This document shows, one piece after another, positions 1 to 64,000 of a stretch of 64,000 nucleotides of DNA. The stretch is from contig CASFTM010000004.1 in the NCBI GenBank assembly GCA_949297775.1, positions 62,001 through 126,000 on the forward strand. The letters are read 5' to 3'. How positions within the stretch are numbered: the first letter of the stretch is position 1; each line of letters begins with the position of its first letter. Source of the stretch: an uncultured bacterium. Its GTDB lineage: Bacteria; Elusimicrobiota; Elusimicrobia; Elusimicrobiales; Elusimicrobiaceae. The position numbers and the translations under genes are program-made. The notes under the pieces are model-generated. The model saw nothing but the letters and a program-made list of their open reading frames with translations. It was not told where the DNA came from and did not search any database.

Positions 1-286
1 GGCGAACATGCCGGAAGATATACCGCTCTATGTTGGCGGTGGTTTTGTTCAAGGGGCGGGGACCGCCGGGCAAAATTTTACCCTGTACCACGCGCGCATT
101 ACGTAAAATTTCGGGGATCTTCTTTCCGCTCAGATTGGAAATAGCCGGCTGTGCCAGCGCTTTGTTGAGCGTTCCTTGGCCCATAAACTCCTTAGCCAAA
201 TTTTTTTGGGCTGCACAGGGGCGCGCTGCCCCTACCGTCCCCAACAACAAAAGGCCTGCCAAAATGTTGCACCACTGTTTATTCAT
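1..286 (-). CDS. Secreted protein, paralogue of the next gene (3' end outside window)
   Basis: Reading leftward from an ATG at 286 the frame stays open to the window edge, so only the first 95 or so codons are present. It starts with a signal peptide (MNKQWCNILAGLLLLGTVGA, cleavage near ARPCAA). At about residues 65-90 it has VVQGKILPGG followed by a proline, NIERYIF, which recurs almost exactly in the gene at 338-1477 (VVQGKILPGG, EIERYIF). The two are therefore tandem paralogues, 51 bp apart on the same strand and probably co-transcribed. No catalytic motif is visible in this part. By analogy the missing C-terminus may hold the receiver-like domain of its neighbour. The start has no strong Shine-Dalgarno. 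Function unknown. Confidence 0.75.
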   Translation of the reverse strand, partial: MNKQWCNILAGLLLLGTVGAARPCAAQKNLAKEFMGQGTLNKALAQPAISNLSGKKIPEILRNARVVQGKILPGGPRPLNKTTANIERYIFRHVR

Positions 287-337
287 AAACTGCCATTTGC
301 CCCGCACATACCGGTTCCGTTAACGGTGTATTGCCGT

Positions 338-1477
338 TTAGCGTTTCCAACCGTTGGTATCGCGGTAATAAAAATAGCTTTGCAGATTTTTCATAATCTG
401 CAACGGCCAATGACTGCCGTTTTCAAACATCATCGGCATAGATATCATTCCGTCAAACCCCATATCAAACAACCGCTTGCCCATTTTATTTTCTTCTTCA
501 AAAGCGGCCAAAGCGATAATAACGCCGGAAAACCCTTTTTTACGCAATTCACCGGTTAAATAGCAGCCGCCGCCGCCCGGTACAATAATGTCAGTCAAAA
601 TTACATCAAATTTTTTTCCGGCGTGCGTCACATCATACAGCAAAGCGGCCGTGTCTTCATAATACGCTATGTCCCAGCCCGGCAAGAATTTTCCGCTCAA
701 ATGCATTTGCCGCATGCGGGCAATAACGGACCAACGGTCGTTTAAGACTGCCATTTTAAGGCCAGGCGGCAGCTTTTCGGCCACCTGCCTCACCCGCACA
801 GCCCCGGGAAGCAAACCTTTCCAAGAAGCATCCTGATTAGCCTTAGGCGTATGCAGAAAAAATTCCACCCCGCGGTATTTTCTGTCCGCGCGTTGGTCCA
901 GGCTTTTCAGCCACATTCCGCGCATTGTCGGGCTGACGAGTTCCGCCGCATACGCCACATATTCCTGTGCGGCGCGGTAGGCCGGATCCGCGGATGATAT
1001 GACTGTTTTTAGCGAGGACAACTTTCCATTCATCCGGCTGATTTTTCCCATTAATTCCGCTTTCTCCACCGCGGACAGGGTGCGTTTTTCATCCTCTTTG
1101 CTTTGGTAGTACAAAAAAACATCCATTTCCTTCTTAAAATTCTGAAAGCTTTCCATTACTTGGTGGTATTCCGTTAATGCCTTTCTCATTTGGGCGGCGG
1201 TAGGCTCCTCCAAAAGCGTAATGCCCCGCAGCCGGGGGGTTGAGAAAATATAACGCTCTATTTCCGCCACTCCCTTGGACAACATAGGTTTCCCGCCCGG
1301 CAAAATTTTGCCTTGTACCACCCGGCAGGGAATACGGGCTTGACGGGCGGCCTGCGAAGAAAGCTGTTCCGCCGAGCGTTTTACACCTATTTGGGTAAGT
1401 TCCTGGATGATCCGGTGCTGCTGTGCGGCGCACGGATACGCCACACTAAACGACAATAACAAAAAGATCCATTTCAT
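338..1477 (-). CDS. Secreted protein with degenerate receiver-like C-terminal domain
   Basis: 379 aa, with AAGGAG 5 nt before the ATG. It starts with a signal peptide (MKWIFLLLSFSVAYPCAAQ), so export is predicted. The middle (about 85-180) is helical and charged. From about residue 245 the sequence resembles a response-regulator receiver: a hydrophobic strand ending in ND, FDVILTDIIVP with the Asp where the phospho-acceptor sits, VIIALAAF where a Thr is usual, and GFDGMISMPM where receivers have a Lys-Pro. The Thr and Lys are replaced, so normal phosphorylation switching is unlikely. Receivers are cytoplasmic, so one behind a signal peptide is odd. A paralogue follows directly downstream. The receiver assignment is my inference from motifs. 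The role is unknown. Confidence 0.75.
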   Translation of the reverse strand: MKWIFLLLSFSVAYPCAAQQHRIIQELTQIGVKRSAEQLSSQAARQARIPCRVVQGKILPGGKPMLSKGVAEIERYIFSTPRLRGITLLEEPTAAQMRKALTEYHQVMESFQNFKKEMDVFLYYQSKEDEKRTLSAVEKAELMGKISRMNGKLSSLKTVISSADPAYRAAQEYVAYAAELVSPTMRGMWLKSLDQRADRKYRGVEFFLHTPKANQDASWKGLLPGAVRVRQVAEKLPPGLKMAVLNDRWSVIARMRQMHLSGKFLPGWDIAYYEDTAALLYDVTHAGKKFDVILTDIIVPGGGGCYLTGELRKKGFSGVIIALAAFEEENKMGKRLFDMGFDGMISMPMMFENGSHWPLQIMKNLQSYFYYRDTNGWKR

Positions 1478-1587
1478 ACCGGCTCCTTGCCAAACATATA
1501 AATAAAAGGAATATCATTTAAAAAATAACAGAAATAAGAAGGAAGGACAAGGGTCAAAGGGCCTAAAAACAATTGGGCCCGGACCTA

Positions 1588-2649
1588 TCAGAGAAAAACG
1601 GAAAGGACTAAAAAATAACCCGCCATCAAGGTAAGGCCGGTCGGGACGGCAACAGCCGCCCATTCGCGGCTTTTAATGCCCAGTTTTTCAGCAGCAACGA
1701 TGTTGGGCAAATTGCCCTGCACCAGCATACTGCCAAAAGCCGCCAAACCAATGACCATATACACCAAGTCCTTTGACGAAATGGTCGGCACAATTTCAAT
1801 AGCGGCCAGCGTGGCGTTGTCAATAATAACCGAAACGGCATTTGCCAAAAACAATACTTTCCCGCCTAAATGCGTAATCGTGCTCTGGGCCAGCGGACGC
1901 AGCCCCGTGCTGATTAAGTTAAGCGCCGCCACGAACATATAGATATGCCAGGTGCGCCGCAGCATAGAGGCGTAAGTTTCTTTATCTTCGCGGATGTGCA
2001 TTTGCAGGGTAGTCCCGGCATTGCGGGCGCAATAGCCCGCCGCCGCGGACAGCAGCACAATGGCAGGCATAATCCACCAAAAGAAATGTTTAAGCAAAAA
2101 GAAGAAATCCGCATAATGCGGCGCGCCGGACAAAGCGTTGTTGATAATCAGGCCCAGCGGTTCCGCCAACGGCGTCAGCACCGCTCCCAAACCAATGGCA
2201 TAACACGCAAATACGGTAATACGCACTGTAGCCGTACGCTCTAAATTGACAACTTTCAACACTTCCGCCAACACCAGGGCGGATACTGTTACGCTGACCA
2301 GGGAAGAGGTCATTCCAAGCAAAAAAATCAGCAAGGCAAAGCTGTACCGCGGCTCCAATTTACGGAAAAACGCAAACAACACCCGGAAAATATACCGGGA
2401 ATAATTATTAAAAATAACGCTGACAACCAACACAATAAAAGCGACATTCACCGGGTAGTTGAGCGTTTCGTAGATAAACTGCGTGCTCCAGCCGCCGCTT
2501 ACCGTTACCGCCGCCGCCCCAACAGCCAGCAGAAACAGCTCCAAGTGGCTTTCCACCCAGCGCGAAGCCAACGGCCACACCAACAGGTTTACCGCCACTA
2601 TACCCAACAATACATTTACCCACCAAGGGGTTACCGCCAGACTTTCCAT
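1588..2649 (-). CDS. DUF1646-family predicted cation transporter
   Basis: 353 aa, almost entirely hydrophobic, with about ten membrane segments. The conserved-looking stretches GMTSSLVSVTVSAL (about 112-126) and IGLGAVLTPLAEPLG (about 150-164), and the internal symmetry of two halves, fit the DUF1646 family of predicted cation transporters, related to ion-transporter-superfamily folds. Substrate is unknown. There is no Shine-Dalgarno. A TAAAAT hexamer at 2656-2661 lies exactly 6 nt before the ATG, so the transcript is probably leaderless. It stands alone: the gene downstream on the strand (338-1477) has its own ribosome site 110 bp away. Family call is fairly secure, function is not. Confidence 0.8.
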   Translation of the reverse strand: MESLAVTPWWVNVLLGIVAVNLLVWPLASRWVESHLELFLLAVGAAAVTVSGGWSTQFIYETLNYPVNVAFIVLVVSVIFNNYSRYIFRVLFAFFRKLEPRYSFALLIFLLGMTSSLVSVTVSALVLAEVLKVVNLERTATVRITVFACYAIGLGAVLTPLAEPLGLIINNALSGAPHYADFFFLLKHFFWWIMPAIVLLSAAAGYCARNAGTTLQMHIREDKETYASMLRRTWHIYMFVAALNLISTGLRPLAQSTITHLGGKVLFLANAVSVIIDNATLAAIEIVPTISSKDLVYMVIGLAAFGSMLVQGNLPNIVAAEKLGIKSREWAAVAVPTGLTLMAGYFLVLSVFL

Positions 2650-2655
2650 AATTAT

Positions 2656-2661
2656 ATTTTA
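2656..2661 (-). promoter_or_regulatory. -10 box of a probable leaderless promoter
   Basis: On the minus strand TAAAAT is followed by 6 nt and then the ATG at 2649, which places transcription start at or beside the start codon. No clear -35 was found at 17 bp. Confidence 0.5.
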
Positions 2662-2707
2662 CAAAAACCGGGTTTCTTCCGTCCGAAGGATTTTTGTTTA
2701 AACGACA

Positions 2708-2736
2708 TTGAGCCATAAAAAAAATTGTAGTAAAAT
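2708..2736 (+). promoter_or_regulatory. Sigma-70-type promoter for the Lys/Ala-rich gene
   Basis: TTGAGC (2708-2713), a 17-bp spacer, TAAAAT (2731-2736). The start codon at 2774 follows a strong AAAGGAG site. Confidence 0.65.
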
Positions 2737-2773
2737 ACAAAGGTAAGATATTTTAGGGAAAAAGGAGATAAAA

Positions 2774-3301
2774 ATGAAAAAAATCATTGTACTCGCTTTT
2801 GCACTTACGATGGGTGCCGCGTGGCCGACCAGCCTCCAAGCGGCAGACGACTGCGGTTGTGCCGCGGGAGATGTGGCCTGCATTAATAATTGCACCCTCT
2901 CCAAAATTACCGCTTTGAGAAAAAACATCCAAAGCCATAAAGAAGCCGCTATCGCTAAAATCAAAGAAGCTAAAGCCGCGGCCGAAGCCAACACGGACGC
3001 CAAAGCGCAGTTAGAAGAATCCAAGGCAAACGCCAAAGCCCAGGCTAAAGCGGCCAAAGAACAAGCCAAAGCCGAAGCAGAAGCCGCCAAAGAACAAGCT
3101 AAAGCGGCCAAAGAACAAGCCAAAGCCGAAGCAGAAGCCAAAAAAGCTGCCTTAAAACAAGCCAAAGAAGATGCCAAGGCCAAAGCCAAAGCGGAAAAAG
3201 AAGCTGCTGAGGCTAAAAAAGCTGAAGCCAAACAAGCCGCTAAAGACGCTAAAGAAGCCTTAAAAGCGGAAAAAGAAGCTTGGAAAGCACTCGGCAAATA
3301 A
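2774..3301 (+). CDS. Secreted Lys/Ala/Glu-rich helical protein
   Basis: 175 aa with a good ribosome site (AAGGAG, 6 nt spacing) and promoter. A signal peptide (about 1-24, ending LQAAD) is followed by a short Cys-containing head with four Cys within residues 26-41 (DCGC, VACINNC). From about residue 45 to the end it is one uninterrupted helix built of Ala, Lys, Glu and Gln, with near-repeats such as AKAAKEQAKAEAEA occurring twice in tandem. There is no hydrophobic heptad pattern strong enough to call a classical coiled coil, and the composition resembles single-alpha-helix or TolA-like spacer segments. Ends in a clear terminator. Possibly an envelope spacer or nucleic-acid-binding protein. 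Function unknown. Confidence 0.85.
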   Translation: MKKIIVLAFALTMGAAWPTSLQAADDCGCAAGDVACINNCTLSKITALRKNIQSHKEAAIAKIKEAKAAAEANTDAKAQLEESKANAKAQAKAAKEQAKAEAEAAKEQAKAAKEQAKAEAEAKKAALKQAKEDAKAKAKAEKEAAEAKKAEAKQAAKDAKEALKAEKEAWKALGK

Positions 3302-3317
3302 GTATTTATTGGGAAAC

Positions 3318-3348
3318 AAAAACCCGCCTTCTTTGAGGGCGGGTTTTT
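3318..3348. terminator. Rho-independent terminator
   Basis: Stem AAAAACCCGCC / GGCGGGTTTTT with a 9-nt loop and T-runs on both strands. It serves the gene ending at 3301 and could also act on the opposing transcript ending at 3477. Confidence 0.85.
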
Positions 3349-3476
3349 GTTGTCAAACCGTCTGGAATACCGGCCGTTTCTAAACGCCAAAATGCTATTT
3401 GCCAAGCCAAAGGCTCCCGCAAATTGATTTATTCCAAAGCACCCTTTGTAAAAAAGGCAGGAGCGGCAAGGAAACT

Positions 3477-4571
3477 TTACAATCCGGCGGCAACATCTTC
3501 TTCAGCAGGCACTTGTACTGCCGGTGGAGGCACCGGAACGGCAGAGAGATTAGTTCCACCCGTTGGAGCAGTCGAGTTCTGCGGTACGGAACCCGCCGCA
3601 GTCTCCTCGGCAACCGTTTTTCCTGAGGCCGGCATTTCCGCCCCGGAGGCAGCAGACCCCGCGGGGGCAGAGCCTTCGTTCCCGACGGGTACAGTTGTCT
3701 GCGGCAAAATGGAATCCGCTTGCAGGGGTTTCTCATCCACGGGAGAAAGCGCTTCACGTGCCGGGGCATCCATTTCTGCGGTGGCAGCATTCCCTCCCGT
3801 CGCAAAATTGTTACTTCCAGCCGCCCGTTCTTCCGCAGGGACATCCTCCGGGGGCTGGCAATCCCCCCACGGATCTGCAATCCACTGACCGGTTGAAGTA
3901 TCGCATGAAAAACCGCGGCTCTGAGTGCCCCCTTGCGGACAAGGCTGTTGCTGGGGAGCCGGGCGCGGACCGGAGACGGCGGAGCAGTCGCACGTCAGCG
4001 GAATGCTGCAAGAGCCCCATTCGCTCCAAGTGTTTGTTTCCGGGTCGCAAGTACGGGCTTGCTGCCCTTTTTCCTGACAGCCGCAAGGACGGACATTTTC
4101 CCCCTGACACAACGGTTCTTTTTTAACCGCCGAACATTCCTCTCCAGAGTGATAATCGGCCCGGGCCGTTAAATCGGAGCAAGAAGGATATTCTTTCCCC
4201 AGCCGCTGGCAAGCGTCGCGGTCTTCGCAACATAGCCGTCCGTCTTCATAGGACGGCATTTGCAACACATACCCATACCCGCCTTTTCGCCGGGCTGCTA
4301 TACCTGTAGGAAGCAATTCATAGGTAAAGTGTTTGTCCTCTCGTTGGGACAGAATCCCCGGCAAAGAAGCAAAATCCATACTATACTGGTTTTCCTGCAC
4401 ACAACGTCCTTCTTGTTCGGAACGATATTGAGCCAACACCGCCTCGGCGCTTTGCGCATTACGCTGTTCCAGCACCTTGTATACGCGAGGCAAAGCCACC
4501 GCAGCCGCCAGCCCCAGCACCACTACGGTAATTAACAAATCAGGCAAGGAAAAAGCTTTTTTATTTGGCAT
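3477..4571 (-). CDS. Type IV pilin-like protein with Cys-rich domain and Pro/Ala-rich tail
   Basis: 364 aa, far longer than the usual 120-190 aa of pilins. The N-terminus KKAFSLPDLL then a hydrophobic helix (VVVLGLAAAVALP) matches a prepilin signal in a variant form: Ala instead of Gly before the cut and Asp instead of Glu at position 5. Residues about 90-220 hold some 20 cysteines, several in pairs (CC, CDCS, CGCQ), with a WSEWGSC stretch resembling a thrombospondin type 1 motif. From about 240 to the end the chain is Pro/Ala/Glu/Thr-rich and looks disordered. It is probably a minor or modified pseudopilin displayed at the cell surface. The promoter at 4609-4636 carries a perfect palindrome. 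No pilus assembly genes are close. Confidence 0.8.
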   Translation of the reverse strand: MPNKKAFSLPDLLITVVVLGLAAAVALPRVYKVLEQRNAQSAEAVLAQYRSEQEGRCVQENQYSMDFASLPGILSQREDKHFTYELLPTGIAARRKGGYGYVLQMPSYEDGRLCCEDRDACQRLGKEYPSCSDLTARADYHSGEECSAVKKEPLCQGENVRPCGCQEKGQQARTCDPETNTWSEWGSCSIPLTCDCSAVSGPRPAPQQQPCPQGGTQSRGFSCDTSTGQWIADPWGDCQPPEDVPAEERAAGSNNFATGGNAATAEMDAPAREALSPVDEKPLQADSILPQTTVPVGNEGSAPAGSAASGAEMPASGKTVAEETAAGSVPQNSTAPTGGTNLSAVPVPPPAVQVPAEEDVAAGL

Positions 4572-4608
4572 AGTCTTCTCCCGGGCTACTCAGATCCCTT
4601 TTTCTTAT

Positions 4609-4636
4609 AGTATACATTGCAGGATAAAAGAAGCAA
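4609..4636 (-). promoter_or_regulatory. Promoter of the Cys-rich pilin-like gene
   Basis: On the minus strand TTGCTT (4636-4631), a 16-bp spacer and TATACT (4614-4609). The -35 box is the centre of the inverted repeat at 4622-4647. Confidence 0.65.
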
Positions 4637-4647
4637 GTCTTTTATCC
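4622..4647. promoter_or_regulatory. Perfect 10-bp inverted repeat over the -35 box (candidate operator)
   Basis: GGATAAAAGA, 6 nt, TCTTTTATCC. The 6-nt centre is the -35 hexamer of the minus-strand promoter. It could bind a dimeric regulator. It is also hairpin-forming, but lies upstream of the predicted transcription start, so an RNA role for this gene is less likely. Confidence 0.5.
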
Positions 4648-4660
4648 TTTTCCTGCATAT

Positions 4661-4695
4661 AAAAAGCTCCGCCTGTTAAACAGGCGGAGCTTTTT
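4661..4695 (-). terminator. Rho-independent terminator of the mntP-like pair
   Basis: A 15-bp perfect stem (AAAAAGCTCCGCCTG / CAGGCGGAGCTTTTT) with a 5-nt loop and a T-run, 15 bp after the gene ending at 4710. Confidence 0.9.
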
Positions 4696-4709
4696 ATTTA
4701 AAAAACTTA

Positions 4710-5267
4710 TTAAATAATAATCATCTTTACAGCCATTACAATCAAAATCAGACCGGCCACCAACTCAATTCTTTTGCTGGCCACTGTTTTGGACGTTTTC
4801 TTGCCCAGGTGGAACCCTCCCAGCGTCATCAGGAACGAAATAATCACCAGCAGCACCGCCGGCAGCAGGAAAGATTTGTCCATCGTTTCCATAGCGTATC
4901 CCACCAAAAAGGCATTCATCCCAAATATGGCAGACACTTGGATTAATTTGCGGGTATTGTCCGCATCCACACTGCTAAAGCTGGGCGATTTTTCAATAGA
5001 TTCCAACATAAATTTAATTCCCAGCAGCAACAAAAAGGCAAAAGCCACCCAGTTATTGGCAAAGTGCACCCACCCGCGGAAAAAAATCATACTCAGCAGA
5101 TATCCCGCCGCAAACAGCAATACGTTAAATCCCGTAAAAAACAACGCCAATTTTATGGAAAAAATACTTTTCTTTTCAGACGTCATTTTCATAGCAGACA
5201 TATTGGCAGAAACCATATTATCCACACCAATACACAAGAAAATAATCATCACGGAAATAATGCCCAT
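4710..5267 (-). CDS. MntP-like (DUF204) membrane protein, divergent copy
   Basis: 185 aa. Start chosen at the ATG 5267 because GGAGG lies 7 nt before it; an upstream in-frame ATG (5318) would overlap the preceding gene and lacks a ribosome site. About six membrane segments in two similar halves match the MntP/DUF204 manganese-exporter fold. The first half keeps the acidic intramembrane motif (CIGVDNMVSA), but in the second half the equivalent residue is Asn (FGMNAFLVG), whereas MntP proteins normally have Asp in both. It lies 28 bp after a second MntP-like gene, so they may form a heterodimer or have different ion choices. The transporter class is fairly secure. The ion is inferred. Confidence 0.75.
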   Translation of the reverse strand: MGIISVMIIFLCIGVDNMVSANMSAMKMTSEKKSIFSIKLALFFTGFNVLLFAAGYLLSMIFFRGWVHFANNWVAFAFLLLLGIKFMLESIEKSPSFSSVDADNTRKLIQVSAIFGMNAFLVGYAMETMDKSFLLPAVLLVIISFLMTLGGFHLGKKTSKTVASKRIELVAGLILIVMAVKMIII

Positions 5268-5295
5268 AGCCGGACCTCCATTTAGATACAAAATT

Positions 5296-5862
5296 CTACC
5301 AAATGCCCACACCTTCAAGCAACAACTTCATTCCAATCAGTATCAGTACTGCCCCGCCTAAAGCTTCCATCACTTTTCCGAACTTCCGTCCCAAGTAGGC
5401 CCCTACATAAAATCCACTCCAGCTGGTTATAAACACACAGGCCGCCAACATCAATACGGTAGCCCAAAAAGGCGCCGCCGTAAACGCCAAGCCCATCCCT
5501 ACTAGCAGCGCATCCAAACTGGTTGCTACCGCCAAGACACACAGCGTTTTAAAAGAGTGCAAAGTACATACATCTGTTTCCGGTTGGTTTTGGCGGGATT
5601 CTTTCACCATACGCACCCCGATAAAAACCAAAATGATAAAGGCAATCCAATGGTCCACTGCACCAATATATTTGCCCACGCCCGCGCCGCACAGCCAACC
5701 GCCGGAAAACATCAAAAAATGCGCCGCGGCAAACAGCGCACTCACTTTAAAAATGTACGATTTGGCAATGGCTTCGTGATGGGAACAACCCGAAGCGATG
5801 GTAACGGCCCAGTTGTCCATAGATAACCCCAAAGCCACCAACAACGAAGAAAGTATATTCAT
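5296..5862 (-). CDS. mntP: MntP-like putative manganese efflux protein
   Basis: 188 aa with six predicted membrane segments, the usual MntP length. Both halves carry the acidic motif (GLSMDNWAV at about 12-20 and ATSLDALLVG at about 110-119), as in characterised MntP proteins that export Mn2+. A second, altered MntP-like gene follows 28 bp downstream in the same operon, which ends in the terminator at 4661-4695. No Shine-Dalgarno is visible. An extended -10 (TGTTATCAT) sits 7 nt before the ATG, suggesting leaderless expression. No mntP riboswitch is apparent between this gene and the divergent serine dehydratase (48 bp). Confidence 0.8.
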   Translation of the reverse strand: MNILSSLLVALGLSMDNWAVTIASGCSHHEAIAKSYIFKVSALFAAAHFLMFSGGWLCGAGVGKYIGAVDHWIAFIILVFIGVRMVKESRQNQPETDVCTLHSFKTLCVLAVATSLDALLVGMGLAFTAAPFWATVLMLAACVFITSWSGFYVGAYLGRKFGKVMEALGGAVLILIGMKLLLEGVGIW

Positions 5863-5869
5863 ATTAAAT

Positions 5870-5878
5870 ATGATAACA
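5870..5878 (-). promoter_or_regulatory. Extended -10 of a probable leaderless promoter
   Basis: TGTTATCAT on the minus strand, 7 nt before the ATG at 5862. Confidence 0.55.
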
Positions 5879-5909
5879 TTTTTATATATTACCGTATTGA
5901 GGGAAAACT

Positions 5910-7142
5910 ATGGAATCGCTACGAGAACTCTATAAAATTGGAATGGGCCCTTCCAGCAGCCATACCATGGGCCCGCGCAAAGCAGCTGATGCTTTTAACC
6001 GTACGTACCCACAAGCAGCCAGTTTCAGAGCCATTTTATACGGGTCTTTGGCTGCTACCGGGAAAGGACACCTGACCGATTTCACCCTCAAAGAAGCTTT
6101 TTACCCCAAACCGCTGGAAATTGAATGGGACTATACTACCCTGATGCCCAAACATCCCAATGCGCTGCGCCTGCAGGCCTTGGACCAAGCCGGGCACATC
6201 ATTGCAGAGAAGGTGGTCTACAGCATTGGCGGCGGCGCAATCCGTGACGAAGAAACCTTTGGTCAACAACTCAACGATGTATATCCGCACCATTCCATGG
6301 CGGAAATTTTGGATTACACGTCCCAAAAACGGATGTTGCTGTGGGAATATGTGGAAGAATGTGAAGGAACTGATATTTGGAACTACTTAGAAACCGTTTG
6401 GAAAACAATGCAGGCTACTATTAAACGCGGATTGGAAAAACGGGGTGTGCTGCCAGGCTCGCTCAATTTAGAGAGGAAGGCTCGGCGTTATCTTTATAAG
6501 GCGGAAAATTCCCCCCGCTACCTGCGCCGCATCAACAATTTGTTCTCCTACGCACTGGCCTGCGCAGAAGAAAACGCTTCCGGCGGCATAGTCGTTACCG
6601 CCCCTACCTGTGGTTCCTGCGGGGTGGTTCCCGCCGTTTGCCGGCTGATACAAGAAGTTTGCGAATTTGAAGACAATACCATCATCCGCGCGCTTGCCAC
6701 CGCAAGCCTGTTTGGCAATATGGCGAAAGCCAACGCATCCATTTCCGGAGCTGAAGTCGGCTGCCAAGGAGAAGTGGGCGTTGCCTGCGCCATGGCGGCG
6801 GCAGCCACTTGCCAGTTGGAAGGCGGGGACAACCGGCGTATCGCCTACGCAGCAGAAATGGGGCTGGAACACCACTTGGGGCTCACGTGTGACCCGGTGG
6901 ACGGATTGGTACAAATACCGTGTATAGAACGCAACGCGCTGGCGGCCTCGCGCGCGCTGGACTGCGCCACCTATGCCTTAATGTCCGATGGAGACAACCG
7001 TGTTTCTTACGATGACGTCCTAGCTACCATGATGCAAACCGGCCTGGATATGAATAAAGATTACCGCGAAACCGCCCGCGGCGGTTTGGCACGGTTCTTT
7101 AAAGAAAAAGTTTTACACCTAAAAAAGGGGGACGCTAAATGA
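5910..7142 (+). CDS. sdaA: L-serine dehydratase, single-chain Fe-S type
   Basis: 410 aa. Deaminates L-serine to pyruvate and ammonia in the cytoplasm. The N-terminal beta domain begins with the typical GMGPSSSHTMGPR (about 11-23). The alpha domain (about 150-410) has APTCGSCGVVPAV, GAEVGCQGEVGVAC and TCDPVDGLVQIPC, which hold the cysteines that ligate the oxygen-sensitive [4Fe-4S] cluster. The beta-alpha fusion order is that of SdaA/SdaB. GAGGGA precedes the ATG. It overlaps the nitroreductase gene by 4 bp (ATGA) and shares its terminator, so the two are one operon. Oxygen sensitivity fits the anaerobic gene set of the window. Confidence 0.93.
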   Translation: MESLRELYKIGMGPSSSHTMGPRKAADAFNRTYPQAASFRAILYGSLAATGKGHLTDFTLKEAFYPKPLEIEWDYTTLMPKHPNALRLQALDQAGHIIAEKVVYSIGGGAIRDEETFGQQLNDVYPHHSMAEILDYTSQKRMLLWEYVEECEGTDIWNYLETVWKTMQATIKRGLEKRGVLPGSLNLERKARRYLYKAENSPRYLRRINNLFSYALACAEENASGGIVVTAPTCGSCGVVPAVCRLIQEVCEFEDNTIIRALATASLFGNMAKANASISGAEVGCQGEVGVACAMAAAATCQLEGGDNRRIAYAAEMGLEHHLGLTCDPVDGLVQIPCIERNALAASRALDCATYALMSDGDNRVSYDDVLATMMQTGLDMNKDYRETARGGLARFFKEKVLHLKKGDAK

Positions 7143-7648
7143 AAGTAATGGAAGCTATCTTAAAAAGAAGAAGTATCCGGCAGTTTACCAACCAACCCAT
7201 CGCTAAAGACGATTTGACTACGCTCCTGCGGGCCGCCATGATGGCCCCTACGGCGCGCAACTGCCAAGAATGGGAATTTATAGTGGTACACAACAAGGAA
7301 ACATTCAAAAAAATGATGCACGTGCACCCGTATGCCAAAATGCTGGAACAGGCGGACTGCGCGATTGTCGTCTGCGGCAACATCCAGCGCGAACACGCCC
7401 CAGGCTATTGGATGGCAGACTGCGGGGCGGCTACGCAAAATATTCTGCTGGCGGCCACCGCTTTGGGTATTGGAAGCGTATGGCTGGGCGTCTACCCCAA
7501 CGAAGAACGGATGAACGGCCTGGCCCAAATACTGGGCTTGCCCGATTATGTAAAACCGCTTAACATCATTGCGCTGGGATACCCCAACGAACAAAAAGAA
7601 GAAGTGGACCGCTTTGACCCTGCCAAAATACACGCAGAAAAATGGTAA
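7139..7648 (+). CDS. Nitroreductase-family flavoprotein
   Basis: 169 aa. The start RRSIRQFTNQPI, the central AAMMAPTARNCQEWEF (FMN-binding region), and LAATALGIGSVWLG are typical of the small FMN-dependent nitroreductase family, which uses NAD(P)H to reduce nitro compounds, quinones or flavins. The length is that of the short, single-domain members. It is translationally coupled to the serine dehydratase (ATGA overlap) and followed by the terminator at 7653-7682. The physiological electron acceptor cannot be told from sequence. Confidence 0.9.
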   Translation: MKVMEAILKRRSIRQFTNQPIAKDDLTTLLRAAMMAPTARNCQEWEFIVVHNKETFKKMMHVHPYAKMLEQADCAIVVCGNIQREHAPGYWMADCGAATQNILLAATALGIGSVWLGVYPNEERMNGLAQILGLPDYVKPLNIIALGYPNEQKEEVDRFDPAKIHAEKW

Positions 7649-7652
7649 TATC

Positions 7653-7682
7653 AAAAGGAGCCGCCCTGGCGGCTCCTTTTTT
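7653..7682 (+). terminator. Rho-independent terminator of the serine dehydratase operon
   Basis: GGAGCCGCC / GGCGGCTCC with A and T flanks, ending in six Ts. It lies inside the longest possible frame of the next gene, which supports that gene starting later, at 7702. Confidence 0.85.
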
Positions 7683-7701
7683 ACATACGAGGGTTATTCT
7701 T

Positions 7702-9927
7702 GTGAAAAAATCATTCTCATTTTGGCAATTTTCCGTTTTATTACTCGTCTGCACCGCCGTGCTTTCCACCGGCATCTTTCTGTATGTAAACCGGCTGAGC
7801 ACTTTGCTTCATAATGATATGCAAACCTATTTGTCCGAAGTAGCCAAACAAGGGGTAAACACGATTGAAGCTAAAGTGCAGGGTGATTTGAATTTGCTAA
7901 AAAGCATCGCTACAGCCATTGGAACATTGCCCGAACCGGATGAAAAAGCAATTATCCCGCTGATGAAAGCGGAAACAAAAGCCAATAACTTTAAACGAAT
8001 GGGATTTGTCTATCCAGACGGGATGGCGGTATTAAGCGATGACCTGTTGTTAGATATTTCGCAAGAAGAACACTTCCAAAAAGCCATGCAAGGCCAAGCT
8101 ACTGTTTCCAACTTAATTATAGACGCGGCGGACGGACAGCGCGTCGTGGTAGAAACGACCCCCGTCCAACACAACGGGAAAACTATCGGAGTCTTGTTTG
8201 CCACCCGTGCCACCGAAGAATACGCCGAAGCTTTAAATATCCCCAGTTTTGGCGGGGAAGGATACTCTATTGTCGTCCAGGCAAACGGGGATAAAATCAT
8301 TGGGGCCCAGCACAAAAACGCGGTAAGCGGGTTCTACAATATTTTCAATTCTCCTGACGACCCGACCCATCAATTGGCACAGGATATTCAAAAGAATTTC
8401 CAGCACCGCAAAAGCGGCACCATTCATTACCATTCCGCAGAACGAGGAGAACTGCATATCAGCTATGAACCGGTAAACGTGAATGATTGGTATCTGCTTT
8501 CCGTGGTTCCAACTGCCCGTTTATCAGCACAGTTAAACACTTTTATTACGTTGTTGCTTATTTTATGTTTGGCAGTGGCTATAGCCGGTTTGTTAGTATG
8601 GGGATATATTTTCTTACAGCAAAAACGTACCCGGGAAATGTTGTTTTCCTCTGCTTATATTGACCCCGTAACTGGATTTCCAAACTCAGAAGCGACGCGC
8701 CCGCTGACGGAAAAATTGTTAAACGAACAGACAGATACCCCTTACGCCATTGTAGCAATGGATGTTAGCAAGTTTAAAATTTTTAATGAACAATATGGTT
8801 ATGAAGCCGGAAATACACTGCTGAAACATATTGCAAATACGATTCAAGAAAATTTGCAGAAAGGCGAAATTTGCACCCGCATTTATGGTGATTATTTTGC
8901 ATTGTTGCTGCACTATACTTCAGAAGGCTCATTAAAAAACCGGCTTGAATTACTGGGAGAACAAATTACTACTTTCCAAGCCGATAATCATCAAACTTAT
9001 CCGTTGCTCATTTCCTTCGGCGTGTATCCGGTAACAGACCGTTCCATGCCGTTAAGAGTGATGTACAACAGGGCCACCGTAGCCAAAAGCAGAGTAAAAG
9101 GACGGTATAATGAAATTGTGGCATTTTATCACCCCAGTTGGCAGCAAACCTTGGAAGAAGAAGATTTTATAGAACGGCATATGCAACAAGCCATTTCAAA
9201 GGGCCAAATGCGTTTTTTGCTGGAACCTATCGTGTCCCTTTCTGATGGGAAAATTGACGCGGCAATGGCTCGCGCCCAATGGTATATTCCCCACCAAAAA
9301 ACGCCGCTGGCGATGGAACAGTTTTTGCCCATATTCCGAAAGAATGGGTTCATCTTTCAGTTTGATCGCTTCCTATTTGAATCCGCGTGCAAAACATTGG
9401 CCCAATGGAAAAAGGACAACACGCCACTCATTCATATTGTTGTCAATATATCCAATGAATTGCTTTGCGAGGGGAATTTCGTCCAGCAGCTTTGTCAAAA
9501 AACAGCAGCCTATGGGATAGAAAATCGCTGGCTGGTGCTGGAATTGACCGAAACCGCCCAGACTGAATTTCTACCGCAATTGCAACGTGCCGGGAAAGCC
9601 CTGCGCGAAGCAGGCTTTGGCCTTACTGTTTGCTATGAAGGAAAAGGTGTAACGTTGTCCAATATCTTCCAACATCTGCCAATAGAAGGGATTAAAGTAG
9701 CCTCCGGTATTTGGACGCCAAAGGCAGATGAAAAACAACGCATCATTGCCCAAGCAATGACTGAAATTTGCCAAAAACTGAAAATCTTTTTAGCGGCAGA
9801 CGGAGTTAAAACCCCCGCCGAACGAGAACACATCAAATGGCTTGGGTTTCAATATGCTTTAGGAGAGGCAGAAGCCCCTGTTCAAACACCCGAAGCCCTT
9901 GCCCAACAACTGCGCCAAGCAAAGTAA
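7702..9927 (+). CDS. Membrane sensor with degenerate GGDEF and degenerate EAL domains
   Basis: 741 aa from a GTG preceded by GAGGG; upstream starts would include the terminator hairpin. Layout: membrane segment (about 8-30), extracytoplasmic sensor resembling a double-Cache domain (about 31-280), second membrane helix (about 282-305), GGDEF-like domain (about 315-470), EAL-like domain (about 490-735). The diguanylate cyclase signature is IYGDYFALL instead of GG[D/E]EF. In the EAL part the name motif is AMARAQW, the DDFGxGYSS motif is CYEGKGVTLSN, and the last motif is ADGVKT. Both active sites are therefore lost. It probably binds a nucleotide or a partner rather than turning over c-di-GMP. 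Its paralogue at 41696 has an intact EAL site. Confidence 0.85.
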   Translation: MKKSFSFWQFSVLLLVCTAVLSTGIFLYVNRLSTLLHNDMQTYLSEVAKQGVNTIEAKVQGDLNLLKSIATAIGTLPEPDEKAIIPLMKAETKANNFKRMGFVYPDGMAVLSDDLLLDISQEEHFQKAMQGQATVSNLIIDAADGQRVVVETTPVQHNGKTIGVLFATRATEEYAEALNIPSFGGEGYSIVVQANGDKIIGAQHKNAVSGFYNIFNSPDDPTHQLAQDIQKNFQHRKSGTIHYHSAERGELHISYEPVNVNDWYLLSVVPTARLSAQLNTFITLLLILCLAVAIAGLLVWGYIFLQQKRTREMLFSSAYIDPVTGFPNSEATRPLTEKLLNEQTDTPYAIVAMDVSKFKIFNEQYGYEAGNTLLKHIANTIQENLQKGEICTRIYGDYFALLLHYTSEGSLKNRLELLGEQITTFQADNHQTYPLLISFGVYPVTDRSMPLRVMYNRATVAKSRVKGRYNEIVAFYHPSWQQTLEEEDFIERHMQQAISKGQMRFLLEPIVSLSDGKIDAAMARAQWYIPHQKTPLAMEQFLPIFRKNGFIFQFDRFLFESACKTLAQWKKDNTPLIHIVVNISNELLCEGNFVQQLCQKTAAYGIENRWLVLELTETAQTEFLPQLQRAGKALREAGFGLTVCYEGKGVTLSNIFQHLPIEGIKVASGIWTPKADEKQRIIAQAMTEICQKLKIFLAADGVKTPAEREHIKWLGFQYALGEAEAPVQTPEALAQQLRQAK

Positions 9928-9972
9928 TAAATGCTTGGCGAGGGCTGCACTTGCCCTGAGGAAAGGAGCCTC

Positions 9973-10036
9973 CTCTGCAAAAATAAAGGTCCGGGATAAA
10001 CGCCCTGCCTCGTTGAGAAGCTCTATTTTTGCAGAG
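9973..10036. repeat. 13-bp inverted repeat before tRNA-His (structured intergenic element)
   Basis: CTCTGCAAAAATA (9973-9985) and TATTTTTGCAGAG (10024-10036) are perfect complements separated by 38 nt. The right arm overlaps the -35 box of the tRNA promoter. The stretch 9945-9972 before it holds a small AGGGC/GCCCT hairpin. No gene is seen in 9928-10072. Confidence 0.6.
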
Positions 10037-10057
10037 AAAAAAGGAAATTGCTATAAT
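10029..10057 (+). promoter_or_regulatory. Promoter of tRNA-His
   Basis: TTGCAG (10029-10034), 17 bp, TATAAT (10052-10057) with an extended TG (10049-10050). Predicted start about 9 nt before the tRNA. Confidence 0.75.
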
Positions 10058-10072
10058 ATGATATAGCTTTAT

Positions 10073-10150
10073 GGTGGATGTAGCTCAGCTGGTTAGAGCG
10101 CCGGTCTGTGGAACCGGAGGTCGCGGGTTCAAATCTCGTCATCCACCCCA
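10073..10150 (+). tRNA. tRNA-His (GTG anticodon)
   Basis: A full cloverleaf with acceptor GTGGATG / CATCCAC, D arm with AGCTCAGCTGGTTAGAGC, anticodon stem CCGGT/ACCGG and loop CTGTGGA giving anticodon GTG (10108-10110), and a T arm with GGGTTCAAATC. The extra G at 10073 opposite the discriminator C is the G-1 identity element special to tRNA-His. CCA is encoded. It has its own promoter and a weak hairpin plus T-run (10158-10186) after it. Confidence 0.97.
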
Positions 10151-10157
10151 TATTTAC

Positions 10158-10186
10158 TCCCATCGAACTTTTGGTGGGATTTTTTA
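10158..10186 (+). terminator. Terminator after tRNA-His
   Basis: Imperfect stem TCCCATC / GGTGGGA followed by TTTTTT. Confidence 0.55.
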
Positions 10187-10205
10187 ATGCCTTTTTAGCT
10201 TGTTT

Positions 10206-10233
10206 ATCCCCGACTATCGTCGGGGATTTTTTG
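10206..10233 (+). terminator. Second rho-independent terminator downstream of tRNA-His
   Basis: ATCCCCGAC / GTCGGGGAT with a 4-nt loop, followed by TTTTTTGTTTT. Confidence 0.8.
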
Positions 10234-10287
10234 TTTTAAGCCGCTCTGGGGCAAACAGATACTTTTGCCTATGGTGCATTTGGGCCC

Positions 10288-10328
10288 CAAAAGCAAGGGC
10301 AAAAGGTATCTTTGTATCCCTTTTGCCC
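10288..10328 (-). terminator. Terminator of the zinc-ribbon/GRAM-like gene
   Basis: GGGCAAAAGG (10297-10306) pairs with CCTTTTGCCC (10319-10328). On the minus strand a T-rich stretch follows. A related segment at 10255-10269 could pair with 10298-10312 instead, giving an alternative hairpin. Confidence 0.55.
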
Positions 10329-10356
10329 TTCATTTAACTGCCCGGAATTTAATTTT

Positions 10357-11289
10357 TTAATTCTTTATATTTGCTCCCAGTATTCCTTCGCAACAAGCTA
10401 ATAGTTCGCGATAAATGAGCGGGTCTTTTTTATGAAGTTTTAACAAATAGAATTTCACTTTATTCTCTGCAGAAAAAGAAATGCCATCTGGCGGGAATGA
10501 AAGGACTTGAATCACATCTTTCCACTTATAGGTAATATTCCGAACACCATTAAAAATAACACGTTGATTTGTAATGTACAAAGTACCATTCCCTTCTAAA
10601 TTAAGGTATTGCTGCCTGATAGGCTTTCCACGATATTCTCCTATTCGATAAGAAACTCCCTTAGCAATACGGAAACTCATTCCACTACTTTGGCCCTCAT
10701 AATGTGTTCTGGTTCTAACTTGATATAGTGAGGTATTAACAAAAAAATATAGTTTTTCACCTTCCTTTAAAGAGACATCCGTAAAAGGAATAGCCGCGAA
10801 CTCTCCTAATTTGTATCCCGTCATTCGATGAATAAATGAAATGTCTTTGCTAGTATCTTCAATTAATTGCAACAATTTACACCTTTCCAAAGAAGACAAC
10901 AATTGTGTTTCTTCTTCTCTAGCTAAATACCCTTGTTTCATCCTCATACGCAAGGCTTTCCGAAATCGTTTTTTGCACATTGCCCGTTCTTTTCGACAAT
11001 TAGGGCATACCATTGTAAATTCCTTGGGGAAAAAGAATTTAAAAAACAGCTTTCGTATACCTTTCAAATTTGGATAAAAAATCTTTCCACATACAGAACA
11101 TGTACCCAATTCCCCATTTTGATGTTCTGCTGGAATTCGCATATTATGCCAAACAAATATTACAAGCCCTAAGAGAAGAATAGTAACAACTGTTTTCCAA
11201 TTTATATCCACGTCTTGTGGAATAAAAAATAATGCTATCAAAGCAATTAATAATATTTTTTTATAATTATTTTGAATAAACCGCAGCAT
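10357..11289 (-). CDS. Membrane protein with zinc ribbon and GRAM/PH-like C-terminus
   Basis: 310 aa. Start set at the ATG 11289, 6 nt after AGAGGA. Two N-terminal membrane helices (about 9-27 and 33-50) precede a Cys pair CSVC (about 63-66) and a second pair CPNC (about 93-96), a zinc-ribbon pattern. A basic helix follows. The C-terminal third has GTLYITNQRVIFNG then YKWKDVIQV, which is the hallmark strand pattern of GRAM/PH-like domains. The gene is clearly more AT-rich than everything around it, with many AAA/ATT codons, which suggests recent acquisition. I do not recognise a named family; lipid or membrane sensing would be a guess. Confidence 0.75.
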   Translation of the reverse strand: MLRFIQNNYKKILLIALIALFFIPQDVDINWKTVVTILLLGLVIFVWHNMRIPAEHQNGELGTCSVCGKIFYPNLKGIRKLFFKFFFPKEFTMVCPNCRKERAMCKKRFRKALRMRMKQGYLAREEETQLLSSLERCKLLQLIEDTSKDISFIHRMTGYKLGEFAAIPFTDVSLKEGEKLYFFVNTSLYQVRTRTHYEGQSSGMSFRIAKGVSYRIGEYRGKPIRQQYLNLEGNGTLYITNQRVIFNGVRNITYKWKDVIQVLSFPPDGISFSAENKVKFYLLKLHKKDPLIYRELLACCEGILGANIKN

Positions 11290-11372
11290 TTTCATTCCTC
11301 TACATAAAACATACACTGGAAACAATATTCTTCCCCTAAAATTATTTCCTATTCAATTACATATTACCTTTT

Positions 11373-11567
11373 TTAATTATTAAATCCAATTTTAAGCAGT
11401 TGGCTCACGCGGGCGGGGCTCATGCCAAGGGCCGCGGCACATTCCCGCTGGGAAAGGTTATTCACGCGCATATATTCCCGTATCTGCAAGGCAAGCGCTT
11501 TATAATACGTCTGTTTGTCTATCTTGGGTGCTTCGGGGTTGCTGTTTACCCGTTTGTTGCGCCGCAC
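11373..11567 (-). CDS. Small helix-turn-helix protein
   Basis: About 64 aa if translation starts at the GTG 11567. No ATG is available, and no clear ribosome site is seen. The C-terminal 45 residues read LALQIREYMRVNNLSQ then AAALGMSPARVSQLL, a convincing helix-turn-helix with the turn at ALGMSP. It lies directly after cdsA on the same strand. Its open frame continues upstream into the cdsA 3' end, so the true N-terminus could overlap cdsA. The short basic arm before the HTH (RRNKRV) fits DNA binding. It could be a local regulator or the remnant of a larger protein. Start uncertain, HTH fairly sure. Confidence 0.55.
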   Translation of the reverse strand: MRRNKRVNSNPEAPKIDKQTYYKALALQIREYMRVNNLSQRECAAALGMSPARVSQLLKIGFNN

Positions 11568-11614
11568 ATAATTGGGGTAAACACGGTGCGCAACTGCCTT
11601 TGCCGTAATGGGTG

Positions 11615-12355
11615 TTATCCCCGCCAAAGCAACGCCGCAACCAACAGAACATACAACAAACTGTCCAGGCGGTCGGAAAGCCCGCCATGCCCGGGCAGCA
11701 ATGTGCCCAAATCCTTTACTTTCAGTTGGCGTTTTAAAGCAGAAAAAGAAGCATCCCCTGCGAACCCGCCCACCGCCAAGCATCCCCCCAGCAAAAGGGC
11801 TTTTCCGCCGTGAATTGCTACAAAATACGGGGCCGCCGCATACGCCACACAAGCACTTGTAACCACGCCGCCCAAAAAGCCTTCCCAAGTTTTGGCGGGG
11901 CTAATGGTAGGCAACATGGCATGCTTGCCACAGCTCTTTCCCCATAGGTATTGAAAAACATCATTTAATTGCGTAAGCACCACCACAAAGAAAAATGCGC
12001 TTACGTCCTTCCGCCACAGCAGATAGCCTCCGCACAGCGCAACCGCCGCCAACACTCCTATCCCCCACGCCAGCACTATACTTGCCCGATTTTTCGGCGA
12101 AAGCGGACGGAAGGAAGAAATAATTTCCCACACAACTTGCACCGCTAACCCGCCGAAAATAACCGCAACAACCGGGGCAGGCAACACAAAAAGAGCCGCA
12201 AAAACACTCCAAATATACAGCCAGCTCCGAATGCGAAGCTTCACTTGCACCAATTCCGGTGTTGGGCGGCGATGATACATAAAAAGCGTTGTCACCCACC
12301 CGATCAGCAATAGGCCAATACTGGCCAGCAAACCATATAATATAGGCTTAGGCAT
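11615..12355 (-). CDS. cdsA: Phosphatidate cytidylyltransferase (CdsA/YnbB type)
   Basis: 246 aa, eight or so membrane helices. Makes CDP-diacylglycerol from phosphatidate and CTP at the inner membrane. The C-terminal signature is clear: SPAKTWEGFLGG (about 150-161), then GDASFSALKRQ and KDLGTLLPGHGGLSDRLDS (about 215-233) with the metal-binding Asp residues. In E. coli the ynb cluster carries a CdsA-like gene (ynbB) beside ynbA, ynbC and ynbD. Here it lies 300 bp after the other three, on the same strand, with terminator-like hairpins in between. It could therefore be either the housekeeping CdsA or the YnbB of this cluster. Function is secure, dedication to the cluster is inference. Confidence 0.92.
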   Translation of the reverse strand: MPKPILYGLLASIGLLLIGWVTTLFMYHRRPTPELVQVKLRIRSWLYIWSVFAALFVLPAPVVAVIFGGLAVQVVWEIISSFRPLSPKNRASIVLAWGIGVLAAVALCGGYLLWRKDVSAFFFVVVLTQLNDVFQYLWGKSCGKHAMLPTISPAKTWEGFLGGVVTSACVAYAAAPYFVAIHGGKALLLGGCLAVGGFAGDASFSALKRQLKVKDLGTLLPGHGGLSDRLDSLLYVLLVAALLWRG

Positions 12356-12463
12356 TGATTCCCCGTGTTTTACTTATCCCAATCAACGAATTGCCGCTAA
12401 AAATCCGTAACTCGCCCACAGTCTATCCTTCTAACAAGCCGCCTTTCCCCGGGAGGGGCCGGA

Positions 12464-12493
12464 AAAAATCAAACGGCAGCTTCGGCAAGCTGC
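12464..12493 (-). terminator. Hairpin plus T-run (terminator-like, minus strand)
   Basis: GCAGCTT / AAGCTGC with loop of 4; on the minus strand it is followed by CGTTTGATTTTTT. Confidence 0.65.
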
Positions 12494-12504
12494 AACAAAA
12501 AACA

Positions 12505-12579
12505 ATCTCCCGCCCCCTAAACAGGCGTCAACGCGGTTTACAGAAGAAGCTCCACGTATCCGCTGTCCGGGCGGGAGAT
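12505..12579 (-). repeat. 11-bp inverted repeat enclosing smaller hairpins
   Basis: ATCTCCCGCCC (12505-12515) and GGGCGGGAGAT (12569-12579) enclose 53 nt that can fold further (TAAAC/GTTTA). On the minus strand it is followed by TGTTTTTTG, so it could end a transcript. Confidence 0.55.
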
Positions 12580-12652
12580 GCGCTAAAATCAATTTATGGC
12601 AGGAAGGGCCATTCCTGGCCGGGTTCCCGGAGGAGTGTCCCCGGTATACCCG

Positions 12653-13114
12653 CTACTTAATCCCCGCGGTTAGCAAGGCAAAGCCAATCAACGTCAACGC
12701 CCACTGTGTAAAGCACAATGTAACCGCTTTAAAATAAATGGCTTTCGTTCCGGCCCAGCGGCTTTCCAAAGAACGATTTTTGCGATGCGCTTTCCAAAAA
12801 TACTGGATGGTATTGTCAAACGTTTCTTCCTCTTGCGGATGGTTGTATAAAACTTCAAATAACTTTCCTTCTACAGACAAGTGCACGCTCAAAAACATCG
12901 TCCACAACCCTATCAAAGACGCAACTCCCAAAATAGCCGCTCCGATAATATCCATCACGACTTCCGGGTTAAAAAAGAAATTAAACCCCATAATCGCCGT
13001 GGCATACGCCACCAAAGAAACTATCAGCAACTGCGGTGTTACACTCAAAAACGCCGACACCACTTTTCCCGCTACCGGGCTTTTCAAGTCTTTTTCTTGC
13101 ATGTTTTCTGTCAT
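12653..13114 (-). CDS. Small membrane protein of the ynb-like cluster
   Basis: 153 aa, not recognised. Three or four hydrophobic segments (about 25-50, 57-80, and 125-150) with a charged central part containing EEETFDN. No signal peptide. Its ATG overlaps the ynbD-like stop (ATGA), so it is translationally coupled as the last gene of the ynbA-C-D run. It has no counterpart in the E. coli ynb cluster that I know of. A role in the same lipid pathway is guilt by association. Confidence 0.75.
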   Translation of the reverse strand: MTENMQEKDLKSPVAGKVVSAFLSVTPQLLIVSLVAYATAIMGFNFFFNPEVVMDIIGAAILGVASLIGLWTMFLSVHLSVEGKLFEVLYNHPQEEETFDNTIQYFWKAHRKNRSLESRWAGTKAIYFKAVTLCFTQWALTLIGFALLTAGIK

Positions 13115-14442
13115 CTTTCAACACCTCTTTTATTTATATAAGGATATTTATTTTCCCATTGTAACAAATAATTCACTTGCCGTACCGAAAGCACCACCTG
13201 GGGCCGCTTGCGGCTTACGCAAGCAATACCTTCTCTCACGGACGGCACTTTGTGCACGGCCGTTAAATAAGCCGCCGCCACCGCCGCGCTGCGCGAAAGG
13301 CCCAACGCACAACAAACCGCCGTCGGCCCGCCAGGTACTTGCTTATGCAACAATTCCACCGTCTGCTGCAACTGCGCCGGAGTCAAGGCAAGCAAATCCA
13401 AACAAGGATAAACAGTTTTACCGCCGCATACAATGCCCGAAGAATCAAATTCCGCCGTCAAATCCAATACACGCGCCGCACACGCTTCCCCCGCACGAGG
13501 CAAACGCCCCACATACAAACGCTCTGTTAGCTGCGAAACCGCAGGAATACGGCGCAGGAAATACCCTTGGGAAAGCCTCGCGCCCCAACGGTATGGGGCC
13601 AACAGCACGCGGGCGGAAACGCTTTGGCGGCCTTGTTCGTCTTTTTGGAACACAGCCGGCCCCCACAGCCAATATCCAAGCCCCACTGCCAGCAAAGAGG
13701 CCGCGGGCCACAACAGAAACCAACCCCAGCTTTTCAACCAACACGCGCCGCTAACTAAACAAACGCTTCCCAGCACATACATTCCACCTAGCTTCCAGCG
13801 TTTCGGGTCCGCTCCTTCCGGCAAACGTGGGTACGAACGCATCGGCAATAAATAAGACAGCAATACCCCCACCGCCAGCCCCAGCGGCACATCAATAAAA
13901 TGATGTTGATAGCACGTCAGCACGGATAACCCAATCAGCAGGAACCAACCGCCCGCAAGCAGCCGTTTCCATCCGCCGGTATGCGCCCGAAAGCGCAGCC
14001 ACACCAACCACGCCAGCGCAATGTGCAAAGAGGGCGCCTGATTATACGGCGTAGCCACTAATCCGCCGCCCTCAAACAGGTACCGAAAAAACGGATTGGA
14101 AATGGGCGGAATTTCGGCGGAGCAAGCTAACGGAAACAACACAAAACACACACAGCAAACGCACGACGCCGCAAACAATCTGCCTGCATGGACGGCCAAT
14201 TCCCGCCGGGTGGTGCATAAAAAGAACGACAGCCCGTATAATACGTCCATACTCCAATAAGGGATAATGGTCCAGGGAAGGAAAGGAATGTGTTTTTCCC
14301 AACCGTAGGAAACACTCGGCACCAGCTCCAGCGAAGCGGTATAACGATTGGCCAATCCGTATGACAAAAAGAAAAAGCACGCCAACCCCACTAACAAGAG
14401 GCTGGCGTGTTTGTACAACGGAAAACGCTGGTTGAGTTTCAT
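13111..14442 (-). CDS. ynbD: PAP2-like / dual-specificity phosphatase fusion (YnbD-like)
   Basis: 443 aa, close to the 430 aa of E. coli YnbD. The N-terminal 240 residues form a membrane PAP2-superfamily domain: PSLHIALAW (about 133-141) and CYQHHFIDVPLGLAVG (about 172-187) supply the two His-containing phosphatase motifs. After more membrane helices, residues about 310-430 form a dual-specificity (Cys-based) phosphatase with VCCALGLSRSAAV, the CX5R catalytic loop, and an upstream Asp (CLDLLAL) as possible general acid. Cys-based phosphatases of this class include phosphatidylglycerophosphate phosphatases, so a lipid phosphate substrate is plausible. Start overlaps the ynbC stop (ATGA). Confidence 0.88.
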   Translation of the reverse strand: MKLNQRFPLYKHASLLLVGLACFFFLSYGLANRYTASLELVPSVSYGWEKHIPFLPWTIIPYWSMDVLYGLSFFLCTTRRELAVHAGRLFAASCVCCVCFVLFPLACSAEIPPISNPFFRYLFEGGGLVATPYNQAPSLHIALAWLVWLRFRAHTGGWKRLLAGGWFLLIGLSVLTCYQHHFIDVPLGLAVGVLLSYLLPMRSYPRLPEGADPKRWKLGGMYVLGSVCLVSGACWLKSWGWFLLWPAASLLAVGLGYWLWGPAVFQKDEQGRQSVSARVLLAPYRWGARLSQGYFLRRIPAVSQLTERLYVGRLPRAGEACAARVLDLTAEFDSSGIVCGGKTVYPCLDLLALTPAQLQQTVELLHKQVPGGPTAVCCALGLSRSAAVAAAYLTAVHKVPSVREGIACVSRKRPQVVLSVRQVNYLLQWENKYPYINKRGVER

Positions 14443-16202
14443 TTTTTGCGGGCAATGGACACAGAGAACATCCCGTCGGCATCAATCACTTGCCGCTCCT
14501 TAATAAACCCGGCTTTTTCCACCAAAAAGTCCATTTCTCCCTGTGTGCGGGCACGCATTACCCAACGTTTGTCGGGGGAATGCAAATCGCGCAGCGTGCG
14601 GGCAATTAATTCCAGTTGCGGGTGATACGGCTGCGCCGTATACACCAGCAAGCCGTCTTTTTCCATCGCGTTAAAAATACCCCGCAGCGATTTTTCTATC
14701 GGCTCGTTTTGCGGAAAAATCTCGTAGAACCCAGAAACAACCGCCAACGTGGGCCGCGGCAAAGTGGCGCCGGTTTTTTCTACATCAAACGCGTCGCCTT
14801 GCTCAAACGTCACTTTCTGCTGCAGGTTTCGCTCGCGGATAAGCCGTTTGCCAGCTTCCACGTTTTGGGGCTGATAATCCCGCAACAGGACCGTCTCTAT
14901 TCCTTCCGCATCGGCAATGGCATCCAAAATATAGCGCCCTTTCCCCGCGGCAACATCCAAAATACGGACGGATTTGTTCGCCTGTTTCAATTCGGCAACT
15001 GCTTGCCGGATCATTTTTTCCAAATTCTTTTTCCGCTGGCGGATTCCCTTCCACCCGGCCGATTGCAAATAGCACTTGTCAAACCACTTTCCCAGCCACA
15101 GTTTGCCAGAGGGTTCGTTTTGGTAAACATAATCCAACATTTCTCCGGAGTTAAACCCCTGCTGTTTGCCCAATTTCAATCCGCCCGACAGCTGCCCCAA
15201 GGTATTAAAGGTGTGCCGGCACAACCGCCACCAGTTGCCTTTCCAGGAATACCACGGCAAGTCGGCCATTAAATACCGGTATTCGTCCGCCGTGGGGCCC
15301 CATTCGTCCGCATGGGTATAATCCGGGTACGCCGGAGCCGCCGCATAAATCCGTTTGATAAAACGGTGCATATGGGCAAAGACCTGTTCCCGGTTTTGCT
15401 CGCCGAACGTATCGTGGTAAAACCCTTTCAACATGTGTTTTTCTTTCACGAACGAGCCCAGGTTGTGATAAAACCGGTGCTGCGGCCCGTGGTGTACAAC
15501 GACATCACTGCCCGATATAAACAACTGCACCGGCAGCTGGATAGCCCGCGCATCGGCCACAATCCGTTTGCCTAAGCGCGCCAATTCCAACAGCATATGG
15601 CTGGCAATGGTTTTGGTAATCAGGGGGTCCTCGTTATAAGATTTGCGCCGCTGCGGGTCGTGCGTCAAAAAGTTGGCATTTACGTAGGAAGAAATATAAA
15701 ACGGACGCCCCAGTATCTGCTGCAGCAACGTCATTCCCGCACAGGCAAAAGGAACATACAATTTAATGCTGAATGCCGGCGAAGCTAAAATCAAACCCCG
15801 GATTTTGGGTGCATAATCGTGCATCCAGGCCGCAGCATACACGGCGCTGATGCTTTGGGCAATGACCAAAATATTTTGGGTCGGGATATGATAGGTCTGC
15901 GAAACATAGGCCACAAAATCGCCCACGTCCTGCACGGAACGCGCCACCGATGGGCTATAGCCGCGCGGTCCTTCCGTGCGGCCGTGCCCGCGGGCATCAA
16001 ACGAGAACATAGGCACTTCGGGCATATTCAATTCGTCCACGATCTGCTGCAAGCGGGCGCTGTGCTCGTGCCCCCGGTGCAGCAACACAAAACATTTGTC
16101 CGCCTGTTCTGCCGGCACGGCAGACGGCCACATCCGATAAAAAAGTTGTTTTCCGTCGGACGCTTGAAAAAAGCCTTCCCGGGAAGAACGTGTTGAATTC
16201 AT
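14439..16202 (-). CDS. ynbC: Alpha/beta hydrolase - methyltransferase fusion (YnbC-like)
   Basis: 587 aa from the ATG 16202 (AGGAGAAAACAA before it), almost the length of E. coli YnbC (585 aa). The longest frame runs further upstream but would overlap ynbA. Residues 1-300 are a lysophospholipase-like alpha/beta hydrolase: LLHRGHEHSAR, DARGHGRTEGPRG and the nucleophile region VIAQSISAV (Ser in AQSIS). Residues about 390-587 are a class I SAM methyltransferase beginning RILDVAAGKGRYI. The fusion suggests deacylation or transacylation coupled to methylation of a lipid headgroup or acyl chain. Start and stop both overlap neighbours by ATGA, so ynbA-C-D is tightly coupled. The substrate is unknown in any organism I can name. 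Confidence 0.88.
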   Translation of the reverse strand: MNSTRSSREGFFQASDGKQLFYRMWPSAVPAEQADKCFVLLHRGHEHSARLQQIVDELNMPEVPMFSFDARGHGRTEGPRGYSPSVARSVQDVGDFVAYVSQTYHIPTQNILVIAQSISAVYAAAWMHDYAPKIRGLILASPAFSIKLYVPFACAGMTLLQQILGRPFYISSYVNANFLTHDPQRRKSYNEDPLITKTIASHMLLELARLGKRIVADARAIQLPVQLFISGSDVVVHHGPQHRFYHNLGSFVKEKHMLKGFYHDTFGEQNREQVFAHMHRFIKRIYAAAPAYPDYTHADEWGPTADEYRYLMADLPWYSWKGNWWRLCRHTFNTLGQLSGGLKLGKQQGFNSGEMLDYVYQNEPSGKLWLGKWFDKCYLQSAGWKGIRQRKKNLEKMIRQAVAELKQANKSVRILDVAAGKGRYILDAIADAEGIETVLLRDYQPQNVEAGKRLIRERNLQQKVTFEQGDAFDVEKTGATLPRPTLAVVSGFYEIFPQNEPIEKSLRGIFNAMEKDGLLVYTAQPYHPQLELIARTLRDLHSPDKRWVMRARTQGEMDFLVEKAGFIKERQVIDADGMFSVSIARKK

Positions 16203-16797
16203 TTGTTTTCTCCTAAAGCGCGGGACAGGCGGTTCCATACCGTATACAACATCAGCAAATTTACCACCCAGATATAATACGATGTAACTGTAATGGAAGG
16301 CCAATGGAACACGGTCAGCAAGCCAAGCAACCCCAGCCAAAAAGCCCGGTCGCTTTTGCCCATGGGCCCGTCGTAACGGCGGGAAGCCTGTATCTGCAGC
16401 CCCATAATGCCGGCGGTTTCCGTTAAGATTAACAAGACACTAAAAACTAAAATCGTCCACAGGTTCATATGGAGCACATACAGAAAGGGAATATACAACA
16501 CCAAATCGGACAAAATGTCCCCCATTTCATTTAAAACGGCCCCCAGGCGGGTTTTTGGTTGTATTCCCGGGCGAGCATGCCGTCAAACGCATTTAACGCC
16601 ATGCGCACAAAAAGAAACAGAGGCATCACCCCATACACTGCCGGATGGGTTGGCGCAGCGCAGCCCACGGCCGCCCCGACCAAGCAGGAAAGAACAAAGG
16701 CCGTAATCGTCACTTGGTTGGCGGAAATGCGGCGAGCGGCTAAGAAAGCCACTGCCGGACGCAAAAACTGCTGAAAGGCAGGCTTGAGTTGGTATAT
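16199..16797 (-). pseudogene. ynbA: CDP-alcohol phosphatidyltransferase (YnbA-like), frameshifted
   Basis: The family would transfer a phosphatidyl group from CDP-diacylglycerol to an alcohol. The signature DG..AR........G...D...D is split: NAFDGMLAREYNQK lies in one frame (16531 upward), and LGAVLNEMGDILSD in another. Adding one A to the five-A run near 16548-16552 rejoins them and gives 199 codons, close to E. coli YnbA (201 aa). The upstream half extends back past a TTG (16764) as YQLKPAFQQFLRP, which resembles the E. coli N-terminus, but no ATG, GTG or ribosome site precedes it (ATA at 16797). Either a real pseudogene, a -1 frameshift gene, or an assembly error. Its stop overlaps the ynbC start. 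Confidence 0.8.
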
Positions 16798-16835
16798 AGA
16801 AATTATATTTTATTGTATCATATAAAATAAATAGA

Positions 16836-16922
16836 AAACGGAGGAGCCCGGTAATATCCGTGCCCGGGCCAGCCCGCCGGCTAACCGGTTATCAAACGCC
16901 GCCGAAAAGAACCCCTCCGTTT
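16836..16922. repeat. 9-bp inverted repeat between divergent genes
   Basis: AAACGGAGG (16836-16844) and CCTCCGTTT (16914-16922) enclose 69 nt with further pairing (GCCCGG/CCGGGC and CCGG/CCGG). It lies between the ynbA remnant and the hydrolase gene at 16952. Confidence 0.5.
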
Positions 16923-16951
16923 ATATACCCAAAGCCTATAAGGAAACATTT

Positions 16952-17815
16952 ATGACAACCCTTTTTTTCGTGTTGCTGGTAGCGGTGTTGCTGGGGATTA
17001 TCCTCCCCAGCGGCTACGGGTTATGGTTGTATTCCCGCGCACAAAAGCCTCCCCTTACGTTGCACCCGCAGGATGTAGGTTTGAAGGCGGAAGAAATAAC
17101 GGTCGCTATACCGGGCCGCGGAACGGTGAAAGGCTGGTTCATTGCCAACCCTGCCAGCCCCAACACCCTGGTGCTGATGCATGGCTTTGCCATGAACAAA
17201 GGTGATATTTTAAAACGCACGTATCTGCTGGCAAAAGACTGCAATTTATTTTATTTTGATTTTTTAGGTTCCGGCGACAGTCAAGGGAAAACCCATATCG
17301 GTTATTCGGAGCCGGACGATTTGGAGCACGTCATTCAATACCTCAAACAATACAAACCGCAAGCCACGCGCCGCGTGGCCCTATACGGGATAAGCCAAGG
17401 GGCGGGAGCGGCCGTCCGTTATACAGCCAATCACCCGGAAATGGCTTGCCTGATTGCCGAGGCGACCTATTATTCGTTTTGGGATGTTGCCCGCCGCTGG
17501 ATTTGGAAGCGGACCAAAACCCCGTATTTCCCCACCGTATACAGCTTTTTACGCTTGGCAGAATTAAAGCTGCACTGCCATTTGGAAGACTTTGCGCCTA
17601 AAAACACCGCTTCCGCCATAAAGGTTCCCTCTTTGCTCATACACGGGCAAAAAGATTCCATTTCCCCACTGGCAAATGCCCGCAAAGTGTATGCCCTTTT
17701 GTCCGGCCCCAAAGAATTGTGGAGCGTCCCTGAAGCGGGGCATACCAGCTGCGCACGCGTCGCCGGGGAAGAGTATATCCGGCGTATCCGTGCTTTCCTA
17801 AAAGCACATTTATAA
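16952..17815 (+). CDS. Membrane-anchored alpha/beta hydrolase
   Basis: 287 aa with AAGGAAAC before the ATG. An N-terminal hydrophobic helix (about 3-25) anchors a serine hydrolase domain of the BAAT/YqkD-like type: LMHGFAMNKGD (oxyanion region, about 73-83), YDFLGSGDSQG, YGISQGAGAA with the nucleophile Ser (about 150), a late Asp (GQKDSISP) and His (EAGHTSC) that complete the triad. Acts on an ester or amide that I cannot name. It is divergent from the ynb cluster, so it is not part of that operon. Confidence 0.87.
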   Translation: MTTLFFVLLVAVLLGIILPSGYGLWLYSRAQKPPLTLHPQDVGLKAEEITVAIPGRGTVKGWFIANPASPNTLVLMHGFAMNKGDILKRTYLLAKDCNLFYFDFLGSGDSQGKTHIGYSEPDDLEHVIQYLKQYKPQATRRVALYGISQGAGAAVRYTANHPEMACLIAEATYYSFWDVARRWIWKRTKTPYFPTVYSFLRLAELKLHCHLEDFAPKNTASAIKVPSLLIHGQKDSISPLANARKVYALLSGPKELWSVPEAGHTSCARVAGEEYIRRIRAFLKAHL

Positions 17816-17946
17816 CGAGTGCGCTTGCGTGGAATGATATTTCACTTAAGTTCAAAAACTTTGCGCAAAGACATAGTATTAAGCAGCAATTTGAATATTT
17901 GATATTTTTCACACTCCCAGTGTACGAACGCAATATGTTTCTTTAA
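17816..17946. other. AT-rich intergenic stretch, no feature seen
   Basis: Start of a 777-bp gene-poor region (17816-18592). No terminator-like hairpin or promoter is convincing in this first part. Confidence 0.5.
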
Positions 17947-18435
17947 AACTCCAAAATTTTTCCTGGGGCTTTTCTCCTAAAATCTAAAAGTTTAGTTCTG
18001 TTTGTATTTTTCAATTCTCTTGTTGCTGAGGAAAATCTACCGCATGTCCGCCAGCGGTATTTCACAAGCAAATATGGATATGTTTTTTATTTAGAATCAC
18101 ATCCTATTCCTATGCCAAAAGACCAGGCGTGCCGTTGGCACAAGAGGGAAACGGGCTCCTTTCAGCTGGGCGCGCATTCTTACTTCAAAAATCTGCAAAA
18201 GGCGGGAAATTGTGCGCCTCCAAGTTACCCTTTACGAAATACCTGGCAGAGTGAAGTTTGAAATAATACAGGTTGCTATCTCCAGCCACAACAGCCAGTT
18301 CGTACAGCCTTATAGGGAAATGTTGTACCGAAAAGGGCATCCTTTCTTTTGTATGCAGAGGAAGAGTCTGCCCATACCGTATTGGATGCCTTGCTACAGC
18401 ACTTGCGCTATAATGTTAATCAAGCCAAGGGGTAA
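17947..18435 (+). pseudogene. Possible decayed coding sequence
   Basis: One reading frame stays open for about 163 codons except for a TGA (18259-18261) and a TAG (18313-18315). A further TAA lies just before it (17944). It begins near NSKIFPGAF and ends with AEEESAHTVLDALLQHLRYN and a stop at 18433-18435; the end in particular looks like real protein. There is no start codon with a ribosome site. A 118-codon open frame from 18212 in another phase reads like noise. The family is not recognised. Confidence 0.35.
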
Positions 18436-18592
18436 GGGGGTCTTTCTTTTTCACGCACGGCAGCTGGATACAAAAATGCGCTTTTTAGCAGACAAAAAGA
18501 ACATTCCCCCGGGAAAACAAAGGGGCGTTCCCTTCCTGATTTTATATCGGTTTTGCTCCCGCTTTTAGGGGCGTTTCTGCAAAAAGGAAATT
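18436..18592. other. Intergenic, imperfect hairpin only
   Basis: GGGGGTCTTTCTTTTT near 18437 is roughly complementary to AAAAAGAACATTCCCCC near 18497. No gene seen. Confidence 0.4.
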
Positions 18593-19327
18593 TTATTTTT
18601 TATAATCAAAAGCTGGCATCGGTTGGGTTTTAAACAAATTCTGGCGATGGCGGGCGTCTATTTTCTGTTTAAAATCCGTATTAGGGCACACCCCGGTTCG
18701 GATGTATTCATCCAAAGCCGCATAAGTAAAACCCAGTTTTTCTTCGTCGGTTTTGCCGGTTAAGCCGTCCGACGGAGCTTTAACCACCAAATACTCCGGC
18801 AACCCCAGCTCTTTGCCAATGGCAATTACTTCCGTTACGGTCAAATTCAAAAGCGGAGCAAAATCGCCCACGCCGTCCCCATAACGGGTGGAATATCCCA
18901 CCCAGGCTTCCGACATATTAGACGTATTGACCACCCGTCCGTTAACGGATTGCGCCACAGCATACAGCGTGGACATCCTAAGCCGGGGGGCCAAATTAAT
19001 GCGGCTTTGCGGGCTGACCTCCGCCTGCTGCGCCAATTGTTCTAACAAGTTATCATACGCGGATTGGATATTTATTTCAAAATGTTTAATGCCTAAATGA
19101 CGGCAAACCGCCCGGGAATCGGCAATATCCCGTTGGGTGCCGTTAGGCATCAACACGCCAACCACCCGGTCTTTCCCCAGAGCACGCACACAAAGGGCCG
19201 CCACCACCGTACTGTCTTTCCCGCCGGAAATACCCACCACAGCGTTGCAGCCTTTTCCATCTGTTTCAAAACGCTGTTTTAACCAATTTATAACTTCTTC
19301 CGTTACCTGTTTAGCATTAAAAACCAT
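18593..19327 (-). CDS. nadE: NAD+ synthase, ammonia-dependent
   Basis: 244 aa, single-domain length of the NH3-dependent NadE (no glutaminase domain). Catalyses the ATP-dependent amidation of nicotinate adenine dinucleotide, the last step of NAD synthesis. The ATP pyrophosphatase P-loop SGGKDST is at about 34-40; NTSNMSEAWVGYSTRYGDG (about 142-160) and KAPSDGLTGKTDEEKLG (about 185-201) are typical substrate-binding stretches. GGAGAAG precedes the ATG. Single-gene unit. Confidence 0.95.
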   Translation of the reverse strand: MVFNAKQVTEEVINWLKQRFETDGKGCNAVVGISGGKDSTVVAALCVRALGKDRVVGVLMPNGTQRDIADSRAVCRHLGIKHFEINIQSAYDNLLEQLAQQAEVSPQSRINLAPRLRMSTLYAVAQSVNGRVVNTSNMSEAWVGYSTRYGDGVGDFAPLLNLTVTEVIAIGKELGLPEYLVVKAPSDGLTGKTDEEKLGFTYAALDEYIRTGVCPNTDFKQKIDARHRQNLFKTQPMPAFDYKK

Positions 19328-19479
19328 ATTATCTTCTCCGTATCATTAGATATAAACGCAATATAAAAATTACAGTCATTTACAGCCCCACCGACAGTGA
19401 AGCGGTAAAAGGAAAGATTTTTTCTCTTAAAAATTATATCATCTATTTTTAATGTATTAAAAGAAGGAAGCTCCCCAAA

Positions 19480-20121
19480 ATGCTAAACGGTACTTCTCTT
19501 GGAATAGATATTGGCCAAAAATTAGGAAAGAAATATCCCAAAACTATGTTAACGATAGCAGTGTGCTTTTTCCTGCTGTTGGGTGCGCTTGGGTGGTATG
19601 ATGTTTCGCGCACCCGCCACTACAAACAGCTGCAACGCCTGGGGGACGCTATCCTGCAGGCCGAAGAAACCTATTACGCCCAAGAAGGGCATTTTACCGC
19701 CGATTTAGACCAGCTTAAACTGCCGGATTTTCCCCCTTTATTGGAAAAAGAATACAAACGGGGGAAATATGTGTATGAAGGAGAAACCCTGGTGGAACAA
19801 CCCGCTGTATTTACCGGGAAAACCCAAGACGGGGATGAAATTTTAATATATCTTAACGGTGGGATAAAACCGGCGAACCCGTCTGCTTTAAACTTTTCTC
19901 CTATATTGGAAATCCGCGTTTCGGCACATTCCCCTGCTCTTCCCGCCGGCTACACGGTGTTGCGCCGGTACGGCCCGAACGATTCCCCCGACCCGATTAA
20001 AATATGCGAAGTGCCGGTTTCTCACGACAACCTGGCCCCAAGCGACCTGCAAGCCCGGGGCAGCCTGTGCCAAAAAGCCGGCGCCCGCCCGACAGACAAT
20101 CCGCTTTTGTGGGTGTTTTAG
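19480..20121 (+). CDS. Pilin-like membrane-anchored protein lacking the prepilin cleavage motif
   Basis: 213 aa with GAAGGAAG before the ATG. A cytoplasmic basic stretch, one membrane helix (about 23-42) and an extracytoplasmic domain. After the helix, LGDAILQAEETYYAQEGHFT then DLDQL is the same pattern seen in pilins of this genome (compare IQAQQAYYLANGTY in the gene at 37473). There is, however, no G/FTLIE processing site. It precedes a true pilin gene by 135 bp on the same strand. It may be a pilin-derived anchored protein. Function unknown. Confidence 0.75.
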   Translation: MLNGTSLGIDIGQKLGKKYPKTMLTIAVCFFLLLGALGWYDVSRTRHYKQLQRLGDAILQAEETYYAQEGHFTADLDQLKLPDFPPLLEKEYKRGKYVYEGETLVEQPAVFTGKTQDGDEILIYLNGGIKPANPSALNFSPILEIRVSAHSPALPAGYTVLRRYGPNDSPDPIKICEVPVSHDNLAPSDLQARGSLCQKAGARPTDNPLLWVF

Positions 20122-20208
20122 TGCGGGCAAGCAAAATGAAGAATTTTAGGCATGCAAAAAGCTGCATTTTTGGGCTGTTTTCCCAATACAAAAGGAGGAG
20201 AAAAGTTC

Positions 20209-20236
20209 TTGTTTTTTTAGGAAAAATTCTTATAAT
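20209..20236 (+). promoter_or_regulatory. Promoter of the pilin gene at 20257
   Basis: TTGTTT (20209-20214), 16 bp, TATAAT (20231-20236). Confidence 0.6.
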
Positions 20237-20256
20237 ATAAGCAAGAGGGGTGGGTT

Positions 20257-20763
20257 ATGAAAAAGGTTAAACAAGGTTTCACTTTAATTGAAATGTTAGT
20301 AGTGGTTTTGGTAATAGGTACCTTGGTATCTATTGCTCTTCCGCAATATGATAAGGCGGTGGCGCGCAGCCGTGCCGCTGAAATCTGGTCTATCTTGCCT
20401 ACGCTTCGCAGTGCTGCCGAAGAATATTGCCTGGCGAACGGAACCGACAGGCCGGACCCGGAGAATCTATCCGTTTCCTTTCCTGCACATATGAAGACCA
20501 CGGTCTTAAGTTGTGCGAACTGTTCGTCTTTCCGCTCCAGATCGGGTTATGTATCGGGTATTTTGTTATTAGGGAAAGACAGAACAATCAGCGACGCAAT
20601 GGCTAACCCAAACTCGTCAGACTATGTTTCGCTCAGCTTGTACCAAACCGGAGAACGGGTTTGCAATGGAAGTGAAGAAAATTGCAAAACAATTGGGTTT
20701 ACCAAAGGTGATCGATATTGTGACAGCTCGGGATGCTATTCCAACGGAAATTATAGACAATAA
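20257..20763 (+). CDS. Type IV prepilin
   Basis: 168 aa. Classical class III signal KKVKQGFTLIEMLVVVLVIG, with cleavage after Gly7 and Glu5 of the mature chain kept. The helix leads into ALPQYDKAVARSRAAEIWSI, common in this group's pilins. The C-terminal half has two Cys pairs (CANC near 88-91; CNGS..NC and CDSSGC near the end) likely forming disulfides. It has its own promoter and the terminator at 20775-20810, so it is a single-gene unit. Pilus machinery is not in the window. Confidence 0.92.
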   Translation: MKKVKQGFTLIEMLVVVLVIGTLVSIALPQYDKAVARSRAAEIWSILPTLRSAAEEYCLANGTDRPDPENLSVSFPAHMKTTVLSCANCSSFRSRSGYVSGILLLGKDRTISDAMANPNSSDYVSLSLYQTGERVCNGSEENCKTIGFTKGDRYCDSSGCYSNGNYRQ

Positions 20764-20774
20764 AGGACTCATTT

Positions 20775-20810
20775 AACACCACAAGGCGGCTTAGCCGTCT
20801 TGTGGTGTTT
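20775..20810 (+). terminator. Terminator of the pilin gene
   Basis: AACACCACAAGGCGGC / GCCGTCTTGTGGTGTT with a 3-nt loop (one G-T pair), followed by a short T-rich stretch. Confidence 0.8.
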
Positions 20811-20825
20811 ATATAAGCCCCACTT

Positions 20826-22466
20826 ATGAAGCATTTTTCCTATTCACTCCTCCCAAATATATCGCCCGTTGTAACCAACGGGCTTTTGTTGTTCGTGTTT
20901 TTGCTTATTGGCGGCAGTTTAAGCATGTTAATGGGGCAGGATGCCTCTGTTGATTTATTAAATTATCACTTATACACTCCCTTTTCTTTTTTGCACCACC
21001 GGGAAGCAGTGGATTTAATTCCCGCCGGGATGCATACTTTTTTTAACCCGCTGTTGGATGTCCCCTACTATGTAGTATTTACCGCGTTAAACGATTTCCC
21101 GCGCTTAACGGCTTTTTTGCAAGGGCTGTGGTATGGCGTATTTTTGTTTGCCGGGTGGAAAATATGCATGCTGTTATGGCCGGATTTTTCGTCCGCCGGG
21201 GACAGGCTAGGCCGCTTAAGTGTGTTTATTTTAGCCTGCACGGGTACGGCGGCTGTTTCACAAATCGGCATTTCTTCCAACGAAGTTCCCTTGGCGGCAG
21301 GGGCATTGTTAATTTGCTGGCTGATTCTCTTGCAAGTCCGTTCCGTCCGGCCCCGCCCGGCGATATGGGCGGCCGCTTCTTTGCTGACGGGGGCCCTGTT
21401 CGGCCTAAAATACACCTTCGGGCCGACAGCCTTCGGGCTGGCGTTTGCCGGCGGCTATGTATGGTGGCAAAAGGGACATTCTTTTAAAATTTTCCTTCTG
21501 TGTGTGCTGTGCGGCACAACCGGGCTCTTGCTGACTGACGGGTTTTTTATGTGGCGGCTGTGGCAGGAACTGGGCAACCCGCTTTTTCCCTATTTCAACC
21601 ATCTGTTTCAATCCCCTTTTTTTGACGCGATTAACCTTTCTAACGGCATAGGGGCGGCACAGTCCTGGCAGGAAGCGCTGCTCCTCCCCTTTCAGCGCCC
21701 GCAAGTAGCGGTGGTAGAATTTCAAACGGACTGGCGGCTGGCGCTGGGATTTGCCTCGTGGGCGGTGTGGCTGTTTTTGCTGTGTTTTAAAAAAGTCCGG
21801 CAAACGGCCCCGCTGGGCGGACTGCTGCCGCTGTGGCTGATTTTTTTTGGAATAACCTATTGGCTGTGGGCGTTGCTGTTTGGCGTTATGCGGTACGAAA
21901 TAATGCTGGAATTTGCTTCCGCCGTGTTGTTTGTCTCCCTGGTACAATATCTGTTAGGCCGGGTAACGGGGGCCGTCCTGGCCGCGGGGGTAACACTGGT
22001 ACTGCTTGCCACCCCGCCGCTGGATTGGGGACGCACGGCATACGCCGAGCACAATTTAACGGCTTCGCTCCCCAAGCTGGAAGAAAATGCTTTGGTACTG
22101 CTTGGCGGGCATATCTCCTTTTTGGCATTAGCTAATCCGCAAGCGCAGTATATAGGCGGCATTTGGTTCCGCCCGGAAGATTACGCCGACCAGCAAAAAT
22201 ATGCCGCCCGGCGGCTGAACATACTCCAGCCCGACGATTACCGCTTTCACTTTGAAGACGCTATCCGCCAAAAAGTGCAACAGCACGAAGGGCAGCTCTA
22301 TATTATCGGGCCTTATTCCCTCTTGACGAAAGAAGCAAACACCTGGCTGCGCTACGGGGTGGAGCTAATAGAGCCGGAAAAAAATTGTACAATGTTCACC
22401 AGCCATTTAGATGTTAATTACGGAGGTTTTTGGTTATGCCCGGCACGCAAGACATCCCGGAATTAA
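20826..22466 (+). CDS. Polytopic membrane protein, probable GT-C glycosyltransferase
   Basis: 546 aa with about 11-12 membrane helices and a C-terminal soluble part (about 430-546). The first extracytoplasmic loop has GQDASVDLLNYHLYTPF (about 38-54), with acidic residues where GT-C enzymes hold their catalytic Asp and the lipid-phosphate-sugar donor site. It overlaps the following family 2 glycosyltransferase by 31 bp, the usual pairing of a polyprenyl-phosphate sugar synthase with a membrane transferase. It therefore probably moves a sugar from a lipid carrier to an envelope acceptor. The exact family is not recognised. Confidence 0.7.
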   Translation: MKHFSYSLLPNISPVVTNGLLLFVFLLIGGSLSMLMGQDASVDLLNYHLYTPFSFLHHREAVDLIPAGMHTFFNPLLDVPYYVVFTALNDFPRLTAFLQGLWYGVFLFAGWKICMLLWPDFSSAGDRLGRLSVFILACTGTAAVSQIGISSNEVPLAAGALLICWLILLQVRSVRPRPAIWAAASLLTGALFGLKYTFGPTAFGLAFAGGYVWWQKGHSFKIFLLCVLCGTTGLLLTDGFFMWRLWQELGNPLFPYFNHLFQSPFFDAINLSNGIGAAQSWQEALLLPFQRPQVAVVEFQTDWRLALGFASWAVWLFLLCFKKVRQTAPLGGLLPLWLIFFGITYWLWALLFGVMRYEIMLEFASAVLFVSLVQYLLGRVTGAVLAAGVTLVLLATPPLDWGRTAYAEHNLTASLPKLEENALVLLGGHISFLALANPQAQYIGGIWFRPEDYADQQKYAARRLNILQPDDYRFHFEDAIRQKVQQHEGQLYIIGPYSLLTKEANTWLRYGVELIEPEKNCTMFTSHLDVNYGGFWLCPARKTSRN

Positions 22467-23155
22467 GTATTGTTTTCCCGTGCCGCAACGAGGAGCTTTC
22501 GCTCCCGGCCTGCCTGCAGGAAGCGCAAACCGCCTGCCAAGAGCAACACGTCCGAGCGGAAATTATCGTAGCGGATAACAACTCTACGGACCGCAGCGCC
22601 GCCCTGGCGCAAGCGGCGGGGGCGCGGGTGGTGCCGGTGGCGCAAAAAGGCTACGGGGCCGCCCTGCACGAAGGCATTTTGGCGGCACGCGGGCAATGGG
22701 TGTGCTTCTGCGATGCGGACGGCTCGTACCCGCCCGGGTATTTTCCGCAAATGCTGCGGGAAATCAAAACCTCCGGGGCGGATTTGCTGTTGGCTAACCG
22801 CCTGCACGGGAATATCCTGCCCAAAGCGATGCCCTTTCTAAACCGGTATGTAGGCACGCCTGTTCTGTCGGCGATGATACGGCTGTTGTTCCGCCTGCCG
22901 ACCAACGACTGCAACAGCGGCATGCGCATCTTGCGCCGGGACAAATACGAGGAACTGCACCTGCAAACGCGGGATATGTCCTACGCCAGCGAAATGCTGT
23001 GCCGTGCCGCCCAAAAAAAATGGAAATATCGGGAATGGATTTTGCCGCTCTTCCGGCCGGATACCCGGCGGGGCCGGCCGCCGCATCTGCAGCGCTGGCA
23101 GGACGGCTGGCGCCACGTAAAAACAATTTTTCGGTGTTACTTTCACCCCGTTTAA
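22436..23155 (+). CDS. Family 2 glycosyltransferase (dolichyl/polyprenyl-phosphate sugar synthase type)
   Basis: 239 aa, start at the ATG 22436 with GGAGG 9 nt upstream. GT-A fold: LSIVFPCRNEE (about 10-20), IIVADNNSTDRS with the nucleotide-binding Asp, CFCDADGSYPP (about 90-100) with the DxD motif, and CNSGMRILRRD (about 160-170), typical of the DPM1/GtrB-like group. No C-terminal membrane helices. It overlaps the upstream membrane protein, so it probably supplies its activated sugar. Confidence 0.88.
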   Translation: MPGTQDIPELSIVFPCRNEELSLPACLQEAQTACQEQHVRAEIIVADNNSTDRSAALAQAAGARVVPVAQKGYGAALHEGILAARGQWVCFCDADGSYPPGYFPQMLREIKTSGADLLLANRLHGNILPKAMPFLNRYVGTPVLSAMIRLLFRLPTNDCNSGMRILRRDKYEELHLQTRDMSYASEMLCRAAQKKWKYREWILPLFRPDTRRGRPPHLQRWQDGWRHVKTIFRCYFHPV

Positions 23156-23164
23156 CCGGACGGC

Positions 23165-24256
23165 TTACCGGGAAGCAAGCGGCGGATTCCGGCGGAGCTT
23201 GCGGTGAAATTGGCGAATATGTTTGCGGGAAATTTGCTTGATTTGGTCCAACATCCACGACGGGTCCGCATCTAAGTTAAACAACGGGATGACTAAATCG
23301 GCCCCGGCCTCCAGCGCGGCGTTCATCTGCGCACCTTCGGATACAAACCGCCGCTGGGCGGACGCTTCCATATTCAGTGCGTCGGGCACAATCCACCCGT
23401 CAAACTGCAATTCTTCGCGCACAAAATGATAAAACTGTTTAGAATAGGTGGACACGTCTTCCGGGTCAATGGCGGTGTACAAGGCGTGCGCCGTCATTAA
23501 AAAAGGCCATTGGTTGCTGCCCGCAAACGGCGGCAAAAGCCGCTGGCGGATTTCCGCCTGCGTCAACGCCACCACCTGCCGCTCATAATGCGGGTCCGAT
23601 GACGAGGCCGACGCCCCTACCGCGTGTTTGTAGCAAGGAACCACGCCCCCGTCCGCCAATCCGCGGGCATAGGCGTCCGACAATTCTTTCACAATTTCCA
23701 CATCGTCCGAAAAATACCGCCCTTTATGCGGGGAGTTGCCTTGGGGCGTCGTTTCCGCCAACGGGGCAAACACAACATCCACCGTCAGATCTTTCAAAAA
23801 TTTTCCCACCCGCAGGCCGTATGCGTACACTTCCCGGGCGGCTTGTTTTCTGTCTTGCCGGGCCATTTTGCCAAACACCGCCGGGGCCGGCGCCGGAAAC
23901 GAGGGGTCAAACTGCTTAATGCGGTTTACCGGCCCGCCTTCCTGGTCAATAAAAAACACAAAATCCGTCCGGCCCAACACTTCGTTTAATTCTTGGCGCA
24001 GAACGCGCGGATCCAAATTTTCCCGGGCGGGCAGCCCCAGCAAAAAGCCGTACGGGTTTGCCTGCCGGTAAAACTGTTTGTCCGCTTCCGTCATCGGGTA
24101 GTGGTTAATCAGCAAAATAACCGGCCTGACCGGCGGGGCCGGCTCCGGCCACCACCGACAAAGGGCAAACACCGCCGCCAGCACCGCCAACAGTTTAAGG
24201 AACCGAAGCGGCGTAAGCGGACGGTTAAAATAAGACGCTAATAAATCTTTGGGCAT
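23165..24256 (-). CDS. Membrane-anchored GH3-like protein, catalytic loop altered
   Basis: 363 aa with one N-terminal membrane helix (about 18-36), so the domain faces the periplasm. Similar to NagZ-type GH3 enzymes: FFIDQEGGPVNR (about 105-116), KHAVGAS (about 208), TAHALYTAID and IVPDALNMEAS (about 295-305), where Asp is the nucleophile position. NagZ enzymes have KHFPGHG with a catalytic His in the loop, and that His is missing here. The protein may be inactive, use another residue, or act as a binding protein for peptidoglycan sugars. It is divergent from the choloylglycine hydrolase gene. Confidence 0.82.
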   Translation of the reverse strand: MPKDLLASYFNRPLTPLRFLKLLAVLAAVFALCRWWPEPAPPVRPVILLINHYPMTEADKQFYRQANPYGFLLGLPARENLDPRVLRQELNEVLGRTDFVFFIDQEGGPVNRIKQFDPSFPAPAPAVFGKMARQDRKQAAREVYAYGLRVGKFLKDLTVDVVFAPLAETTPQGNSPHKGRYFSDDVEIVKELSDAYARGLADGGVVPCYKHAVGASASSSDPHYERQVVALTQAEIRQRLLPPFAGSNQWPFLMTAHALYTAIDPEDVSTYSKQFYHFVREELQFDGWIVPDALNMEASAQRRFVSEGAQMNAALEAGADLVIPLFNLDADPSWMLDQIKQISRKHIRQFHRKLRRNPPLASR

Positions 24257-24306
24257 ACTTTTTCACACCGTATTATTACACTATACACAATTTAACCGAA
24301 CAGCAA

Positions 24307-24396
24307 CACCCCGCCGACGGGAGTTGAGCGGGCAAAAAGCACTGTTTGCGCCGGGAAGGAGCCCGGCTCTAATCTAAATTTTTACCTTGCGGGGTG
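24307..24396. repeat. 8-bp inverted repeat enclosing two hairpins, before the hydrolase gene
   Basis: CACCCCGC (24307-24314) and GCGGGGTG (24389-24396) enclose GCAAA/TTTGC and GCCGGG/CCCGGC hairpins, a possible three-way junction. The right arm overlaps the predicted -35 of the next gene and is followed by T-runs. Confidence 0.5.
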
Positions 24397-24414
24397 CTTT
24401 TTCTTTTTTATAAT
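24387..24414 (+). promoter_or_regulatory. Promoter of the choloylglycine-hydrolase-like gene
   Basis: TTGCGG (24387-24392), 16 bp, TATAAT (24409-24414). Confidence 0.6.
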
Positions 24415-24431
24415 GGGCTTATGGAGGAACT

Positions 24432-25529
24432 ATGCAAAAAATACTTTCAGGGTTGTTAGCCAGCTTATTGGTGCTGGGGCCGGCGTGGCCGGCGGACGCG
24501 TGCACGGGTATTTCGTTTACCACGCAGGATAAATCTTTCCTGCAGGCCCGCACGATTGAATGGGGCGGTTTTTCGTTAGACAGCAAGCTCGTCATCCTGC
24601 CGCGGGGGCAAAAAAACACCTCGCTTACGCCGCAAGGGCCCAACGGACTGAGTTGGACGAATAAATACGGCGCGGTGGGCATTAGCGTCGTGAAAGACGA
24701 TTTTATCGGCGAAGGCGTGAACGAAAAAGGCTTAGGCGCCGGAATTTTTTATTTTTCCGGCTACGGCAGTTTGGCGCCGTTTAACGCCAAAAAAGCCAAA
24801 AAATCTGTAGCCGATGTAGAGCTGGTGCGCTGGATGCTGACCAATTTTGCCACGGTGGAAGAAGTGATTAACGGCCTGAAAAAAATAGAAATCGTTGCCA
24901 TTTATCCGCCGCAGAAAGGACAGCAGACCGCCTCCACCGGGCATTGGCGCATTTCGGACGCCACCGGACGCAGCGTGGTGCTGGAAATTGAAAATAACGG
25001 TCAGCGGCATATTTACGAAAACACCGTAGGCGTGCTGACCAATTCTCCCTCGTTTCCATGGCAAGTAACGCATTTGAACAATTACGTACACTTGCAGGCG
25101 GGCGATGTAAAGCCGGTTTCGTACGGAAACACCAAGTTTTCCGCTTTCGGTGCCGGCGCCGGGATGTGGGGCCTGCCGGGCGACATTACGCCCCCGTCGC
25201 GCTTTGTACGGGCGTTCTTTTATCTGCACACGGCACCTGTGGCGGCGGACGCGCACAGCGGCGTACTGCAGGCGTTCCATATTCTCAATAATTTTGACAT
25301 TCCGATTGGCGTAGAATTTGCCGCCGGTGAAAAAATACCCGCGCTGCCCAGCGCCACCCAATGGACGAGCGTAAGCAACCTGACTCACCCGGCTTTTTAT
25401 TACCGCACAATGAACAACAGTCAAATCCGTTCCGTGGATTTGACCGCCATCAACTTCGCCGGCATAAAAGCGCAGGTACTGCCGCTGGATAAAGAACCCG
25501 AACAAATTCACCCGGTCGTTTTGGAATAA
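24432..25529 (+). CDS. Secreted choloylglycine hydrolase family protein (bile-salt-hydrolase-like)
   Basis: 365 aa with GGAGG before the ATG. The signal peptide (about 1-23, ending PADA) is followed at once by Cys24 in CTGISFTTQD, so cleavage frees the N-terminal nucleophile of this Ntn-hydrolase family, which cuts amide bonds in bile salts or penicillin V. ARTIEWG (about 38-44) supplies the Arg and an acidic residue (Glu where many members have Asp). LTNSPSFPWQVTHLNNY (about 200-216) contains the conserved Asn, and PSRFVRAFFY (about 252-261) the late conserved Arg. The arrangement is close to that of Bacteroides-type enzymes. Periplasmic location and gut setting make bile salts a fair guess. 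Confidence 0.9.
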   Translation: MQKILSGLLASLLVLGPAWPADACTGISFTTQDKSFLQARTIEWGGFSLDSKLVILPRGQKNTSLTPQGPNGLSWTNKYGAVGISVVKDDFIGEGVNEKGLGAGIFYFSGYGSLAPFNAKKAKKSVADVELVRWMLTNFATVEEVINGLKKIEIVAIYPPQKGQQTASTGHWRISDATGRSVVLEIENNGQRHIYENTVGVLTNSPSFPWQVTHLNNYVHLQAGDVKPVSYGNTKFSAFGAGAGMWGLPGDITPPSRFVRAFFYLHTAPVAADAHSGVLQAFHILNNFDIPIGVEFAAGEKIPALPSATQWTSVSNLTHPAFYYRTMNNSQIRSVDLTAINFAGIKAQVLPLDKEPEQIHPVVLE

Positions 25530-25550
25530 GCGGGCAAACGGCGTCCTTTT

Positions 25551-25577
25551 TCCCCCGGCACCGCCCGGGGGATTTTT
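25551..25577 (+). terminator. Terminator of the choloylglycine-hydrolase-like gene
   Basis: TCCCCCGG / CCGGGGGA with a 6-nt loop, then TTTTT. Confidence 0.85.
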
Positions 25578-25638
25578 ATGGCAAATATGTCCCGGAAAAC
25601 CGGCGTTTTTACCACCCTGCCGCGGGCCTCCTCCCATA

Positions 25639-25670
25639 CAAAAAGCCCCGCCGGTTTGGCAGGGCTTTTG
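25639..25670 (-). terminator. Terminator of the RND efflux operon
   Basis: On the minus strand AAAAGCCC TGCC ... GGCG GGGCTTTT with a T-run, 15 bp after the outer-membrane factor gene. Confidence 0.8.
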
Positions 25671-25684
25671 GAAACAACTCTTTA

Positions 25685-27133
25685 TTATTTGGCAGGTTCT
25701 TGTTTCAGTTCGGCTTGCTGGGTTTTTACCAGTTCTTCATCCGGGCCGAACCCGTCCTGCACGTTCCATCCGCCGCCCAACGCTTTGGACAAATTGACCA
25801 CGGCGGCCAATTCGTCGTTGCGGGCGGAAGCCAGATTCATCTCGGCAGACAGCAGGTTTTCTTCCACATCCAACAAATCCGTCACGCCGATGAGGCCTGC
25901 GTCTTCCTGCTTTTTGGTCAGTTCGTAGCTGCGCTGCATCGCTTCGGTTTGCTGTTTGTACGAGTCAAAAATTTCGCGGTTGATGCGGTTGGCGGCAATC
26001 GCGTCCAACGCTTCTTTAAACGCGCCTTGCACCGTTTTTTCGTACGAGGCAAGCATTTCGCGGTATTGGGCTTCGGCTTTTTCATTTTGTGCGCGGATTT
26101 TTCCGCCTTCAAAAATAGGCGCCAAAAGCTGGCCGCCGGCCGCCCACACGCCGGAAGATCCCGCAAACAAATTGTTCAGCGCGCCGCTGGCATACCCGGC
26201 GGAAGCCGTCAGCGGAATACTGGGGAAATACGCCGCACGCGCGGCTCCGATGTTGGCATTGGCGGCAATCAGCTGGCCTTCGGCGGAGCGGACGTCCGGG
26301 CGGCGGGCCAGCAAGTCGGACGGGAGCCCTTCCGGCACATCCGGGATGAGCGTTATTTCCGCCAGCGTTTTGCCGCGGGGCACGTCGTTGGCGGCAATGT
26401 CACGCGGGGATTTGCCCACCAGCACGGAAAGCGCTGTTTCCGTCTGCGCAATTTTCAGGCGCAGCTGTTGTTCCTGCGCCTGGACGCTGGCCATATTGGC
26501 CTCCACGCGCTTTAAATCCACTTCCGTACAATAACCGTTTTTATAGCGGCTGGTATAGATGCGCACATTTTCTTTGCGTGCTTCCAAGGTGCGTTGGGCG
26601 ATTTTTAATTGTTCGTCCAACATCGCCAGCGTAAAATAATTTTTTGCCACGTCCGCCGTCAGCGTCAGGCGCACGGTATCGCGCGCGGCCTCGCTGGAAA
26701 GCAATTGGGCGCGGGCAGCCTCGCTCAAGCGGCGGTATTTGCCCCATAAATCCAGTTCGTACGAAACCGAAACGTTAGCCGTGCTTTGCGTTTGCCCGGA
26801 ACCCGCATTATTGCCGGCGCGGCCCGATTCCGCCACGGCGGACAGGCTGGGCAGCTGGTCGGCGGTGGCAATCCCTACCGAAGCACGCGCCTGGTCTACC
26901 CGGGCGACGGCGGCCTGTAAATCTTTGTTATAGGCCAAAGCTTCCGCTTCCAAGCGGTTCAATACCGGGTCGTTAAACACTTCCCACCAGTTGGCCTGTG
27001 TGAAAATGCTGAAGTTATCCGCCGCTTCGCCTTGCGGCAAATCCAAATCCGGCTGTTGGTAATTCGGTCCCAGCAGGCACCCGCCCAGCAACACGGCGCA
27101 CGCCAGCAGCGTTCCTATCTGTAATTTTCTCAT
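25685..27133 (-). CDS. Outer-membrane efflux lipoprotein (NodT/OprM type)
   Basis: 482 aa. Lipoprotein signal with lipobox LLGGC (Cys about 19). Two repeats of the OEP fold with long alternating helices; typical landmarks are the N-terminal PDLPQG then NWWEVFNDPVLNRL, and RRPDVRSAEGQLIAANANIGAARAA split over about 270-295. It forms the outer-membrane channel of a tripartite pump. Its ATG overlaps the RND gene stop by 4 bp, and it is the last gene of the operon fusion protein - RND - channel. Confidence 0.94.
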   Translation of the reverse strand: MRKLQIGTLLACAVLLGGCLLGPNYQQPDLDLPQGEAADNFSIFTQANWWEVFNDPVLNRLEAEALAYNKDLQAAVARVDQARASVGIATADQLPSLSAVAESGRAGNNAGSGQTQSTANVSVSYELDLWGKYRRLSEAARAQLLSSEAARDTVRLTLTADVAKNYFTLAMLDEQLKIAQRTLEARKENVRIYTSRYKNGYCTEVDLKRVEANMASVQAQEQQLRLKIAQTETALSVLVGKSPRDIAANDVPRGKTLAEITLIPDVPEGLPSDLLARRPDVRSAEGQLIAANANIGAARAAYFPSIPLTASAGYASGALNNLFAGSSGVWAAGGQLLAPIFEGGKIRAQNEKAEAQYREMLASYEKTVQGAFKEALDAIAANRINREIFDSYKQQTEAMQRSYELTKKQEDAGLIGVTDLLDVEENLLSAEMNLASARNDELAAVVNLSKALGGGWNVQDGFGPDEELVKTQQAELKQEPAK

Positions 27134-30100
27134 AAATTCTCCTTTTGGGTGTTTTCAGGCTGAGCCGGCTGCGGTTTTTTCCATCCGCTCAGCAAGCTAA
27201 AGAACAACGGCACGAACAAAGGCGCAATCAGCGTAGCGGCAAGCATACCAAACACCACCGCCGTACCAATGGCGTGGCGGCTGGCGGCGCCGGCACCGGA
27301 GCTAATAGCCAGCGGCACACAACCCAAAATAAACGCCAAAGACGTCATCACAATCGGGCGGAAGCGCAGTTTGGCGGCTTCCACGGCGGCTTGGGTTGTT
27401 CCAAAACCTTGCTCTTTAAGCATTACGGCAAATTCCACAATCAAAATAGCGTTCTTGGCGGCTAAGCCCACCAGCGCTACCAACGCGATTTGGAAATAAA
27501 TATCATTGGACAAACCACGCGCCCAAGTGCCCGCCAGCGCGCCGAAAATGGCAAACGGCACCGCCATCAACACCGCCAGCGGCAGGCTCCATTTTTCGTA
27601 CTGAGCGGCCAAAATCAGGAATACTACCAACATTCCCAACAATAACGCCACCGCAGAAGAGTTGCCGGAAAGTTTTTCCTGGTAAGTGGTACCCGTCCAG
27701 GCTAAGGTAAAACCGGAGTCCAATACTTCTTTGGCGGTTTCTTCCACTGCGCGGATAGCGTCGCCGGAGCTGTAGCCGGCGGCCGGGTTAGCCAAAATCT
27801 TGGCGGCGGGGAATACGTTAAACCGTTCCACCATATCCGGCCCCAATATGGGCGTAAGCGTAACAAGCGCCGAAAGCGGCACCATCGCGCCCGAATTGGA
27901 GCGCACGTAAATACCGGAAATTTGTTCCGGGCGGGCGCGGTACTGACCATCCGCCTGCATCATCACTTTAAAGCTGCGGCCGGAGTAGGTAAAGTCGTTG
28001 ATGTACATCGTACCAAAGGTTCCCTGCAAGGTGGTGTAAAGCTCGGATAAACTTACCCCCATAGAAAGCGCTTTGGTTTCATCCACGTCCATTTTGTACT
28101 GCGGTACCGCCGCAGAAAACGTGGTGCTGACGCTGGAAAGCTCGGGCCGTTTTTTGGCGGCTTCAATAAATTTTTGGGTTTGCGCTTCCAACGCTTTGCT
28201 GCCGCCGGAAGTGCGGTTTTGAATGTATCCTTCCAATCCGCCGGTGGTGCTCATCCCCATAATAGGCGGCGGGTTAAAAGGCATAACCACCGCGGCGGGA
28301 ATTTTGCTTTGCGCCTGGGCGTATAAGCTGCCCACCAACGCCGCCGAAGACAACGCTTTGGATTTGCGTTCTTCCCACGGTTTTAACATCACAAACGCCG
28401 CCACCGAGTTGCTTTTTTGCGTGCTGGAAAGCATATCGTAGCCGGAGAAGGTAAGCACTTGGGAAACAGCCGGCTGGGCGGAAATTAATTTTTCCAACTG
28501 TCCGGCAACAGCGTCGCTGTTCGCCAACGAAGCGGACGGATCCAACTGCGCCGCCACCATAATAACGCCTTGGTCTTCATCGGGCAACAAACTGCCAGGC
28601 ACGATTTTAAACAGCCCCAGCGCCGCCGCAAAAATAAGCGCAATCAACACGACAGATACCGTTAAGCGGCGGATGAAAAACGTGACCCAGGAACCGTATT
28701 TTTCCGTCAGTTTTTCAAACATACGGTCAAACTGATAGAAAAACCCTTTGGTGGAGTGGGCCTGCTTTTTAAGCAACAGCGCACACAAAGCGGGCGTCAG
28801 CGTCAGCGCCACAATGCCCGAAATAATAACGGATACGGCAATCGTGATAGCAAACTGTTGGTACATAATACCCGTCAATCCGCCCATAAACGCCACCGGC
28901 ACAAACACGGAACATAACACAAGCACAATGGCTACCACCGGACCGGACACTTCGTCCATCGCTTTGATGGTGGCTTCTTTAACGGGCAAATCTTCCTCGT
29001 GCATAATACGTTCCACGTTTTCAATGACGACGATAGCATCGTCCACCACGATACCAATCGCCAGCACCAGCCCGAATAACGTAAGCGTATTAATGGAGAA
29101 TCCCAGCAGCAACATCCCGGCAAAGGCGCCGATGATGGAAACCGGCACCGCCAAACACGGAATGAGCGTCGCGCGCCAGTCTTTCAAAAAGATATATACG
29201 ACCAGGAACACCAAAATCATCGCTTCAATAAGCGTGTGGATGACTTCTTTAATGGAAGCGGTGACGAAAAGCGTAGTGTCGTACGCAACTTTATAGTCAA
29301 TGTCCAATTCCGCCGGGAAGTTCTGCGCAATTTCTTTCATATGCGCGTCCACCGCTTTGGCGGTAGCTACGGCATTGGCCCCCGGGGAGAGGTACACCCC
29401 AATCGGCACAGCGGGCTTGCCGTTGAAACTGCCGTTAAATTCGTAGGTTTGGCTGCCCAGTTCCACGCGAGCCACGTCTTTTAACAACAAAGTTGTACCG
29501 TCTGGATTGGCGCGCAAAATGATGTTTTCAAATTCTTTCGGATCGGTCAAACGTCCGGGCGCAATGATGGAATACATCCGGTCCACTTTTACCGGCAGCG
29601 GCGGCTGACCGATTTTTCCGGCGGCGCGCTGGGCGTTCTGCGCCTGCACGGCGGCGACCAAATCGCTGACGGACAAACCGCGCTGGGAAAGCACATCGGG
29701 CTTAATCCAGATACGGATGGAATAGTCGTTGGCGGACATTACCTGCGCGTCGCCTACGCCTTCAATGCGTTTTAAATCGTCCACGATATTAAGCAGAGCG
29801 TAGTTGCCGATCGTGGTGGTGTCTGTATGTCCGTTAGGCGAATACAGCGCAATCAACTGCAAAATGGCAGAAGATTTTTTGTTTACTTCCACCCCGTACT
29901 GGCGCACCGTTTCCGGCAGGGTGGCGGTGGCGCCCTGGACGCGGTTGTTGACGTTAATCATCGCTTGGTCCGGGTCCGTGCCGACTTTAAACGAAACCGT
30001 CAAAGACATATCCCCGTTGGCCGACGAAGTGGAGTTCATATACAGCATATCCTCCACTCCGTTTACCTGCTGTTCAATAGGGGCGGCGACCGTATCGGCA

Positions 30101-30273
30101 ATCACTTCCGGGCTGGCGCCGGGATAGGTGGCGGACACTTCAATCGTCGGCGGGGTCAAATCGGGGTACTGCTCAATGGGGAGCATCGTAATAGATACGA
30201 TACCCGCCAAGAAAATGAGCAGCGAAATAACGGTAGAAAAAATGGGACGATTGATGAAAAACTTGGAAAACAT
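27130..30273 (-). CDS. RND multidrug efflux transporter (AcrB/HAE1 type)
   Basis: 1047 aa, standard length. The proton-driven inner-membrane pump of a tripartite drug exporter. Twelve membrane helices in two sets of six with two large periplasmic loops. Visible HAE1 features: FFINRPIFSTVISL at the N-terminus, YPGASPEVI and EQQVNGVEDMLYM in the porter domain, GIVVDDAIVVIENVER in helix 4 with the paired Asp residues of the proton relay, and the final helices with ILIVEFA and FRPIVMTSLAF. It sits between the adaptor (9 bp gap) and the channel (ATGA overlap). Substrates cannot be predicted. Confidence 0.97.
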   Translation of the reverse strand: MFSKFFINRPIFSTVISLLIFLAGIVSITMLPIEQYPDLTPPTIEVSATYPGASPEVIADTVAAPIEQQVNGVEDMLYMNSTSSANGDMSLTVSFKVGTDPDQAMINVNNRVQGATATLPETVRQYGVEVNKKSSAILQLIALYSPNGHTDTTTIGNYALLNIVDDLKRIEGVGDAQVMSANDYSIRIWIKPDVLSQRGLSVSDLVAAVQAQNAQRAAGKIGQPPLPVKVDRMYSIIAPGRLTDPKEFENIILRANPDGTTLLLKDVARVELGSQTYEFNGSFNGKPAVPIGVYLSPGANAVATAKAVDAHMKEIAQNFPAELDIDYKVAYDTTLFVTASIKEVIHTLIEAMILVFLVVYIFLKDWRATLIPCLAVPVSIIGAFAGMLLLGFSINTLTLFGLVLAIGIVVDDAIVVIENVERIMHEEDLPVKEATIKAMDEVSGPVVAIVLVLCSVFVPVAFMGGLTGIMYQQFAITIAVSVIISGIVALTLTPALCALLLKKQAHSTKGFFYQFDRMFEKLTEKYGSWVTFFIRRLTVSVVLIALIFAAALGLFKIVPGSLLPDEDQGVIMVAAQLDPSASLANSDAVAGQLEKLISAQPAVSQVLTFSGYDMLSSTQKSNSVAAFVMLKPWEERKSKALSSAALVGSLYAQAQSKIPAAVVMPFNPPPIMGMSTTGGLEGYIQNRTSGGSKALEAQTQKFIEAAKKRPELSSVSTTFSAAVPQYKMDVDETKALSMGVSLSELYTTLQGTFGTMYINDFTYSGRSFKVMMQADGQYRARPEQISGIYVRSNSGAMVPLSALVTLTPILGPDMVERFNVFPAAKILANPAAGYSSGDAIRAVEETAKEVLDSGFTLAWTGTTYQEKLSGNSSAVALLLGMLVVFLILAAQYEKWSLPLAVLMAVPFAIFGALAGTWARGLSNDIYFQIALVALVGLAAKNAILIVEFAVMLKEQGFGTTQAAVEAAKLRFRPIVMTSLAFILGCVPLAISSGAGAASRHAIGTAVVFGMLAATLIAPLFVPLFFSLLSGWKKPQPAQPENTQKENL

Positions 30274-30282
30274 ATCCGCTCC

Positions 30283-31695
30283 TTATTTTGCCGCCGCGGC
30301 AGGCTGCTCGTTCTGCGCCGCAGAGGCTTGTTCAGCCGGAGCCGCGGGCTGAGCCGCCGCTTCGGAGCTGGCAGAAGCCGCGTCCGCGGGCAGGGATTGC
30401 GCATCAGGAGCTTCGGAAGATTCAATTTCTTTTTCCAAGGCGGCTACGCTGCGTCCGTCTTGGTTCAAAACAGCTTCTTCCTCTTTTTCGGCGCCTACTT
30501 TAAAATCCTGCATAGCCACTTGCACCTGTTGTCCGGGGCGCACTTTAATCAGCCCTTCGCGCATAATGCGGTCCCCCGCTTTCAAGCCATCGGTAACGAT
30601 ATACATATCGTCCTGCAGCTGTGCCTGCACCGGGCGGGCGGATACCGTGTCGTTTTGGTCAATTACGTACGCCACCAGCCCTTGCGAAGTGTTCAGCAAC
30701 GCCGAGGAGGGGATTAAAATGGCATTTTTGTATATTGCCCCCACCAGCCGCACGCGGACAAACTGCCCGGGCATTAACGCGCGGGAATTGGTGGGGTTGG
30801 CAAATTCGGCTTTCATCGCCAAGCTGGAAGTTTGGGTGTCTTCGGTGCTGTCAAAGAAAATAATTTTGCCTTTTTGGGGATAGATTTTGCCGTTGTTCAG
30901 GAGTACTTCCACATACATCGGCACATCGGCTACGTCCGTTTGGCGGTATTTATTGGCGTCCAGCTTGTCTTTCTGGCTTTCAGAACCAATGGAAATCTGC
31001 CCGGAAACGAACCCGGCGGCTAATTTTTCAAACTGGCGGCTGGGCATGGAAAAATTCACATACAGCGGGTTAATCTGCACCATAGTAGTCAAAAAGCCCG
31101 ATTCGCCGGCGGGCGAAATCAAGCTTCCTACGGATTGGGCTTCTTTGCCCGCAATACCGGAAATGGGAGCCGTTACTTTGGTGTATCCTAAATTAATTTC
31201 CGCATCGCTCACGCCGGCTTTGGCTACTTTTACATTCGCCTGCGCCGTTTCGTACGCAGAAAGGGCATTATCGTAATCCTGCTGGCTGACGGCGTTATCC
31301 GCGCGGAGCCGTTTCATACGCGCATAGGTGCGCTGGGTGCGGCGTTCTTCCGCCTGGGCTTGGGCCAACGTGCCCTGCGCTTTTTCCAAAGCTACCTTAT
31401 ATTCTTTATCGTCAATCTGAAAGAGCTGCGTACCTTCCTTTACGTATTCGCCTTCGTTATACAAACGGGCCTGCAGAATGCCGCCCACCTGCGCGCGGAT
31501 TTGTATTTCCAGCGAACCCGCCACCTGGGCCGGATATTCTATATTCCAGGGTAAATCCTGCTGTATGACTGTAATGGCATTCACGGTAGGCGCTGGCAAC
31601 GAACCGGACTGCTCCGTCTTGCTGCAACCGCACACAAAAGCGGCCGATAATAACACTGCGGACAAAACCGCCGGAATAAATGGTTTCTTATTCAT
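30283..31695 (-). CDS. RND periplasmic adaptor (membrane fusion) lipoprotein
   Basis: 470 aa. Lipobox FVCGC (Cys about 24) anchors it to the inner membrane. Barrel-sandwich (lipoyl) halves at about 60-95 and 160-200, with the alpha-hairpin between them (QAQAEERRTQRTYARMKRL), then the beta-barrel and membrane-proximal domains to about 390. The last 70 residues are Ala/Glu/Gln/Pro-rich and look disordered, longer than in usual AcrA proteins. AAGGGG precedes the ATG. First gene of the pump operon, behind the promoter and palindrome at 31716-31733. Confidence 0.95.
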   Translation of the reverse strand: MNKKPFIPAVLSAVLLSAAFVCGCSKTEQSGSLPAPTVNAITVIQQDLPWNIEYPAQVAGSLEIQIRAQVGGILQARLYNEGEYVKEGTQLFQIDDKEYKVALEKAQGTLAQAQAEERRTQRTYARMKRLRADNAVSQQDYDNALSAYETAQANVKVAKAGVSDAEINLGYTKVTAPISGIAGKEAQSVGSLISPAGESGFLTTMVQINPLYVNFSMPSRQFEKLAAGFVSGQISIGSESQKDKLDANKYRQTDVADVPMYVEVLLNNGKIYPQKGKIIFFDSTEDTQTSSLAMKAEFANPTNSRALMPGQFVRVRLVGAIYKNAILIPSSALLNTSQGLVAYVIDQNDTVSARPVQAQLQDDMYIVTDGLKAGDRIMREGLIKVRPGQQVQVAMQDFKVGAEKEEEAVLNQDGRSVAALEKEIESSEAPDAQSLPADAASASSEAAAQPAAPAEQASAAQNEQPAAAAK

Positions 31696-31715
31696 TCTTT
31701 TAATCCCCTTTCCTT

Positions 31716-31733
31716 ATAATACCCCCTAGGGGG
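31716..31733 (-). promoter_or_regulatory. -10 box and adjoining palindrome of the RND operon
   Basis: On the minus strand TATTAT (31721-31716) is immediately preceded by the perfect palindrome CCCCCTAGGGGG (31722-31733), which lies in the promoter spacer. The -35 is unclear. A repressor or MerR-type activator site is plausible. Confidence 0.5.
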
Positions 31734-31784
31734 CGTACCCTTGCATTGTATAAAATTTTATTCTTTCTTCCGCCCTTTATTTAG

Positions 31785-31813
31785 CTGACAAAACGCTTCC
31801 AAACGCATATAAT
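31785..31813 (+). promoter_or_regulatory. Promoter of cysK
   Basis: CTGACA (31785-31790), 17 bp, TATAAT (31808-31813). Confidence 0.75.
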
Positions 31814-31839
31814 AGTAGGAAACGGAACAGAGGTTTTTT

Positions 31840-32751
31840 ATGAAACTTACCCAATTTGAACAGGCGGTCGGGCATACGCCGCTGCTGGAAATTGCCCGCC
31901 TTAACCCCGGCCCGGGGCACGTATGGGCCAAGCTGGAAATGTGCAACCCCTACAGCGTAAAGGACCGCGCGGCCCTATTTATGCTAAACGCCGCAAAACA
32001 AGAAGGGAAATTATCTCCCGGCGGAACCATTGTAGAACCTACCAGCGGCAATACAGGCATTGCCCTTGCCTTTTTGGCGGCGGCGCGCGGGTATAAGCTC
32101 GTTTTGACTATGCCCGAAAATATGAGCGCCGAACGCCAAAAATTATTAAAAGCCCTAGGCGCAAAAATCGTACTTACGCCGCGGGAAAACGGTATGCAAG
32201 GGGCTATAGACGCAGCCGCCAAAATTTTAAAAGAAACGCCCGGCTCTTTTATGCCCGGACAATTTGACAACCCCGCCAACGCCGCCGCGCACGAACAAAC
32301 CACCGGGCCCGAAATCTGGCAGGATTTAGAAGGACGGGTAGATTGTTTTGTGGCGGGCGTCGGCTCCGGCGGCACGATTACCGGAACGGGACGATACCTC
32401 AAAAAGCAAAATCCGTCCCTAAAAATCATTGCGGTAGAACCGGCGGACTCGCCGCTTTTGTCCGGCGGAAAAGCCGGGCCGCACGGCATTCAGGGCATTG
32501 GGGCCAATTTTGTGCCTTCTTTATTGGACCGGTCCCTGTTGGACGAAGTTATCCCCGTCCAAACAGAAGATGCTATTCAAACCGCACGCCGGCTGGCGGC
32601 CTGCCAAGGAGTGTTAACCGGCATTTCCGGCGGGGCCGCATTATGGGCCGCCCTGCAGGTAGCGGCGCGGCCTGAAAACGCAGGCAAAAACATTGTAACC
32701 TTGCTGCCGGACAGCGGGGAGCGGTATTTAAGTACGGAATTATTTGAATAA
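31840..32751 (+). CDS. cysK: Cysteine synthase (O-acetylserine sulfhydrylase)
   Basis: 303 aa. PLP enzyme making L-cysteine from O-acetylserine and sulfide. NPYSVKDRAALFML (about 38-51) contains the Schiff-base Lys; EPTSGNTGIALAF (about 66-78) is the substrate loop; GVGSGGTITGTGRYLKK (about 171-187) is the phosphate-binding loop; ISGGAALWAALQ lies near the end. Length is typical of CysK/CysM. It has its own good promoter and ribosome site (AGAGG). The next gene starts 27 bp later but has its own -10 box. Confidence 0.93.
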   Translation: MKLTQFEQAVGHTPLLEIARLNPGPGHVWAKLEMCNPYSVKDRAALFMLNAAKQEGKLSPGGTIVEPTSGNTGIALAFLAAARGYKLVLTMPENMSAERQKLLKALGAKIVLTPRENGMQGAIDAAAKILKETPGSFMPGQFDNPANAAAHEQTTGPEIWQDLEGRVDCFVAGVGSGGTITGTGRYLKKQNPSLKIIAVEPADSPLLSGGKAGPHGIQGIGANFVPSLLDRSLLDEVIPVQTEDAIQTARRLAACQGVLTGISGGAALWAALQVAARPENAGKNIVTLLPDSGERYLSTELFE

Positions 32752-32763
32752 TTCCGTGCCGAT

Positions 32764-32772
32764 TGCTACAAT
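32764..32772 (+). promoter_or_regulatory. Extended -10 of a probable leaderless promoter
   Basis: TGCTACAAT ends exactly 6 nt before the ATG at 32779. No Shine-Dalgarno. Confidence 0.6.
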
Positions 32773-32778
32773 ACAAGT

Positions 32779-33648
32779 ATGAACAAATGGATGATACTGG
32801 CGGGGCTATTGGTCTGTTCCGTCTGCTTGCCGCTGCCGGCCCAGCACTACGCCAGCACGGAAGATGAAATTGTGATTGAAATGCACGGGGAGCCGGATGC
32901 GCCGCGCAAGTCCGTTTCCATTTGGGATAAAACCGCCCCGCAGCTGACCCGCCTGTTCCGCGGAAAAGACCGCACCTATGTGCTGTATCACGTAGACAAT
33001 GTATCCACCAAGGACGATATGTTATCCGCCGAAGACGGCAAAGAATACGCCTACGTGCGCTATGGAAGCGACGACGGCAGCTACCGTAAATTTTTGTTTA
33101 AAGCCGAAGACCCGCAAACCTTCGTGGCGTGCGCCGCAAACCTGGCCGATGTGCTGGCGGTAAACAAAAAATACAAGGTAAATATGGGTGTGGACCGGCG
33201 GGATTTTATACGGACTTATGAAAACCAAGCCACCTTGATGAACTTGGCCGACAATGCCGCCGGCAAAACCTATACCGTTTACCAATTAAATTATTCGGAT
33301 ATTAACAACAAAAAGCCCTCCCCTCACTATTTTGTGTTTGACGAAAACACTTTAATTCAAACCTATGCCGGGGACGACGCCTACTATGCTTTTGTGGGTA
33401 AAATTTCCGAAAGCAACAAAAAACTCTCCTCCCAGCAAAAAAAAGCCGAGCAACAACGCCAAGCCCAACTGAAAAAAGAACGCCAGGAAGCGCAGGAGCG
33501 CGCCAACCGCCCCGTGCGCAAAGCGCTTGTTTCCGGCGGAACGGTGGAGGACCGGATGTATATGCCCCACGCCGTAAACGCCACCCCGCTGCCGGCGTTA
33601 ACGCCCAGCAAAATCCCCGCCGGCACACCGCTGCCCACCCCGCAATGA
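32779..33648 (+). CDS. Secreted protein of unknown function
   Basis: 289 aa. Signal peptide (about 1-21, ending LPLPAQ), a globular part (about 22-205) rich in Asp/Tyr and with no motif I recognise, a basic coiled-coil-like stretch rich in Gln/Lys/Glu (about 208-245), and a Pro/Thr-rich tail. The strongest guess is a periplasmic or surface accessory protein. It lies between cysK and cardiolipin synthase, each of which seems to have its own promoter, so context says little. Probably leaderless. Confidence 0.8.
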   Translation: MNKWMILAGLLVCSVCLPLPAQHYASTEDEIVIEMHGEPDAPRKSVSIWDKTAPQLTRLFRGKDRTYVLYHVDNVSTKDDMLSAEDGKEYAYVRYGSDDGSYRKFLFKAEDPQTFVACAANLADVLAVNKKYKVNMGVDRRDFIRTYENQATLMNLADNAAGKTYTVYQLNYSDINNKKPSPHYFVFDENTLIQTYAGDDAYYAFVGKISESNKKLSSQQKKAEQQRQAQLKKERQEAQERANRPVRKALVSGGTVEDRMYMPHAVNATPLPALTPSKIPAGTPLPTPQ

Positions 33649-33704
33649 CGGAGTGGGAACGCTTCCTAACTAAATTTTCCGCCTACTAAATCCGGCGGAT
33701 TTCC

Positions 33705-33710
33705 TATAAT
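33705..33710 (+). promoter_or_regulatory. -10 box of a probable leaderless promoter
   Basis: TATAAT ends 6 nt before the ATG at 33717. No Shine-Dalgarno between them. Confidence 0.6.
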
Positions 33711-33716
33711 AAAACT

Positions 33717-35156
33717 ATGCATATGGACCCCGTATCAATGTCTTCTTTTGGAATGGCCGGGTTACTGTATCTTACCCTGCAAATACTCGTAACCGGGCAC
33801 ATCATCTGCCGCAAGGACGACGTAAAAAGTTCCTTCGGCTGGATCGGCCTGGTGTGGCTGGCCCCTTTGTTAGGAAGTATTTTTTATGTCATTTTTGGCA
33901 TTAACCGCATCCGCCGCAAAGCCTTGTCCCTGCGCAACAAAGGGCCGGACATCTTTACCATAACCGGCAAAACCGAAGAAGAAATCCAAAAAGAAATTCC
34001 ACGCCCCTTCCTGCAGCTCTTGCGCCTGGGATACAAAGTGCACCCCCAACGTTTTGCCTTGGGCAATTATGCCAAAGCCTACGTAAACGGCGACGAAGCC
34101 TACCCCGCTATGTGCAAGCTGATTGCCGGAGCAAAAAAAGAAGTATTAATGCAAAGCTACATTTTTAATAACGACCGCGCTGGCCAACTGTTTATAGACG
34201 CTTTTAAACAAGCAGTGCGCAACGGAGCCAAGGTGAAAGTGTTGGTGGACGGCGTGGGGCTGAATTATTCTAAACCGACGATCGCCGCCGCTTTAAAACG
34301 CCTCAAAGGGGTGGAGTTTGGCGTGTTTTTACCTTCCAAAAGTCCCGTCACGCTGCCGTTTGTAAATTTGCGCAACCACCGCAAAATTTTAATTGTAGAC
34401 GGCAAAGAAGCCGTCTTTGGCGGTATGAATGTGGCGGAAGGCAATTTGCTTCAAACAAACCCCAAAGAACCCATTGCCGACATTACTTTCTATGTGCGCG
34501 GGCCGGTGGTGGACCAAATGTCGCGCGTGTTTGAAGAGGATTGGATTTTTTCCGGCAAAAAACACTTCATTCCCGCTTCTTTCCGCGCAGACGGCCCTCT
34601 TCCCGGCAACATGCCCGCCCGTATTATTCCCGATGGGCCCGACGCCGATTACGGAAAGATAGAACAAATGATGCTGGGCGCTTTGTCCTGCGCGCAAAAA
34701 ACGGTGCAAATCGTTACACCGTATTTCCTGCCTGAAAATGAAATGCTGACCAGCCTGGAGCTGGCGGCTATGCGCGGGATTGAAGTGGAAATTATCCTCC
34801 CCTCCAAAAGCAATATTTTTGGTATGGACGGCGCCATGCGCGCCAACTTTGCCCGGCTGCTTAAAAAAGGCGTTAAAATTTACCGCACCCGTCCTCCGTT
34901 TGACCACAGCAAAATAATGTTGGTGGACGGCGCGTGGCTGTTTGTCGGCTCCGCCAACTGGGACGTGCGGAGTTTTAAACTAAATTTTGAATGCAACTTG
35001 GAGTGCATGGACACTGCCCTGGCCCAACAAGTAGCGCACGTTATCGCACACAAAAAGTCCAACGCCCGCACGGAACGGCTGGAGGACCATCACCACCCGC
35101 CGCTGTGGCGCACGCTGATAGACAATTCCCTGCGTCTGCTGACACCGTACTATTAA
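33717..35156 (+). CDS. cls: Cardiolipin synthase (phospholipase D family)
   Basis: 479 aa, the usual bacterial Cls length. Joins two phosphatidylglycerol molecules (or related lipids) into cardiolipin at the inner membrane. Two N-terminal membrane helices (about 10-30 and 40-62) with the PLDc_N pattern, then two HKD motifs: NHRKILIVDGKEAVFGGMN (about 220-238) and DHSKIMLVDGAWLFVGSANWD (in two parts, about 398-418). In both, Lys follows His by two residues as required for the phospholipase D mechanism. A downstream EEP-family gene starts 3 bp after its stop. Probably leaderless; a second ATG lies two codons in. Confidence 0.94.
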   Translation: MHMDPVSMSSFGMAGLLYLTLQILVTGHIICRKDDVKSSFGWIGLVWLAPLLGSIFYVIFGINRIRRKALSLRNKGPDIFTITGKTEEEIQKEIPRPFLQLLRLGYKVHPQRFALGNYAKAYVNGDEAYPAMCKLIAGAKKEVLMQSYIFNNDRAGQLFIDAFKQAVRNGAKVKVLVDGVGLNYSKPTIAAALKRLKGVEFGVFLPSKSPVTLPFVNLRNHRKILIVDGKEAVFGGMNVAEGNLLQTNPKEPIADITFYVRGPVVDQMSRVFEEDWIFSGKKHFIPASFRADGPLPGNMPARIIPDGPDADYGKIEQMMLGALSCAQKTVQIVTPYFLPENEMLTSLELAAMRGIEVEIILPSKSNIFGMDGAMRANFARLLKKGVKIYRTRPPFDHSKIMLVDGAWLFVGSANWDVRSFKLNFECNLECMDTALAQQVAHVIAHKKSNARTERLEDHHHPPLWRTLIDNSLRLLTPYY

Positions 35157-35158
35157 CT

Positions 35159-35905
35159 ATGTTTTACAAACAACCCAAGCCGCAGGATATTTTAACCGAA
35201 CACGGACGCGCCACCCAAGAAGCGCTGCCGCCGCGGTTTACGGTGAGTGTTTGGAATTGGCAAAAATGCAAACAGAAAACCTGGGAGGAAGAATTCCAGC
35301 AAATCTCCCTCGCGGCCGATTTGTTTCTAGCACAGGAAGTACACCGCACCAAAGCCGTCCAAACCGTTATGGACGCCGCCCCCTATCATTGGACGGGCGC
35401 GGTAAGCTTTTTTTCGCTCAAAGGAAAAAACCCCATTGGGGTGGCTACCGGATGCACAGCCAGGCCCCTAGAGTTCTCCTTCGCCGCCGCCCCCTGCGAG
35501 CCCGTACTGCGCGTGCCCAAAATGACGCTGGGCACGTTATTTCCCGTACAAAACGCCAGCCGCCCGCTTCTGGTTATTAATATCCACGCCATTAATTTTA
35601 CCGGGCTAAAACCTTTCGCCCAAAACCTGTGCCGCGCCAGCGAATTATTGCGGGATTTTAACGGACCCGTTTTGTTGGGCGGCGATTTTAACGCCTGGAG
35701 TTTACCCCGCCGCCACCTGCTGCAGCATATGGCAAAATCCGCCGGACTTACGGAAGTGGTTTTTGACCCCGACTGCCGTTCCCGTTTTTTAGGCCGCCCG
35801 GTGGACTATCTGTTCGTCCGCGGACTGCGCGTACTGGATGCCGGCGTACGTGTTACCCGGGGTTCGGACCATAACCCTTTGCTGGCGCGGCTGGAAGTTT
35901 TGTAA
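35159..35905 (+). CDS. Endonuclease/exonuclease/phosphatase (EEP) family protein
   Basis: 248 aa from the ATG 35159, just after the cls stop; the longest frame runs back into cls but is not credible. Typical DNase I-like fold marks: FTVSVWNWQK, LAQEVHR (catalytic Glu, about 58), INIHAINF, LLGGDFNAW (about 175-183, catalytic Asp and Asn), PVDYLFVRG and GSDHNPLLA (about 235-243, catalytic Asp-His). Similar to YafD-type proteins. There is no signal peptide, so it acts in the cytoplasm on a phosphodiester or phosphoester that is unknown. Coupling to cls suggests, but does not show, a phospholipid link. Confidence 0.85.
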   Translation: MFYKQPKPQDILTEHGRATQEALPPRFTVSVWNWQKCKQKTWEEEFQQISLAADLFLAQEVHRTKAVQTVMDAAPYHWTGAVSFFSLKGKNPIGVATGCTARPLEFSFAAAPCEPVLRVPKMTLGTLFPVQNASRPLLVINIHAINFTGLKPFAQNLCRASELLRDFNGPVLLGGDFNAWSLPRRHLLQHMAKSAGLTEVVFDPDCRSRFLGRPVDYLFVRGLRVLDAGVRVTRGSDHNPLLARLEVL

Positions 35906-35929
35906 GGGCTCCGGGCCTTCTCCCCAATA

Positions 35930-35938
35930 TGGTAAAAT
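35930..35938 (+). promoter_or_regulatory. Extended -10 of the hydrogenase gene
   Basis: TGGTAAAAT ends 10 nt before the ATG at 35949. The predicted leader is only about 4 nt, and no ribosome site is seen. Confidence 0.6.
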
Positions 35939-35948
35939 ATAAGTAATT

Positions 35949-37415
35949 ATGAACACATCAGACAATAAAGCCGTTTACTTTAAACGCGAAGCTCTCAAAA
36001 GAGTCGTAGACGCTTTTGACAAAGGCACGCTGGAAAAAAACGCGTACCGGATTCCCTTTGAAGTGATTCCCCCGGATTCCAAATCCGCGGTGCGCTGCTG
36101 TATTTATAAAGAACGGGCCGTATTCCGCGCCCGCACGCTGGCGGCAATGGGCTGCAGCGTGGAAAAAGACGATGAAGCCACTTCTTTAAACGACTACGCC
36201 AAGGAAGCCCTCCTGCGCAAGGCCGTGCCGGAAGTACCGCTGACCGTTATGGACATCGCCTGCAAGGGCTGCGTCAAAGCGCGCCATATCGTCACGGAAG
36301 CCTGCCAGGGCTGTTTGGCGCGTCCGTGCCAGCAGGCGTGCAAATTTGGGGCCATTTCATTTTCCGAAGGACGCTCCCACATTGACCCGGACAAATGCAA
36401 AAACTGCGGGCAGTGCAAGGCCGTCTGCCCCTACAACGCCATTACCTATGTGCCCGTCCCGTGCGAACAATCCTGCCCGGTGGACGCTATCCATAAAGGC
36501 GAAAACGGCTTTGCTGAAATTGATTTTGACAAATGCATTTCCTGCGGGCATTGTATGGACGCCTGCCCGTTTGGCGCCATTATGGAACGCAGCCAGCTGA
36601 TTGACATTTTAAGCCAGATGAAAAGCAGCAACAAGGTCTGTGCGATGATTGCTCCGTCCATCGTGGGGCAGTTTAACTGCACGCTCCCGCAGCTGATTAC
36701 CGCTATTAAAAAAGCCGGTTTTGACAAAGTAACCGAAGTCGCCGAAGGGGCCGACATCACCACCGCCAACGAAGCGCGCGAGCTGGTGGAACGGCTGGAA
36801 AACGGCGCCCGGTTTATGACCACTTCCTGCTGCGCGGCGTGGATTCAGGCCGTCAAAAAACACCTGCCGGCGCTGAAAGAATTTGTTTCCCACACCAAAA
36901 CCCCCGCCGCCTACACCGCGGAAATTGAAAAGAAAAATGGCTTTGTTACCGTATTTGTCGGGCCGTGCGTATCCAAACGCGTGGAAGGCAAAGAAGACCC
37001 CAATATTGACTTTGTAATGACCTACGAAGAACTCGGCGCCATGTTGGACGCCAAAGGCATCAACCCGGCCCAGTGCGAAGAAACCCCGCTGGACCCCAAA
37101 ATCTCCGGCGAGGCGCGCTACTACGGCGTGACCGGCGGCGTAGCCCAAGCGGTGGAAAATGCCATCGCCGGCAAACGTCCGTTCAAAAAAATGGCTGTTA
37201 ACGGCTTAGACAAAAAGACGATGATGCTGTTAAACGCGTACGCCAAAGGCGCGGGCGACTTCCAGCTGTTGGAAGTAATGAGCTGCAAGGGCGGCTGCAT
37301 CGGCGGGCCGTGCACGCTGCAAAAACAGGCACAGGTCATTAAGCCGATTAAAGACCTCGTTGCCCAAAGCCCCAAAGTGCCCTGTGCGCTAGACAAAAAG
37401 AAAGAAACCAAGTAA
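35949..37415 (+). CDS. [FeFe]-hydrogenase, group B-like, with N-terminal ferredoxin domains
   Basis: 488 aa. Residues about 95-215 have at least three clusters of Cys: CKGC and CQGC..PCQQAC, then CKNCGQCKAVC, then CISCGHCMDAC (4Fe-4S ferredoxin type). The C-terminal H-cluster domain has all three signatures in variant form: TTSCCAAW (about 295), VFVGPCVSKRVEG (about 340) and EVMSCKGGCIGGPC (about 440-453). The Cys after TSC and the GPC ending are what I know from group B enzymes of strict anaerobes rather than group A (TSCSPGW, GGGQP). Presumably cytoplasmic, catalysing H2 evolution or uptake, or sensing. Partner and maturases are outside the window. Confidence 0.88.
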   Translation: MNTSDNKAVYFKREALKRVVDAFDKGTLEKNAYRIPFEVIPPDSKSAVRCCIYKERAVFRARTLAAMGCSVEKDDEATSLNDYAKEALLRKAVPEVPLTVMDIACKGCVKARHIVTEACQGCLARPCQQACKFGAISFSEGRSHIDPDKCKNCGQCKAVCPYNAITYVPVPCEQSCPVDAIHKGENGFAEIDFDKCISCGHCMDACPFGAIMERSQLIDILSQMKSSNKVCAMIAPSIVGQFNCTLPQLITAIKKAGFDKVTEVAEGADITTANEARELVERLENGARFMTTSCCAAWIQAVKKHLPALKEFVSHTKTPAAYTAEIEKKNGFVTVFVGPCVSKRVEGKEDPNIDFVMTYEELGAMLDAKGINPAQCEETPLDPKISGEARYYGVTGGVAQAVENAIAGKRPFKKMAVNGLDKKTMMLLNAYAKGAGDFQLLEVMSCKGGCIGGPCTLQKQAQVIKPIKDLVAQSPKVPCALDKKKETK

Positions 37416-37430
37416 GATGTTTTTAGTAAT

Positions 37431-37460
37431 AAAACCCCCGCTCTTTAGAGCGGGGGTTTT
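37431..37460. terminator. Bidirectional terminator between hydrogenase and pilin genes
   Basis: AAAACCCCCGCTCT / AGAGCGGGGGTTTT, 14-bp stem with a 2-nt centre. The two genes converge on it. Confidence 0.9.
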
Positions 37461-37472
37461 AGATGCCCTTTT

Positions 37473-38033
37473 TTACATCGGATAAGTGCACTTGCTAGCC
37501 CAGCCGCCATGCATCGTTCCTTCGCTGGGGACATGCATTACCTTCTTGCAAAAACCGCCCCGGCACTGCCAATTTTCCACGCAATATAATTGATTCGTTT
37601 TCAATTGTTGGTTATTACTCATCTCCGTTAAAAAATAATAGAATCCATTATTTTGGTATTTCCCATCTAGCCGAGTAATGCCAATATGTTGCCCAACCCC
37701 CGCCGAACCAACTGCCGTTTGTGAAAGAACTAATTTCCAGGTACCGTTCGTACGTATTTTTGTACTGGTTTTTTCCCAAGGGATATCCACATCTAAATCT
37801 GTAAATTCTTTTGCATAGGTGCCGTTTGCCAAATAGTAGGCCTGTTGCGCTTGTATAACGGCTTTCATTGCCGTCAATGCTTCTGCGGTGCGGGCTTTTT
37901 CTACCGTTTTTTGATATTGCGGCAAGGCTACCGCCGCCAAAATACCGATAATTAAAACGACTACTAACAGCTCTATTAGCGTAAATCCGGCGTTTTTCCC
38001 CGCCGGAAGGAGTTTTTGATAAATTTTGCTCAT
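37473..38033 (-). CDS. Type IV prepilin (major-pilin-like)
   Basis: 186 aa from the ATG 38033; a TTG two codons upstream is less likely. The signal NAGFTLIELLVVV (cleavage after Gly) is preceded by a 16-residue basic leader. Mature helix continues IGILAAVALPQYQKTVEK, followed by MKAVIQAQQAYYLANGTY, the typical alpha-1 C-terminal stretch of pilins in this group, and a C-terminal disulfide loop (CVENWQCRGGFC). No ribosome site. The start codon lies in the loop of the 16-bp hairpin at 38013-38052. Ends at the shared terminator. It may be the main pilin of this set. Confidence 0.92.
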   Translation of the reverse strand: MSKIYQKLLPAGKNAGFTLIELLVVVLIIGILAAVALPQYQKTVEKARTAEALTAMKAVIQAQQAYYLANGTYAKEFTDLDVDIPWEKTSTKIRTNGTWKLVLSQTAVGSAGVGQHIGITRLDGKYQNNGFYYFLTEMSNNQQLKTNQLYCVENWQCRGGFCKKVMHVPSEGTMHGGWASKCTYPM

Positions 38034-38052
38034 ACGCAAAATTTATCAAAAA
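38013..38052 (-). promoter_or_regulatory. 16-bp perfect inverted repeat around the pilin start codon
   Basis: Arms 38013-38028 and 38037-38052 (TTTTTGATAAATTTTG and its complement) with an 8-nt loop that contains the ATG (38031-38033). In the mRNA the start codon would be exposed in a hairpin loop or blocked by it. No Shine-Dalgarno is present. Confidence 0.65.
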
Positions 38053-38070
38053 AAAAAAACGAGTCAAGGG

Positions 38071-38155
38071 CCAGAGGCTGGCCTCCCCTCTCTTTACCCG
38101 TCAACACGACTAGAGAAGCCACACTGTTTGTGCAAAGTCGCGCTTACGCAACAGT
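38071..38155 (+). repeat. Approximately 85-bp dispersed repeat, copy 1
   Basis: Begins CCAGAGGCTGGCCTCCCCTC, with internal landmarks ACCCG, CACGA, AGCCACACTGTTT and TCGCGC. Shared with the copies at 38156, 38476, 56893 and 56969. Confidence 0.75.
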
Positions 38156-38245
38156 CCAGAGCCTGGGCCCCCTTCTCTATGCCCGTTAGCGCGATTAATT
38201 GAGTCACACTGTTCCCGCAATGTCGCGCTGTTTCAAAAAGGAAGC
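38156..38245 (+). repeat. Approximately 85-bp dispersed repeat, copy 2
   Basis: Begins CCAGAGCCTGGG; landmarks CTCTATGCCCGTTAGCGCGA, CACACTGTT and TGTCGCGCTGTTTC. Continues into AAAAAGGAAGCCGTTTCCG, also found before the second hairpin at 56668. Confidence 0.75.
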
Positions 38246-38259
38246 CGTTTCCGCTTATG

Positions 38260-38308
38260 CCGTTGCCGTTGCCGTTGCCGTGGTCGTGGTTGTTGCCGTT
38301 GTCGTTGA
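38260..38308 (+). repeat. Short tandem repeat of GTTGCC-like hexamers
   Basis: About eight units of GTTGCC, GTGGTC and GTTGTC in a row. The second island has only a remnant (GCTGTTGCC, about 56716). Confidence 0.75.
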
Positions 38309-38435
38309 ACCGCCCCTTTTGTCCCGTCTACAAAAAGCCTTCCAAGCGGAAAAGAAATTTTATTGTTTGAGTGCGGGGCACCCGCACGAGTTATAAAATT
38401 TCCCGCTTGGAAGTGATTTTTGTGGGACCCTGGGG
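38309..38435 (+). repeat. Long three-part hairpin element, copy 1
   Basis: After CGCCCCTTTTGTCCCG, an outer stem 38339-38349 / 38403-38413 (11 bp), a middle stem 38354-38363 / 38393-38402 (10 bp) and an apical stem GTGCGGG / CCCGCAC (38371-38377 / 38381-38387). Followed by GTGATTTTTGTGGG. Related copy at 56728 with compensating changes. Confidence 0.8.
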
Positions 38436-38447
38436 CGGGCGCTTTTT

Positions 38448-38475
38448 GGTACTTTTTCCCGCCGGAAAAAGTACC
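38448..38475. repeat. 12-bp inverted repeat
   Basis: GGTACTTTTTCC, 4 nt, GGAAAAAGTACC, between the hairpin element and repeat copy 3. Not present in the second island. Confidence 0.8.
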
Positions 38476-38566
38476 CCAGAGGCTGGCCTCCCGGCTCTAT
38501 ACCCGCTGACACGATTAGTGGGGCCACACTGTTTCCGATATCTCGCACTCTTTCGGAACGGCCGTC
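38476..38566 (+). repeat. Approximately 85-bp dispersed repeat, copy 3
   Basis: Begins CCAGAGGCTGGCCTCCCGGC; landmarks CTCTATACCCGCTGACACGA, GGCCACACTGTTTCCGATAT and CTCGCACT. Confidence 0.75.
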
Positions 38567-38614
38567 CAACCCGCGAGGCAAAAGGTGGAACTTCCCTTTC
38601 TGCGGATTCCCCTA

Positions 38615-38648
38615 TAAAAAGCTTCCCCCGCTGGTTATACGGGGGAAG
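38615..38648 (-). terminator. Terminator of deoB
   Basis: On the minus strand CTTCCCCCG / CGGGGGAAG with a 9-nt loop, then CTTTTTATAG. Confidence 0.85.
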
Positions 38649-38689
38649 ATTCAAAAGGCAGTCCGGGGCAGAGGAAACGCCCCAAAGAC

Positions 38690-39898
38690 TCAGTCGTTTA
38701 AAAAGCTTTTGCCGTATTTAAGCGGAGGCAGTTTAAAAAAGTCTGCCAGCGTTTGGCCTAAATCGGCATACGAATCGCGTCCGCCCAGCGCTTTTGCCGT
38801 AACGCCGGGGCCAAACATAATAACGGGCACGTGTTCGCGCGTGTGGTCCGTCCCTTTGTAGGTCGGGTCGCAGCCGTGGTCAGCCGTGATAAACGCAATA
38901 TCGCCTTCCCGCATTTGGGCAGCCAATTCTGGCAGGCGCGCGTCAAAATATTCCAAGCCTTGGGCATAGCCTTCCACATCGCGGCGGTGGCCCCACGTCA
39001 TATCAAAATCTACAAAATTGGTAAACACCAGGCTAAAGTCCGGCGCGGCGGCGGCCTGGGCCAGCGTTACATTCCACAATTCTTCCAGGCCCGACGCTTT
39101 TACCGCCTGCGTAATGCCCTGCTTGGCAAAAATATCCGAAATTTTACCGACGGAAATTACCGCTCCGCCCGCTTCTTTTATTTCGTCCAATACGGTTTTC
39201 ATCGGTGGTTTGACGGAATAATCGTGGCGGTTTTTGGTGCGTTTAAATTCGCCCTTCTTTTCACCTTCAAACGGGCGGGCAATCACGCGGGCAATGTTGT
39301 AAGGCGCCACGTGTTTAAAGGCAATTTCACACACCTTATACAGACGGTCCAAACCAAAGTATTTTTCGTGTGCGGCAATTTGAAATACGCTGTCCGCCGA
39401 AGTGTAGCAAATGGGCTTGCCGGTTTTGATGTGTTCTTCGCCCAGTTCGTCAATAATCACGGTGCCGGAGGCGGCTTTATTGCCCAAAATGCCGGGCAGG
39501 CCGGCCTCGGTGCAAATTTTTTCAATCAGTTCCGGCGGGAAAGAAGGATAATCCGGCTTAAAATACCCCCATTCAAACTCCACCGGAGAGCCTGCCATTT
39601 CCCAATGGCCGGAAGAAGTATCTTTGCCGTGGCTGATTTCGCGCATAAAGCCGTATTTGGAAGGCATATGAACGGAAGCCCCGTCCTGCGGGCCGGCCAG
39701 CGGCATCTTGCCGCAGGAAGCCTGCGCGGCTTTCAGCAGGCCAAGCGCCGCCAAATTGGGTATTTTCAACCCGCCCCGCACGGCGGCAATATGCCCCAGG
39801 GTATTGGCGCCTTCGTCACCAAAGCGGGCGGCGTCTTCGGCTCCGCCCAGTCCAAAAGAATCCATCATCAAAATTACGGCGCGTCCTTTTTTAGTCAT
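38690..39898 (-). CDS. deoB: Phosphopentomutase
   Basis: 402 aa. Interconverts ribose 1- and 5-phosphate (and the deoxy forms) in nucleoside salvage; cytoplasmic, Mn-dependent, alkaline phosphatase superfamily. [29 protein letters not shown] (split at about 10-38) holds the first metal Asp and the Thr that is phosphorylated; SGHWEMAG (about 96-103), [14 protein letters not shown] (about 293-306) and [20 protein letters not shown] (about 332-351) hold the remaining ligands. GGGAGGA precedes the ATG. Single-gene unit with promoter TATAAT and a terminator. Confidence 0.96.
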
Positions 39899-40013
39899 AA
39901 ATCCTCCCGGCTTTTCTTTTATTATACCCCAATTTTAGGTGATTGCGTCTAGTCCGTTTTCCACACCAAAAACGGCAGATAAATGTGATATGATATATCC
40001 ACAAGGGGGATTT

Positions 40014-40544
40014 ATGAAACAAGCCTATTTAAATATGCGTAATTTTTGGCTGGACGTAAAAAATTTGGAAAACCGCAAAGGCGTCATAGAAATCGGGCCA
40101 GATAAAATTTCCGTCGCCGGTATTGAAATGGCCCTGCCGGACGGTGCCGAAATAAAACATTTATTTTTGGCCACTAACTCGCTGGGGGACAGCAGCCTGT
40201 ATTTTGAAAACAACAGCAAAAGCGGCTTAGGCGGCGTGATTGGCGGGCACGGACACGAAGCCCTGCAGGAAGCCGCCGCGCGGATGTTGGCGCACGCCAG
40301 CAAACTAACCGGCGAGATGACCTCCGTCAAAGCGGGCGGAGAACTGCCTCCCCCCTCATCGCCCGAAATGGTGCGGCTGTTTGCCGTATCCAAAGAAAAA
40401 CTGTTCTATACCGAACTGCCCGAGGCGCTCCTGCGCAACCCGGAGAATAATTTTTATCCGTTCTTTGCCTATTCCCAACAAACGTTGGGACTGTTTAAAA
40501 AACAACAGGAGGACGCTTCCCAACCGCCGCAGGCGCATTCGTAA
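40014..40544 (+). CDS. Conserved-looking cytoplasmic protein of unknown function
   Basis: 176 aa from the ATG 40014 (AAGGGGGA 3 nt upstream); the frame extends further up but without a ribosome site. No signal peptide or membrane segment. Central features are KHLFLATNSLGDSSLYF and a Gly/His stretch GLGGVIGGHGHEAL (about 77-90), which could bind a metal or phosphate but matches no family I know. The C-terminus is Gln/Pro-rich. It has its own terminator (40553-40582). Confidence 0.7.
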   Translation: MKQAYLNMRNFWLDVKNLENRKGVIEIGPDKISVAGIEMALPDGAEIKHLFLATNSLGDSSLYFENNSKSGLGGVIGGHGHEALQEAAARMLAHASKLTGEMTSVKAGGELPPPSSPEMVRLFAVSKEKLFYTELPEALLRNPENNFYPFFAYSQQTLGLFKKQQEDASQPPQAHS

Positions 40545-40552
40545 TTTAACGC

Positions 40553-40582
40553 AAAAATCCCCGGCACCGCCGGGGATTTTTT
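40553..40582 (+). terminator. Terminator
   Basis: AAAAATCCCCGGC / GCCGGGGATTTTT with a 3-nt loop, ending in Ts. Confidence 0.88.
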
Positions 40583-40599
40583 ATGCAAACGGGTTGGAA

Positions 40600-41529
40600 T
40601 TAGCAATTTATCTTTTCGTCTATAATATACAGCGGACGCTGTTTCACTTCCGTAAATACGCGGCTTAAATATTCGCCAATCACCCCCAGCGAAATAAGCT
40701 GCACCCCGCTAAAAAACAAAACCGCCACCATCAAAGACGCATAACCGCTGACCGGGTTCCCATACAAAATTTTCTTAGCCGCCACCCACAGCGCGTACAC
40801 AAAAGCAAAGCCGGACACCGCAAACCCGCAATAGGTCCACAGCCTAAGCGGCAGCGTGCTGGAAGCCGTCAGCCCTTCCAACGCAAAATTCCACAACTGC
40901 CAATACGTCCATTTGCTCTTGCCGGCGCGGCGTTTTTGCCGGGAAAACGGAACCCCGGCGGCACGAAAGCCCACCCAGTTAAAAAGCCCCTTCATAAACC
41001 GTTCCCGTTCCGGCAGGCTGAGCACCGCCTGCACGGCCCGGCGGCTTAGCAGGCGGCAATCGCCCGTATTTTCGGGCAGCGGGCGGGAAGCCAACGCGTT
41101 GTAGCATTTATAAAATCCGCGCGCCGTCAGGCGTTTTAACCAGGAATCTTTCGTCCGGTCCGCCCGAACCCCGTACACGATATCAAATCCTTCTTGATAT
41201 TTTTGCAAAAAGGCGGGGATTAACTCCGGCGGGTCCTGCAAATCCGCGTCCAAAACGATAACCGCCTCCGCCCCGGCCGCTTCCGCCAGGCCGGCGCTTA
41301 AAGCGGCTTCCTTGCCAAAATTGCGCGAAAGAGAAATAATTTTAACGTTTTTATGTTCCTGCGCCAGGCTTTTTAGCTGTAAAAGGGTGCTGTCGGTGCT
41401 GCCGTCATTTACAAAAATATATTCAAAGGTATGCTCCGGCAATCCGCACAAAACCGCCTGGGTTTCTTCCCATAAAAAAGGCAGGGTTTCCGCTTCATTA
41501 TAAACGGGTATCAGGAGGGCTGTTTTCAT
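40600..41529 (-). CDS. Polyprenyl-phosphate glycosyltransferase (GtrB/ArnC type)
   Basis: 309 aa. GT-A domain: LLIPVYNEAETLPFL (about 5-19), FVNDGSTDSTL (about 40-50), AVIVLDADLQDPPELI (about 90-105, DxD), DIVYGVRADR, NTGDCRLLSRRAVQAV (about 153-168) and FMKGLFNWVGF. Two C-terminal membrane helices (about 230-252 and 265-287). This matches enzymes that load a sugar from a nucleotide onto undecaprenyl phosphate. The sugar is unknown. AAGGA precedes the ATG, and the promoter has TATAAT. It is not next to other polysaccharide genes. Confidence 0.9.
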   Translation of the reverse strand: MKTALLIPVYNEAETLPFLWEETQAVLCGLPEHTFEYIFVNDGSTDSTLLQLKSLAQEHKNVKIISLSRNFGKEAALSAGLAEAAGAEAVIVLDADLQDPPELIPAFLQKYQEGFDIVYGVRADRTKDSWLKRLTARGFYKCYNALASRPLPENTGDCRLLSRRAVQAVLSLPERERFMKGLFNWVGFRAAGVPFSRQKRRAGKSKWTYWQLWNFALEGLTASSTLPLRLWTYCGFAVSGFAFVYALWVAAKKILYGNPVSGYASLMVAVLFFSGVQLISLGVIGEYLSRVFTEVKQRPLYIIDEKINC

Positions 41530-41644
41530 AAAAGGTCCTTATTAGGGATTATAGTATTTTTGATGCCGCAAAGCTGTTCTTTTTGGAAAGGCACACCCTC
41601 AGAAAAACTCACCCGTAAATTTGCCTGGTTTCCAGGCGGATAAA

Positions 41645-41653
41645 TGCTATAAT
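41645..41653 (+). promoter_or_regulatory. Extended -10 promoter of the EAL gene
   Basis: TGCTATAAT. A TTGCCT 21 bp upstream (41621-41626) is too far for a classical -35. Its position excludes starts before about 41660. Confidence 0.6.
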
Positions 41654-41695
41654 AATACGCGGCGGGGCGCCCAGCCGGACGCCCGTCTGGAGGGT

Positions 41696-43927
41696 ATGGT
41701 GCAGCGCATTTCTTTCCGGTTATTTATTTTTATTTTTATGGCGGCCGCGCTGGTTATCGGCACGGGCGTGGCGCTGTATTGGCGCCAGGTAAGCCATATC
41801 TTGGAACGGGACGTAAAAACCCACGTCGCCGCCGCCGGCGAAGAAGCCGCCGCCGACTTTAACCGCTTAATCCAAACCGACCAGCAAATTTTGGAATCCA
41901 TCGCTCTTACAGTGGAAGACACCTACCCCTGGGCCGACCCCCGGCGCCTGACCGAATTTTTAAAACGCCAAACCCAACATAATTATTTTAAATTGCTGGG
42001 GGTTATCACCGAAAACGGGAGCATACACCTCTCCTCTCCCTATGAATTTTCCCCCTCCTTTTTGGCGGATGTAAAAGCCCGCACGCTGGAGGAAGGACAC
42101 TACCTTTCCGTCCGCCAGGCGGACCCGGTGGACGGCGAAGATGTTTTGGTTCAGTCCGCCGCCATTATGCAGGACGGCCGCCCGGTGGGTGCGTTGTTTG
42201 CCCTGCAACAGCCGGAGCGGTACCGCCCGCTATTGGCGCTGTCTGCCATGGGGAACAAAGGCTATTCTATGGTGGTCCAAAGCGACGGTGTACCCGTGCT
42301 GGGGTATTATAAAACGTCCTTTTCCAACGTCTTTGATTTGCTTTCCCATGCCGACTTTGATGAAGACATCACCATATCCGGCCTCCGTTCCTCCGTACAA
42401 AACAGGGAACATTTCCTTGTCGGCTACCAGGCCTCCACGGGGCACCGGTTCCTGCACTTTATTCCGCTGCAAATTAACGGCTGGTACTTGATTTCCGCCC
42501 TGCCCACCACCTTTGTCGCCCAACAGGCCCAACACTTAACGTGGCTGTCTTTCTTGCTGTTCATATCGGTCTTTGTCATCTTTTTTGCATTGATTTTTTA
42601 CATCCTGCATATGCGCGACTACAGCAACCGCCAGCTTTTCAACACCGCTTTTGTAGACCAATTAACCGGGGCGGATAACTTCAACCGGATGTGTGAACAA
42701 TTCCCCGAAAAATTGGCCGCGCTGAACGGACAGGCGGCGTTGGTGATTTTTGATATTAACAAATTTAAAGTCATCAACGACCTGCACGGCTACGAACGCG
42801 GCAACCAAGTGCTCCAGCGGGTGGCGCGCGTGCTGCGGGAGGACCTCTCCCCGGACGAAAGTTTTTGCCGCTCTACAGCGGACAACTTTATCCTGCTGCT
42901 GAAATACACCGACCGCAAATCTTTCCGCGGACGCATCCATAATTTAGCCACCCAGCTGCGGCGGGACTGCACCGTGGCGGATTCCTGCCTGATGATTGAC
43001 GTAGCGTTTGGCGTATATGAAGTAAAAGAAAACATCCCCTTCTACATTATGCTGGACCGCGCCCACCTGGCCCTGGAAAACGCCAAAAAGCGGTCGTTTG
43101 ACAAATGCCAGTTTTACGACGATTCCGACCGCAAACGCATCGTAGCCGAAAAACAAATAGAAAACACGATGGAAGCCGCCCTGGACCACGGCGATTTTGC
43201 CGTCTACCTCCAGCCCAAATGCGACTTTGCCACCGGGCAAATGCGCGGGGCGGAGGCCCTGGTGCGCTGGAACCGGATGTCGGAAGGGATTGTCCGCCCG
43301 GACGATTTTATCCCTATTTTTGAAAAGAACGGCTTTATCCTGCGGCTGGATATGTTTATCCTGGAAAGCGTCGCCCGCCTGTTGGCAGCTTGGCAGGTAA
43401 AAGGGCTGCAAACCGTGCCGGTAGCGGTCAATTTTTCCCGGCTACACTTAAACGATGCACGCTACATTCCGCAAATGCTGCGGCTGGTCAACAAATACAA
43501 CGTGCCGCACGAAATGATAGAAGTGGAACTGACCGAAAGCGTGATTTTTAATAACCTTACCCGCGCACAGGACGTTATCACCCGTCTGCATAACTACGGG
43601 TTCTCCGTGGCGATGGATGACTTCGGCTCCGGGTATTCTTCGCTCAATGTACTGAAAAGCCTGCAATTTGACAGCATCAAATTGGACAAAGAATTTTTAG
43701 CCGGCTTTGAGGACAATCCCCACGCCCATAAAGTCATTGAAGGGGCTGTTTCTATGATTAAATCGCTCGGCATCCAGGTGGTGGCGGAAGGGGTGGAAAC
43801 GCGCGACCAGGCCGATTTCCTGCGCCAAACCGGCTGCGATTTAGCCCAGGGATATTTCTTCTCCCGCCCGCTCCCTATAGAACAGTTTGAAACCTTGCTC
43901 AAGCCGGCTTCCCCCCAACAACCCTAG
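41696..43927 (+). CDS. Membrane c-di-GMP phosphodiesterase (degenerate GGDEF, intact EAL)
   Basis: 743 aa from the ATG 41696, placed after the promoter; GGAGGG is very close, so the adjoining GTG (41699) is an alternative. Membrane helix (about 8-30), double-Cache-like sensor (about 31-280), second helix (about 283-305), GGDEF-like domain with CRSTADNFILLL in place of the active motif, and an EAL domain with all key marks: GAEALVRW, VAVNFSRLHL, EVELTES, AMDDFGSGYSSL, KLDKEF and AEGVETRDQ. It should hydrolyse c-di-GMP, controlled by a periplasmic ligand. Same layout as the inactive paralogue at 7702. Confidence 0.92.
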   Translation: MVQRISFRLFIFIFMAAALVIGTGVALYWRQVSHILERDVKTHVAAAGEEAAADFNRLIQTDQQILESIALTVEDTYPWADPRRLTEFLKRQTQHNYFKLLGVITENGSIHLSSPYEFSPSFLADVKARTLEEGHYLSVRQADPVDGEDVLVQSAAIMQDGRPVGALFALQQPERYRPLLALSAMGNKGYSMVVQSDGVPVLGYYKTSFSNVFDLLSHADFDEDITISGLRSSVQNREHFLVGYQASTGHRFLHFIPLQINGWYLISALPTTFVAQQAQHLTWLSFLLFISVFVIFFALIFYILHMRDYSNRQLFNTAFVDQLTGADNFNRMCEQFPEKLAALNGQAALVIFDINKFKVINDLHGYERGNQVLQRVARVLREDLSPDESFCRSTADNFILLLKYTDRKSFRGRIHNLATQLRRDCTVADSCLMIDVAFGVYEVKENIPFYIMLDRAHLALENAKKRSFDKCQFYDDSDRKRIVAEKQIENTMEAALDHGDFAVYLQPKCDFATGQMRGAEALVRWNRMSEGIVRPDDFIPIFEKNGFILRLDMFILESVARLLAAWQVKGLQTVPVAVNFSRLHLNDARYIPQMLRLVNKYNVPHEMIEVELTESVIFNNLTRAQDVITRLHNYGFSVAMDDFGSGYSSLNVLKSLQFDSIKLDKEFLAGFEDNPHAHKVIEGAVSMIKSLGIQVVAEGVETRDQADFLRQTGCDLAQGYFFSRPLPIEQFETLLKPASPQQP

Positions 43928-44031
43928 CCTCTAAACGTCCCAAGCAACAGCCGGAGCGGTTTCACTTGAAGCACGCCTGCTGCCCAACGGAATAAATTTC
44001 CCAAAACCGTTTCTGCCGGGCGGTCCAAATA

Positions 44032-44040
44032 TGGTAAAAT
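44032..44040 (+). promoter_or_regulatory. Extended -10 of the citrate-to-2-oxoglutarate operon
   Basis: TGGTAAAAT, the same sequence as before the hydrogenase gene at 35930. Leader about 28 nt with GGGAGGA. Confidence 0.6.
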
Positions 44041-44074
44041 CTACGAATATAAACCGATTTGGGAGGACCCCGAA

Positions 44075-45334
44075 ATGAAACACACAATTTGGATTGTGGA
44101 CGTAACCAACCGCGACGGCGTACAAACTTCCCGGTTGGGATTGTCCAAACTGCAAAAGACCATGTTGAATTTTTATTTAAACGAATTGGGCGTGGCTTTT
44201 TCCGAATTTGGTTTCCCCACCACCAACCACGAAACCAATTATTTAAACGCCAATTTGGAACTGGTAAAACAAGGCATCATTGACAAAACCCGCTTAAGCG
44301 GTTGGCTGCGCGCCGTGGAGGAAGACGTAAACCTCGCCTTTAAAAACGTACCGGGGTTGCAGTATTGCAATTTGTCTATGTCTACGTCCGACCAAATGCT
44401 TGCCGGGAAATTCGGCGGTAAATTTAACCGTAAAGACATTATGAATAAAGCCGTCCGCGCCGTGCGTCTGGCAAAAGAAAAAGGCGCGCTGGGCGTAGGC
44501 GTAAACGCCGAGGACGCTTCCCGCACAGACTTGGACTTTTTAATTGAATTTGCCGGCGCCGCCAAAGAAGCCGGCGCCGTGCGCTTCCGCTACTGCGATA
44601 CGCTGGGCTACGATACCCCGGACGTCATTTACGACCGCATCCGCAAAATCGCCGAAGCCACACATATCGCCATTGAACTGCACTGCCACAACGACTTGGG
44701 TATGGCGGTGGCCAACTCCGTTATGGGCGCCAAAGGCGCGGTGGACGGCGGTTCGGAAGCGTTTATCAACACCACGGTCAACGGCCTGGGCGAACGCGCC
44801 GGAAACGCCGATTTGGTATCCTGTCTGCTCGCTATCGTGCACGGCAGCGGAATGCAGGACTATAAGTTAAACCCCAACATCCGCCTCAACAAAGCCTGGC
44901 AGCTGGCGAAATACGCCTCGTACGCTTTTGGCGTACCGATACCGATAAACCAGCCCGCCGTGGGTGCCAACGCCTTTGCGCACGAATCGGGCATCCACGC
45001 CGACGGCGCACTCAAAGACCGCCGCAACTACGAACTGTACGATTTTGAAGAACTCGGCCGCGGGGAACCGGAAGTCATTGAAACAGGCCGCGTGATTACC
45101 ACCGGAGAATACGGCGGCATTAAGGGCTTTCGCAACGTATACGAAAAGCTGGAACTGGAATTTAAAAACGATGCGCACGCCCGCGAAATTTTGGAACTGG
45201 TGCGCTATGCCAACGTGCATAACCAGCTGCCGCTGGTGGAAAGCGAATTGCGCTTTATCTACCACCACCCGGATATCACCGCCAAGGTGATGACCATTAC
45301 CCCGCATTATTTGGGAGAAGAAAAAAATGCTTAA
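44075..45334 (+). CDS. Re-citrate synthase (homocitrate/isopropylmalate synthase family)
   Basis: 419 aa, DRE-TIM barrel of the LeuA/NifV family. Near the N-terminus [20 protein letters not shown] (about 8-27) has the RDG metal/substrate motif, then [13 protein letters not shown]; later [20 protein letters not shown] (metal His pair, about 205-215), [16 protein letters not shown] and HESGIHADG. The run [16 protein letters not shown] is what I remember from the Clostridium kluyveri Re-citrate synthase, not from LeuA. The next genes encode aconitase- and isocitrate-dehydrogenase-like enzymes, which fits citrate formation from acetyl-CoA and oxaloacetate. Homocitrate synthase is the main alternative. 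Confidence 0.8.
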
Positions 45335-46580
45335 ACAGACGTTAGCCGAAAAAATTATCTCCGCCCATACCCCCGCGCCCGTGCGCGCCGGCGATTTTGT
45401 AGTGGCGGATGTAGACGTAACCGCCGTACAGGACGGCACCGGCCCGCTGACGGTGGCCCAGCTGGAAAAAGCCGGCTTTCAAACGGTCAAAAACCCCAGC
45501 CGTACCATTTTGTTTATTGACCACGCCGCCCCCAGCCCCCGCAAGGAGCTTTCCAACACGCATATTGTGCTGCGCGATTTTGCCAAACGCACCGGCGCGG
45601 TGTTAAGCGAAATCGGCGAAGGCGTATGCCACCAGCTGTTGGTGGAAAAATACGTCAACCCCGGTGAAATTTTAATCGGGGCCGATTCCCACACCTGCAC
45701 CTCCGGCGCGCTGGGCGCGTTTGCCACGGGGATGGGTTCTACCGACGTAGCCGTAGGGATGGCTATCGGCAAGACGTGGCTGAAAGTGCCGGCTACCTTT
45801 AAAATAGAAGTAACGGGCAAATTCCAGCCCGGCGTAGGCGCCAAAGATTTGATTTTGCACCTAATCGGCCTCATCGGCGCGGACGGCGCCACCTACAAAG
45901 CGCTGGAATTCTGCGGCGAAACCATTGAAAATATGGAGATGGCGGACCGCTTTACGCTGTCTAATATGGCGGTGGAAGCCGGCGCCAAAGCCGGGCTGAT
46001 TGCACCGGACGAAAAAACAAAAAAATACTTGCAGGAACACGGCCGCGGCGATAAATTTAAAGAAATCAAAGCCGACGAAGGCGCCGTTTACGAACGCGTG
46101 ATTAAAATAGACGCTTCCACCCTGGAACCGGTGGTATCCTGCCCGCACACGGTGGACAACGTCAAAAAAGCCAAAGAACTTTCCGGCGTGAACATCCACC
46201 AAATCTACATCGGCACCTGCACCAACGGGCGCATAGAAGATTTACGCACCGCCGCGCAGATTTTAAAAGGCAAACACGTAGCGGACGGCGTGCGGCTGTT
46301 TATCACGCCCGCTTCGCGCGACGTGATGCTGCAGGCGCTTAAAGAAGGCCTGATTGAAATTTTTGTGCAAAGCGGCGCCTCCGTCCAAACGCCGGGCTGC
46401 GGCCCGTGCGTGGGCGTACACGGCGGTATTTTGGGCGACGGCGAAGCCTGCCTGTCCACCCAAAACCGCAACTTCCAGGGCCGTATGGGCAACACCAAAG
46501 GGTTTATCTACCTGTGCAGCCCCGCCACGGCAGCCGCCAGCGCGCTGACCGGGCACATCACCGACCCGAGGGGGATTTAA
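45327..46580 (+). CDS. Aconitase-family hydratase, large subunit (LeuC-like fold)
   Basis: 417 aa. 4Fe-4S dehydratase large subunit: GADSHTCTSGALGAFATGMG (about 114-133), GTCTNGRIEDLR (about 294-305) and TPGCGPCVGVHGG (about 354-366) provide the three cluster Cys; NRNFQGRMG is near the end. By length and split architecture it belongs to the IPM isomerase/homoaconitase group, but the genes on either side argue for citrate-isocitrate isomerisation. It overlaps the upstream synthase by 8 bp, and the small subunit follows after 3 bp. Confidence 0.85.
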   Translation: MLKQTLAEKIISAHTPAPVRAGDFVVADVDVTAVQDGTGPLTVAQLEKAGFQTVKNPSRTILFIDHAAPSPRKELSNTHIVLRDFAKRTGAVLSEIGEGVCHQLLVEKYVNPGEILIGADSHTCTSGALGAFATGMGSTDVAVGMAIGKTWLKVPATFKIEVTGKFQPGVGAKDLILHLIGLIGADGATYKALEFCGETIENMEMADRFTLSNMAVEAGAKAGLIAPDEKTKKYLQEHGRGDKFKEIKADEGAVYERVIKIDASTLEPVVSCPHTVDNVKKAKELSGVNIHQIYIGTCTNGRIEDLRTAAQILKGKHVADGVRLFITPASRDVMLQALKEGLIEIFVQSGASVQTPGCGPCVGVHGGILGDGEACLSTQNRNFQGRMGNTKGFIYLCSPATAAASALTGHITDPRGI

Positions 46581-46583
46581 CGT

Positions 46584-47084
46584 ATGCAATTAACAGGAAA
46601 AGCTTGGAAATTTGGCGATGACATCAGCACCGACCACATCGCCCCTGGACGTTTATTCCATTTGCGCAGCAACCTGCCGGAACTGGCTAAACACGTGCTG
46701 GAAGACGCGGACCCGAACTTTGCGTCCTCTATGCAAAAAGGGGACTTTGTCGTAGCCGGCAGAAACTTTGGGCTGGGTTCTTCGCGCGAGCACGCACCGA
46801 CCATTATCAAACTGGCGGGCGTAAACGCCGTACTGGCCAAAAGCTTTGCGCGCATTTTCTTCCGCAATGCCATTAACATCGGCCTCCTGCTGGTGGAATG
46901 CGACACGGACAAAATCAACGCCGGCGACGAACTGGAAGTGGACGTAAAAGCCGGCGTGGTGCACAACCGCACGCAAAAGATTGACATCCCCGTTACGCCG
47001 CTGCCAGACGTGATGATTAAAATTTTGAACGAAGGCGGCCTGATGGCGCATATTCAAAAGCACGGCGGGTTTGATTTAGTATGA
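46584..47084 (+). CDS. Aconitase-family hydratase, small subunit
   Basis: 166 aa, the swivel domain. GDDISTDHIAPGR (about 12-24) has the TDHI seen in aconitases, where LeuD proteins usually have TDAI or TDVI; the following RLFHLRSNL replaces the YLRT-type loop that sets substrate choice in isopropylmalate and homoaconitate enzymes. GRNFGLGSSREHAP (about 59-72) holds the substrate-binding SSREH. Together with the large subunit it should convert citrate to isocitrate. Stop overlaps the next start (ATGA). Confidence 0.85.
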   Translation: MQLTGKAWKFGDDISTDHIAPGRLFHLRSNLPELAKHVLEDADPNFASSMQKGDFVVAGRNFGLGSSREHAPTIIKLAGVNAVLAKSFARIFFRNAINIGLLLVECDTDKINAGDELEVDVKAGVVHNRTQKIDIPVTPLPDVMIKILNEGGLMAHIQKHGGFDLV

Positions 47085-48088
47085 CGCAAAAACATTTGGT
47101 AACCTTAATCCCCGGGGACGGCATCGGCCCGGAAATTACCCACGCGGTAACGGATATTTTGCAGGCGGCGGACGCCCCGGTGCAATGGGAAGAACAAACC
47201 GCCGGCGCCGCGGTGCTGGAAACGGAAGGCGCCGTATTGCCCCAGCGCGTATTGGACAGCATCGCCAAAAACAAAGTGGCGTTGAAAGGCCCCGTTACTA
47301 CGCCCATCGGCAAAGGCTTTCGCAGCGTGAATGTGGCGCTTCGCAAAGCGTTGGATTTGTATGCCTGCGTGCGCCCGGCCAAAACGCTGCCCGGCGTAAA
47401 AAGCCGCTACAGCGGGGTGGACTTGGTCATCGTGCGCGAAAATACCGAAGACCTGTACGCCGGCATAGAACGCAAAGTGGACGACGATACCGCCGAATCC
47501 ATTAAACGCATTACGCGCGGCGCGTCCGAACGGATTGCCCGCTACGCGTTTGATTACGCCGTCCAAAACAACCGCCGCAAAGTAACGGCGGTCAGCAAGG
47601 CCAACATTTGCAAATTTTCGGACGGTTTGTTTTTAGAAGCGGTCCGCGCCGTAGCGCAGCAGTATCCGCAAATTGCTTACGAAGAAGTTTTGGTGGATAA
47701 TTTGTGTATGCAGTTGGTTATCAACCCGGAAATATATGATGTGCTCGTTCTGCCTAACTTGTATGGGGACATCGTATCCGACCTGGCTGCCGGCTTAACC
47801 GGCGGATTGGGCGTAGCGCCGGGGGCCAACATTGGCACCCACGCCGCCGTGTTTGAAGCCGTACACGGCAGCAGCCCCGCGTTAGCCGGGCAAAATAAGG
47901 CCAACCCCACCGCACTGTTGTTAAGTGCGTGCCTGATGTTGCGGCACTTGGGAGAAACCGCCTGCGCCCAGCGCATTGAAGACGCGTTACTGAGCGTGTT
48001 GCAAGAAGGCAAAACGCTGACGTTTGATTTGGGCGGCACCGCCTCCACCGGCGAATTTGCCCAAGCGGTTATTGCCAAATTAGCTTAG
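47081..48088 (+). CDS. Isocitrate dehydrogenase, NAD-type (IDH/IPMDH family)
   Basis: 335 aa. LIPGDGIGPEIT (about 8-19), then RSVNVALRKALDLYACVRP (about 87-105). The Ser-x-Asn pattern before LRK is the isocitrate-binding signature; isopropylmalate dehydrogenases have a different loop with a hydrophobic residue there. IVRENTEDLYAGIE (about 126-139), NLYGDIVSDLAAG (about 225-237) with the metal Asp residues, and GTHAAVFEAVHGSSP near the cofactor site, with no obvious NADP-binding Lys/Tyr pattern. Makes 2-oxoglutarate, so the four-gene operon gives the glutamate precursor. Last gene of the operon, followed by a terminator. Confidence 0.88.
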   Translation: MTQKHLVTLIPGDGIGPEITHAVTDILQAADAPVQWEEQTAGAAVLETEGAVLPQRVLDSIAKNKVALKGPVTTPIGKGFRSVNVALRKALDLYACVRPAKTLPGVKSRYSGVDLVIVRENTEDLYAGIERKVDDDTAESIKRITRGASERIARYAFDYAVQNNRRKVTAVSKANICKFSDGLFLEAVRAVAQQYPQIAYEEVLVDNLCMQLVINPEIYDVLVLPNLYGDIVSDLAAGLTGGLGVAPGANIGTHAAVFEAVHGSSPALAGQNKANPTALLLSACLMLRHLGETACAQRIEDALLSVLQEGKTLTFDLGGTASTGEFAQAVIAKLA

Positions 48089-48107
48089 CCTCTTCGCTAA
48101 AAGCTTT

Positions 48108-48134
48108 CCCCGGGCGCCAAGCCCGGGGTTTTTT
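48108..48134 (+). terminator. Terminator of the four-gene operon
   Basis: CCCCGGGC / GCCCGGGG with a 5-nt loop, then TTTTTT. Confidence 0.9.
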
Positions 48135-48175
48135 ATGTCCCACACGGACAATGGGGCCCGCGGATTTACCAGCAT

Positions 48176-48212
48176 AAAAATTCTCCCCCGGGCTTAGAAA
48201 CCCGGGGGAGAA
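48176..48212 (-). terminator. Terminator of the CorC/HlyC gene
   Basis: TTCTCCCCCGGG / CCCGGGGGAGAA with an 8-nt loop; on the minus strand followed by TTTTTATG. Confidence 0.88.
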
Positions 48213-48233
48213 TAAAACAAAACCCAGCCTGAT

Positions 48234-49532
48234 TTATTCCGCTTTACTTACTAATACTTCCATTAATTTGTGGCGGCGGAATTTGCGCGGGTCCACCAGC
48301 AGGCCGTCTGCCTTTAATTTGTCGTTCTTATCCAAGGCGCGGCCCAGCTTTTGTTCGGTCCATTGCGCCACCGTCAGCGCAGGGGTTACGTCCGCGGGGG
48401 CCGGCATGTTAAGCTGCGCAAACACCTCGGTCATTTTAGCCGTGGCGCTGGCCACCAGCGAAGAACCAATCGGACGGATATAGGCCGGGAAGAAATCGTA
48501 TTCGTCTTCAATCTCGCCCACCATTTCTTCAAAGATGTCTTCCAGCGTTAAAATGCCCGTAATTTTTCCGTCTTCGGTAACCAGGCAGATATGCTGTTTT
48601 TCCTTCATCATTTTCTGCAAGGCGGCGGAAATAATGGTATCCGCTTCCAGGCGCAGCATCGGGCGGATAATCGTCCGCGCGGAAGTGGGGGCGCTGCCAG
48701 CCATTTTGGTAGACAGGAAAATATCCTTAAAGTTTAAATACCCGATAATGCTTTGAGGGTCGGACGGATTTTCCCGCACCGGGAAGCGCGTATGCATATC
48801 CAAATGCGCTTTTACAAAGGTATCGGCGATAGAGTCCCCTGCGTCCAGCATATACACCTGGTCCAGCGGCACCTGGATTTCGCGGATTTTGCGAATGCAG
48901 AACATCGCGCTGGAAAGCACGATTTTTTCTTCCGTTTTGCCAAACAAACGCGAAGAAGAAGCAATCGCCGCCGCGGTACGCAAATCCGTCATAGCGGCTT
49001 TTTGGGCTTCTTTAGGATCGGGCGTTTTGCTCGTCAGCGTTTTTTGGGTAAAGAAACGCACCATCGCTTCCATAATGTGCACGATAGGCGACAAAATGGA
49101 ATACAGCACCCGCATAACGGGCGAAAATTTAAGCGTTACAAATTCTTTGTTTTTAATGGCAAAGGTTTTAGGCGTCAGCTCGGCGAACACAATGGTAATA
49201 AAACTAAGCGGCACCACCACCACCGCCACCGCCAGCGCATCCGCCAGGCGTTTGGGGATAGAAAGCCACTCTTGCAAAACGGGAGAAAACATTTCATCTG
49301 CGCCCGCCCCGCCGGCTGCGGCGGCAATCGCCCCTACCAGCGTAATACCAATCTGCACCACCGCCAGGCTGCCTTCCATATGGTCCTTCATAAAAAGGGC
49401 CTGTTCGGCGCCCAGCCGCTTTTCCTGCGCCAAAATGGACAGTTTCGTACGGGAAATGGATGCCAGGGCCATTTCATAAGCCGCCAAAAGGGCGTTTAAA
49501 ACCAACATCAACAGAATAATTACTATAGTCAT
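48234..49532 (-). CDS. CNNM/CorC (HlyC-type) transporter-associated protein
   Basis: 432 aa. DUF21/CNNM membrane domain (about 1-185) with three or four helices and GITLVGAIAAAAGG; two CBS domains (about 210-340; FPVRENPSDPQSIIGYLNFKD in two parts and QHICLVTEDGKITGILTLEDIFEEMVGEI); and a C-terminal CorC_HlyC domain (about 350-432). The family is linked to Mg2+/Co2+ export or resistance; the old haemolysin name is not a function. No Shine-Dalgarno. Extended -10 TGCTACACT ends 7 nt before the ATG, so probably leaderless. Confidence 0.92.
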   Translation of the reverse strand: MTIVIILLMLVLNALLAAYEMALASISRTKLSILAQEKRLGAEQALFMKDHMEGSLAVVQIGITLVGAIAAAAGGAGADEMFSPVLQEWLSIPKRLADALAVAVVVVPLSFITIVFAELTPKTFAIKNKEFVTLKFSPVMRVLYSILSPIVHIMEAMVRFFTQKTLTSKTPDPKEAQKAAMTDLRTAAAIASSSRLFGKTEEKIVLSSAMFCIRKIREIQVPLDQVYMLDAGDSIADTFVKAHLDMHTRFPVRENPSDPQSIIGYLNFKDIFLSTKMAGSAPTSARTIIRPMLRLEADTIISAALQKMMKEKQHICLVTEDGKITGILTLEDIFEEMVGEIEDEYDFFPAYIRPIGSSLVASATAKMTEVFAQLNMPAPADVTPALTVAQWTEQKLGRALDKNDKLKADGLLVDPRKFRRHKLMEVLVSKAE

Positions 49533-49539
49533 GGGATAT

Positions 49540-49548
49540 AGTGTAGCA
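49540..49548 (-). promoter_or_regulatory. Extended -10 of a probable leaderless promoter
   Basis: TGCTACACT on the minus strand, 7 nt before the ATG at 49532. Confidence 0.55.
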
Positions 49549-49576
49549 AAAAAAAGGGTAAAACAAAAGCATAGTT

Positions 49577-49615
49577 CCGTCGGGAAGGCTTTGAAAAAAG
49601 CTCCGGCCCCGACGG
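49577..49615. repeat. 8-bp inverted repeat between divergent genes
   Basis: CCGTCGGG (49577-49584) and CCCGACGG (49608-49615). CCCCGACG occurs again at 49641-49648, so two pairings are possible. Confidence 0.5.
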
Positions 49616-49632
49616 TCTTAAAGAAAGACTCC

Positions 49633-49661
49633 TTGACAAGCCCCGACGATAAGCTTATCCT
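49633..49661 (+). promoter_or_regulatory. Promoter of copA
   Basis: TTGACA (49633-49638), 17 bp, TATCCT (49656-49661). ATCC and GGGGAT flank the -10 as a loose dyad, a possible metal-regulator site. Confidence 0.6.
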
Positions 49662-49686
49662 TTAAGAATAGGGGATTTTATAAATT

Positions 49687-52176
49687 ATGAAGAAAAAATT
49701 TAATGTTACCGGTATGACCTGCTCGGCCTGCCAAACCCATGTAGAGCGCGCCGTGGCCAAACTGCCCGGCGTGCGGTATGCATCGGTTAACTTGCTGCAA
49801 AACACCCTCCTCACGGAATACGATGAGGAACACCTATCTTCGCAAGATATCATCGCCGCCGTACGCGGGGCAGGGTATGACGCCTTCTGCCCCGGGGAAG
49901 AAACAGGCTTTTTATCCCCCCAACGGGCCGCCAAAGAAGAAGCCCGCAAACTAAAATACCGGTTTATTTGGTCTTTGGTCTTTTTAGTACCGCTGTTGTA
50001 TGTAGCGATGGGGCAGATGTTTTCGTGCCCGCTTCCAGTCCTATTGCATAAAAACCCTGGGCTTTTCGCCCTCGTGCAATTGTTGCTGACCCTTCCCGTA
50101 TTATCGGTAAACCGCAAATTTTTTACCAACGGATTCAAACGGTTGTTTTCTGGTGCCCCCAATATGGACAGTTTAATCGCGCTGGGTTCCGGCTCGGCAG
50201 CAGTGTTCGGCATATGGGGGCTGTGCAGTGTAATCTACTTAATGGGCGTTCCCAATATGGAAGCCGCCACGGAACGGGCCGTGCATTTGTATTTTGAATC
50301 GGCCGCGATGATTTTAACATTAGTTACATTGGGCAAATGGCTGGAAGCGCGGGCTAAAGTAAAAACTTCTGACGCCATCTCCGCTTTGGTACGATTGGTA
50401 CCGGCCGAGGCTTCCGTGCTGCGCGGCGGCAAAGAAGTTTCCGTCCCGGTGCAAGGGTTGGTGGCGGGAGATATCGTAGTCGTCCGTGCAGGAGAACGGA
50501 TTGCCGCTGACGGCGTGGTGGTAGAAGGCGGCGGCGCGGCGGATGAATCGGCCTTGACGGGAGAAAGTCTCCCGCAAGATAAACCCATTGGGGCCGAACT
50601 GGCCGCAGGCACTTTGCTGGCCAGCGGATATGTGGAACTGCGTGTGGAACGTACCGGGAAAGACACCGTTTTGGCCCAAATTATTACTTTAGTGGAAGAA
50701 GCCGCCGGAAGCAAGGCTCCTATCGCCCGGCTGGCAGACCGCGTAAGCGCCGTTTTTGTGCCAGCGGTGATAGCGGTAGCGCTCTTAACGCTTATTGTGT
50801 GGCTTTCGCAGGGAACCAGCTTTGGGTTTGCGTTGTCGTCGGCTATTTCCGTGTTGGTTATTTCGTGCCCGTGTGCGCTGGGGTTAGCCACCCCCACGGC
50901 TATTATGGTAGGCACCGGCAGTGCGGCCCGGCAGGGGATTTTAGTCAAATCGGCCGCCGCGCTGGAACGGGCCCATAAAGTAACAACTGTTGTGCTGGAC
51001 AAGACGGGCACCGTTACAACGGGGCAAATGCAGGTGGCGCGTGTATTGCCCGCAGCCGGCGTTACCGAAGGGCAGCTCCTGTGCCAGGCGGCTTCGTTGG
51101 AGCACTTTTCGCAACACCCGTTTGCACAGGCGTTATCTGCCTATGCGGAAAAACAAAATACGCCGCTTGTACAGCTGGCGGACTTTGAACTGCTTCCCGG
51201 GCGCGGAGTGCGCGCAAGGGAAGGGAATAACTGGCTGCTCGGCGGGAACTTGGCCCATATGCAAGATGCCGGCGTATCCGTGCCGGAAGGAGAAAAACGG
51301 CTGAAGGAAGAAGCTGCCGACGGGAAAACTCCGCTCTTCTTTGCACGCGGGAAACAGTTTTTGGGCACGGTGTCTTTTTCGGATACCATCAAACCTTCTG
51401 CGGCGGGAGCCGTCAGCCTGCTTAAAAAAATGCATTTAAAAGTTATCCTGCTTACGGGAGACAACGAACAAACCGCACGGCGCGTAGCGCAGGAAACGGA
51501 AATTGAGCACGTCATCGCCGGGGTACTGCCGCAAGAGAAAGAAGCTGTCGTACGCCGCCTGCAAAACGAAGGAGAAGTGGTGGCTATGGCCGGGGACGGC
51601 GTAAACGATGCCCCGGCATTGGTCCGCGCCGATGTAGGGATTGCCCTGGGAGCCGGCACGGACGTGGCGGTAGAATCGTCCGACATTGTTCTGATGAAAG
51701 ACAATTTAACCGGAGTAGCAACCGCCCTGCAGCTCAGCCGGGCGGTATTGCGCAACATCAAACAAAATTTATTTTGGGCGTTTATTTACAATGTGTTGGG
51801 TATTCCGCTGGCGGCGGGGGCGTTATACCTGCCGTTTGGCTGGAAGCTGAGCCCTATAGTGGCGGCTGCCGCCATGAGTTTAAGCTCCGTATGCGTAGTA
51901 ACAAATGCTTTGCGGCTCCGCTTTTTTAAACCGGCGCGCCTGCCTAGAAAAAAACCTCAGGAGAAACATATGCATAAAATATTAGTGATTGAAGGAATGG
52001 CTTGCCAACATTGCGCCAGCCATGTGGAACGCGCTTTAAATGCGCTGCCGGGAGTGCAGGCCAAAGTAGACTTAAGCAAAAAATGCGCCGAAGTGATTGC
52101 CGCAGAACCCATAGAGGACGATACGCTTAAAAAAGCCGTACAAGACGCCGGATACGAAGTAACCGCTATCCGCTGA
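49687..52176 (+). CDS. copA: Copper-exporting P1B-type ATPase with N- and C-terminal metal-binding domains
   Basis: 829 aa. N-terminal HMA domain (about 1-68) with GMTCSACQTH; eight membrane helices; actuator LTGESLPQDK (about 290); ISCPCALGLATPT with the CPC transport motif (about 393-405); VVLDKTGTVTTG with the phosphorylated Asp (about 437); and MAGDGVNDAPAL (about 635). The arrangement is that of Cu+ exporters (CopA, IB-1). Unusually, a second HMA domain sits at the very C-terminus (about 762-829, GMACQHCASH) after a basic linker. An internal ribosome site and ATG begin exactly at that domain. Acts at the inner membrane to expel Cu+. Confidence 0.95.
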   Translation: MKKKFNVTGMTCSACQTHVERAVAKLPGVRYASVNLLQNTLLTEYDEEHLSSQDIIAAVRGAGYDAFCPGEETGFLSPQRAAKEEARKLKYRFIWSLVFLVPLLYVAMGQMFSCPLPVLLHKNPGLFALVQLLLTLPVLSVNRKFFTNGFKRLFSGAPNMDSLIALGSGSAAVFGIWGLCSVIYLMGVPNMEAATERAVHLYFESAAMILTLVTLGKWLEARAKVKTSDAISALVRLVPAEASVLRGGKEVSVPVQGLVAGDIVVVRAGERIAADGVVVEGGGAADESALTGESLPQDKPIGAELAAGTLLASGYVELRVERTGKDTVLAQIITLVEEAAGSKAPIARLADRVSAVFVPAVIAVALLTLIVWLSQGTSFGFALSSAISVLVISCPCALGLATPTAIMVGTGSAARQGILVKSAAALERAHKVTTVVLDKTGTVTTGQMQVARVLPAAGVTEGQLLCQAASLEHFSQHPFAQALSAYAEKQNTPLVQLADFELLPGRGVRAREGNNWLLGGNLAHMQDAGVSVPEGEKRLKEEAADGKTPLFFARGKQFLGTVSFSDTIKPSAAGAVSLLKKMHLKVILLTGDNEQTARRVAQETEIEHVIAGVLPQEKEAVVRRLQNEGEVVAMAGDGVNDAPALVRADVGIALGAGTDVAVESSDIVLMKDNLTGVATALQLSRAVLRNIKQNLFWAFIYNVLGIPLAAGALYLPFGWKLSPIVAAAAMSLSSVCVVTNALRLRFFKPARLPRKKPQEKHMHKILVIEGMACQHCASHVERALNALPGVQAKVDLSKKCAEVIAAEPIEDDTLKKAVQDAGYEVTAIR
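51970..52176 (+). CDS. CopZ-like copper chaperone from an internal start within copA
   Basis: 68 aa in the copA frame. AGGAG (51959-51963) lies 6 nt before ATG 51970, a textbook ribosome site inside a coding region. Translation from it gives a complete, free HMA domain (MHKILVIEGMACQHCAS, CxxC about residues 12-15) of CopZ length. In E. coli a free CopZ is made from copA by ribosomal frameshifting, so a dual product is known in principle. That this start is used is an inference. Confidence 0.55.
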   Translation: MHKILVIEGMACQHCASHVERALNALPGVQAKVDLSKKCAEVIAAEPIEDDTLKKAVQDAGYEVTAIR

Positions 52177-52206
52177 CCCCGGCATAAAAAGAACCGCCGT
52201 AACATT

Positions 52207-52228
52207 CGCCGCATTTTAAAATGCGGCG
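52207..52228. repeat. 22-bp perfect palindrome
   Basis: CGCCGCATTTT and its complement with no spacer, between copA and the FAD-protein gene. No T-run follows, so it is not an obvious terminator. Could be an operator. Confidence 0.6.
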
Positions 52229-52259
52229 GACAAACATCTTAGCTATTTGTAGATTTTTA

Positions 52260-53327
52260 ATGACAGAACCTATATTTGATGTAGTTATCTTGGGGCTTGG
52301 TCCGGCAGGCAGCACACTGGCGCGGCTGTTAAGCAACAGAAAAGTTTTATGCCTGGATAAAAAGACCTTTCATCCCGGCGGTTTTGAAAAACCCTGCGGG
52401 GGATTGCTGGCGCCGGACGCGCAAAAAGCGTTGGCCCGGTTCGATTTAACATTACCTAAATCCGTGCTGGTGGACCCCCAGCTTTTTGCCGTACGCACAA
52501 TTGACCTCTCCACCGGGCTGATCCGCCATTACCAACGGTTCTATATGAATATGGACCGGCAAAAATTTGACCATTGGCTCCAAACGCTTATTCCGCCAGC
52601 CGTACAAATAAGCCGTGGCGCCCAGGTTACGCAGCTAGGCCGGTGCGCAGACGGATTATTTGAAGTAATATACCGCCAAAACGGGCAGAAAAAAACAGCC
52701 CTTGCCAAAAGAATAGTGGGAGCAGACGGAGCGGACTCATTGGCGCGCAGGACCTTTTTCCCGCAACACCGGGTGCGCAGTTATGTAGCGCTGCAGCAAT
52801 GGTTCCAAGAAGAACACAAAAGTCCTTTCTATTCCTGTATTTTTGATCCGAAAGAAACCGATTGTTACTCTTGGTCCGTATCCAAAGACGGGTATTTTAT
52901 TTTTGGCGGGGCGTATCCGGCGGAAGGCTGCCGGGCCCGCTTTGAACGTCAAAAAAACGCGTTTAAAAAATACGGTTTCCAATTTGGAACTCCGCTTAAA
53001 ACAGAAGCTTGCCGCGTGTTACGCCCGGCAGGCTGGCGGCAGTTCTGTCTGGGAGAAAACGGCGTATTTTTAATTGGCGAAGCGGCGGGCTTCATCAGCC
53101 CCAGCAGTTTAGAAGGCTTCTCCAGTGCAATGATTAGCGCACAAAAATTAGCTGCCGCCCTCCTGCCCGCTCCCTGCGCGGATGAACACCGCCGCTATGC
53201 ACGAGGGTCCTTGCTCCTACGGCTTAAGCTTTGGGGCAAACTGCTAAAATGCCCCTTTATGTATCAGCCTCTTCTTCGCAAAGCGGTAATGGAAAGCGGC
53301 CTGGCAGGTATTACTATCATTCGGTAA
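52260..53327 (+). CDS. FAD-dependent oxidoreductase, geranylgeranyl-reductase-like
   Basis: 355 aa from ATG 52260; a start 13 codons earlier lies inside the palindrome and is not favoured. N-terminal Rossmann FAD motif DVVILGLGPAGSTLARLL (about 6-23), KPCGGLL (about 44-50, the GGR-family motif after the FAD fold), IVGADGADSLARR (about 155-167) and FLIGEAAGFISPSSLEG (about 272-288). This matches the digeranylgeranylglycerophospholipid reductase/CbrA-like branch, which reduces isoprenoid or related lipids, but many members have unknown substrates. It has its own terminator. Confidence 0.85.
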   Translation: MTEPIFDVVILGLGPAGSTLARLLSNRKVLCLDKKTFHPGGFEKPCGGLLAPDAQKALARFDLTLPKSVLVDPQLFAVRTIDLSTGLIRHYQRFYMNMDRQKFDHWLQTLIPPAVQISRGAQVTQLGRCADGLFEVIYRQNGQKKTALAKRIVGADGADSLARRTFFPQHRVRSYVALQQWFQEEHKSPFYSCIFDPKETDCYSWSVSKDGYFIFGGAYPAEGCRARFERQKNAFKKYGFQFGTPLKTEACRVLRPAGWRQFCLGENGVFLIGEAAGFISPSSLEGFSSAMISAQKLAAALLPAPCADEHRRYARGSLLLRLKLWGKLLKCPFMYQPLLRKAVMESGLAGITIIR

Positions 53328-53343
53328 TGAAAATTTAAATAAA

Positions 53344-53376
53344 AACAAGCCGGAGCCTTTTTCGCTCCGGCTTGTT
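53344..53376 (+). terminator. Terminator
   Basis: AACAAGCCGGAGC / GCTCCGGCTTGTT, 13-bp stem, 7-nt loop; T-run after it is short. Confidence 0.8.
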
Positions 53377-53427
53377 TGTGCAAGTTTTATTTAAGGGCCA
53401 CCTGTCAGCCCGCAGCTTTGAGAAATT

Positions 53428-54027
53428 TTACAATAGTCCCCGCCGAAGCAATTCGGTCCGCAGGTTTTCCCCCCCATTAAAACATATAGCGTCAAACCCC
53501 AGGTGAGCGGCTTCCGACACATTGGCGGCATTGTCGTCTATAAATACGCAATTGGACGAACGCAGCTCATAACGCTTGAGCAAGCGTGCGTAAATAGCCG
53601 GATCCGGTTTTACCAGGCGTTCTTCCCCGGATACGACAATTCCGTCAAATAAATTTAAAAAATCATATTTTGCCCGCGCAATGGGAAACGTTTCCGCCGA
53701 CCAATTCGTCAGCGCATACAGCCGATACCCTTTTTCTTTCAGTTCTTTGAGTACCGCTACCGAAGCCTTTATCGGGCCGCCCAGCATTTCATCCCAACGC
53801 TTAAAATAATCGTCAATCTGCGGCGAATATTTAGGATACTTTTCTTTCGCCACGGCTAAGCCCTGGGCAAACGGCCGGCCGGCATCTTGCTGGGTATTCC
53901 ACTGCGGAGTGCAAACATTGGACAAGAACCATTCCATTTCTTCTTCGGAACCAAAAATTTTCTTATATAGATGACGCGGGTTCCAATCAATCAATACGCC
54001 GCCTAAATCAAAAATAATATCTTTCAT
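53428..54027 (-). CDS. HAD-superfamily hydrolase (YihX-like)
   Basis: 199 aa, start at ATG 54027 after AAGGGGGA; the upstream extension has no ribosome site. HAD motif I IIFDLGGVLIDW (nucleophile Asp about 6), motif II YALTNWS (about 103-109), motif III Lys (ERLVKPDPAIY, about 138-148) and motif IV VFIDDNAANV (about 163-172). The alpha-helical cap is of type C1. This is the variant-3 class IA group that includes sugar phosphatases. Substrate unknown. It follows purA by 84 bp on the same strand, with a terminator between them. Confidence 0.9.
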   Translation of the reverse strand: MKDIIFDLGGVLIDWNPRHLYKKIFGSEEEMEWFLSNVCTPQWNTQQDAGRPFAQGLAVAKEKYPKYSPQIDDYFKRWDEMLGGPIKASVAVLKELKEKGYRLYALTNWSAETFPIARAKYDFLNLFDGIVVSGEERLVKPDPAIYARLLKRYELRSSNCVFIDDNAANVSEAAHLGFDAICFNGGENLRTELLRRGLL

Positions 54028-54082
54028 AAATCCCCCTTTTTTTATTATACCCCCGTGGGCCGAAATGCGCAACACCGCCTGA

Positions 54083-54106
54083 AAAAGCCCCGCCAAAGCG
54101 GGGCTT
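54083..54106 (-). terminator. Terminator after purA
   Basis: AAGCCCCGC / GCGGGGCTT with loop CAAA; on the minus strand followed by TTTC. Confidence 0.7.
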
Positions 54107-54111
54107 ATATC

Positions 54112-55128
54112 CTATAGCACCAAGGTGTCTTCCATATCCGGCCCGGTGGAAATAAGCGCAATTTCCGGATGCGGATAAGTGCGGGCGCAAAGTTGTTTCA
54201 GGCCTTCCAAAAACGCCTGCGCCTGCGGTGTAAAGTCCGCATACGATTTCACCCGGTCGTTGCCGGGAAACATATCCATATGCGTCAAAGCGATTTTGGT
54301 GCAGTTGTTAATCATAATAGCCCGCGCGGCGGAACGTTTTTCAAACGCACCGATACGGCGCAGCCGCTTGCTGACGCTGCCAATTTCGTGCCCTTTGGTA
54401 TGATAGACTTCCAGTTCTTTTTCGTCGGTCAATTCCTGTTCCAGCGGGCCGGGGCCTACGCGGGTGATGTAGGGCTTAAACACCACATACACGTCCCGCA
54501 CGGACTTGGGGCCAAGGCCGGCCTCGCCCAAGAAAGTGCTGGCGGTCGTATCGCGCGACGTTACAAACGGATATTCCCCGTGCAGCAAGGAAAGTTTAAT
54601 CCCCTGCGTGCCTTCCAGCAAGATTTGCCCGCCTTTGTCCAAACATCCGTTTAAGAGTTCGGGCACATCTTGAATAAAATCTTTTAAAAGAGGTTCGTCT
54701 TTGGCAAACTTAATATCGCGCCGTTCAATACGCTCGCGTACGGCCTGGCCTAAGCCGGTGCCCACGCTGCCGATATGCTGCATAAAGTGGGAAGCGCCCT
54801 TTTCGGCGGCGGTTTGTTCGTCGGAAATTAATACGGCGTACGGGTCAATAATCAAGCGGTCGCGCGTACCGGTGATTTTGACTTCATCCAAAAGCCACTG
54901 CGTTTTTGTATACGCGCCGGCACCCAACACCAGTTTTGTTTTTGGATTTAAAAAACCGGACGGAATATTTTTAAGCGTATAAGATTTACCGTCCTGCACA
55001 ACGGTGTGCCCGGCATTGGGGCCGCCCACGCGCACACAATAATCGTAATTGCCTTTATAAGATAAATACGCGGAAATTTTGCCTTTTCCTTCATCGCCGG
55101 CTTGACCGCCGCAGACAATATCAATCAT
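54112..55128 (-). CDS. purA: Adenylosuccinate synthetase, short form
   Basis: 338 aa from ATG 55128 (GGAGGG before it). Condenses IMP and aspartate using GTP in AMP synthesis. GGQAGDEGKGKI (about 6-17) is the P-loop, VGGPNAGHTV (about 33-42) contains the catalytic His, LEGTQGIKLSL (about 170-180) the IMP site, and TRVGPGPL the aspartate loop. Most bacterial PurA are about 430 aa; this is the short form known from archaea and some thermophiles. Its start overlaps the purB stop by 8 bp, so the two AMP-pathway enzymes are coupled. Confidence 0.94.
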   Translation of the reverse strand: MIDIVCGGQAGDEGKGKISAYLSYKGNYDYCVRVGGPNAGHTVVQDGKSYTLKNIPSGFLNPKTKLVLGAGAYTKTQWLLDEVKITGTRDRLIIDPYAVLISDEQTAAEKGASHFMQHIGSVGTGLGQAVRERIERRDIKFAKDEPLLKDFIQDVPELLNGCLDKGGQILLEGTQGIKLSLLHGEYPFVTSRDTTASTFLGEAGLGPKSVRDVYVVFKPYITRVGPGPLEQELTDEKELEVYHTKGHEIGSVSKRLRRIGAFEKRSAARAIMINNCTKIALTHMDMFPGNDRVKSYADFTPQAQAFLEGLKQLCARTYPHPEIALISTGPDMEDTLVL

Positions 55129-56515
55129 ATTTTCCCTCCGCAAGTTCACGTGCAAGGCCCTTATATTGTTCGGGCGTCAGCGCACGCAGTTTTGTCCGGG
55201 TTGCTTCGTCTACGGGCAACCCTGCTATAAATTCTTTCCACAGGGACGGAGTTATTTCCCGCCCGCGGGTAAAATCCCGCATTTGTTCGTACGCGCGGGA
55301 ATATCCCGCCGCGCGCAAAACGGTCTGCACCGCTTCCGCCAATACTTCGGGATGAGCGTTTACTTCTTCCCGGGCGGCGGTTCGGTCAAATGAAATTTTG
55401 GTTAACCCTTTTAATACCGATTGGTACGCCACCAACGCATAGCCAAACGCCACCGCCATATTGCGAAGCACCGTAGAATCCGATAGATCCCGCTGCAAAC
55501 GCGAAACCGGCAGCTTGCGCGAAAAAAGTTCAAAAAGAGCGTCCGCCAACTGCAAATTGCCTTCGGCGTTTTCAAAATCAATCGGGTTGACTTTTTGCGG
55601 CATAGTAGAGGAACCCACTTCGCCCGGAGCGGTTTTTTGGCGCACCAAACCCGCCGAAATATACTGCCACATATCCCGGCAAAAATCCAGCAAAATCACG
55701 TCTATCCGGCGCAGATTATCAAACAGCTCGGCATAACTGTCGCGATTGTCCACCTGGGTAGTAACAGGCGACAGAACCAATTTTATTTTGCGCCCGCGGT
55801 TTAACCGCGCCGCCATTTGTTTAACGGTCCGTTGCCAATGCCCCCCCGGAAAAGCCGCTAAATGCGCGTTAAAATTTCCCACCGCTCCGCCAAATTTAAA
55901 CGAAACCGTCCGTTTTTTAAGTGCGTCCAATTGGCGGGCCAACCGGTATTCAAACACGCGGATTTCTTTGCCAAAGGTCGTCGGTACAGCGGGCTGCCCG
56001 TGCGTGCGGGCCAGCAGGACGGATCCCGCTTCTTTGCGGGCCAGTTTTGCCAATTCCTTTTGCAGCCGAATTAAGGCGGGGAGCAAGGCTTTTTCCACCC
56101 CGTCCGACAGCAACACCGCATACGAAGCGCTGTTTACATCTTCGCTGGTTAAAGCAAAATGCAGCCAGCCCAAGCGGTCTTGTAACGAAGTTTTTCCCAG
56201 TTTTAGCCGCAGAAAATATTCTACGGCTTTGACATCGTGTTTGGTGGCGGGAATGTTTTGAAAGCCGTCAAATTCCAACGCGCGAAGGATTTCCAAATCT
56301 CTTTCGGACAATAGGCAAACCTCCGCCAAAAGCTGGCGTTCTTTTACAGTAAGCGGCTTAAATTTGGGAAGTTTTAAATCGGATAAGATTTCCAACCACA
56401 TGCATTCCACGCGCACGCGGGATGCAGTGAAGGCGGCTTCGCTCATCACACTGCTGAGCGCGCCCAGTCTGCCGCTATAGCGGCCGTCCAACGGGCACAG
56501 CGCCGGTATTTTCAT
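55121..56515 (-). CDS. purB: Adenylosuccinate lyase
   Basis: 464 aa, fumarase/aspartase superfamily. Cleaves adenylosuccinate to AMP and SAICAR to AICAR. LCPLDGRYSGRL at the N-terminus and TSEDVNSASYAVLL (about 123-136) match the E. coli-type PurB (about 456 aa) rather than the shorter Bacillus type; ARTHGQPAVPTTFGKE (about 175-190) has the catalytic His and GSSTMPQKVNPIDFEN (about 305-320) is the family signature. No ribosome site: TGCTAAAAT ends 6 nt before the ATG, suggesting a leaderless operon with purA. Confidence 0.95.
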   Translation of the reverse strand: MKIPALCPLDGRYSGRLGALSSVMSEAAFTASRVRVECMWLEILSDLKLPKFKPLTVKERQLLAEVCLLSERDLEILRALEFDGFQNIPATKHDVKAVEYFLRLKLGKTSLQDRLGWLHFALTSEDVNSASYAVLLSDGVEKALLPALIRLQKELAKLARKEAGSVLLARTHGQPAVPTTFGKEIRVFEYRLARQLDALKKRTVSFKFGGAVGNFNAHLAAFPGGHWQRTVKQMAARLNRGRKIKLVLSPVTTQVDNRDSYAELFDNLRRIDVILLDFCRDMWQYISAGLVRQKTAPGEVGSSTMPQKVNPIDFENAEGNLQLADALFELFSRKLPVSRLQRDLSDSTVLRNMAVAFGYALVAYQSVLKGLTKISFDRTAAREEVNAHPEVLAEAVQTVLRAAGYSRAYEQMRDFTRGREITPSLWKEFIAGLPVDEATRTKLRALTPEQYKGLARELAEGKYD

Positions 56516-56521
56516 ATTTAT

Positions 56522-56530
56522 ATTTTAGCA
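56522..56530 (-). promoter_or_regulatory. Extended -10 of the purB-purA operon, probable leaderless
   Basis: TGCTAAAAT on the minus strand, 6 nt before the ATG at 56515. Confidence 0.6.
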
Positions 56531-56597
56531 AATTTCCCCTATGCGCCGCCGCAAAAGAAGGGGCTCCTTTTCCGTTTCTATAGCGTCCACCCCCGGC

Positions 56598-56668
56598 ATT
56601 GGGCCCCGCGCATTACCCGCTGTACGTTCCCCAGAAAACACCTCGTTATTACAATGGTGCACTATTTC
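56598..56668 (+). repeat. Very degenerate copy of the approximately 85-bp repeat
   Basis: Only scattered landmarks remain (TTACCCGCTG, CTCGTTATTA, GCACTATTTC) before AAAAAGGAAGC, which also follows copy 2 in the first island. Confidence 0.35.
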
Positions 56669-56727
56669 AAAAAGGAAGCTGTTTCCGTGTGTGCTTATGC
56701 TGTGGAAGTGTCATTGCTGTTGCCGTT

Positions 56728-56857
56728 TAACCGCCCCTTTTGTCCCGCCTTTAAAAAGCGTTTTAAACGGATTAGGAATTTTATTTGTTTGAGCGCGGGG
56801 AACCGCGCGAGTTGTAAAATTCCCCGTTTAAAACTGCTTTTTATGGGACCATTTATT
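56728..56857 (+). repeat. Long three-part hairpin element, copy 2
   Basis: Outer stem GTTTTAAACGG / CCGTTTAAAAC (56760-56770 / 56824-56834), middle stem GGAATTTTA / TAAAATTCC (56775-56783 / 56815-56823), apical stem GCGCGG / CCGCGC with a GGAA loop (56793-56808). The flanks CGCCCCTTTTGTCCCG and CTTTTTATGGGACC match copy 1, and the internal loops TTTGAG and CGAGTT are identical. Confidence 0.8.
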
Positions 56858-56892
56858 CCCCGCTTGGAAGTGATTTTTATGGGGCCCTGGGC
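56858..56892 (+). repeat. Extra 3' arm of the hairpin element (copy 1 type)
   Basis: CCCCGCTTGGAAGTGATTTT and following TATGGGGCCCTGGG repeat the right arm of copy 1 (38402-38435), not of copy 2, so the second island is a mosaic. Confidence 0.7.
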
Positions 56893-56968
56893 CGGGGCTC
56901 CCCTCTCTATGCCCGTTAACACGATTAAGCCACACTATTTCCGATATGTCGCGCTCTAACGAAACACA
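56893..56968 (+). repeat. Approximately 85-bp dispersed repeat, copy 4
   Basis: GGGCTCCCCTCTCTATGCCC, then GTTAACACGATTAAGCCACA and CCGATATGTCGCGCTCTAAC. Confidence 0.75.
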
Positions 56969-57035
56969 GCCCAGTGCCTAGCCTATGCCTGCTAACGCAG
57001 CTACTTTCGGCCACACTGTTTCAGAAATGACACAC
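56969..57035 (+). repeat. Approximately 85-bp dispersed repeat, copy 5 (degenerate)
   Basis: GCCCAGTGCCTAGCCTATGC, CTGCTAACGCAG, GGCCACACTGTTTCAGAAAT. Confidence 0.6.
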
Positions 57036-57110
57036 CCTACCACAGCAGCCTTCCGGCCCTCAGAATGTGCGCAGAATTTTGTTCTTTCAGAAATGGCTGG
57101 CAGACAAAAT

Positions 57111-57133
57111 AAAAACCCCGCGCTAGCGCGGGG
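57111..57133 (-). terminator. Terminator of the secreted protein gene
   Basis: Palindrome CCCCGCGCTAGCGCGGGG; on the minus strand followed by TTTTTATTTT. Confidence 0.88.
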
Positions 57134-57141
57134 TAACATTT

Positions 57142-57750
57142 TTACATCATGGTTTGGAAGGGATTCTCTTCGCAATGGTTGCGGCAAATATCCAAAATAT
57201 ATTCGCTTGTTTCAAAAGCCAGCCGAATGGATTTATCTTCTTTGGTCCAGTTTTCAAACCATACCATTACCGTATTTCCTTGCTGTTCCACGCGGGGATT
57301 AACAAGACTAAATTCCGCAAAATCCCCTCGTAAAAGGGCACGCAGCTTCAAAAAACTTTCTTCACTCATATAAGGCAAGTCCAAAGGATAGTCCGCCACT
57401 ATGGCATAAGGGGCAAACAATTCATTTCGGTTTGCTTCCAGCTGCAGCCATTGCCGGCGGCCTATCAGCAGAGCGTGCAACGTTTGCAGCTGCCGTTGAG
57501 CGTCTTTACCCCACTTTCTTTTTGCTTCCGGGAATACAATACCTTCCGGGGTCATAATTTGTTCGTAACAAAAAGCTTCATAGCTTTCTTCCCGGGCCTT
57601 GCGTACGCCGAACCAACTTTCCGGGCGGCCTAAAGGATGGGCTTCTTGTTCGGCCTTTTTCACCAATGCCGCCCACTGGGGCAAATCCTGCCCAAGGACC
57701 GGCAACACACAAGCCGCCACCAACCCCAGGACTAAAATATATTTTTTCAT
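57142..57750 (-). CDS. Small secreted protein of unknown function
   Basis: 202 aa from ATG 57750 (AAGGAG, 6 nt spacing); a start five codons upstream is less well placed. Signal peptide about 1-20 (ending PVLGQ). The mature part is mainly helical with many aromatic residues (Trp at about 25, 46, 80, 98, 166, 169) and one late Cys pair (CRNHC, about 188-192). No family recognised. It has its own terminator and follows rpsI on the same strand, separated by a terminator. Confidence 0.8.
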   Translation of the reverse strand: MKKYILVLGLVAACVLPVLGQDLPQWAALVKKAEQEAHPLGRPESWFGVRKAREESYEAFCYEQIMTPEGIVFPEAKRKWGKDAQRQLQTLHALLIGRRQWLQLEANRNELFAPYAIVADYPLDLPYMSEESFLKLRALLRGDFAEFSLVNPRVEQQGNTVMVWFENWTKEDKSIRLAFETSEYILDICRNHCEENPFQTMM

Positions 57751-57784
57751 CAAAGGCTCCTTCACAAAAGATGTATATCCTATT

Positions 57785-57818
57785 ATTTAAAACCCCCACT
57801 CGTGCAGAGCGGGGGTAC
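57785..57818 (-). terminator. Terminator of the rplM-rpsI operon
   Basis: ACCCCCGCTC / GAGTGGGGGT on the minus strand, followed by TTTT. Confidence 0.85.
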
Positions 57819-57851
57819 AAAACACAACTCCTGCAAGTTTCCAGCAAACGA

Positions 57852-58247
57852 TTAACGTTTGGAGAACTGGAAGCGTTTGCGGGCGCCGGGCTGACCGGGT
57901 TTCTTTCTTTCCACCATACGGGGATCGCGGGTAAGATAACCGGCCTTCTTCACGGCTTTTTTCAGATCTTCGCTGATAGCAGCCAAAGAGCGCGCGATGG
58001 CATGGCGCAGGGCGCCGGCCTGGGACGATACACCGCCGCCGATAACTTTGGCGTTAACGTCGTATTCTTTTTCCAGGTTGGTCACCACGAGCGGCGCCTT
58101 GACGGCGGCTTTGCAGCGGGCGTGGTTGCCAAAGTATTCGTCCAGAGATTTGGCGTTAACGGTAATGACGCCTTTGCCTTTCAACAATTCTACCTGGGCG
58201 ACGGAGGTTTTTCTTCTTCCGGTTTTAAGTTCTTTCGTATTGTTCAT
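57852..58247 (-). CDS. rpsI: 30S ribosomal protein S9
   Basis: 131 aa, the normal length. TGRRKTSVAQVELLKGKG (about 8-25), GGGVSSQAGALRHAIARSLAAI (about 71-92 in two parts), LTRDPRMVERKKPGQPGARKRFQFSKR at the C-terminus, ending in the universal SKR that reaches the P-site tRNA. Follows rplM by 15 bp, the usual bacterial order. Confidence 0.97.
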   Translation of the reverse strand: MNNTKELKTGRRKTSVAQVELLKGKGVITVNAKSLDEYFGNHARCKAAVKAPLVVTNLEKEYDVNAKVIGGGVSSQAGALRHAIARSLAAISEDLKKAVKKAGYLTRDPRMVERKKPGQPGARKRFQFSKR

Positions 58248-58262
58248 AAATTTCTATCCCTC

Positions 58263-58688
58263 TTATTTACCAAAGCGTTCGGTGAAGGCATGTTCTTCGC
58301 CGGCGAACAGTCTCAAGCGTTTCATTCTGGGCGCGCGGAGTTTGTTTTCGTCCAACATTCTCTTAACGGCCAATTCCAATACTCTGGTGGGGTTCTTTTC
58401 CAACACTCTTTTTACCGGCGTTTCTTTGGCGCCTTTGGCATAACCGGAGTGGGAGAAGTAAACCTTCTGTTCCATTTTGTTGCCGGTCAATTTGATTTTG
58501 CCGGCGTTGGTGACAACGACGAAATCGCCGCAGTCCATATGAGGCGTATAGGTTTTTTTGTGTTTACCCATCAGCAAGACGGCAATTTGGGTAGCCAGTC
58601 TGCCCAGGGTTTGGCCCGTGGCGTCAATATGATGCCATTTGCGGGTGGTTTCAACTTCCTTAACGGAAGGCAAAAAAGTTTTTGTCAT
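58263..58688 (-). CDS. rplM: 50S ribosomal protein L13
   Basis: 141 aa, normal length. RKWHHIDATGQTLGRLAT (about 16-33), LMGKHKKTYTPHMDCGDFVVV (two parts, about 38-58), GNKMEQKVYFSHSGY and MLDENKLRAPRMKRL match L13. AAGGT precedes the ATG at moderate spacing. The approximately 70-nt leader has a small hairpin (58721-58740). First gene of the rplM-rpsI operon. Confidence 0.97.
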   Translation of the reverse strand: MTKTFLPSVKEVETTRKWHHIDATGQTLGRLATQIAVLLMGKHKKTYTPHMDCGDFVVVTNAGKIKLTGNKMEQKVYFSHSGYAKGAKETPVKRVLEKNPTRVLELAVKRMLDENKLRAPRMKRLRLFAGEEHAFTERFGK

Positions 58689-58720
58689 AATTTTTGTTTC
58701 TACCTTGTGTAATTAATGCG

Positions 58721-58740
58721 CAGCGGAGTGGTGGCCGCTG
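58721..58740 (-). promoter_or_regulatory. Leader hairpin before rplM
   Basis: CAGCGG / CCGCTG with an 8-nt loop, between the predicted -10 (TATAAT, 58772-58767 on the minus strand) and the rplM start. L13 leaders are self-regulated in some bacteria; that this is one is only a possibility. Confidence 0.35.
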
Positions 58741-58766
58741 TCTTAATGACTCGTGGTTTCCTATAT

Positions 58767-58772
58767 ATTATA
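58767..58772 (-). promoter_or_regulatory. -10 box of the rplM-rpsI operon
   Basis: TATAAT on the minus strand; the -35 is not clear. Confidence 0.5.
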
Positions 58773-58791
58773 TCAAAATTTAGTGGATTTT

Positions 58792-59799
58792 TTATATTTT
58801 CTCGCCAGCAGGCGGCATACCGGCTTCCAGCCGAAGCAGCGTTTGGGCAAAAAGGGTTTCTATATCGGCCTGGGCGTCCAGCCGCACAAACTGCCCGCGC
58901 ACGTCCGCCGCACCGGGAAAATCTTTTATCCAATATCCGGCGGTTTTGCGGCTGCGGTTTACGCCGATGCGCTCCCCATAGTAAGCTACATTTTCCCGAA
59001 TAAGGTCCAAATAAATCCGCAGGCGGCTTGCCGGACTGTGGGAAGAAGAATCCTTTCCTTCAAAAACATCTATGATATCCCGGAAAATATACGGATTGCC
59101 CACCGCACCGCGCCCAATCATCACGCCAGCACAGCCCGCCTCTAAAAAGGACTTCGCCGTTTGGGCGTCCACAATACCGCCGTTTCCAATAACTGGTATT
59201 TTTACGGCGGCGCACGCCTCCGCCACCGCCGGAATATTGGGCGGACCGGAATGAACATCCACCGCCGCGCGGGCATGCAGCACTACGGCGCTGGCTCCGG
59301 CGTTCTCGGCCAGTTTGGCCATCCGCACGCTTAACAGTTCTTTATGCGTCAGCGCGATGCGCGTTTTAAGCGTAACCGGAATTTTAACGCTTTTTACAGC
59401 CGCTTCCACCAACCGCCCCAGCTTGGCTTCGTCCTTCATCAGTACGCAGCCGGCGCCGGCTTTATTAATTTTTTTAACGGGGCAGCCGGCATTTAAATCT
59501 ACAATATCGGCCCCCTGCGCTTCGGCGTTGCGGGCGGCCTCGGCGATAGTCGCTTCGTCCGAACCGAAAATTTGCATAGAAACGGGGTGCTCCCGGGGAT
59601 TAATTTGCAGCATACGCCCGCTTTTGGCATTTCCGTAATGCAAGGCGTGGGCGGACACCATTTCCGCACACACAAGGCCCGCGCCGCCTTTCAAACATAA
59701 CACACGGAAAGGAGCATCGGTAATTCCCGCCATCGGCGCCAACAGCAAATTATTGGCGGCGGTAAAAGAGCCTATTGCAAGCGGGCGGATGTATGTCAT
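58792..59799 (-). CDS. dus: tRNA-dihydrouridine synthase (DusB-like)
   Basis: 335 aa from ATG 59799, which overlaps the upstream stop (ATGA). FMN enzyme that reduces uridines in the tRNA D-loop. LLAPMAGITDAPFR (about 18-31), MQIFGSDEATI (about 74-84), DLNAGCPVKKINKAGAGC (about 99-116) with the catalytic Cys of NxGCP, TLKTRIAL, VLHARAA (family usually H-x-R) and VIGNGGI, MIGRGAVGNPYIF for FMN binding. A helical tRNA-binding tail follows. Last gene of the nucleotidase run, so probably co-transcribed by proximity only. Confidence 0.93.
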   Translation of the reverse strand: MTYIRPLAIGSFTAANNLLLAPMAGITDAPFRVLCLKGGAGLVCAEMVSAHALHYGNAKSGRMLQINPREHPVSMQIFGSDEATIAEAARNAEAQGADIVDLNAGCPVKKINKAGAGCVLMKDEAKLGRLVEAAVKSVKIPVTLKTRIALTHKELLSVRMAKLAENAGASAVVLHARAAVDVHSGPPNIPAVAEACAAVKIPVIGNGGIVDAQTAKSFLEAGCAGVMIGRGAVGNPYIFRDIIDVFEGKDSSSHSPASRLRIYLDLIRENVAYYGERIGVNRSRKTAGYWIKDFPGAADVRGQFVRLDAQADIETLFAQTLLRLEAGMPPAGEKI

Positions 59800-61286
59800 A
59801 AGACACGCTGCCAACGGCCAGTTTCCGGGGCCAATACCGTTTTTTGCCGGGACAGACAGGAACGCATAATCTGGCGGGCTTCCACGAACGTATTTTTAAA
59901 TTCCAAGGAATCAATAAATCCGTCGTGTCCAAAACCTCCCGCCAGCACATGGTCCGTTACCGCAAAACGATAGGTTTCATTCGGGCGGATGATGCGCCCA
60001 TTATCCAAGGTTACCCGGCGGATTTTGCGCCCGTTGGGGGTTGAGGTATAGGTAACGGAAAAGCCGGCAATCTGCGGGAAGTTATCTTTGGCGTTAAGAG
60101 AAGATTCCAGCGCTTTTAAAAAAGCTTCCCCGCGAATTGTGATAAACGTGATATTATCCCCATACGGATAAGTCTTATACAAATCGTACTCCGTCAGTTT
60201 CCCTGCCGGCAGAGAACTGCGAATAGAGTCCGAATTAAGGATAGCCCCATCCAATTTTGACCATTTGTACAGACACTGCGTCAACAAATTTCCTAACGGA
60301 GATTCCTGCTCAAAAGAAGTGGCAATCGGTTCGGGCAGTTCCGCCACGCGTGCATTCATTTTTTTGCGCGTTTCAGCCCGCAATAATTCTGCCCGGTGGG
60401 CAATACTGGCGTCCTCCCCATAAGATTCCTTTAACAAAGCAAGGTCCTCAAACGCCACATCCCGCAACTGCTTATCTTCATCAAAAGATAATTGGATATG
60501 GCCCACGCTGTCCAGCTTGGAACCGGGATAGACAATCAGGGTTTGGTTGATTTGGTCTGTTTCGGCGTTTTCACGGTCCTTATTGGAGCTTAAAATCAAA
60601 TCAATGCCGGGGGTTTCTTCGGCAATGGAAGTTTCGCTTACGCTGTTTTCCTGCGCCGCCGCCAGAGAGCTTAATACAATAATATAATCCACGCCCTTTT
60701 CCCGCAGCAAAGCGGTCATTTCCTGCGCGACGGATACCGGGTCCAACGCTTGCAGTCCCAGCAAACGGGCTTTATTTTTATTAACCGTCTGCGGATCTAT
60801 CAACCCAAAAATACCGATTTTAATCCCATTTACCGTCCGGATTTGGTAATCGTGCATTGGCCAAGGAATTTTATTTTCCAGCCGCAGGTTAGACACCACA
60901 AACGGATAGGGCATTTCGCGCACGATATCACGCAAAGAAGGCCAGCCGTACACCAAATCTTTATCGCTGATAGTTCCGGCGGTATAAGGCAAAGTGCGGG
61001 CTAATTCCGCCACATAAGCGCCCTTGGTCATATTGCCTTCCGGAGCGGAACCAAACCAGTTCCCGCCGTCAAACAACAGGAAATCGCCTTCGCGGTTTTG
61101 TAAAAAATTTTTCAGCACCGCATATCCGCCCGCCTCGCGGTTATTCCACCTCGGTTCCGGACGGGACCAATAAAATCCTTCTACATCCGCCGTAAAAAAC
61201 ACATCTATATGAATGCGTTCTTCCTGCCGGCAGGCACCTAACAGGCACAGCCCTATAACAAGCCAAAAAATTTTCTTCGCGCGCAT
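59796..61286 (-). CDS. Lipoprotein of the 5'-nucleotidase (UshA) family with lost metal site
   Basis: 496 aa from ATG 61286. Lipobox LLGAC (Cys about 19). The fold of a two-domain UshA-type nucleotidase is recognisable: FFTADVEGF, LLFDGGNWFGS, VLSSL and LILSSN occupy the places of YHTSDVHGF, LLDSGDFANG, VLVHDS and VLGGHAH in its neighbour, and GTISDKD replaces GNHEFDF. Thus nearly every His and Asp ligand of the dinuclear metal site is gone and phosphatase activity is unlikely. The C-terminal domain keeps DLYKTYPYGDNITFI. It may be a nucleotide-binding lipoprotein. Starts 1 nt after the upstream stop. Confidence 0.88.
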   Translation of the reverse strand: MRAKKIFWLVIGLCLLGACRQEERIHIDVFFTADVEGFYWSRPEPRWNNREAGGYAVLKNFLQNREGDFLLFDGGNWFGSAPEGNMTKGAYVAELARTLPYTAGTISDKDLVYGWPSLRDIVREMPYPFVVSNLRLENKIPWPMHDYQIRTVNGIKIGIFGLIDPQTVNKNKARLLGLQALDPVSVAQEMTALLREKGVDYIIVLSSLAAAQENSVSETSIAEETPGIDLILSSNKDRENAETDQINQTLIVYPGSKLDSVGHIQLSFDEDKQLRDVAFEDLALLKESYGEDASIAHRAELLRAETRKKMNARVAELPEPIATSFEQESPLGNLLTQCLYKWSKLDGAILNSDSIRSSLPAGKLTEYDLYKTYPYGDNITFITIRGEAFLKALESSLNAKDNFPQIAGFSVTYTSTPNGRKIRRVTLDNGRIIRPNETYRFAVTDHVLAGGFGHDGFIDSLEFKNTFVEARQIMRSCLSRQKTVLAPETGRWQRVL

Positions 61287-61287
61287 A

Positions 61288-62751
61288 TTACCGCTGGTAA
61301 ATCCTCCCTGTTTCAGGTGCAACGGCCGGCCCTTTACGCAAAGCATCTTCCATTAGATCTCGGATCGTTTTAGAACCGAGAGGCTTTTTATCCTTAGCCG
61401 AAATATGCTTAAACATCCAGCCTTCGCTGCCGCCGTTGGCGATATAGGTATTGGTAGCCAGCGTATATTTGCGCCGGTTTTGCACAGGCTGGCCGTCCAC
61501 AAAAATTTCAATATCTTTGATTTTGCCTTTTTTATTTTTCGTATAGGTAACCGTCATCCCGGAATAGGAAAACAAGCTGTTGGGCGCAAAACTCTTTTTT
61601 ACAAATTTCTTTAAAAATTTTCCGTCCACCGTTACCAGCGTTACCGTGTTGTCAAAAGGATGGATGTCAATCAAATCCCGTTTGGTAACCGGTCCTTTTT
61701 CCATATCCACACGGGTACCGCCGTTGTTATGGATGGCAATCTGCGTGCCGGCATATTCCCGGATTAAATCGGCAATCCAATCATTCAGCGGGGCGTCCTG
61801 GCGGTCGGCCTGCGCCTGGCGGGAAAGGGTTTGGGCAGCTTCGCCCAGCACTTCGTCCACTCCCGGTTCCCGCAAGGAATCGGCATACGCTTTTACTTCG
61901 GCGTCTTCGCCGGTCTGCGCCACGACCAAGGGGATTAATTCGGACTTGGCTGATACAAACTTGCCGGTTTTATCGTCCGTTTCTACCGTTATGCGGCTGA
62001 CGTTTTGCAACGCGGTGCCGCTTTCCACAAACAGCGTACCGCCAATGTATTTATTCTGGAAAATATTATGCGCGTGTCCGCCCAACACCACGTGCACCTG
62101 TCCGCCGAACTTACGGGCAATGTCTTTCACATACGATTGCGTGCCGTGCTTTTCATCCTGCAAGGAATCGTGCACCAGCACAATTACTACATCCGGCTGT
62201 TTGCTTTCCAATTCTTTAAGCGCTTTTTTAAGCGCCGGCAGCGGTTTGCCGTAGGAATACAATTTAGAAGGATTGGTAGGGGTCCGGTTCGCCAACCCGA
62301 TGACCGCCACTTTTACGCCGTTTTCATCAAACAATTTATAAGGAAGTACAGACGGCGGATATTTGCCGGTGGACGCTTCAAAAAAGTTAGCCGCCAATAC
62401 CGCAAATTGGGCATTCGCCAGCAAGGGGGCCACTCCTTCGCCTTTAAAATCAAATTCGTGGTTGCCAATGGTAGCGGCGTCGTAACTCATATGGTTCATC
62501 ATTTGTACGCCTTTGAGTCCTTTGGAATTGCGGGTTTCCACCGTTCCGTTGGCAAAATCCCCGCTGTCCAAAAGCATATAGCTGGCGGGGCCGGCTTTGA
62601 TAACCGCCGCCAACGCGGCAAAACCGCCCTGACCATTCTTCGGATAAAAAAATCCGTGCACATCGCTGGTGTGATAAATCGTTGTCGTTTTGGCTGTTAA
62701 AGCCAACGGCAGAAACAAGACTGTTAAAAACAGCAACCAACTTTTTTTCAT
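61288..62751 (-). CDS. Secreted 5'-nucleotidase / UshA-family metallophosphatase
   Basis: 487 aa with a signal peptide (about 1-19) and AAGGAG before the ATG. Calcineurin-like domain with full metal motifs: YHTSDVHGF (about 26-34), LLDSGDFANG (about 60-69), IGNHEFDF (about 96-103), LVHDS (about 192-196) and LGGHAHN (about 222-228). C-terminal 5'-nucleotidase domain with AIHNNGGTRVD, DIHPFDNTVTLV and ANGGSEGW for base binding. Acts in the periplasm on nucleotides or related phosphoesters. It is the middle of three tandem paralogues. Confidence 0.93.
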   Translation of the reverse strand: MKKSWLLFLTVLFLPLALTAKTTTIYHTSDVHGFFYPKNGQGGFAALAAVIKAGPASYMLLDSGDFANGTVETRNSKGLKGVQMMNHMSYDAATIGNHEFDFKGEGVAPLLANAQFAVLAANFFEASTGKYPPSVLPYKLFDENGVKVAVIGLANRTPTNPSKLYSYGKPLPALKKALKELESKQPDVVIVLVHDSLQDEKHGTQSYVKDIARKFGGQVHVVLGGHAHNIFQNKYIGGTLFVESGTALQNVSRITVETDDKTGKFVSAKSELIPLVVAQTGEDAEVKAYADSLREPGVDEVLGEAAQTLSRQAQADRQDAPLNDWIADLIREYAGTQIAIHNNGGTRVDMEKGPVTKRDLIDIHPFDNTVTLVTVDGKFLKKFVKKSFAPNSLFSYSGMTVTYTKNKKGKIKDIEIFVDGQPVQNRRKYTLATNTYIANGGSEGWMFKHISAKDKKPLGSKTIRDLMEDALRKGPAVAPETGRIYQR

Positions 62752-62827
62752 AAGCCATTCTCCTTGCCGTAGGAATATTTTTATGGTAACAAAAACGCCG
62801 CGGCCCCTTCAAGGCGCGCGGCAAAAT

Positions 62828-64000
62828 TTATCTTTCTATCGTACGCCCACTGGAAGGCGGGAGCACAGCTCCGTTTCTAAACTCGTTCTCCAGTACCTGG
62901 CGCATGGTTTGGGTGCCGGCGGGGCGGATACTGCCTTCGGGCAGAGTTTTAAACAATTTCCCTTCGCTTCCGCCGCCCGCCACATAGGAGTTAACGGACA
63001 CCGTATATTGTTTGTCTTCCTGCAGGCGCTGCCCGCGGACCCAAATTGTAAGATTTTTAATTTTCCCGTTTTTTGTTTTGTGATACGTCATAGTTAATCC
63101 GGAGTAGGCCAGCCGGTTCCACGGGATAAGCCCGCCTTCCACCAACTTTTTTAAGAACGCCCCGCTGACTTGCGCGGTAACCACCGTGTTATCAAACGGA
63201 TATAAATCAATAATATCGCGCCGGGTAATATCCCCCTTCGGCAAGCCCACGCGCGCCCCGCCTGTATTGTGAATGCATACATCCGCCGGCGCATAGCGGC
63301 AAGTGGCGTCCGCCACCCAGTTATCCACGGGCGAGTCCATATGCCCGGGCGTTTGGGTGCGTTTTTCCAACGCGGCGGAAGCTTGCCCTATCACTTCGTC
63401 CACTCCCGGTTCGCGCAAAGACTCGGCATATTTTTTGATTTTGGCATCTTCGCCGGTTTGGGCAATATCCAAAGAAATCAATTCCGATTCAGCGGACAGA
63501 ACTTTCCCCGTTTTATCATCGGTTTCCAGTGTTACTTTGGTGACGTATTGGAAGTTGCTCCCGCTTTCAGCAAACAAAATACCGCCGCGGCGTTCGTTTT
63601 GGAAAATCTTGTGTGCATGCCCGCCTAACACCACATCTACCCGTCCGGAAAGTTGCCGTCCGATGTCGCCCATATAATGCGGCTGCCCGGGGCGGTCGTC
63701 CGCTAAGGAATCGTGCGCCAGCACTACCACCACATTCGGCTTTTTGGCGGAGACTTCTTCCAACGCTTTTTTCAACGCCGGGAACGGTTTGGATAATTTG
63801 TACTGTTGGATTTTTTTGGTAGGGTTTTGATTGGCCAACCCGATGACCGCCACTTTTACGCCGTCCACCTTAAAAATTTTATACGGGAGTACGCCCTTGG
63901 GATATTCCCCCGTCCGGGCGTCCGTCAAATTGGCGGCCAATATGGCAAAGTCCGCCTTTTTAAGCATAGCGGAAAATCCTTCGTCCTTAAAAGCAAACTC
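62828..64000 (-). CDS. 5'-nucleotidase / UshA-family metallophosphatase (N-terminus outside window)
   Basis: The frame is open to the right edge; the first residues present (EFAFKDEG) align with the EFDFKGEG after GNH in the next gene, so about 100 N-terminal residues are missing. LAHDSLADD (about 90 in the visible part), LGGHAHK, CIHNTGGARV, DLYPFDNTVVTA and AGGGSEGK are present, so the remaining metal and base-binding motifs are intact. About 75 bp separate it from the middle paralogue, so the three genes probably share a transcript. Confidence 0.9.
   Translation of the reverse strand, partial: EFAFKDEGFSAMLKKADFAILAANLTDARTGEYPKGVLPYKIFKVDGVKVAVIGLANQNPTKKIQQYKLSKPFPALKKALEEVSAKKPNVVVVLAHDSLADDRPGQPHYMGDIGRQLSGRVDVVLGGHAHKIFQNERRGGILFAESGSNFQYVTKVTLETDDKTGKVLSAESELISLDIAQTGEDAKIKKYAESLREPGVDEVIGQASAALEKRTQTPGHMDSPVDNWVADATCRYAPADVCIHNTGGARVGLPKGDITRRDIIDLYPFDNTVVTAQVSGAFLKKLVEGGLIPWNRLAYSGLTMTYHKTKNGKIKNLTIWVRGQRLQEDKQYTVSVNSYVAGGGSEGKLFKTLPEGSIRPAGTQTMRQVLENEFRNGAVLPPSSGRTIER

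Follow-up and report, generated by a model that had tools for sequence, protein, structure and literature searches.

What does a relative of the E. coli ynbABCD genes do in a distant phylum, and do its genes serve one pathway? Of 5426 complete E. coli genomes, 4242 carry at least 80% of the ynbABCD query at a single location, yet the papers that we searched give no overall function for the cluster. The window (the whole stretch of DNA analysed, 64,000 nucleotides) belongs to an Elusimicrobiota genome, in keeping with the distant phylum proposed in an earlier note on this DNA. It carries a ynb-type cluster on the minus strand at 11615-16806; the note had ended the cluster at 16797, which should be 16806.

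Gene layout and comparison with E. coli

The cluster, all on the minus strand, runs from a YnbA-like remnant with a CDP-alcohol phosphotransferase fold (16199-16806) through a YnbC-like gene (14439-16202), a YnbD-like gene (13111-14442) and the gene for a small membrane protein of 153 aa, here called S (12653-13114), to a YnbB-type CDP-diacylglycerol synthase of 246 aa (11615-12355). ATGA overlaps at A/C, C/D and D/S couple the first four genes, in agreement with the coupling of three genes and a small membrane protein claimed from the sequence alone; the CdsA-like (YnbB-type) gene is not coupled to S, from which 297 nt separate it. Our domain search of the window proteins likewise bore out the four domain types, their order and their strand, and the proposed homology to ynbABCD goes beyond domain types to the sequence itself, the YnbC-like protein being 52.6% identical to E. 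coli YnbC over 100% of its 587 aa.

The window and E. coli share the same four protein families, strand and tight spacing, and PlsC is absent from both loci. They differ in gene order (A-C-D-S-B in the window, A-B-C-D in E. coli), in the presence of S in the window only, in the broken YnbA of the window, and in the length of YnbB (246 aa in the window, 298 in E. coli). Elusimicrobiota relatives of the cluster additionally have an LplT-like gene, unlike E. coli ynb. In Rhizobium, Burkholderia and Pseudomonas, among others, extended ynb loci contain A, C, D, S and B as the window does, but they add PlsC and their gene orders differ.

We rejected the divergent hydrolase at 16952-17815 as a cluster member; its relatives occur in 62 of the 66 genomes of the genus, and a close copy lies in G258, a genome without YnbC, beside homologues of other window genes. 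A role in anti-phage defence was also set aside, the only match being that of the methyltransferase domain to mad2 (8e-9, 32.8 bits), which we read as generic.

YnbC, YnbD and the small protein S

The YnbC-like protein joins an N-terminal hydrolase of the monoacylglycerol-lipase type (Hydrolase_4, E 1e-56) to a SAM methyltransferase (Methyltransf_20, E 7e-115). Ser117, Asp233 and His263, to which we assign catalytic roles by motif, are invariant in 42 YnbC rows, and the fold search returned a monoacylglycerol-lipase fold (6eic, Z 33.3, 2.6 Å over 275 residues). By fold and by its Ser-Asp-His set the N-terminal half appears to be a lipase, with monoacylglycerol activity putative. Both YnbC fold searches were filled by the lipase domain and carry no evidence about the methyltransferase fold. 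The methyltransferase half is found alone on a Pseudanabaena plasmid, adjoining A-B-P (P being PlsC), which suggests that the lipase and the methyltransferase perform separable steps. A Moraxella plasmid with A and the start of C in one open frame was rejected as a natural A-C fusion because C is stopped further on.

In a YnbC tree built by a quick method (88 rows, 3 of the 91 aligned rows having been left out as shorter than 450 residues or as the second row of a locus), the five Elusimicrobiota sequences form one group with support 100 on a long stem; the rows were picked by likeness to these same sequences, which limits what the grouping can say about donor and direction of transfer. Deletion of E. 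coli ynbC in the Keio background gave no polyphosphate phenotype (PMC2435150, available in excerpt).

The YnbD-like protein (443 aa) combines a PAP2_3-type membrane phosphatase/transferase domain with a dual-specificity phosphatase (DSP) domain. It matched the YnbD profile with 575 bits over 418 of 418 positions, the window protein itself being in the alignment. DSPc scored above its cut-off, and PAP2_3 (25.4 bits against a cut-off of 27) and PAP2 were weak, just under theirs. The motifs CX5R and PSLH/QHHxxD are invariant in 29 rows, and the DSP residues are Cys378 and Arg384. The fold search returned a DSP fold, with PTPMT1 among the top matches listed (Z 18.1, 2.2 Å over 138); no AUR1- or PAP2-type chain was among the matches listed in the YnbD fold searches, which the DSP domain filled.

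S matched no Pfam or NCBIfam family. It adjoins YnbD in most ynb loci, and comes after D in every gene-order string that contains it.

YnbB and the gap beside it

CTP_transf_1 covers 11615-12355 (E 1e-42). This gene is YnbB rather than the housekeeping CdsA: the YnbB profile gave its product 241 bits, against 123 for the genome's own CdsA, with the window protein among the sources of the profile. The 297-nt gap between S and YnbB (12356-12652, minus strand) corresponds to the position of an LplT-like MFS gene in three Elusimicrobiota relatives (L010, L011 and L012), a transporter absent from the window and overlooked in the earlier note; neither blastn nor tblastn found a remnant of the MFS gene in the gap. 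The gap does contain a strong predicted hairpin, which is only suggestive as a signal, terminator-like sites in the region numbering 16 against 10.8 in shuffles (sd 3.8), no clear excess. Against the model for full Aas (cut-off 1349), a protein with LplT as one of its domains, the MFS gene of L012 scored 329 bits, and against the LplT equivalog 79 bits, short of the cut-off of 297. It matches only the LplT part of the Aas flippase-acyltransferase and stands alone inside the ynb cluster.

A broken YnbA and an altered family signature

The YnbA-type domain of the earlier note is present as a partial CDP-OH_P_transf match (16531-16797, E 0.0012), but the gene is not intact, a changed start codon and a frameshift having been overlooked. 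Relatives begin ATG-ATT-TCT, where the window has ATA (16806-16804); one base is missing near 16555, leading to a stop at 16533-16531, after which the frame resumes to 16199. A whole-genome search found no intact copy, matching only two YnbA fragments (149 and 121 bits). Compared with L011, the two halves of the remnant gave dN/dS of 0.153 and 0.095, and the other four cluster genes 0.063 to 0.176, values from short genes and from gene pairs whose dS lies near or above 1. In this organism YnbA is probably the point at which the pathway is interrupted, and we read the interruption as recent because the remnant still appears to be under purifying selection relative to its nearest relative. With YnbA broken, the pathway of the window could not run as the earlier note described.

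Intact YnbA belongs to PF01066 by score (44.8 bits for L012 and 36.1 for E. coli, cut-off 22). We compared its members with the signature D1xxD2GxxAR...GxxxD3xxxD4, and found two of the four metal-binding aspartates replaced by asparagine in essentially every member: D1 is Asn in 87 of 87 aligned rows and D3 in 87 of 88, while D2 and D4 are Asp in all 87 rows each. YnbA thus shares with PgsA, PIP synthase and CEPT1 the sequence family, the D2-G...A-R stretch and D4, but has Asn at D1 and D3, where all five other CDP-alcohol phosphotransferases compared keep Asp. Lacking two of four metal ligands, YnbA may not be an active CDP-alcohol phosphotransferase; judged on its sequence, it is a relative of that family rather than a proven enzyme of it. 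The attachment of an alcohol phosphate in the earlier scheme rests on the domain name, and the catalytic signature behind that name is altered throughout the YnbA family.

Distribution and gene linkage

The ynb cluster is accessory, being found in 4 of the 66 genomes of the genus. In a 294-genome sample of the phylum, strong matches to YnbD and to YnbC fell in one and the same set of five genomes; G247 and four of these five had strong YnbA, the window genome holding the broken one. Another class, sampled with 185 genomes, had C and full-length D in the same three genomes and A in eight, five of these eight without C and D; YnbB and PlsC were adjacent in four of those five. Across phyla YnbB lies beside YnbA, as a rule together with PlsC, and this holds even where C and D are missing. 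Among 89 loci selected by likeness to C, A was present in 88 and directly adjacent to C in 63, and A, C, D, S, P and B were all present in 66; the gene orders included ACDSPB (29 loci) and ABPCDS (18).

Co-occurrence across genomes had been proposed as a check on a single pathway. It held for C and D, which were in the same genomes in both samples and so are not mostly separate among relatives; the four genes did not behave as a unit, A being more widespread. The presence of YnbA without C or D, beside YnbB and PlsC, leads us to divide the unit into a core (YnbA-YnbB-PlsC) and a decorating module (C, D and S). The co-occurrence of C and D is not absolute: the genomes of X. griffiniae and E. 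whittamii contain C but gave no match to YnbD, and C lies apart from D in Neisseria elongata.

A proposed pathway and its rivals

On balance we favor an accessory pathway, consisting of core and decorating module, that would make, dephosphorylate, deacylate and methylate a non-bulk phospholipid. From homology, linkage, gene order, the lesions and the catalytic motifs, which are intact in C, D and B and altered in YnbA, we infer each chemical step and the order of steps as follows. In the core, the PlsC-like acyltransferase, where present, would make phosphatidic acid, YnbB would convert this to CDP-diacylglycerol, and YnbA would move the phosphatidyl group onto an alcohol, probably one bearing a phosphate. 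In decoration, the DSP domain of YnbD would strip the head-group phosphate, and its PAP2_3 domain may act on a second phosphate or shift the phospho-head group; of the two halves of YnbC, the lipase would take off an acyl chain and the methyltransferase would methylate the product. The LplT-like flippase that Elusimicrobiota relatives have where Proteobacteria have PlsC suggests a lyso-lipid that needs to cross the membrane. YnbB makes CDP-DAG but cannot replace CdsA (PMC6362211 and PMC7018664, both in excerpt), and YnbD does not replace the PGP or C55-PP phosphatases (PMC7413402, in excerpt), so the pathway would not be the bulk one. Observations that speak against the proposal are the YnbA signature, the genomes with C but no D, the separation of C from D in Neisseria elongata, the lack of S and P at the E. 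coli locus, and the ynbC deletion without a polyphosphate phenotype.

It could be objected that both YnbA lesions are assembly or sequencing errors in a draft genome of 32 contigs, and that the window cluster is intact. Errors of a single base are common, and the remnant still looks constrained. We nevertheless consider this rather unlikely: two independent changes fall within one 608-nt gene and none in the other four, neither change recurs in the five other YnbA genes from Elusimicrobiota, and the MFS gene is missing too, though S and YnbB flank its place.

Other pathways can be drawn from the same genes. The set might repair or salvage phospholipids, with YnbC deacylating a damaged lipid, LplT moving the lyso-lipid, PlsC or Aas re-acylating it, and YnbA and YnbB recycling the head group. 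The lipase fold of YnbC and the LplT-like MFS gene of the three relatives fit this idea, as does G247, where YnbA-YnbB-PlsC lies two genes away from an Aas homologue of 1134 aa (LplT-acyltransferase-ligase). YnbC and YnbD, however, both gave no match in G247, so the link to Aas can do without the lipase, and repair should need neither a CDP-DAG synthase nor a methyltransferase. We judge it unlikely. Still less probable is an inositol-lipid pathway like that of Bacteroides thetaiotaomicron BT_1522-1526 (PMC9246714, in excerpt), in which YnbA would make phosphatidylinositol phosphate, DSP would yield phosphatidylinositol, and the PAP2_3 domain would be AUR1-like. The two clusters share a logic in which a phosphatidyl group is passed to an alcohol phosphate and a phosphatase is joined by an AUR1-like PAP2 protein. 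In NCBIfam the intact L012 YnbA comes closest to archaetidylinositol phosphate synthase (66.8 bits), followed by phosphatidylinositol phosphate synthase (41.2), and among PDB entries the YnbA profile fits an inositol enzyme of M. tuberculosis best (6h53, E 1e-11). Those scores are far below the curated cut-offs of 180 and 170, respectively, and, as far as the excerpt describes the Bacteroides set, its phosphatase is PgpA-like where ynb has DSP, and ynb adds the lipase-methyltransferase and an altered YnbA signature but lacks the inositol-phosphate synthase. Inositol is unlikely because that synthase (PF01658) was found in none of six YnbA genomes, four of them >90% complete, against 6 of 14 in the control. 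We give equally little credence to a backup for the glycolipid MPIase, in which YnbB, as published for E. coli, would feed MPIase synthesis and its neighbours would be incidental. MPIase rises on overproduction of YnbB, for which a backup role has been proposed, but in the same excerpted reports knocking out ynbB left MPIase without significant change. YnbB also keeps company with YnbA and PlsC across phyla, and MPIase, as GlcNAc-PP-DAG, should call for no phosphatidyltransferase, lipase or methyltransferase.

Implications

A more specific form of the favored pathway is possible, although we would not yet bet on it: that YnbA is a distinct branch working with Asn at D1 and D3 (with one metal, or with another chemistry or acceptor), and that with it the ynb core and decorating module make an undescribed deacylated, methylated phospholipid in E. 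coli and other phyla. The strikingly altered active site of the whole YnbA family, as read from its sequences, makes its chemistry a testable matter, the Asn pair offering a sharp test. For the window organism, a gut bacterium, the finding is a caution, the cluster being rare in its genus and broken here. For the family, four orphan genes become a dissectable scheme with a YnbA-YnbB-PlsC core and a separable C-D-S module, and there is reason to reread YnbB as a supplier of YnbA and not solely as an MPIase backup. As a relative of ynbABCD, a set of genes still unexplained in E. coli, the cluster is probably an optional pathway that builds and trims an unusual membrane lipid.

Layout of the cluster

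The cluster lies on the minus strand of contig C4 (the genome is 1.69 Mb in 32 contigs) and is transcribed as a YnbA-like remnant (16806-16199), a YnbC-like gene (16202-14439), a YnbD-like gene (14442-13111), a gene for the small membrane protein S (13114-12653) and, after a gap of 297 nt, a YnbB-type gene (12355-11615). The A/C, C/D and D/S junctions are all ATGA overlaps, confirming the coupling proposed in the earlier note for YnbA, YnbC, YnbD and the small membrane protein. The assignment of these genes to the ynb type stands for YnbC, YnbD and YnbB; YnbA is likewise homologous, but its gene is broken here. An intact version of the cluster is present in G230, a genome of the same genus. 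Clusters of this kind already have a name, but no function is given for them in the literature that we found.

YnbC is 52.6% identical to E. coli YnbC over its full length; its predicted model (pLDDT 91.8) contains a domain of the monoacylglycerol-lipase type (2.6 A over 275 residues of 6eic, Z 33.3), and C-terminal to this the sequence matches a SAM methyltransferase (Methyltransf_20). YnbD combines a PAP2_3-like membrane domain with a DSP domain, which in the predicted model (pLDDT 91.5) resembles Tk-PTP (Z 18.8, 1.8 A over 133) and PTPMT1 (Z 18.1, 2.2 A over 138). The YnbB profile scores the window YnbB at 241 bits versus 123 bits for the genome's own CdsA.

Two neighbors may be mentioned. 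Four of the five Elusimicrobiota loci have the divergent alpha/beta hydrolase of 16952-17815 beside ynbA; it is a second paralogue of a gene that nearly every genome of the genus carries, and it occurs without ynb too. A 322-aa protein (10357-11325) belongs to no confident family; it matches a GRAM domain only weakly (E 0.07) and has zinc-ribbon-like cysteine pairs.

Probable decay of ynbA and the missing MFS gene

Relative to L011, the locus of G193, ynbA has ATA in place of the ATG start and lacks one base just past the DGxxAR motif, which leads to a stop at 16533-16531; YnbA searches of the genome yield only two fragments (149 and 121 bits). The dN/dS values of the two remnant halves against L011 (0.153 and 0.095) fall within the range spanned by the intact genes (C 0.063, S 0.092, D 0.159, B 0.176), so that the lesions are either recent or erroneous. 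An LplT-like MFS gene separates S from ynbB in three other Elusimicrobiota loci (L010, L011 and L012), while the contig of the fourth, L013, stops short of that interval. The S-YnbB gap of the window holds no trace of it; since the closest relative, L011, has the gene, its loss in the line leading to the window is the more economical explanation.

A PlsC-type ynb locus (L019, 5836-9979) on the conjugative, colicin M-bearing IncF plasmid NZ_CP045714.1 of E. coli has YnbA in two overlapping frames and YnbD as a fragment, so the cluster may be in decay beyond the window as well. In L013 (14456-17436), the YnbC of G146 lacks a methyltransferase-domain stretch found in relatives and the YnbD translation contains a run of X; this copy may be misassembled or damaged.

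Gene order and distribution

Gene order was compared in 89 loci: the best 80 of 520 confirmed relatives from a scan of named genomes, ranked by likeness to YnbC, minus one (L023) identical to L010, together with the window, five loci from plasmids and four from Elusimicrobiota; contigs of <8 kb make up four of the 89. In this set, built on the best 80 of 520, profiles found all six families (A-D for YnbA-YnbD, S, and P, a PlsC-like acyltransferase) in 66 loci, with A in 88, D in 86 and S in 78. The commonest orders were ACDSPB (29) and ABPCDS (18), followed by ACDS (8), aCDSPB (8), bpACDS (7) and ACDSB (4), lower case marking the other strand; the remaining 15 loci had eleven other orders. A Pseudanabaena plasmid carries A-B-PlsC with the YnbC methyltransferase half alone, one from Caballeronia lacks C but has A, B and PlsC, and a Fusobacterium record reads C-A-B. 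The X. griffiniae and E. whittamii genomes gave no YnbD match, and in Neisseria elongata YnbD is sited elsewhere in the genome. On a Moraxella osloensis plasmid (L130, 7956-10451) one open frame spans YnbA and the YnbC start, with a stop within YnbC; a patatin-like phospholipase and an SDR gene lie downstream.

YnbC occurs in four of 66 genomes of the genus and, at E 0.001, in six of 294 phylum-sample genomes, five of them above the family cut-off. Strong YnbD is found in those same five, the next-best match in the phylum sample (126 bits) covering the C-terminal half only. Such matches, to the last transmembrane part plus DSP, were seen in G209, G272, G223, G227, G208 and G086; in G209 and G272 the PAP2 half is matched separately too, with an internal stop. 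Strong YnbA (>250 bits) is present in G230, G193, G146, G074 and G247 of the phylum sample, the window's copy being broken, and the next-best score is 42.6 bits. The G247 genome has no C or D match; it groups (L127, G247:C146, 7827-14152) a full Aas homologue (1134 aa), one membrane-protein gene, YnbA, YnbB and a PlsC-like gene.

A second sample comprised 185 genomes from the class of Providencia alcalifaciens, selected independently of YnbC likeness except for the centre genome, which is one of three bearing C. Full-length D occurs in the same three and A in eight. Among the five A-only genomes, four have A-B-PlsC together and one shows only A in the examined stretch. The proposal of one four-gene set across genomes thus holds in part: C and full-length D share their genomes in both samples, but A is wider, five of its eight genomes in the second sample lacking C.

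An altered active site in YnbA

The most interesting element is a feature of the whole YnbA family rather than of the window's copy. CDP-alcohol phosphotransferases carry the signature D1xxD2GxxAR...GxxxD3xxxD4, whose four Asp hold two metal ions (PMC6506517; PMC10156783). The YnbA motif is N-x-x-D-G-x-x-A-R-E...G-x-x-x-N-E-x-x-D: Asn replaces D1 in 87 of 87 alignment rows and D3 in 87 of 88 (the other has Gln), with D2 and D4 kept in 87 of 87. A regular-expression scan of the collected loci gave 85 distinct N/N sites versus five D/D sites, the latter being other family members, two from the window's genome. The Asn pair is also present in L146, L147 and L149, the loci from genomes without YnbC in which both positions could be read, and in Fusobacterium and Moraxella YnbA, where AR is changed. 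The D136A and D154A changes leave human CEPT1 almost inactive (PMC10156783); by our assignment from spacing, these would be D2 and D3. Among the papers listed, our literature search found no description of the Asn-pair variant, a weak negative. The window's genome also encodes two CDP-alcohol phosphotransferases in which the usual signature is unchanged, and its bulk phospholipids therefore need not rely on YnbA.

A possible pathway

All chemical steps here are inferred. The A-B-PlsC core would convert CDP-DAG to a phosphatidyl compound. The resemblance of YnbA to inositol-phosphate enzymes, its conserved basic residues and the DSP phosphatase in the cluster suggest that the acceptor carries a phosphate. 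Arg143, Lys151, Arg154 and Arg193 are invariant in YnbA; by our own, only rough, correspondence, some lie in the region where Arg residues of M. tuberculosis PIP synthase bind the acceptor phosphate (PMC4634129). Inositol is an unlikely head group, since inositol-phosphate synthase was found in none of six YnbA genomes, and glycerol phosphate is not favored as acceptor, because E. coli YnbD is reported not to replace PGP phosphatase (PMC7413402). A lyso-lipid stage is suggested by the lipase and by the PlsC, LplT and Aas companions. YnbB is reported to synthesize CDP-DAG in vitro, insufficiently for growth (PMC7018664), as would be expected if it supplied a minor lipid.

Follow-up and report, generated by a model that had tools for sequence, protein, structure and literature searches.

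A type IV pilin-like gene (MSKIYQK...; minus strand, 37473..38033; PF07963 match at G000:C4:99923-99997) lies 276 nt from a large intergenic hairpin, termed H1 here (copy 1; plus strand, 38309..38438; 157.7 bits in cmsearch). All positions count within the window, i.e. the whole 64,000-nt stretch analyzed (contig CASFTM010000004.1, 62,001-126,000); G000 denotes the genome it belongs to, and relatives are numbered G0xx. Going outwards from the gene, a perfect inverted repeat (16 bp, loop of 8 nt), TTTTTGATAAATTTTG-ctcatacg-CAAAATTTATCAAAAA, surrounds the start codon (38013..38052), and a promoter-like stretch on the minus strand (38040..38067) combines TTGACT, a T12-tract spacer and GATAAATT. 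Several modules of a ~74-85 nt repeat, M1 (family D4), stand between this promoter and H1, one adjoining the promoter (38071..38144) and one further out (38156..38229), and a GCCGTT-type hexamer tract of variable length (38259..38308) lies between H1 and the pilin side. Directly 3' of H1 we found the palindrome P2, GGTACTTTTTCCCGCCGGAAAAAGTACC (38448..38475), with another M1 module on the far side of both (38476..38549). One to three of these intergenic M1 modules (74-85 nt) stand in tandem upstream of pilins, and also beyond H1 (38071-38549 and 56886-57059).

The outer stems of copy 1, CCGCCCC/GGGGCGG and GTCCC/GGGAC (within 38309..38438), are followed inward by an A5 run with the CCTTCCAAGCGG stem, a bulge (AAAA) on the left side only, the inner stem GAAATTTTAT and the tip TTTGAG[TGCGGG GCA CCCGCA]CGAGTT. 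Copy 2, of a different arm subtype, occupies 56728..56857 on the plus strand (107.3 bits), and an extra partial right arm, ATTCCCCGCTTGGAAGTGATTTTTATGGGGCCCTGGG (plus strand, 56855..56896; repeat family D7), matches the right arm of copy 1 at 90%. The initial annotation had described these copies as one hairpin of stacked stems with compensating changes between them, and both were indeed present at those positions and fold in the same way. Folded alone, copy 1 reaches -68.7 kcal/mol (z -10.1) and copy 2 -51.3 kcal/mol (z -7.0), with 0 of 200 shuffles as stable in either case. Each reported change was confirmed, namely C-G to G-C, two C-G to T-A and G-C to A-T in the outer stem, A-T to G-C in the middle stem and T-A to C-G in the apical stem, and one further C-G to T-A change adjoins the A5/T5 run. 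In copies from this genome the stem is flanked by A5...T5, so that T5 follows it on either strand. A coding function was rejected since tip lengths differ by non-multiples of three.

Copies and covariation of H1 in the genome and genus

In the genome (1.69 Mb, 32 contigs, 97% complete), BLAST yielded 22 near-complete copies of H1 and several fragments, some of them at contig ends. A covariance model built on 21 of the BLAST copies extended this to 28 distinct places. In the 21-copy alignment, standard pairs made up 97.0% of pair cells compared with 92.0% in shuffles, and shifting the partner by one base reduced pairing to ~53%. Both-sided changes were seen at 10 pairs and in 58 cells (shuffle mean, 21 cells), although the copies group into a few subtypes and the independent covariation events are therefore fewer than the cell count; the covariation score of 0.163 was reached in 0 of 500 shuffles. 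The further copies and supported covariation on which the initial annotation had let its structural claim depend were thus both found, in the genome search and in the 21-copy alignment.

Four arm subtypes were distinguished in this genome: GTCCC/GGGAC, GCCCC/GGGGC, GAGCC/GGCTC and a TTTTAAAC form. Several copies (L003, L010, L143 and L152) combine the 5' arm of one subtype with the 3' arm of another, which points to recombination within H1. A separate copy (L020, G000:C8:28307-28470) carries a duplicated left arm, a rearrangement of the slippage type.

With the same covariance model, H1 was matched in 20 of 37 genomes of the genus including its own, i.e. in 19 other species, with up to 30 copies per genome outside its own. 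The order's other genera, represented by 24 genomes, gave no match. Arm sequences vary freely within the genus yet stay complementary, single pair positions showing all four Watson-Crick pairs, while the tip is kept as TGTTTGAGC...GCGAGTT, with TGTTTGAGC...GCGAGTTT nearly fixed. The feet of the hairpin are CCGCCCC/GGGGCGG in the genus and unrelated to this elsewhere. Within the phylum, 14 genomes of the genus and two others carry a relaxed form of the tip, a patchy distribution.

Position of H1 at type IV pilin loci

The position of H1 relative to pilin genes, which the initial annotation had missed, proved steady within the genus. In its own genome, 19 of the 22 copies precede a type IV pilin-like gene by 165-551 nt, all in the same orientation, and the stretches reaching up to 900 nt upstream from the 87 pilin-like genes together make up less than 5% of the sequence. 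In relatives, 55 of the 70 assessable (non-edge) copies lie 117-733 nt upstream of a pilin. Each species keeps one orientation of H1 to the pilin, which in G010 and G018 is opposite to that in G000; 15 copies in G010 are on the right and one on the left, and all copies in G000 are on the left. Opposite orientations in different species argue against a strand-specific leader RNA.

The three remaining copies of G000 have no pilin next to them. At the 56728 copy the pilin is missing, and the corresponding place in the relative G020 holds purB, a pilin and H1; judged by this comparison, the 56728 copy is a former pilin locus. The other two (L039 and L041) have counterparts in G011 and G020 in the same neighborhood, also without an adjacent pilin.

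The number of PF07963 type IV pilin-like genes is itself extraordinary, with 87 in a genome of 1.69 Mb and 22 to at least 150 per genome among 41 genomes of the genus. A promoter-like stretch of the form TTGAYT-N2-T(12)-GATA is common to 56 of the 87 pilin genes of G000, and exactly 12 T are present in 49 of these 56. Next to T12-GATAAATTTTG, which is apparently leaderless, pilin promoters come in a second form, T12-GATACA with a longer leader and a Shine-Dalgarno-type site (L051, L067, L071, L095, L098 and L102). Some pilin promoters of G010 carry homopolymer A instead of T between the -35-like and -10-like boxes, and one orthologous pilin locus in three species (L149-L151) has promoter tracts of ~16, 15 and 10. 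Such tract-length variation is as expected of slippage-prone promoters that may be phase-variable. The 16-bp inverted repeat surrounds the start codon in most pilins of this genome; G017 has an altered version before the start codon that is still palindromic, so this repeat looks like an operator or recombination site and not just like coding sequence.

Pilin 5' regions are near-identical and the 3' parts diverge, an arrangement reminiscent of pilE/pilS antigenic variation in Neisseria, where pilin genes exist in several copies, keep their 5' ends conserved and have repeated DNA upstream. All three of these traits recur here, but most of the present loci look complete, with their own promoter and terminator. 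Antigenic variation of this kind draws on silent cassettes from which variable sequence is passed to an expressed locus. H1 and the homologous pilin 5' region could, by analogy, anchor exchange between loci and so generate pilin variation. In keeping with this proposal, the copies composed of two arm subtypes imply breakpoints inside the hairpin. The comparison of the orthologous loci L149 (G013) and L150 (G011) also agrees with it: their flanks match at 92-94% identity, but the pilin's variable part (~605-889, oriented) is unalignable as DNA, with proteins that still share 66% over this part. Pilin variable regions hence evolve much faster than, or apart from, their surroundings. However, a search for a donor of the replaced or hyperdiverged variable part in L149/L150 returned none, most pilins lack H1, and pilin 3' flanks are unique, each with its own terminator, for which reason we rejected a two-sided pilin cassette. 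On balance, we regard a recombination site for pilin variation as unlikely.

The tip in other phyla and the level of constraint

The tip reaches far beyond the genus, which had likewise escaped the initial annotation. At least 116 GTDB genome stretches contain the exact 20-mer TGTTTGAGCGNAGCGAGTTT, with a GNA loop, compared with a chance expectation of ~2 (estimated as 4/4^20 x 2 x 257 Gb). On changeable arms, the same 20 nt occur in Bacteroidota, Pseudomonadota, Bacillota, Desulfobacterota, Patescibacteria, Elusimicrobiota and others, the carriers including Variovorax, Rhodoferax, Sedimenticola, Flammeovirga, Flavobacterium, Parabacteroides, Elizabethkingia, Lachnospiraceae, Selenomonas, Desulfobacula, Nitrospirales, Gastranaerophilales, Magasanikbacteria and Vogelbacteria. 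Of the 116 loci among the matches listed, 67 have flanks able to form 9 or more of the 10 inner pairs, compared with 1.9% when right flanks were exchanged between loci. The general plan is an inner stem of 9-10 bp, a left bulge of 4-5 nt (GTTAA, ATTAA, ATCAA or AAAAA) and a right bulge of 0-1 nt, and the H1 of the window follows it too. d(GCGNAGC) is an unusually stable DNA mini-hairpin; in G000, the tips bear an extended stem, frequently with a GNA loop at its end. From the 20-nt exact core and the shared architecture, we infer that the tips of the various phyla share one origin.

A slightly looser pattern gave the highest copy numbers per genome in Flammeovirga (138), followed by Sedimenticola (79 and 53), Arcicella (51) and a soil Bacillota genome (35), in which the 20 copies examined fall into a few arm subtypes, each of them complementary; because the tip reads almost alike backwards, a control for this pattern is uninformative. 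P2-type palindromes also occur 3' of H1 in Bacillota and Bacteroidota loci. Among the matches listed, P2 accompanies H1 at a distance of up to 400 nt in 11 of 116 loci, compared with 3 matches elsewhere in 852 kb (2 of 80 loci with a stricter first pattern), making it a frequent companion rather than a general one, and a universal H1-P2 unit was rejected. A phage origin was also rejected, as only 6 exact tips were present in 2.9 million viral contigs.

The covariation could reflect a structured non-coding or cis-regulatory RNA acting on pilin expression, and the initial annotation had taken it to mean that the structure itself is selected or needed for spread. That the structure is kept is borne out by the covariation; its reading as selected RNA is not the best one. 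A transition at a paired site yields G-T or A-C equally, so that a selected RNA should show many G-T and few A-C pairs. In the genus alignment, which was fitted to the covariance model and is thus biased towards the structure in its pair counts, 3131 cells are Watson-Crick, 63 G-T and 46 A-C, i.e. ~2% are G-T. In cross-phylum stems, picked on Watson-Crick pairs alone, the counts are 1224, 35 and 10, respectively, and this mild surplus of G-T on the TGTTTGAG strand leaves room for a degree of selection on a single strand, be it RNA or DNA. Wobble pairs are rare everywhere and no more than mildly favored, which we read as upkeep at the DNA level with at most weak single-strand selection. By its pairing pattern, the covariation is better accounted for by template switching, or by selection acting on a DNA hairpin, than by a conventional structured RNA. 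Besides the rarity of wobble, the RNA reading must contend with the position of H1, which lies further upstream than the promoter, the M1 modules and the hexamer tract and is therefore probably outside the pilin mRNA, and with its variable orientation to the pilin. Elsewhere H1 is dispersed beside unrelated genes; a Pfam survey of neighboring genes outside the genus found no enriched family. Rfam returned no match at the gathering score and nothing sensible at a permissive threshold, in agreement with the earlier statement that no named RNA family has this layout. Despite the strong covariation, we consider an RNA function rather improbable.

Cross-phylum copies favor gene 3' ends (80 facing 3' ends compared with 45; 17 convergent and 3 divergent settings), which would suit H1 as a boundary. 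H1 and P2 might block transcription into the pilin locus from both sides, leaving each pilin under its own promoter. The A5...T5 flanks, which would serve either strand in G000, agree with such an insulator, as do the direct placement of H1-P2 before TTGACA promoters in G010 and upstream neighbor genes that face either way. Yet a U run is mostly absent after the cross-phylum stems and P2, a fixed 20-nt tip is unnecessary for a terminator, and many pilins of the same genome lack H1 (present at 17 of 50 promoter-matched pilins). We probably deal with an element that serves, or is tolerated, as a boundary at pilin loci, while insulation as the explanation of H1 itself appears doubtful, if somewhat less so than exchange between loci, a function with which it partly overlaps.

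Relation to known repeats and a proposed origin

Three identities had been suggested from the sequence: a non-coding RNA, a REP-like element or the ends of a non-autonomous mobile element. The first loses ground through the rarity of wobble pairs, and the REP-like one comes closest in behavior, H1 being an extragenic, dispersed, multicopy palindrome. REPs, BIMEs and REPINs, including GTAG- and CGTC-tagged palindromes, are associated with RAYT (TnpA-REP) proteins (PMC3733652, PMC3116915, PMC8266576). H1 resembles them further in its bulged imperfect stem and its occurrence in many bacteria. It differs in length (110-130 nt, compared with 20-40 nt for REPs), in arms that vary inside one genome and in the place of its fixed sequence, which is the tip, whereas REPs carry a tetranucleotide tag (GTAG/CGTC) at the foot; no tag of this type was found at the feet of H1.

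Mobilization by a RAYT (Y1 HUH) transposase would suit a palindromic, extragenic and multicopy element, and Y1_Tnp genes occur in 25 of 32 motif-bearing genomes. Nevertheless, the motif was found in 0 of 30 loci around Y1_Tnp genes elsewhere, Y1_Tnp is absent from G000 and from 34 of 41 genomes of the genus, with no relation to the presence of H1, and length and tip are unlike those of REPs. We therefore consider a RAYT-mobilized REP very improbable. The integron integrase model TIGR02249 gave no match over its cut-off in G000, and in the absence of this integrase an integron attC identity was rejected. Like attC sites, H1 is a sequence-variable hairpin with a conserved single-strand structure and one-sided bulges; unlike in attC, the conserved part is the tip and not the foot of the stem, and the copies are dispersed and not placed in cassette arrays. 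Y1_Tnp and integron integrase were the mobilizers looked for, and neither is tied to H1, which may or may not form the ends of a non-autonomous mobile element. With MITEs, H1 shares a non-coding, dispersed, inverted-repeat nature and the lack of a transposase of its own, but its arms lack the sequence conservation usual for terminal inverted repeats. H1 appears to work like REP and MITE elements; two defining features of REPs, the tag at the foot and RAYT linkage, are absent, and a MITE would be a candidate identity at most.

Taken together, we favor, with moderate confidence, the reading of H1 as a dispersed palindromic DNA repeat of an apparently unnamed family that is copied along with pilin 5' regions in this genus. 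The tip and P2 strings gave no relevant match in open-licence PMC literature, and an earlier description elsewhere is possible. The family would be defined by a near-invariant tip, TGTTTGAGC, a short loop or mini-stem and GCGAGTTT, carried by a long hairpin with arms that vary in sequence and stay complementary; it is present in many phyla and reaches tens of copies in a genome, or more. Constraint would act on the DNA hairpin, either as a cruciform or as a single strand, and arm complementarity may be maintained by template-switch correction, by selection on the hairpin or by both. Within the genus, H1 would have been copied from locus to locus together with the pilin promoter, leader and repeat modules by gene conversion or duplication, and the pilin-side copies may serve as boundary or recombination elements of the pilin locus.

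A tip shared by otherwise free arms implies a common recognizer or way of spreading, apparently unnamed in the literature searched. We tentatively propose, as a possibility short of a probable one, that the tip, with its tandem G-A steps and GC-GNA-GC mini-hairpin, is recognized by a widespread protein with affinity for single-stranded or cruciform DNA, which spreads such hairpins or makes use of them in many phyla. H1 would then represent a distinct class of element whose arms are free as long as they pair, co-opted in this genus at an expanded and possibly phase-variable pilin repertoire. The tip consensus is short and exact enough for a pull-down, and the steady position upstream of pilins in one genus offers a concrete setting for testing the function of the hairpin. 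At the far end of the window (61834-64000), two adjacent paralogous coding stretches are ~70% identical (direct repeats D2, D3 and D8; spacing 1543).
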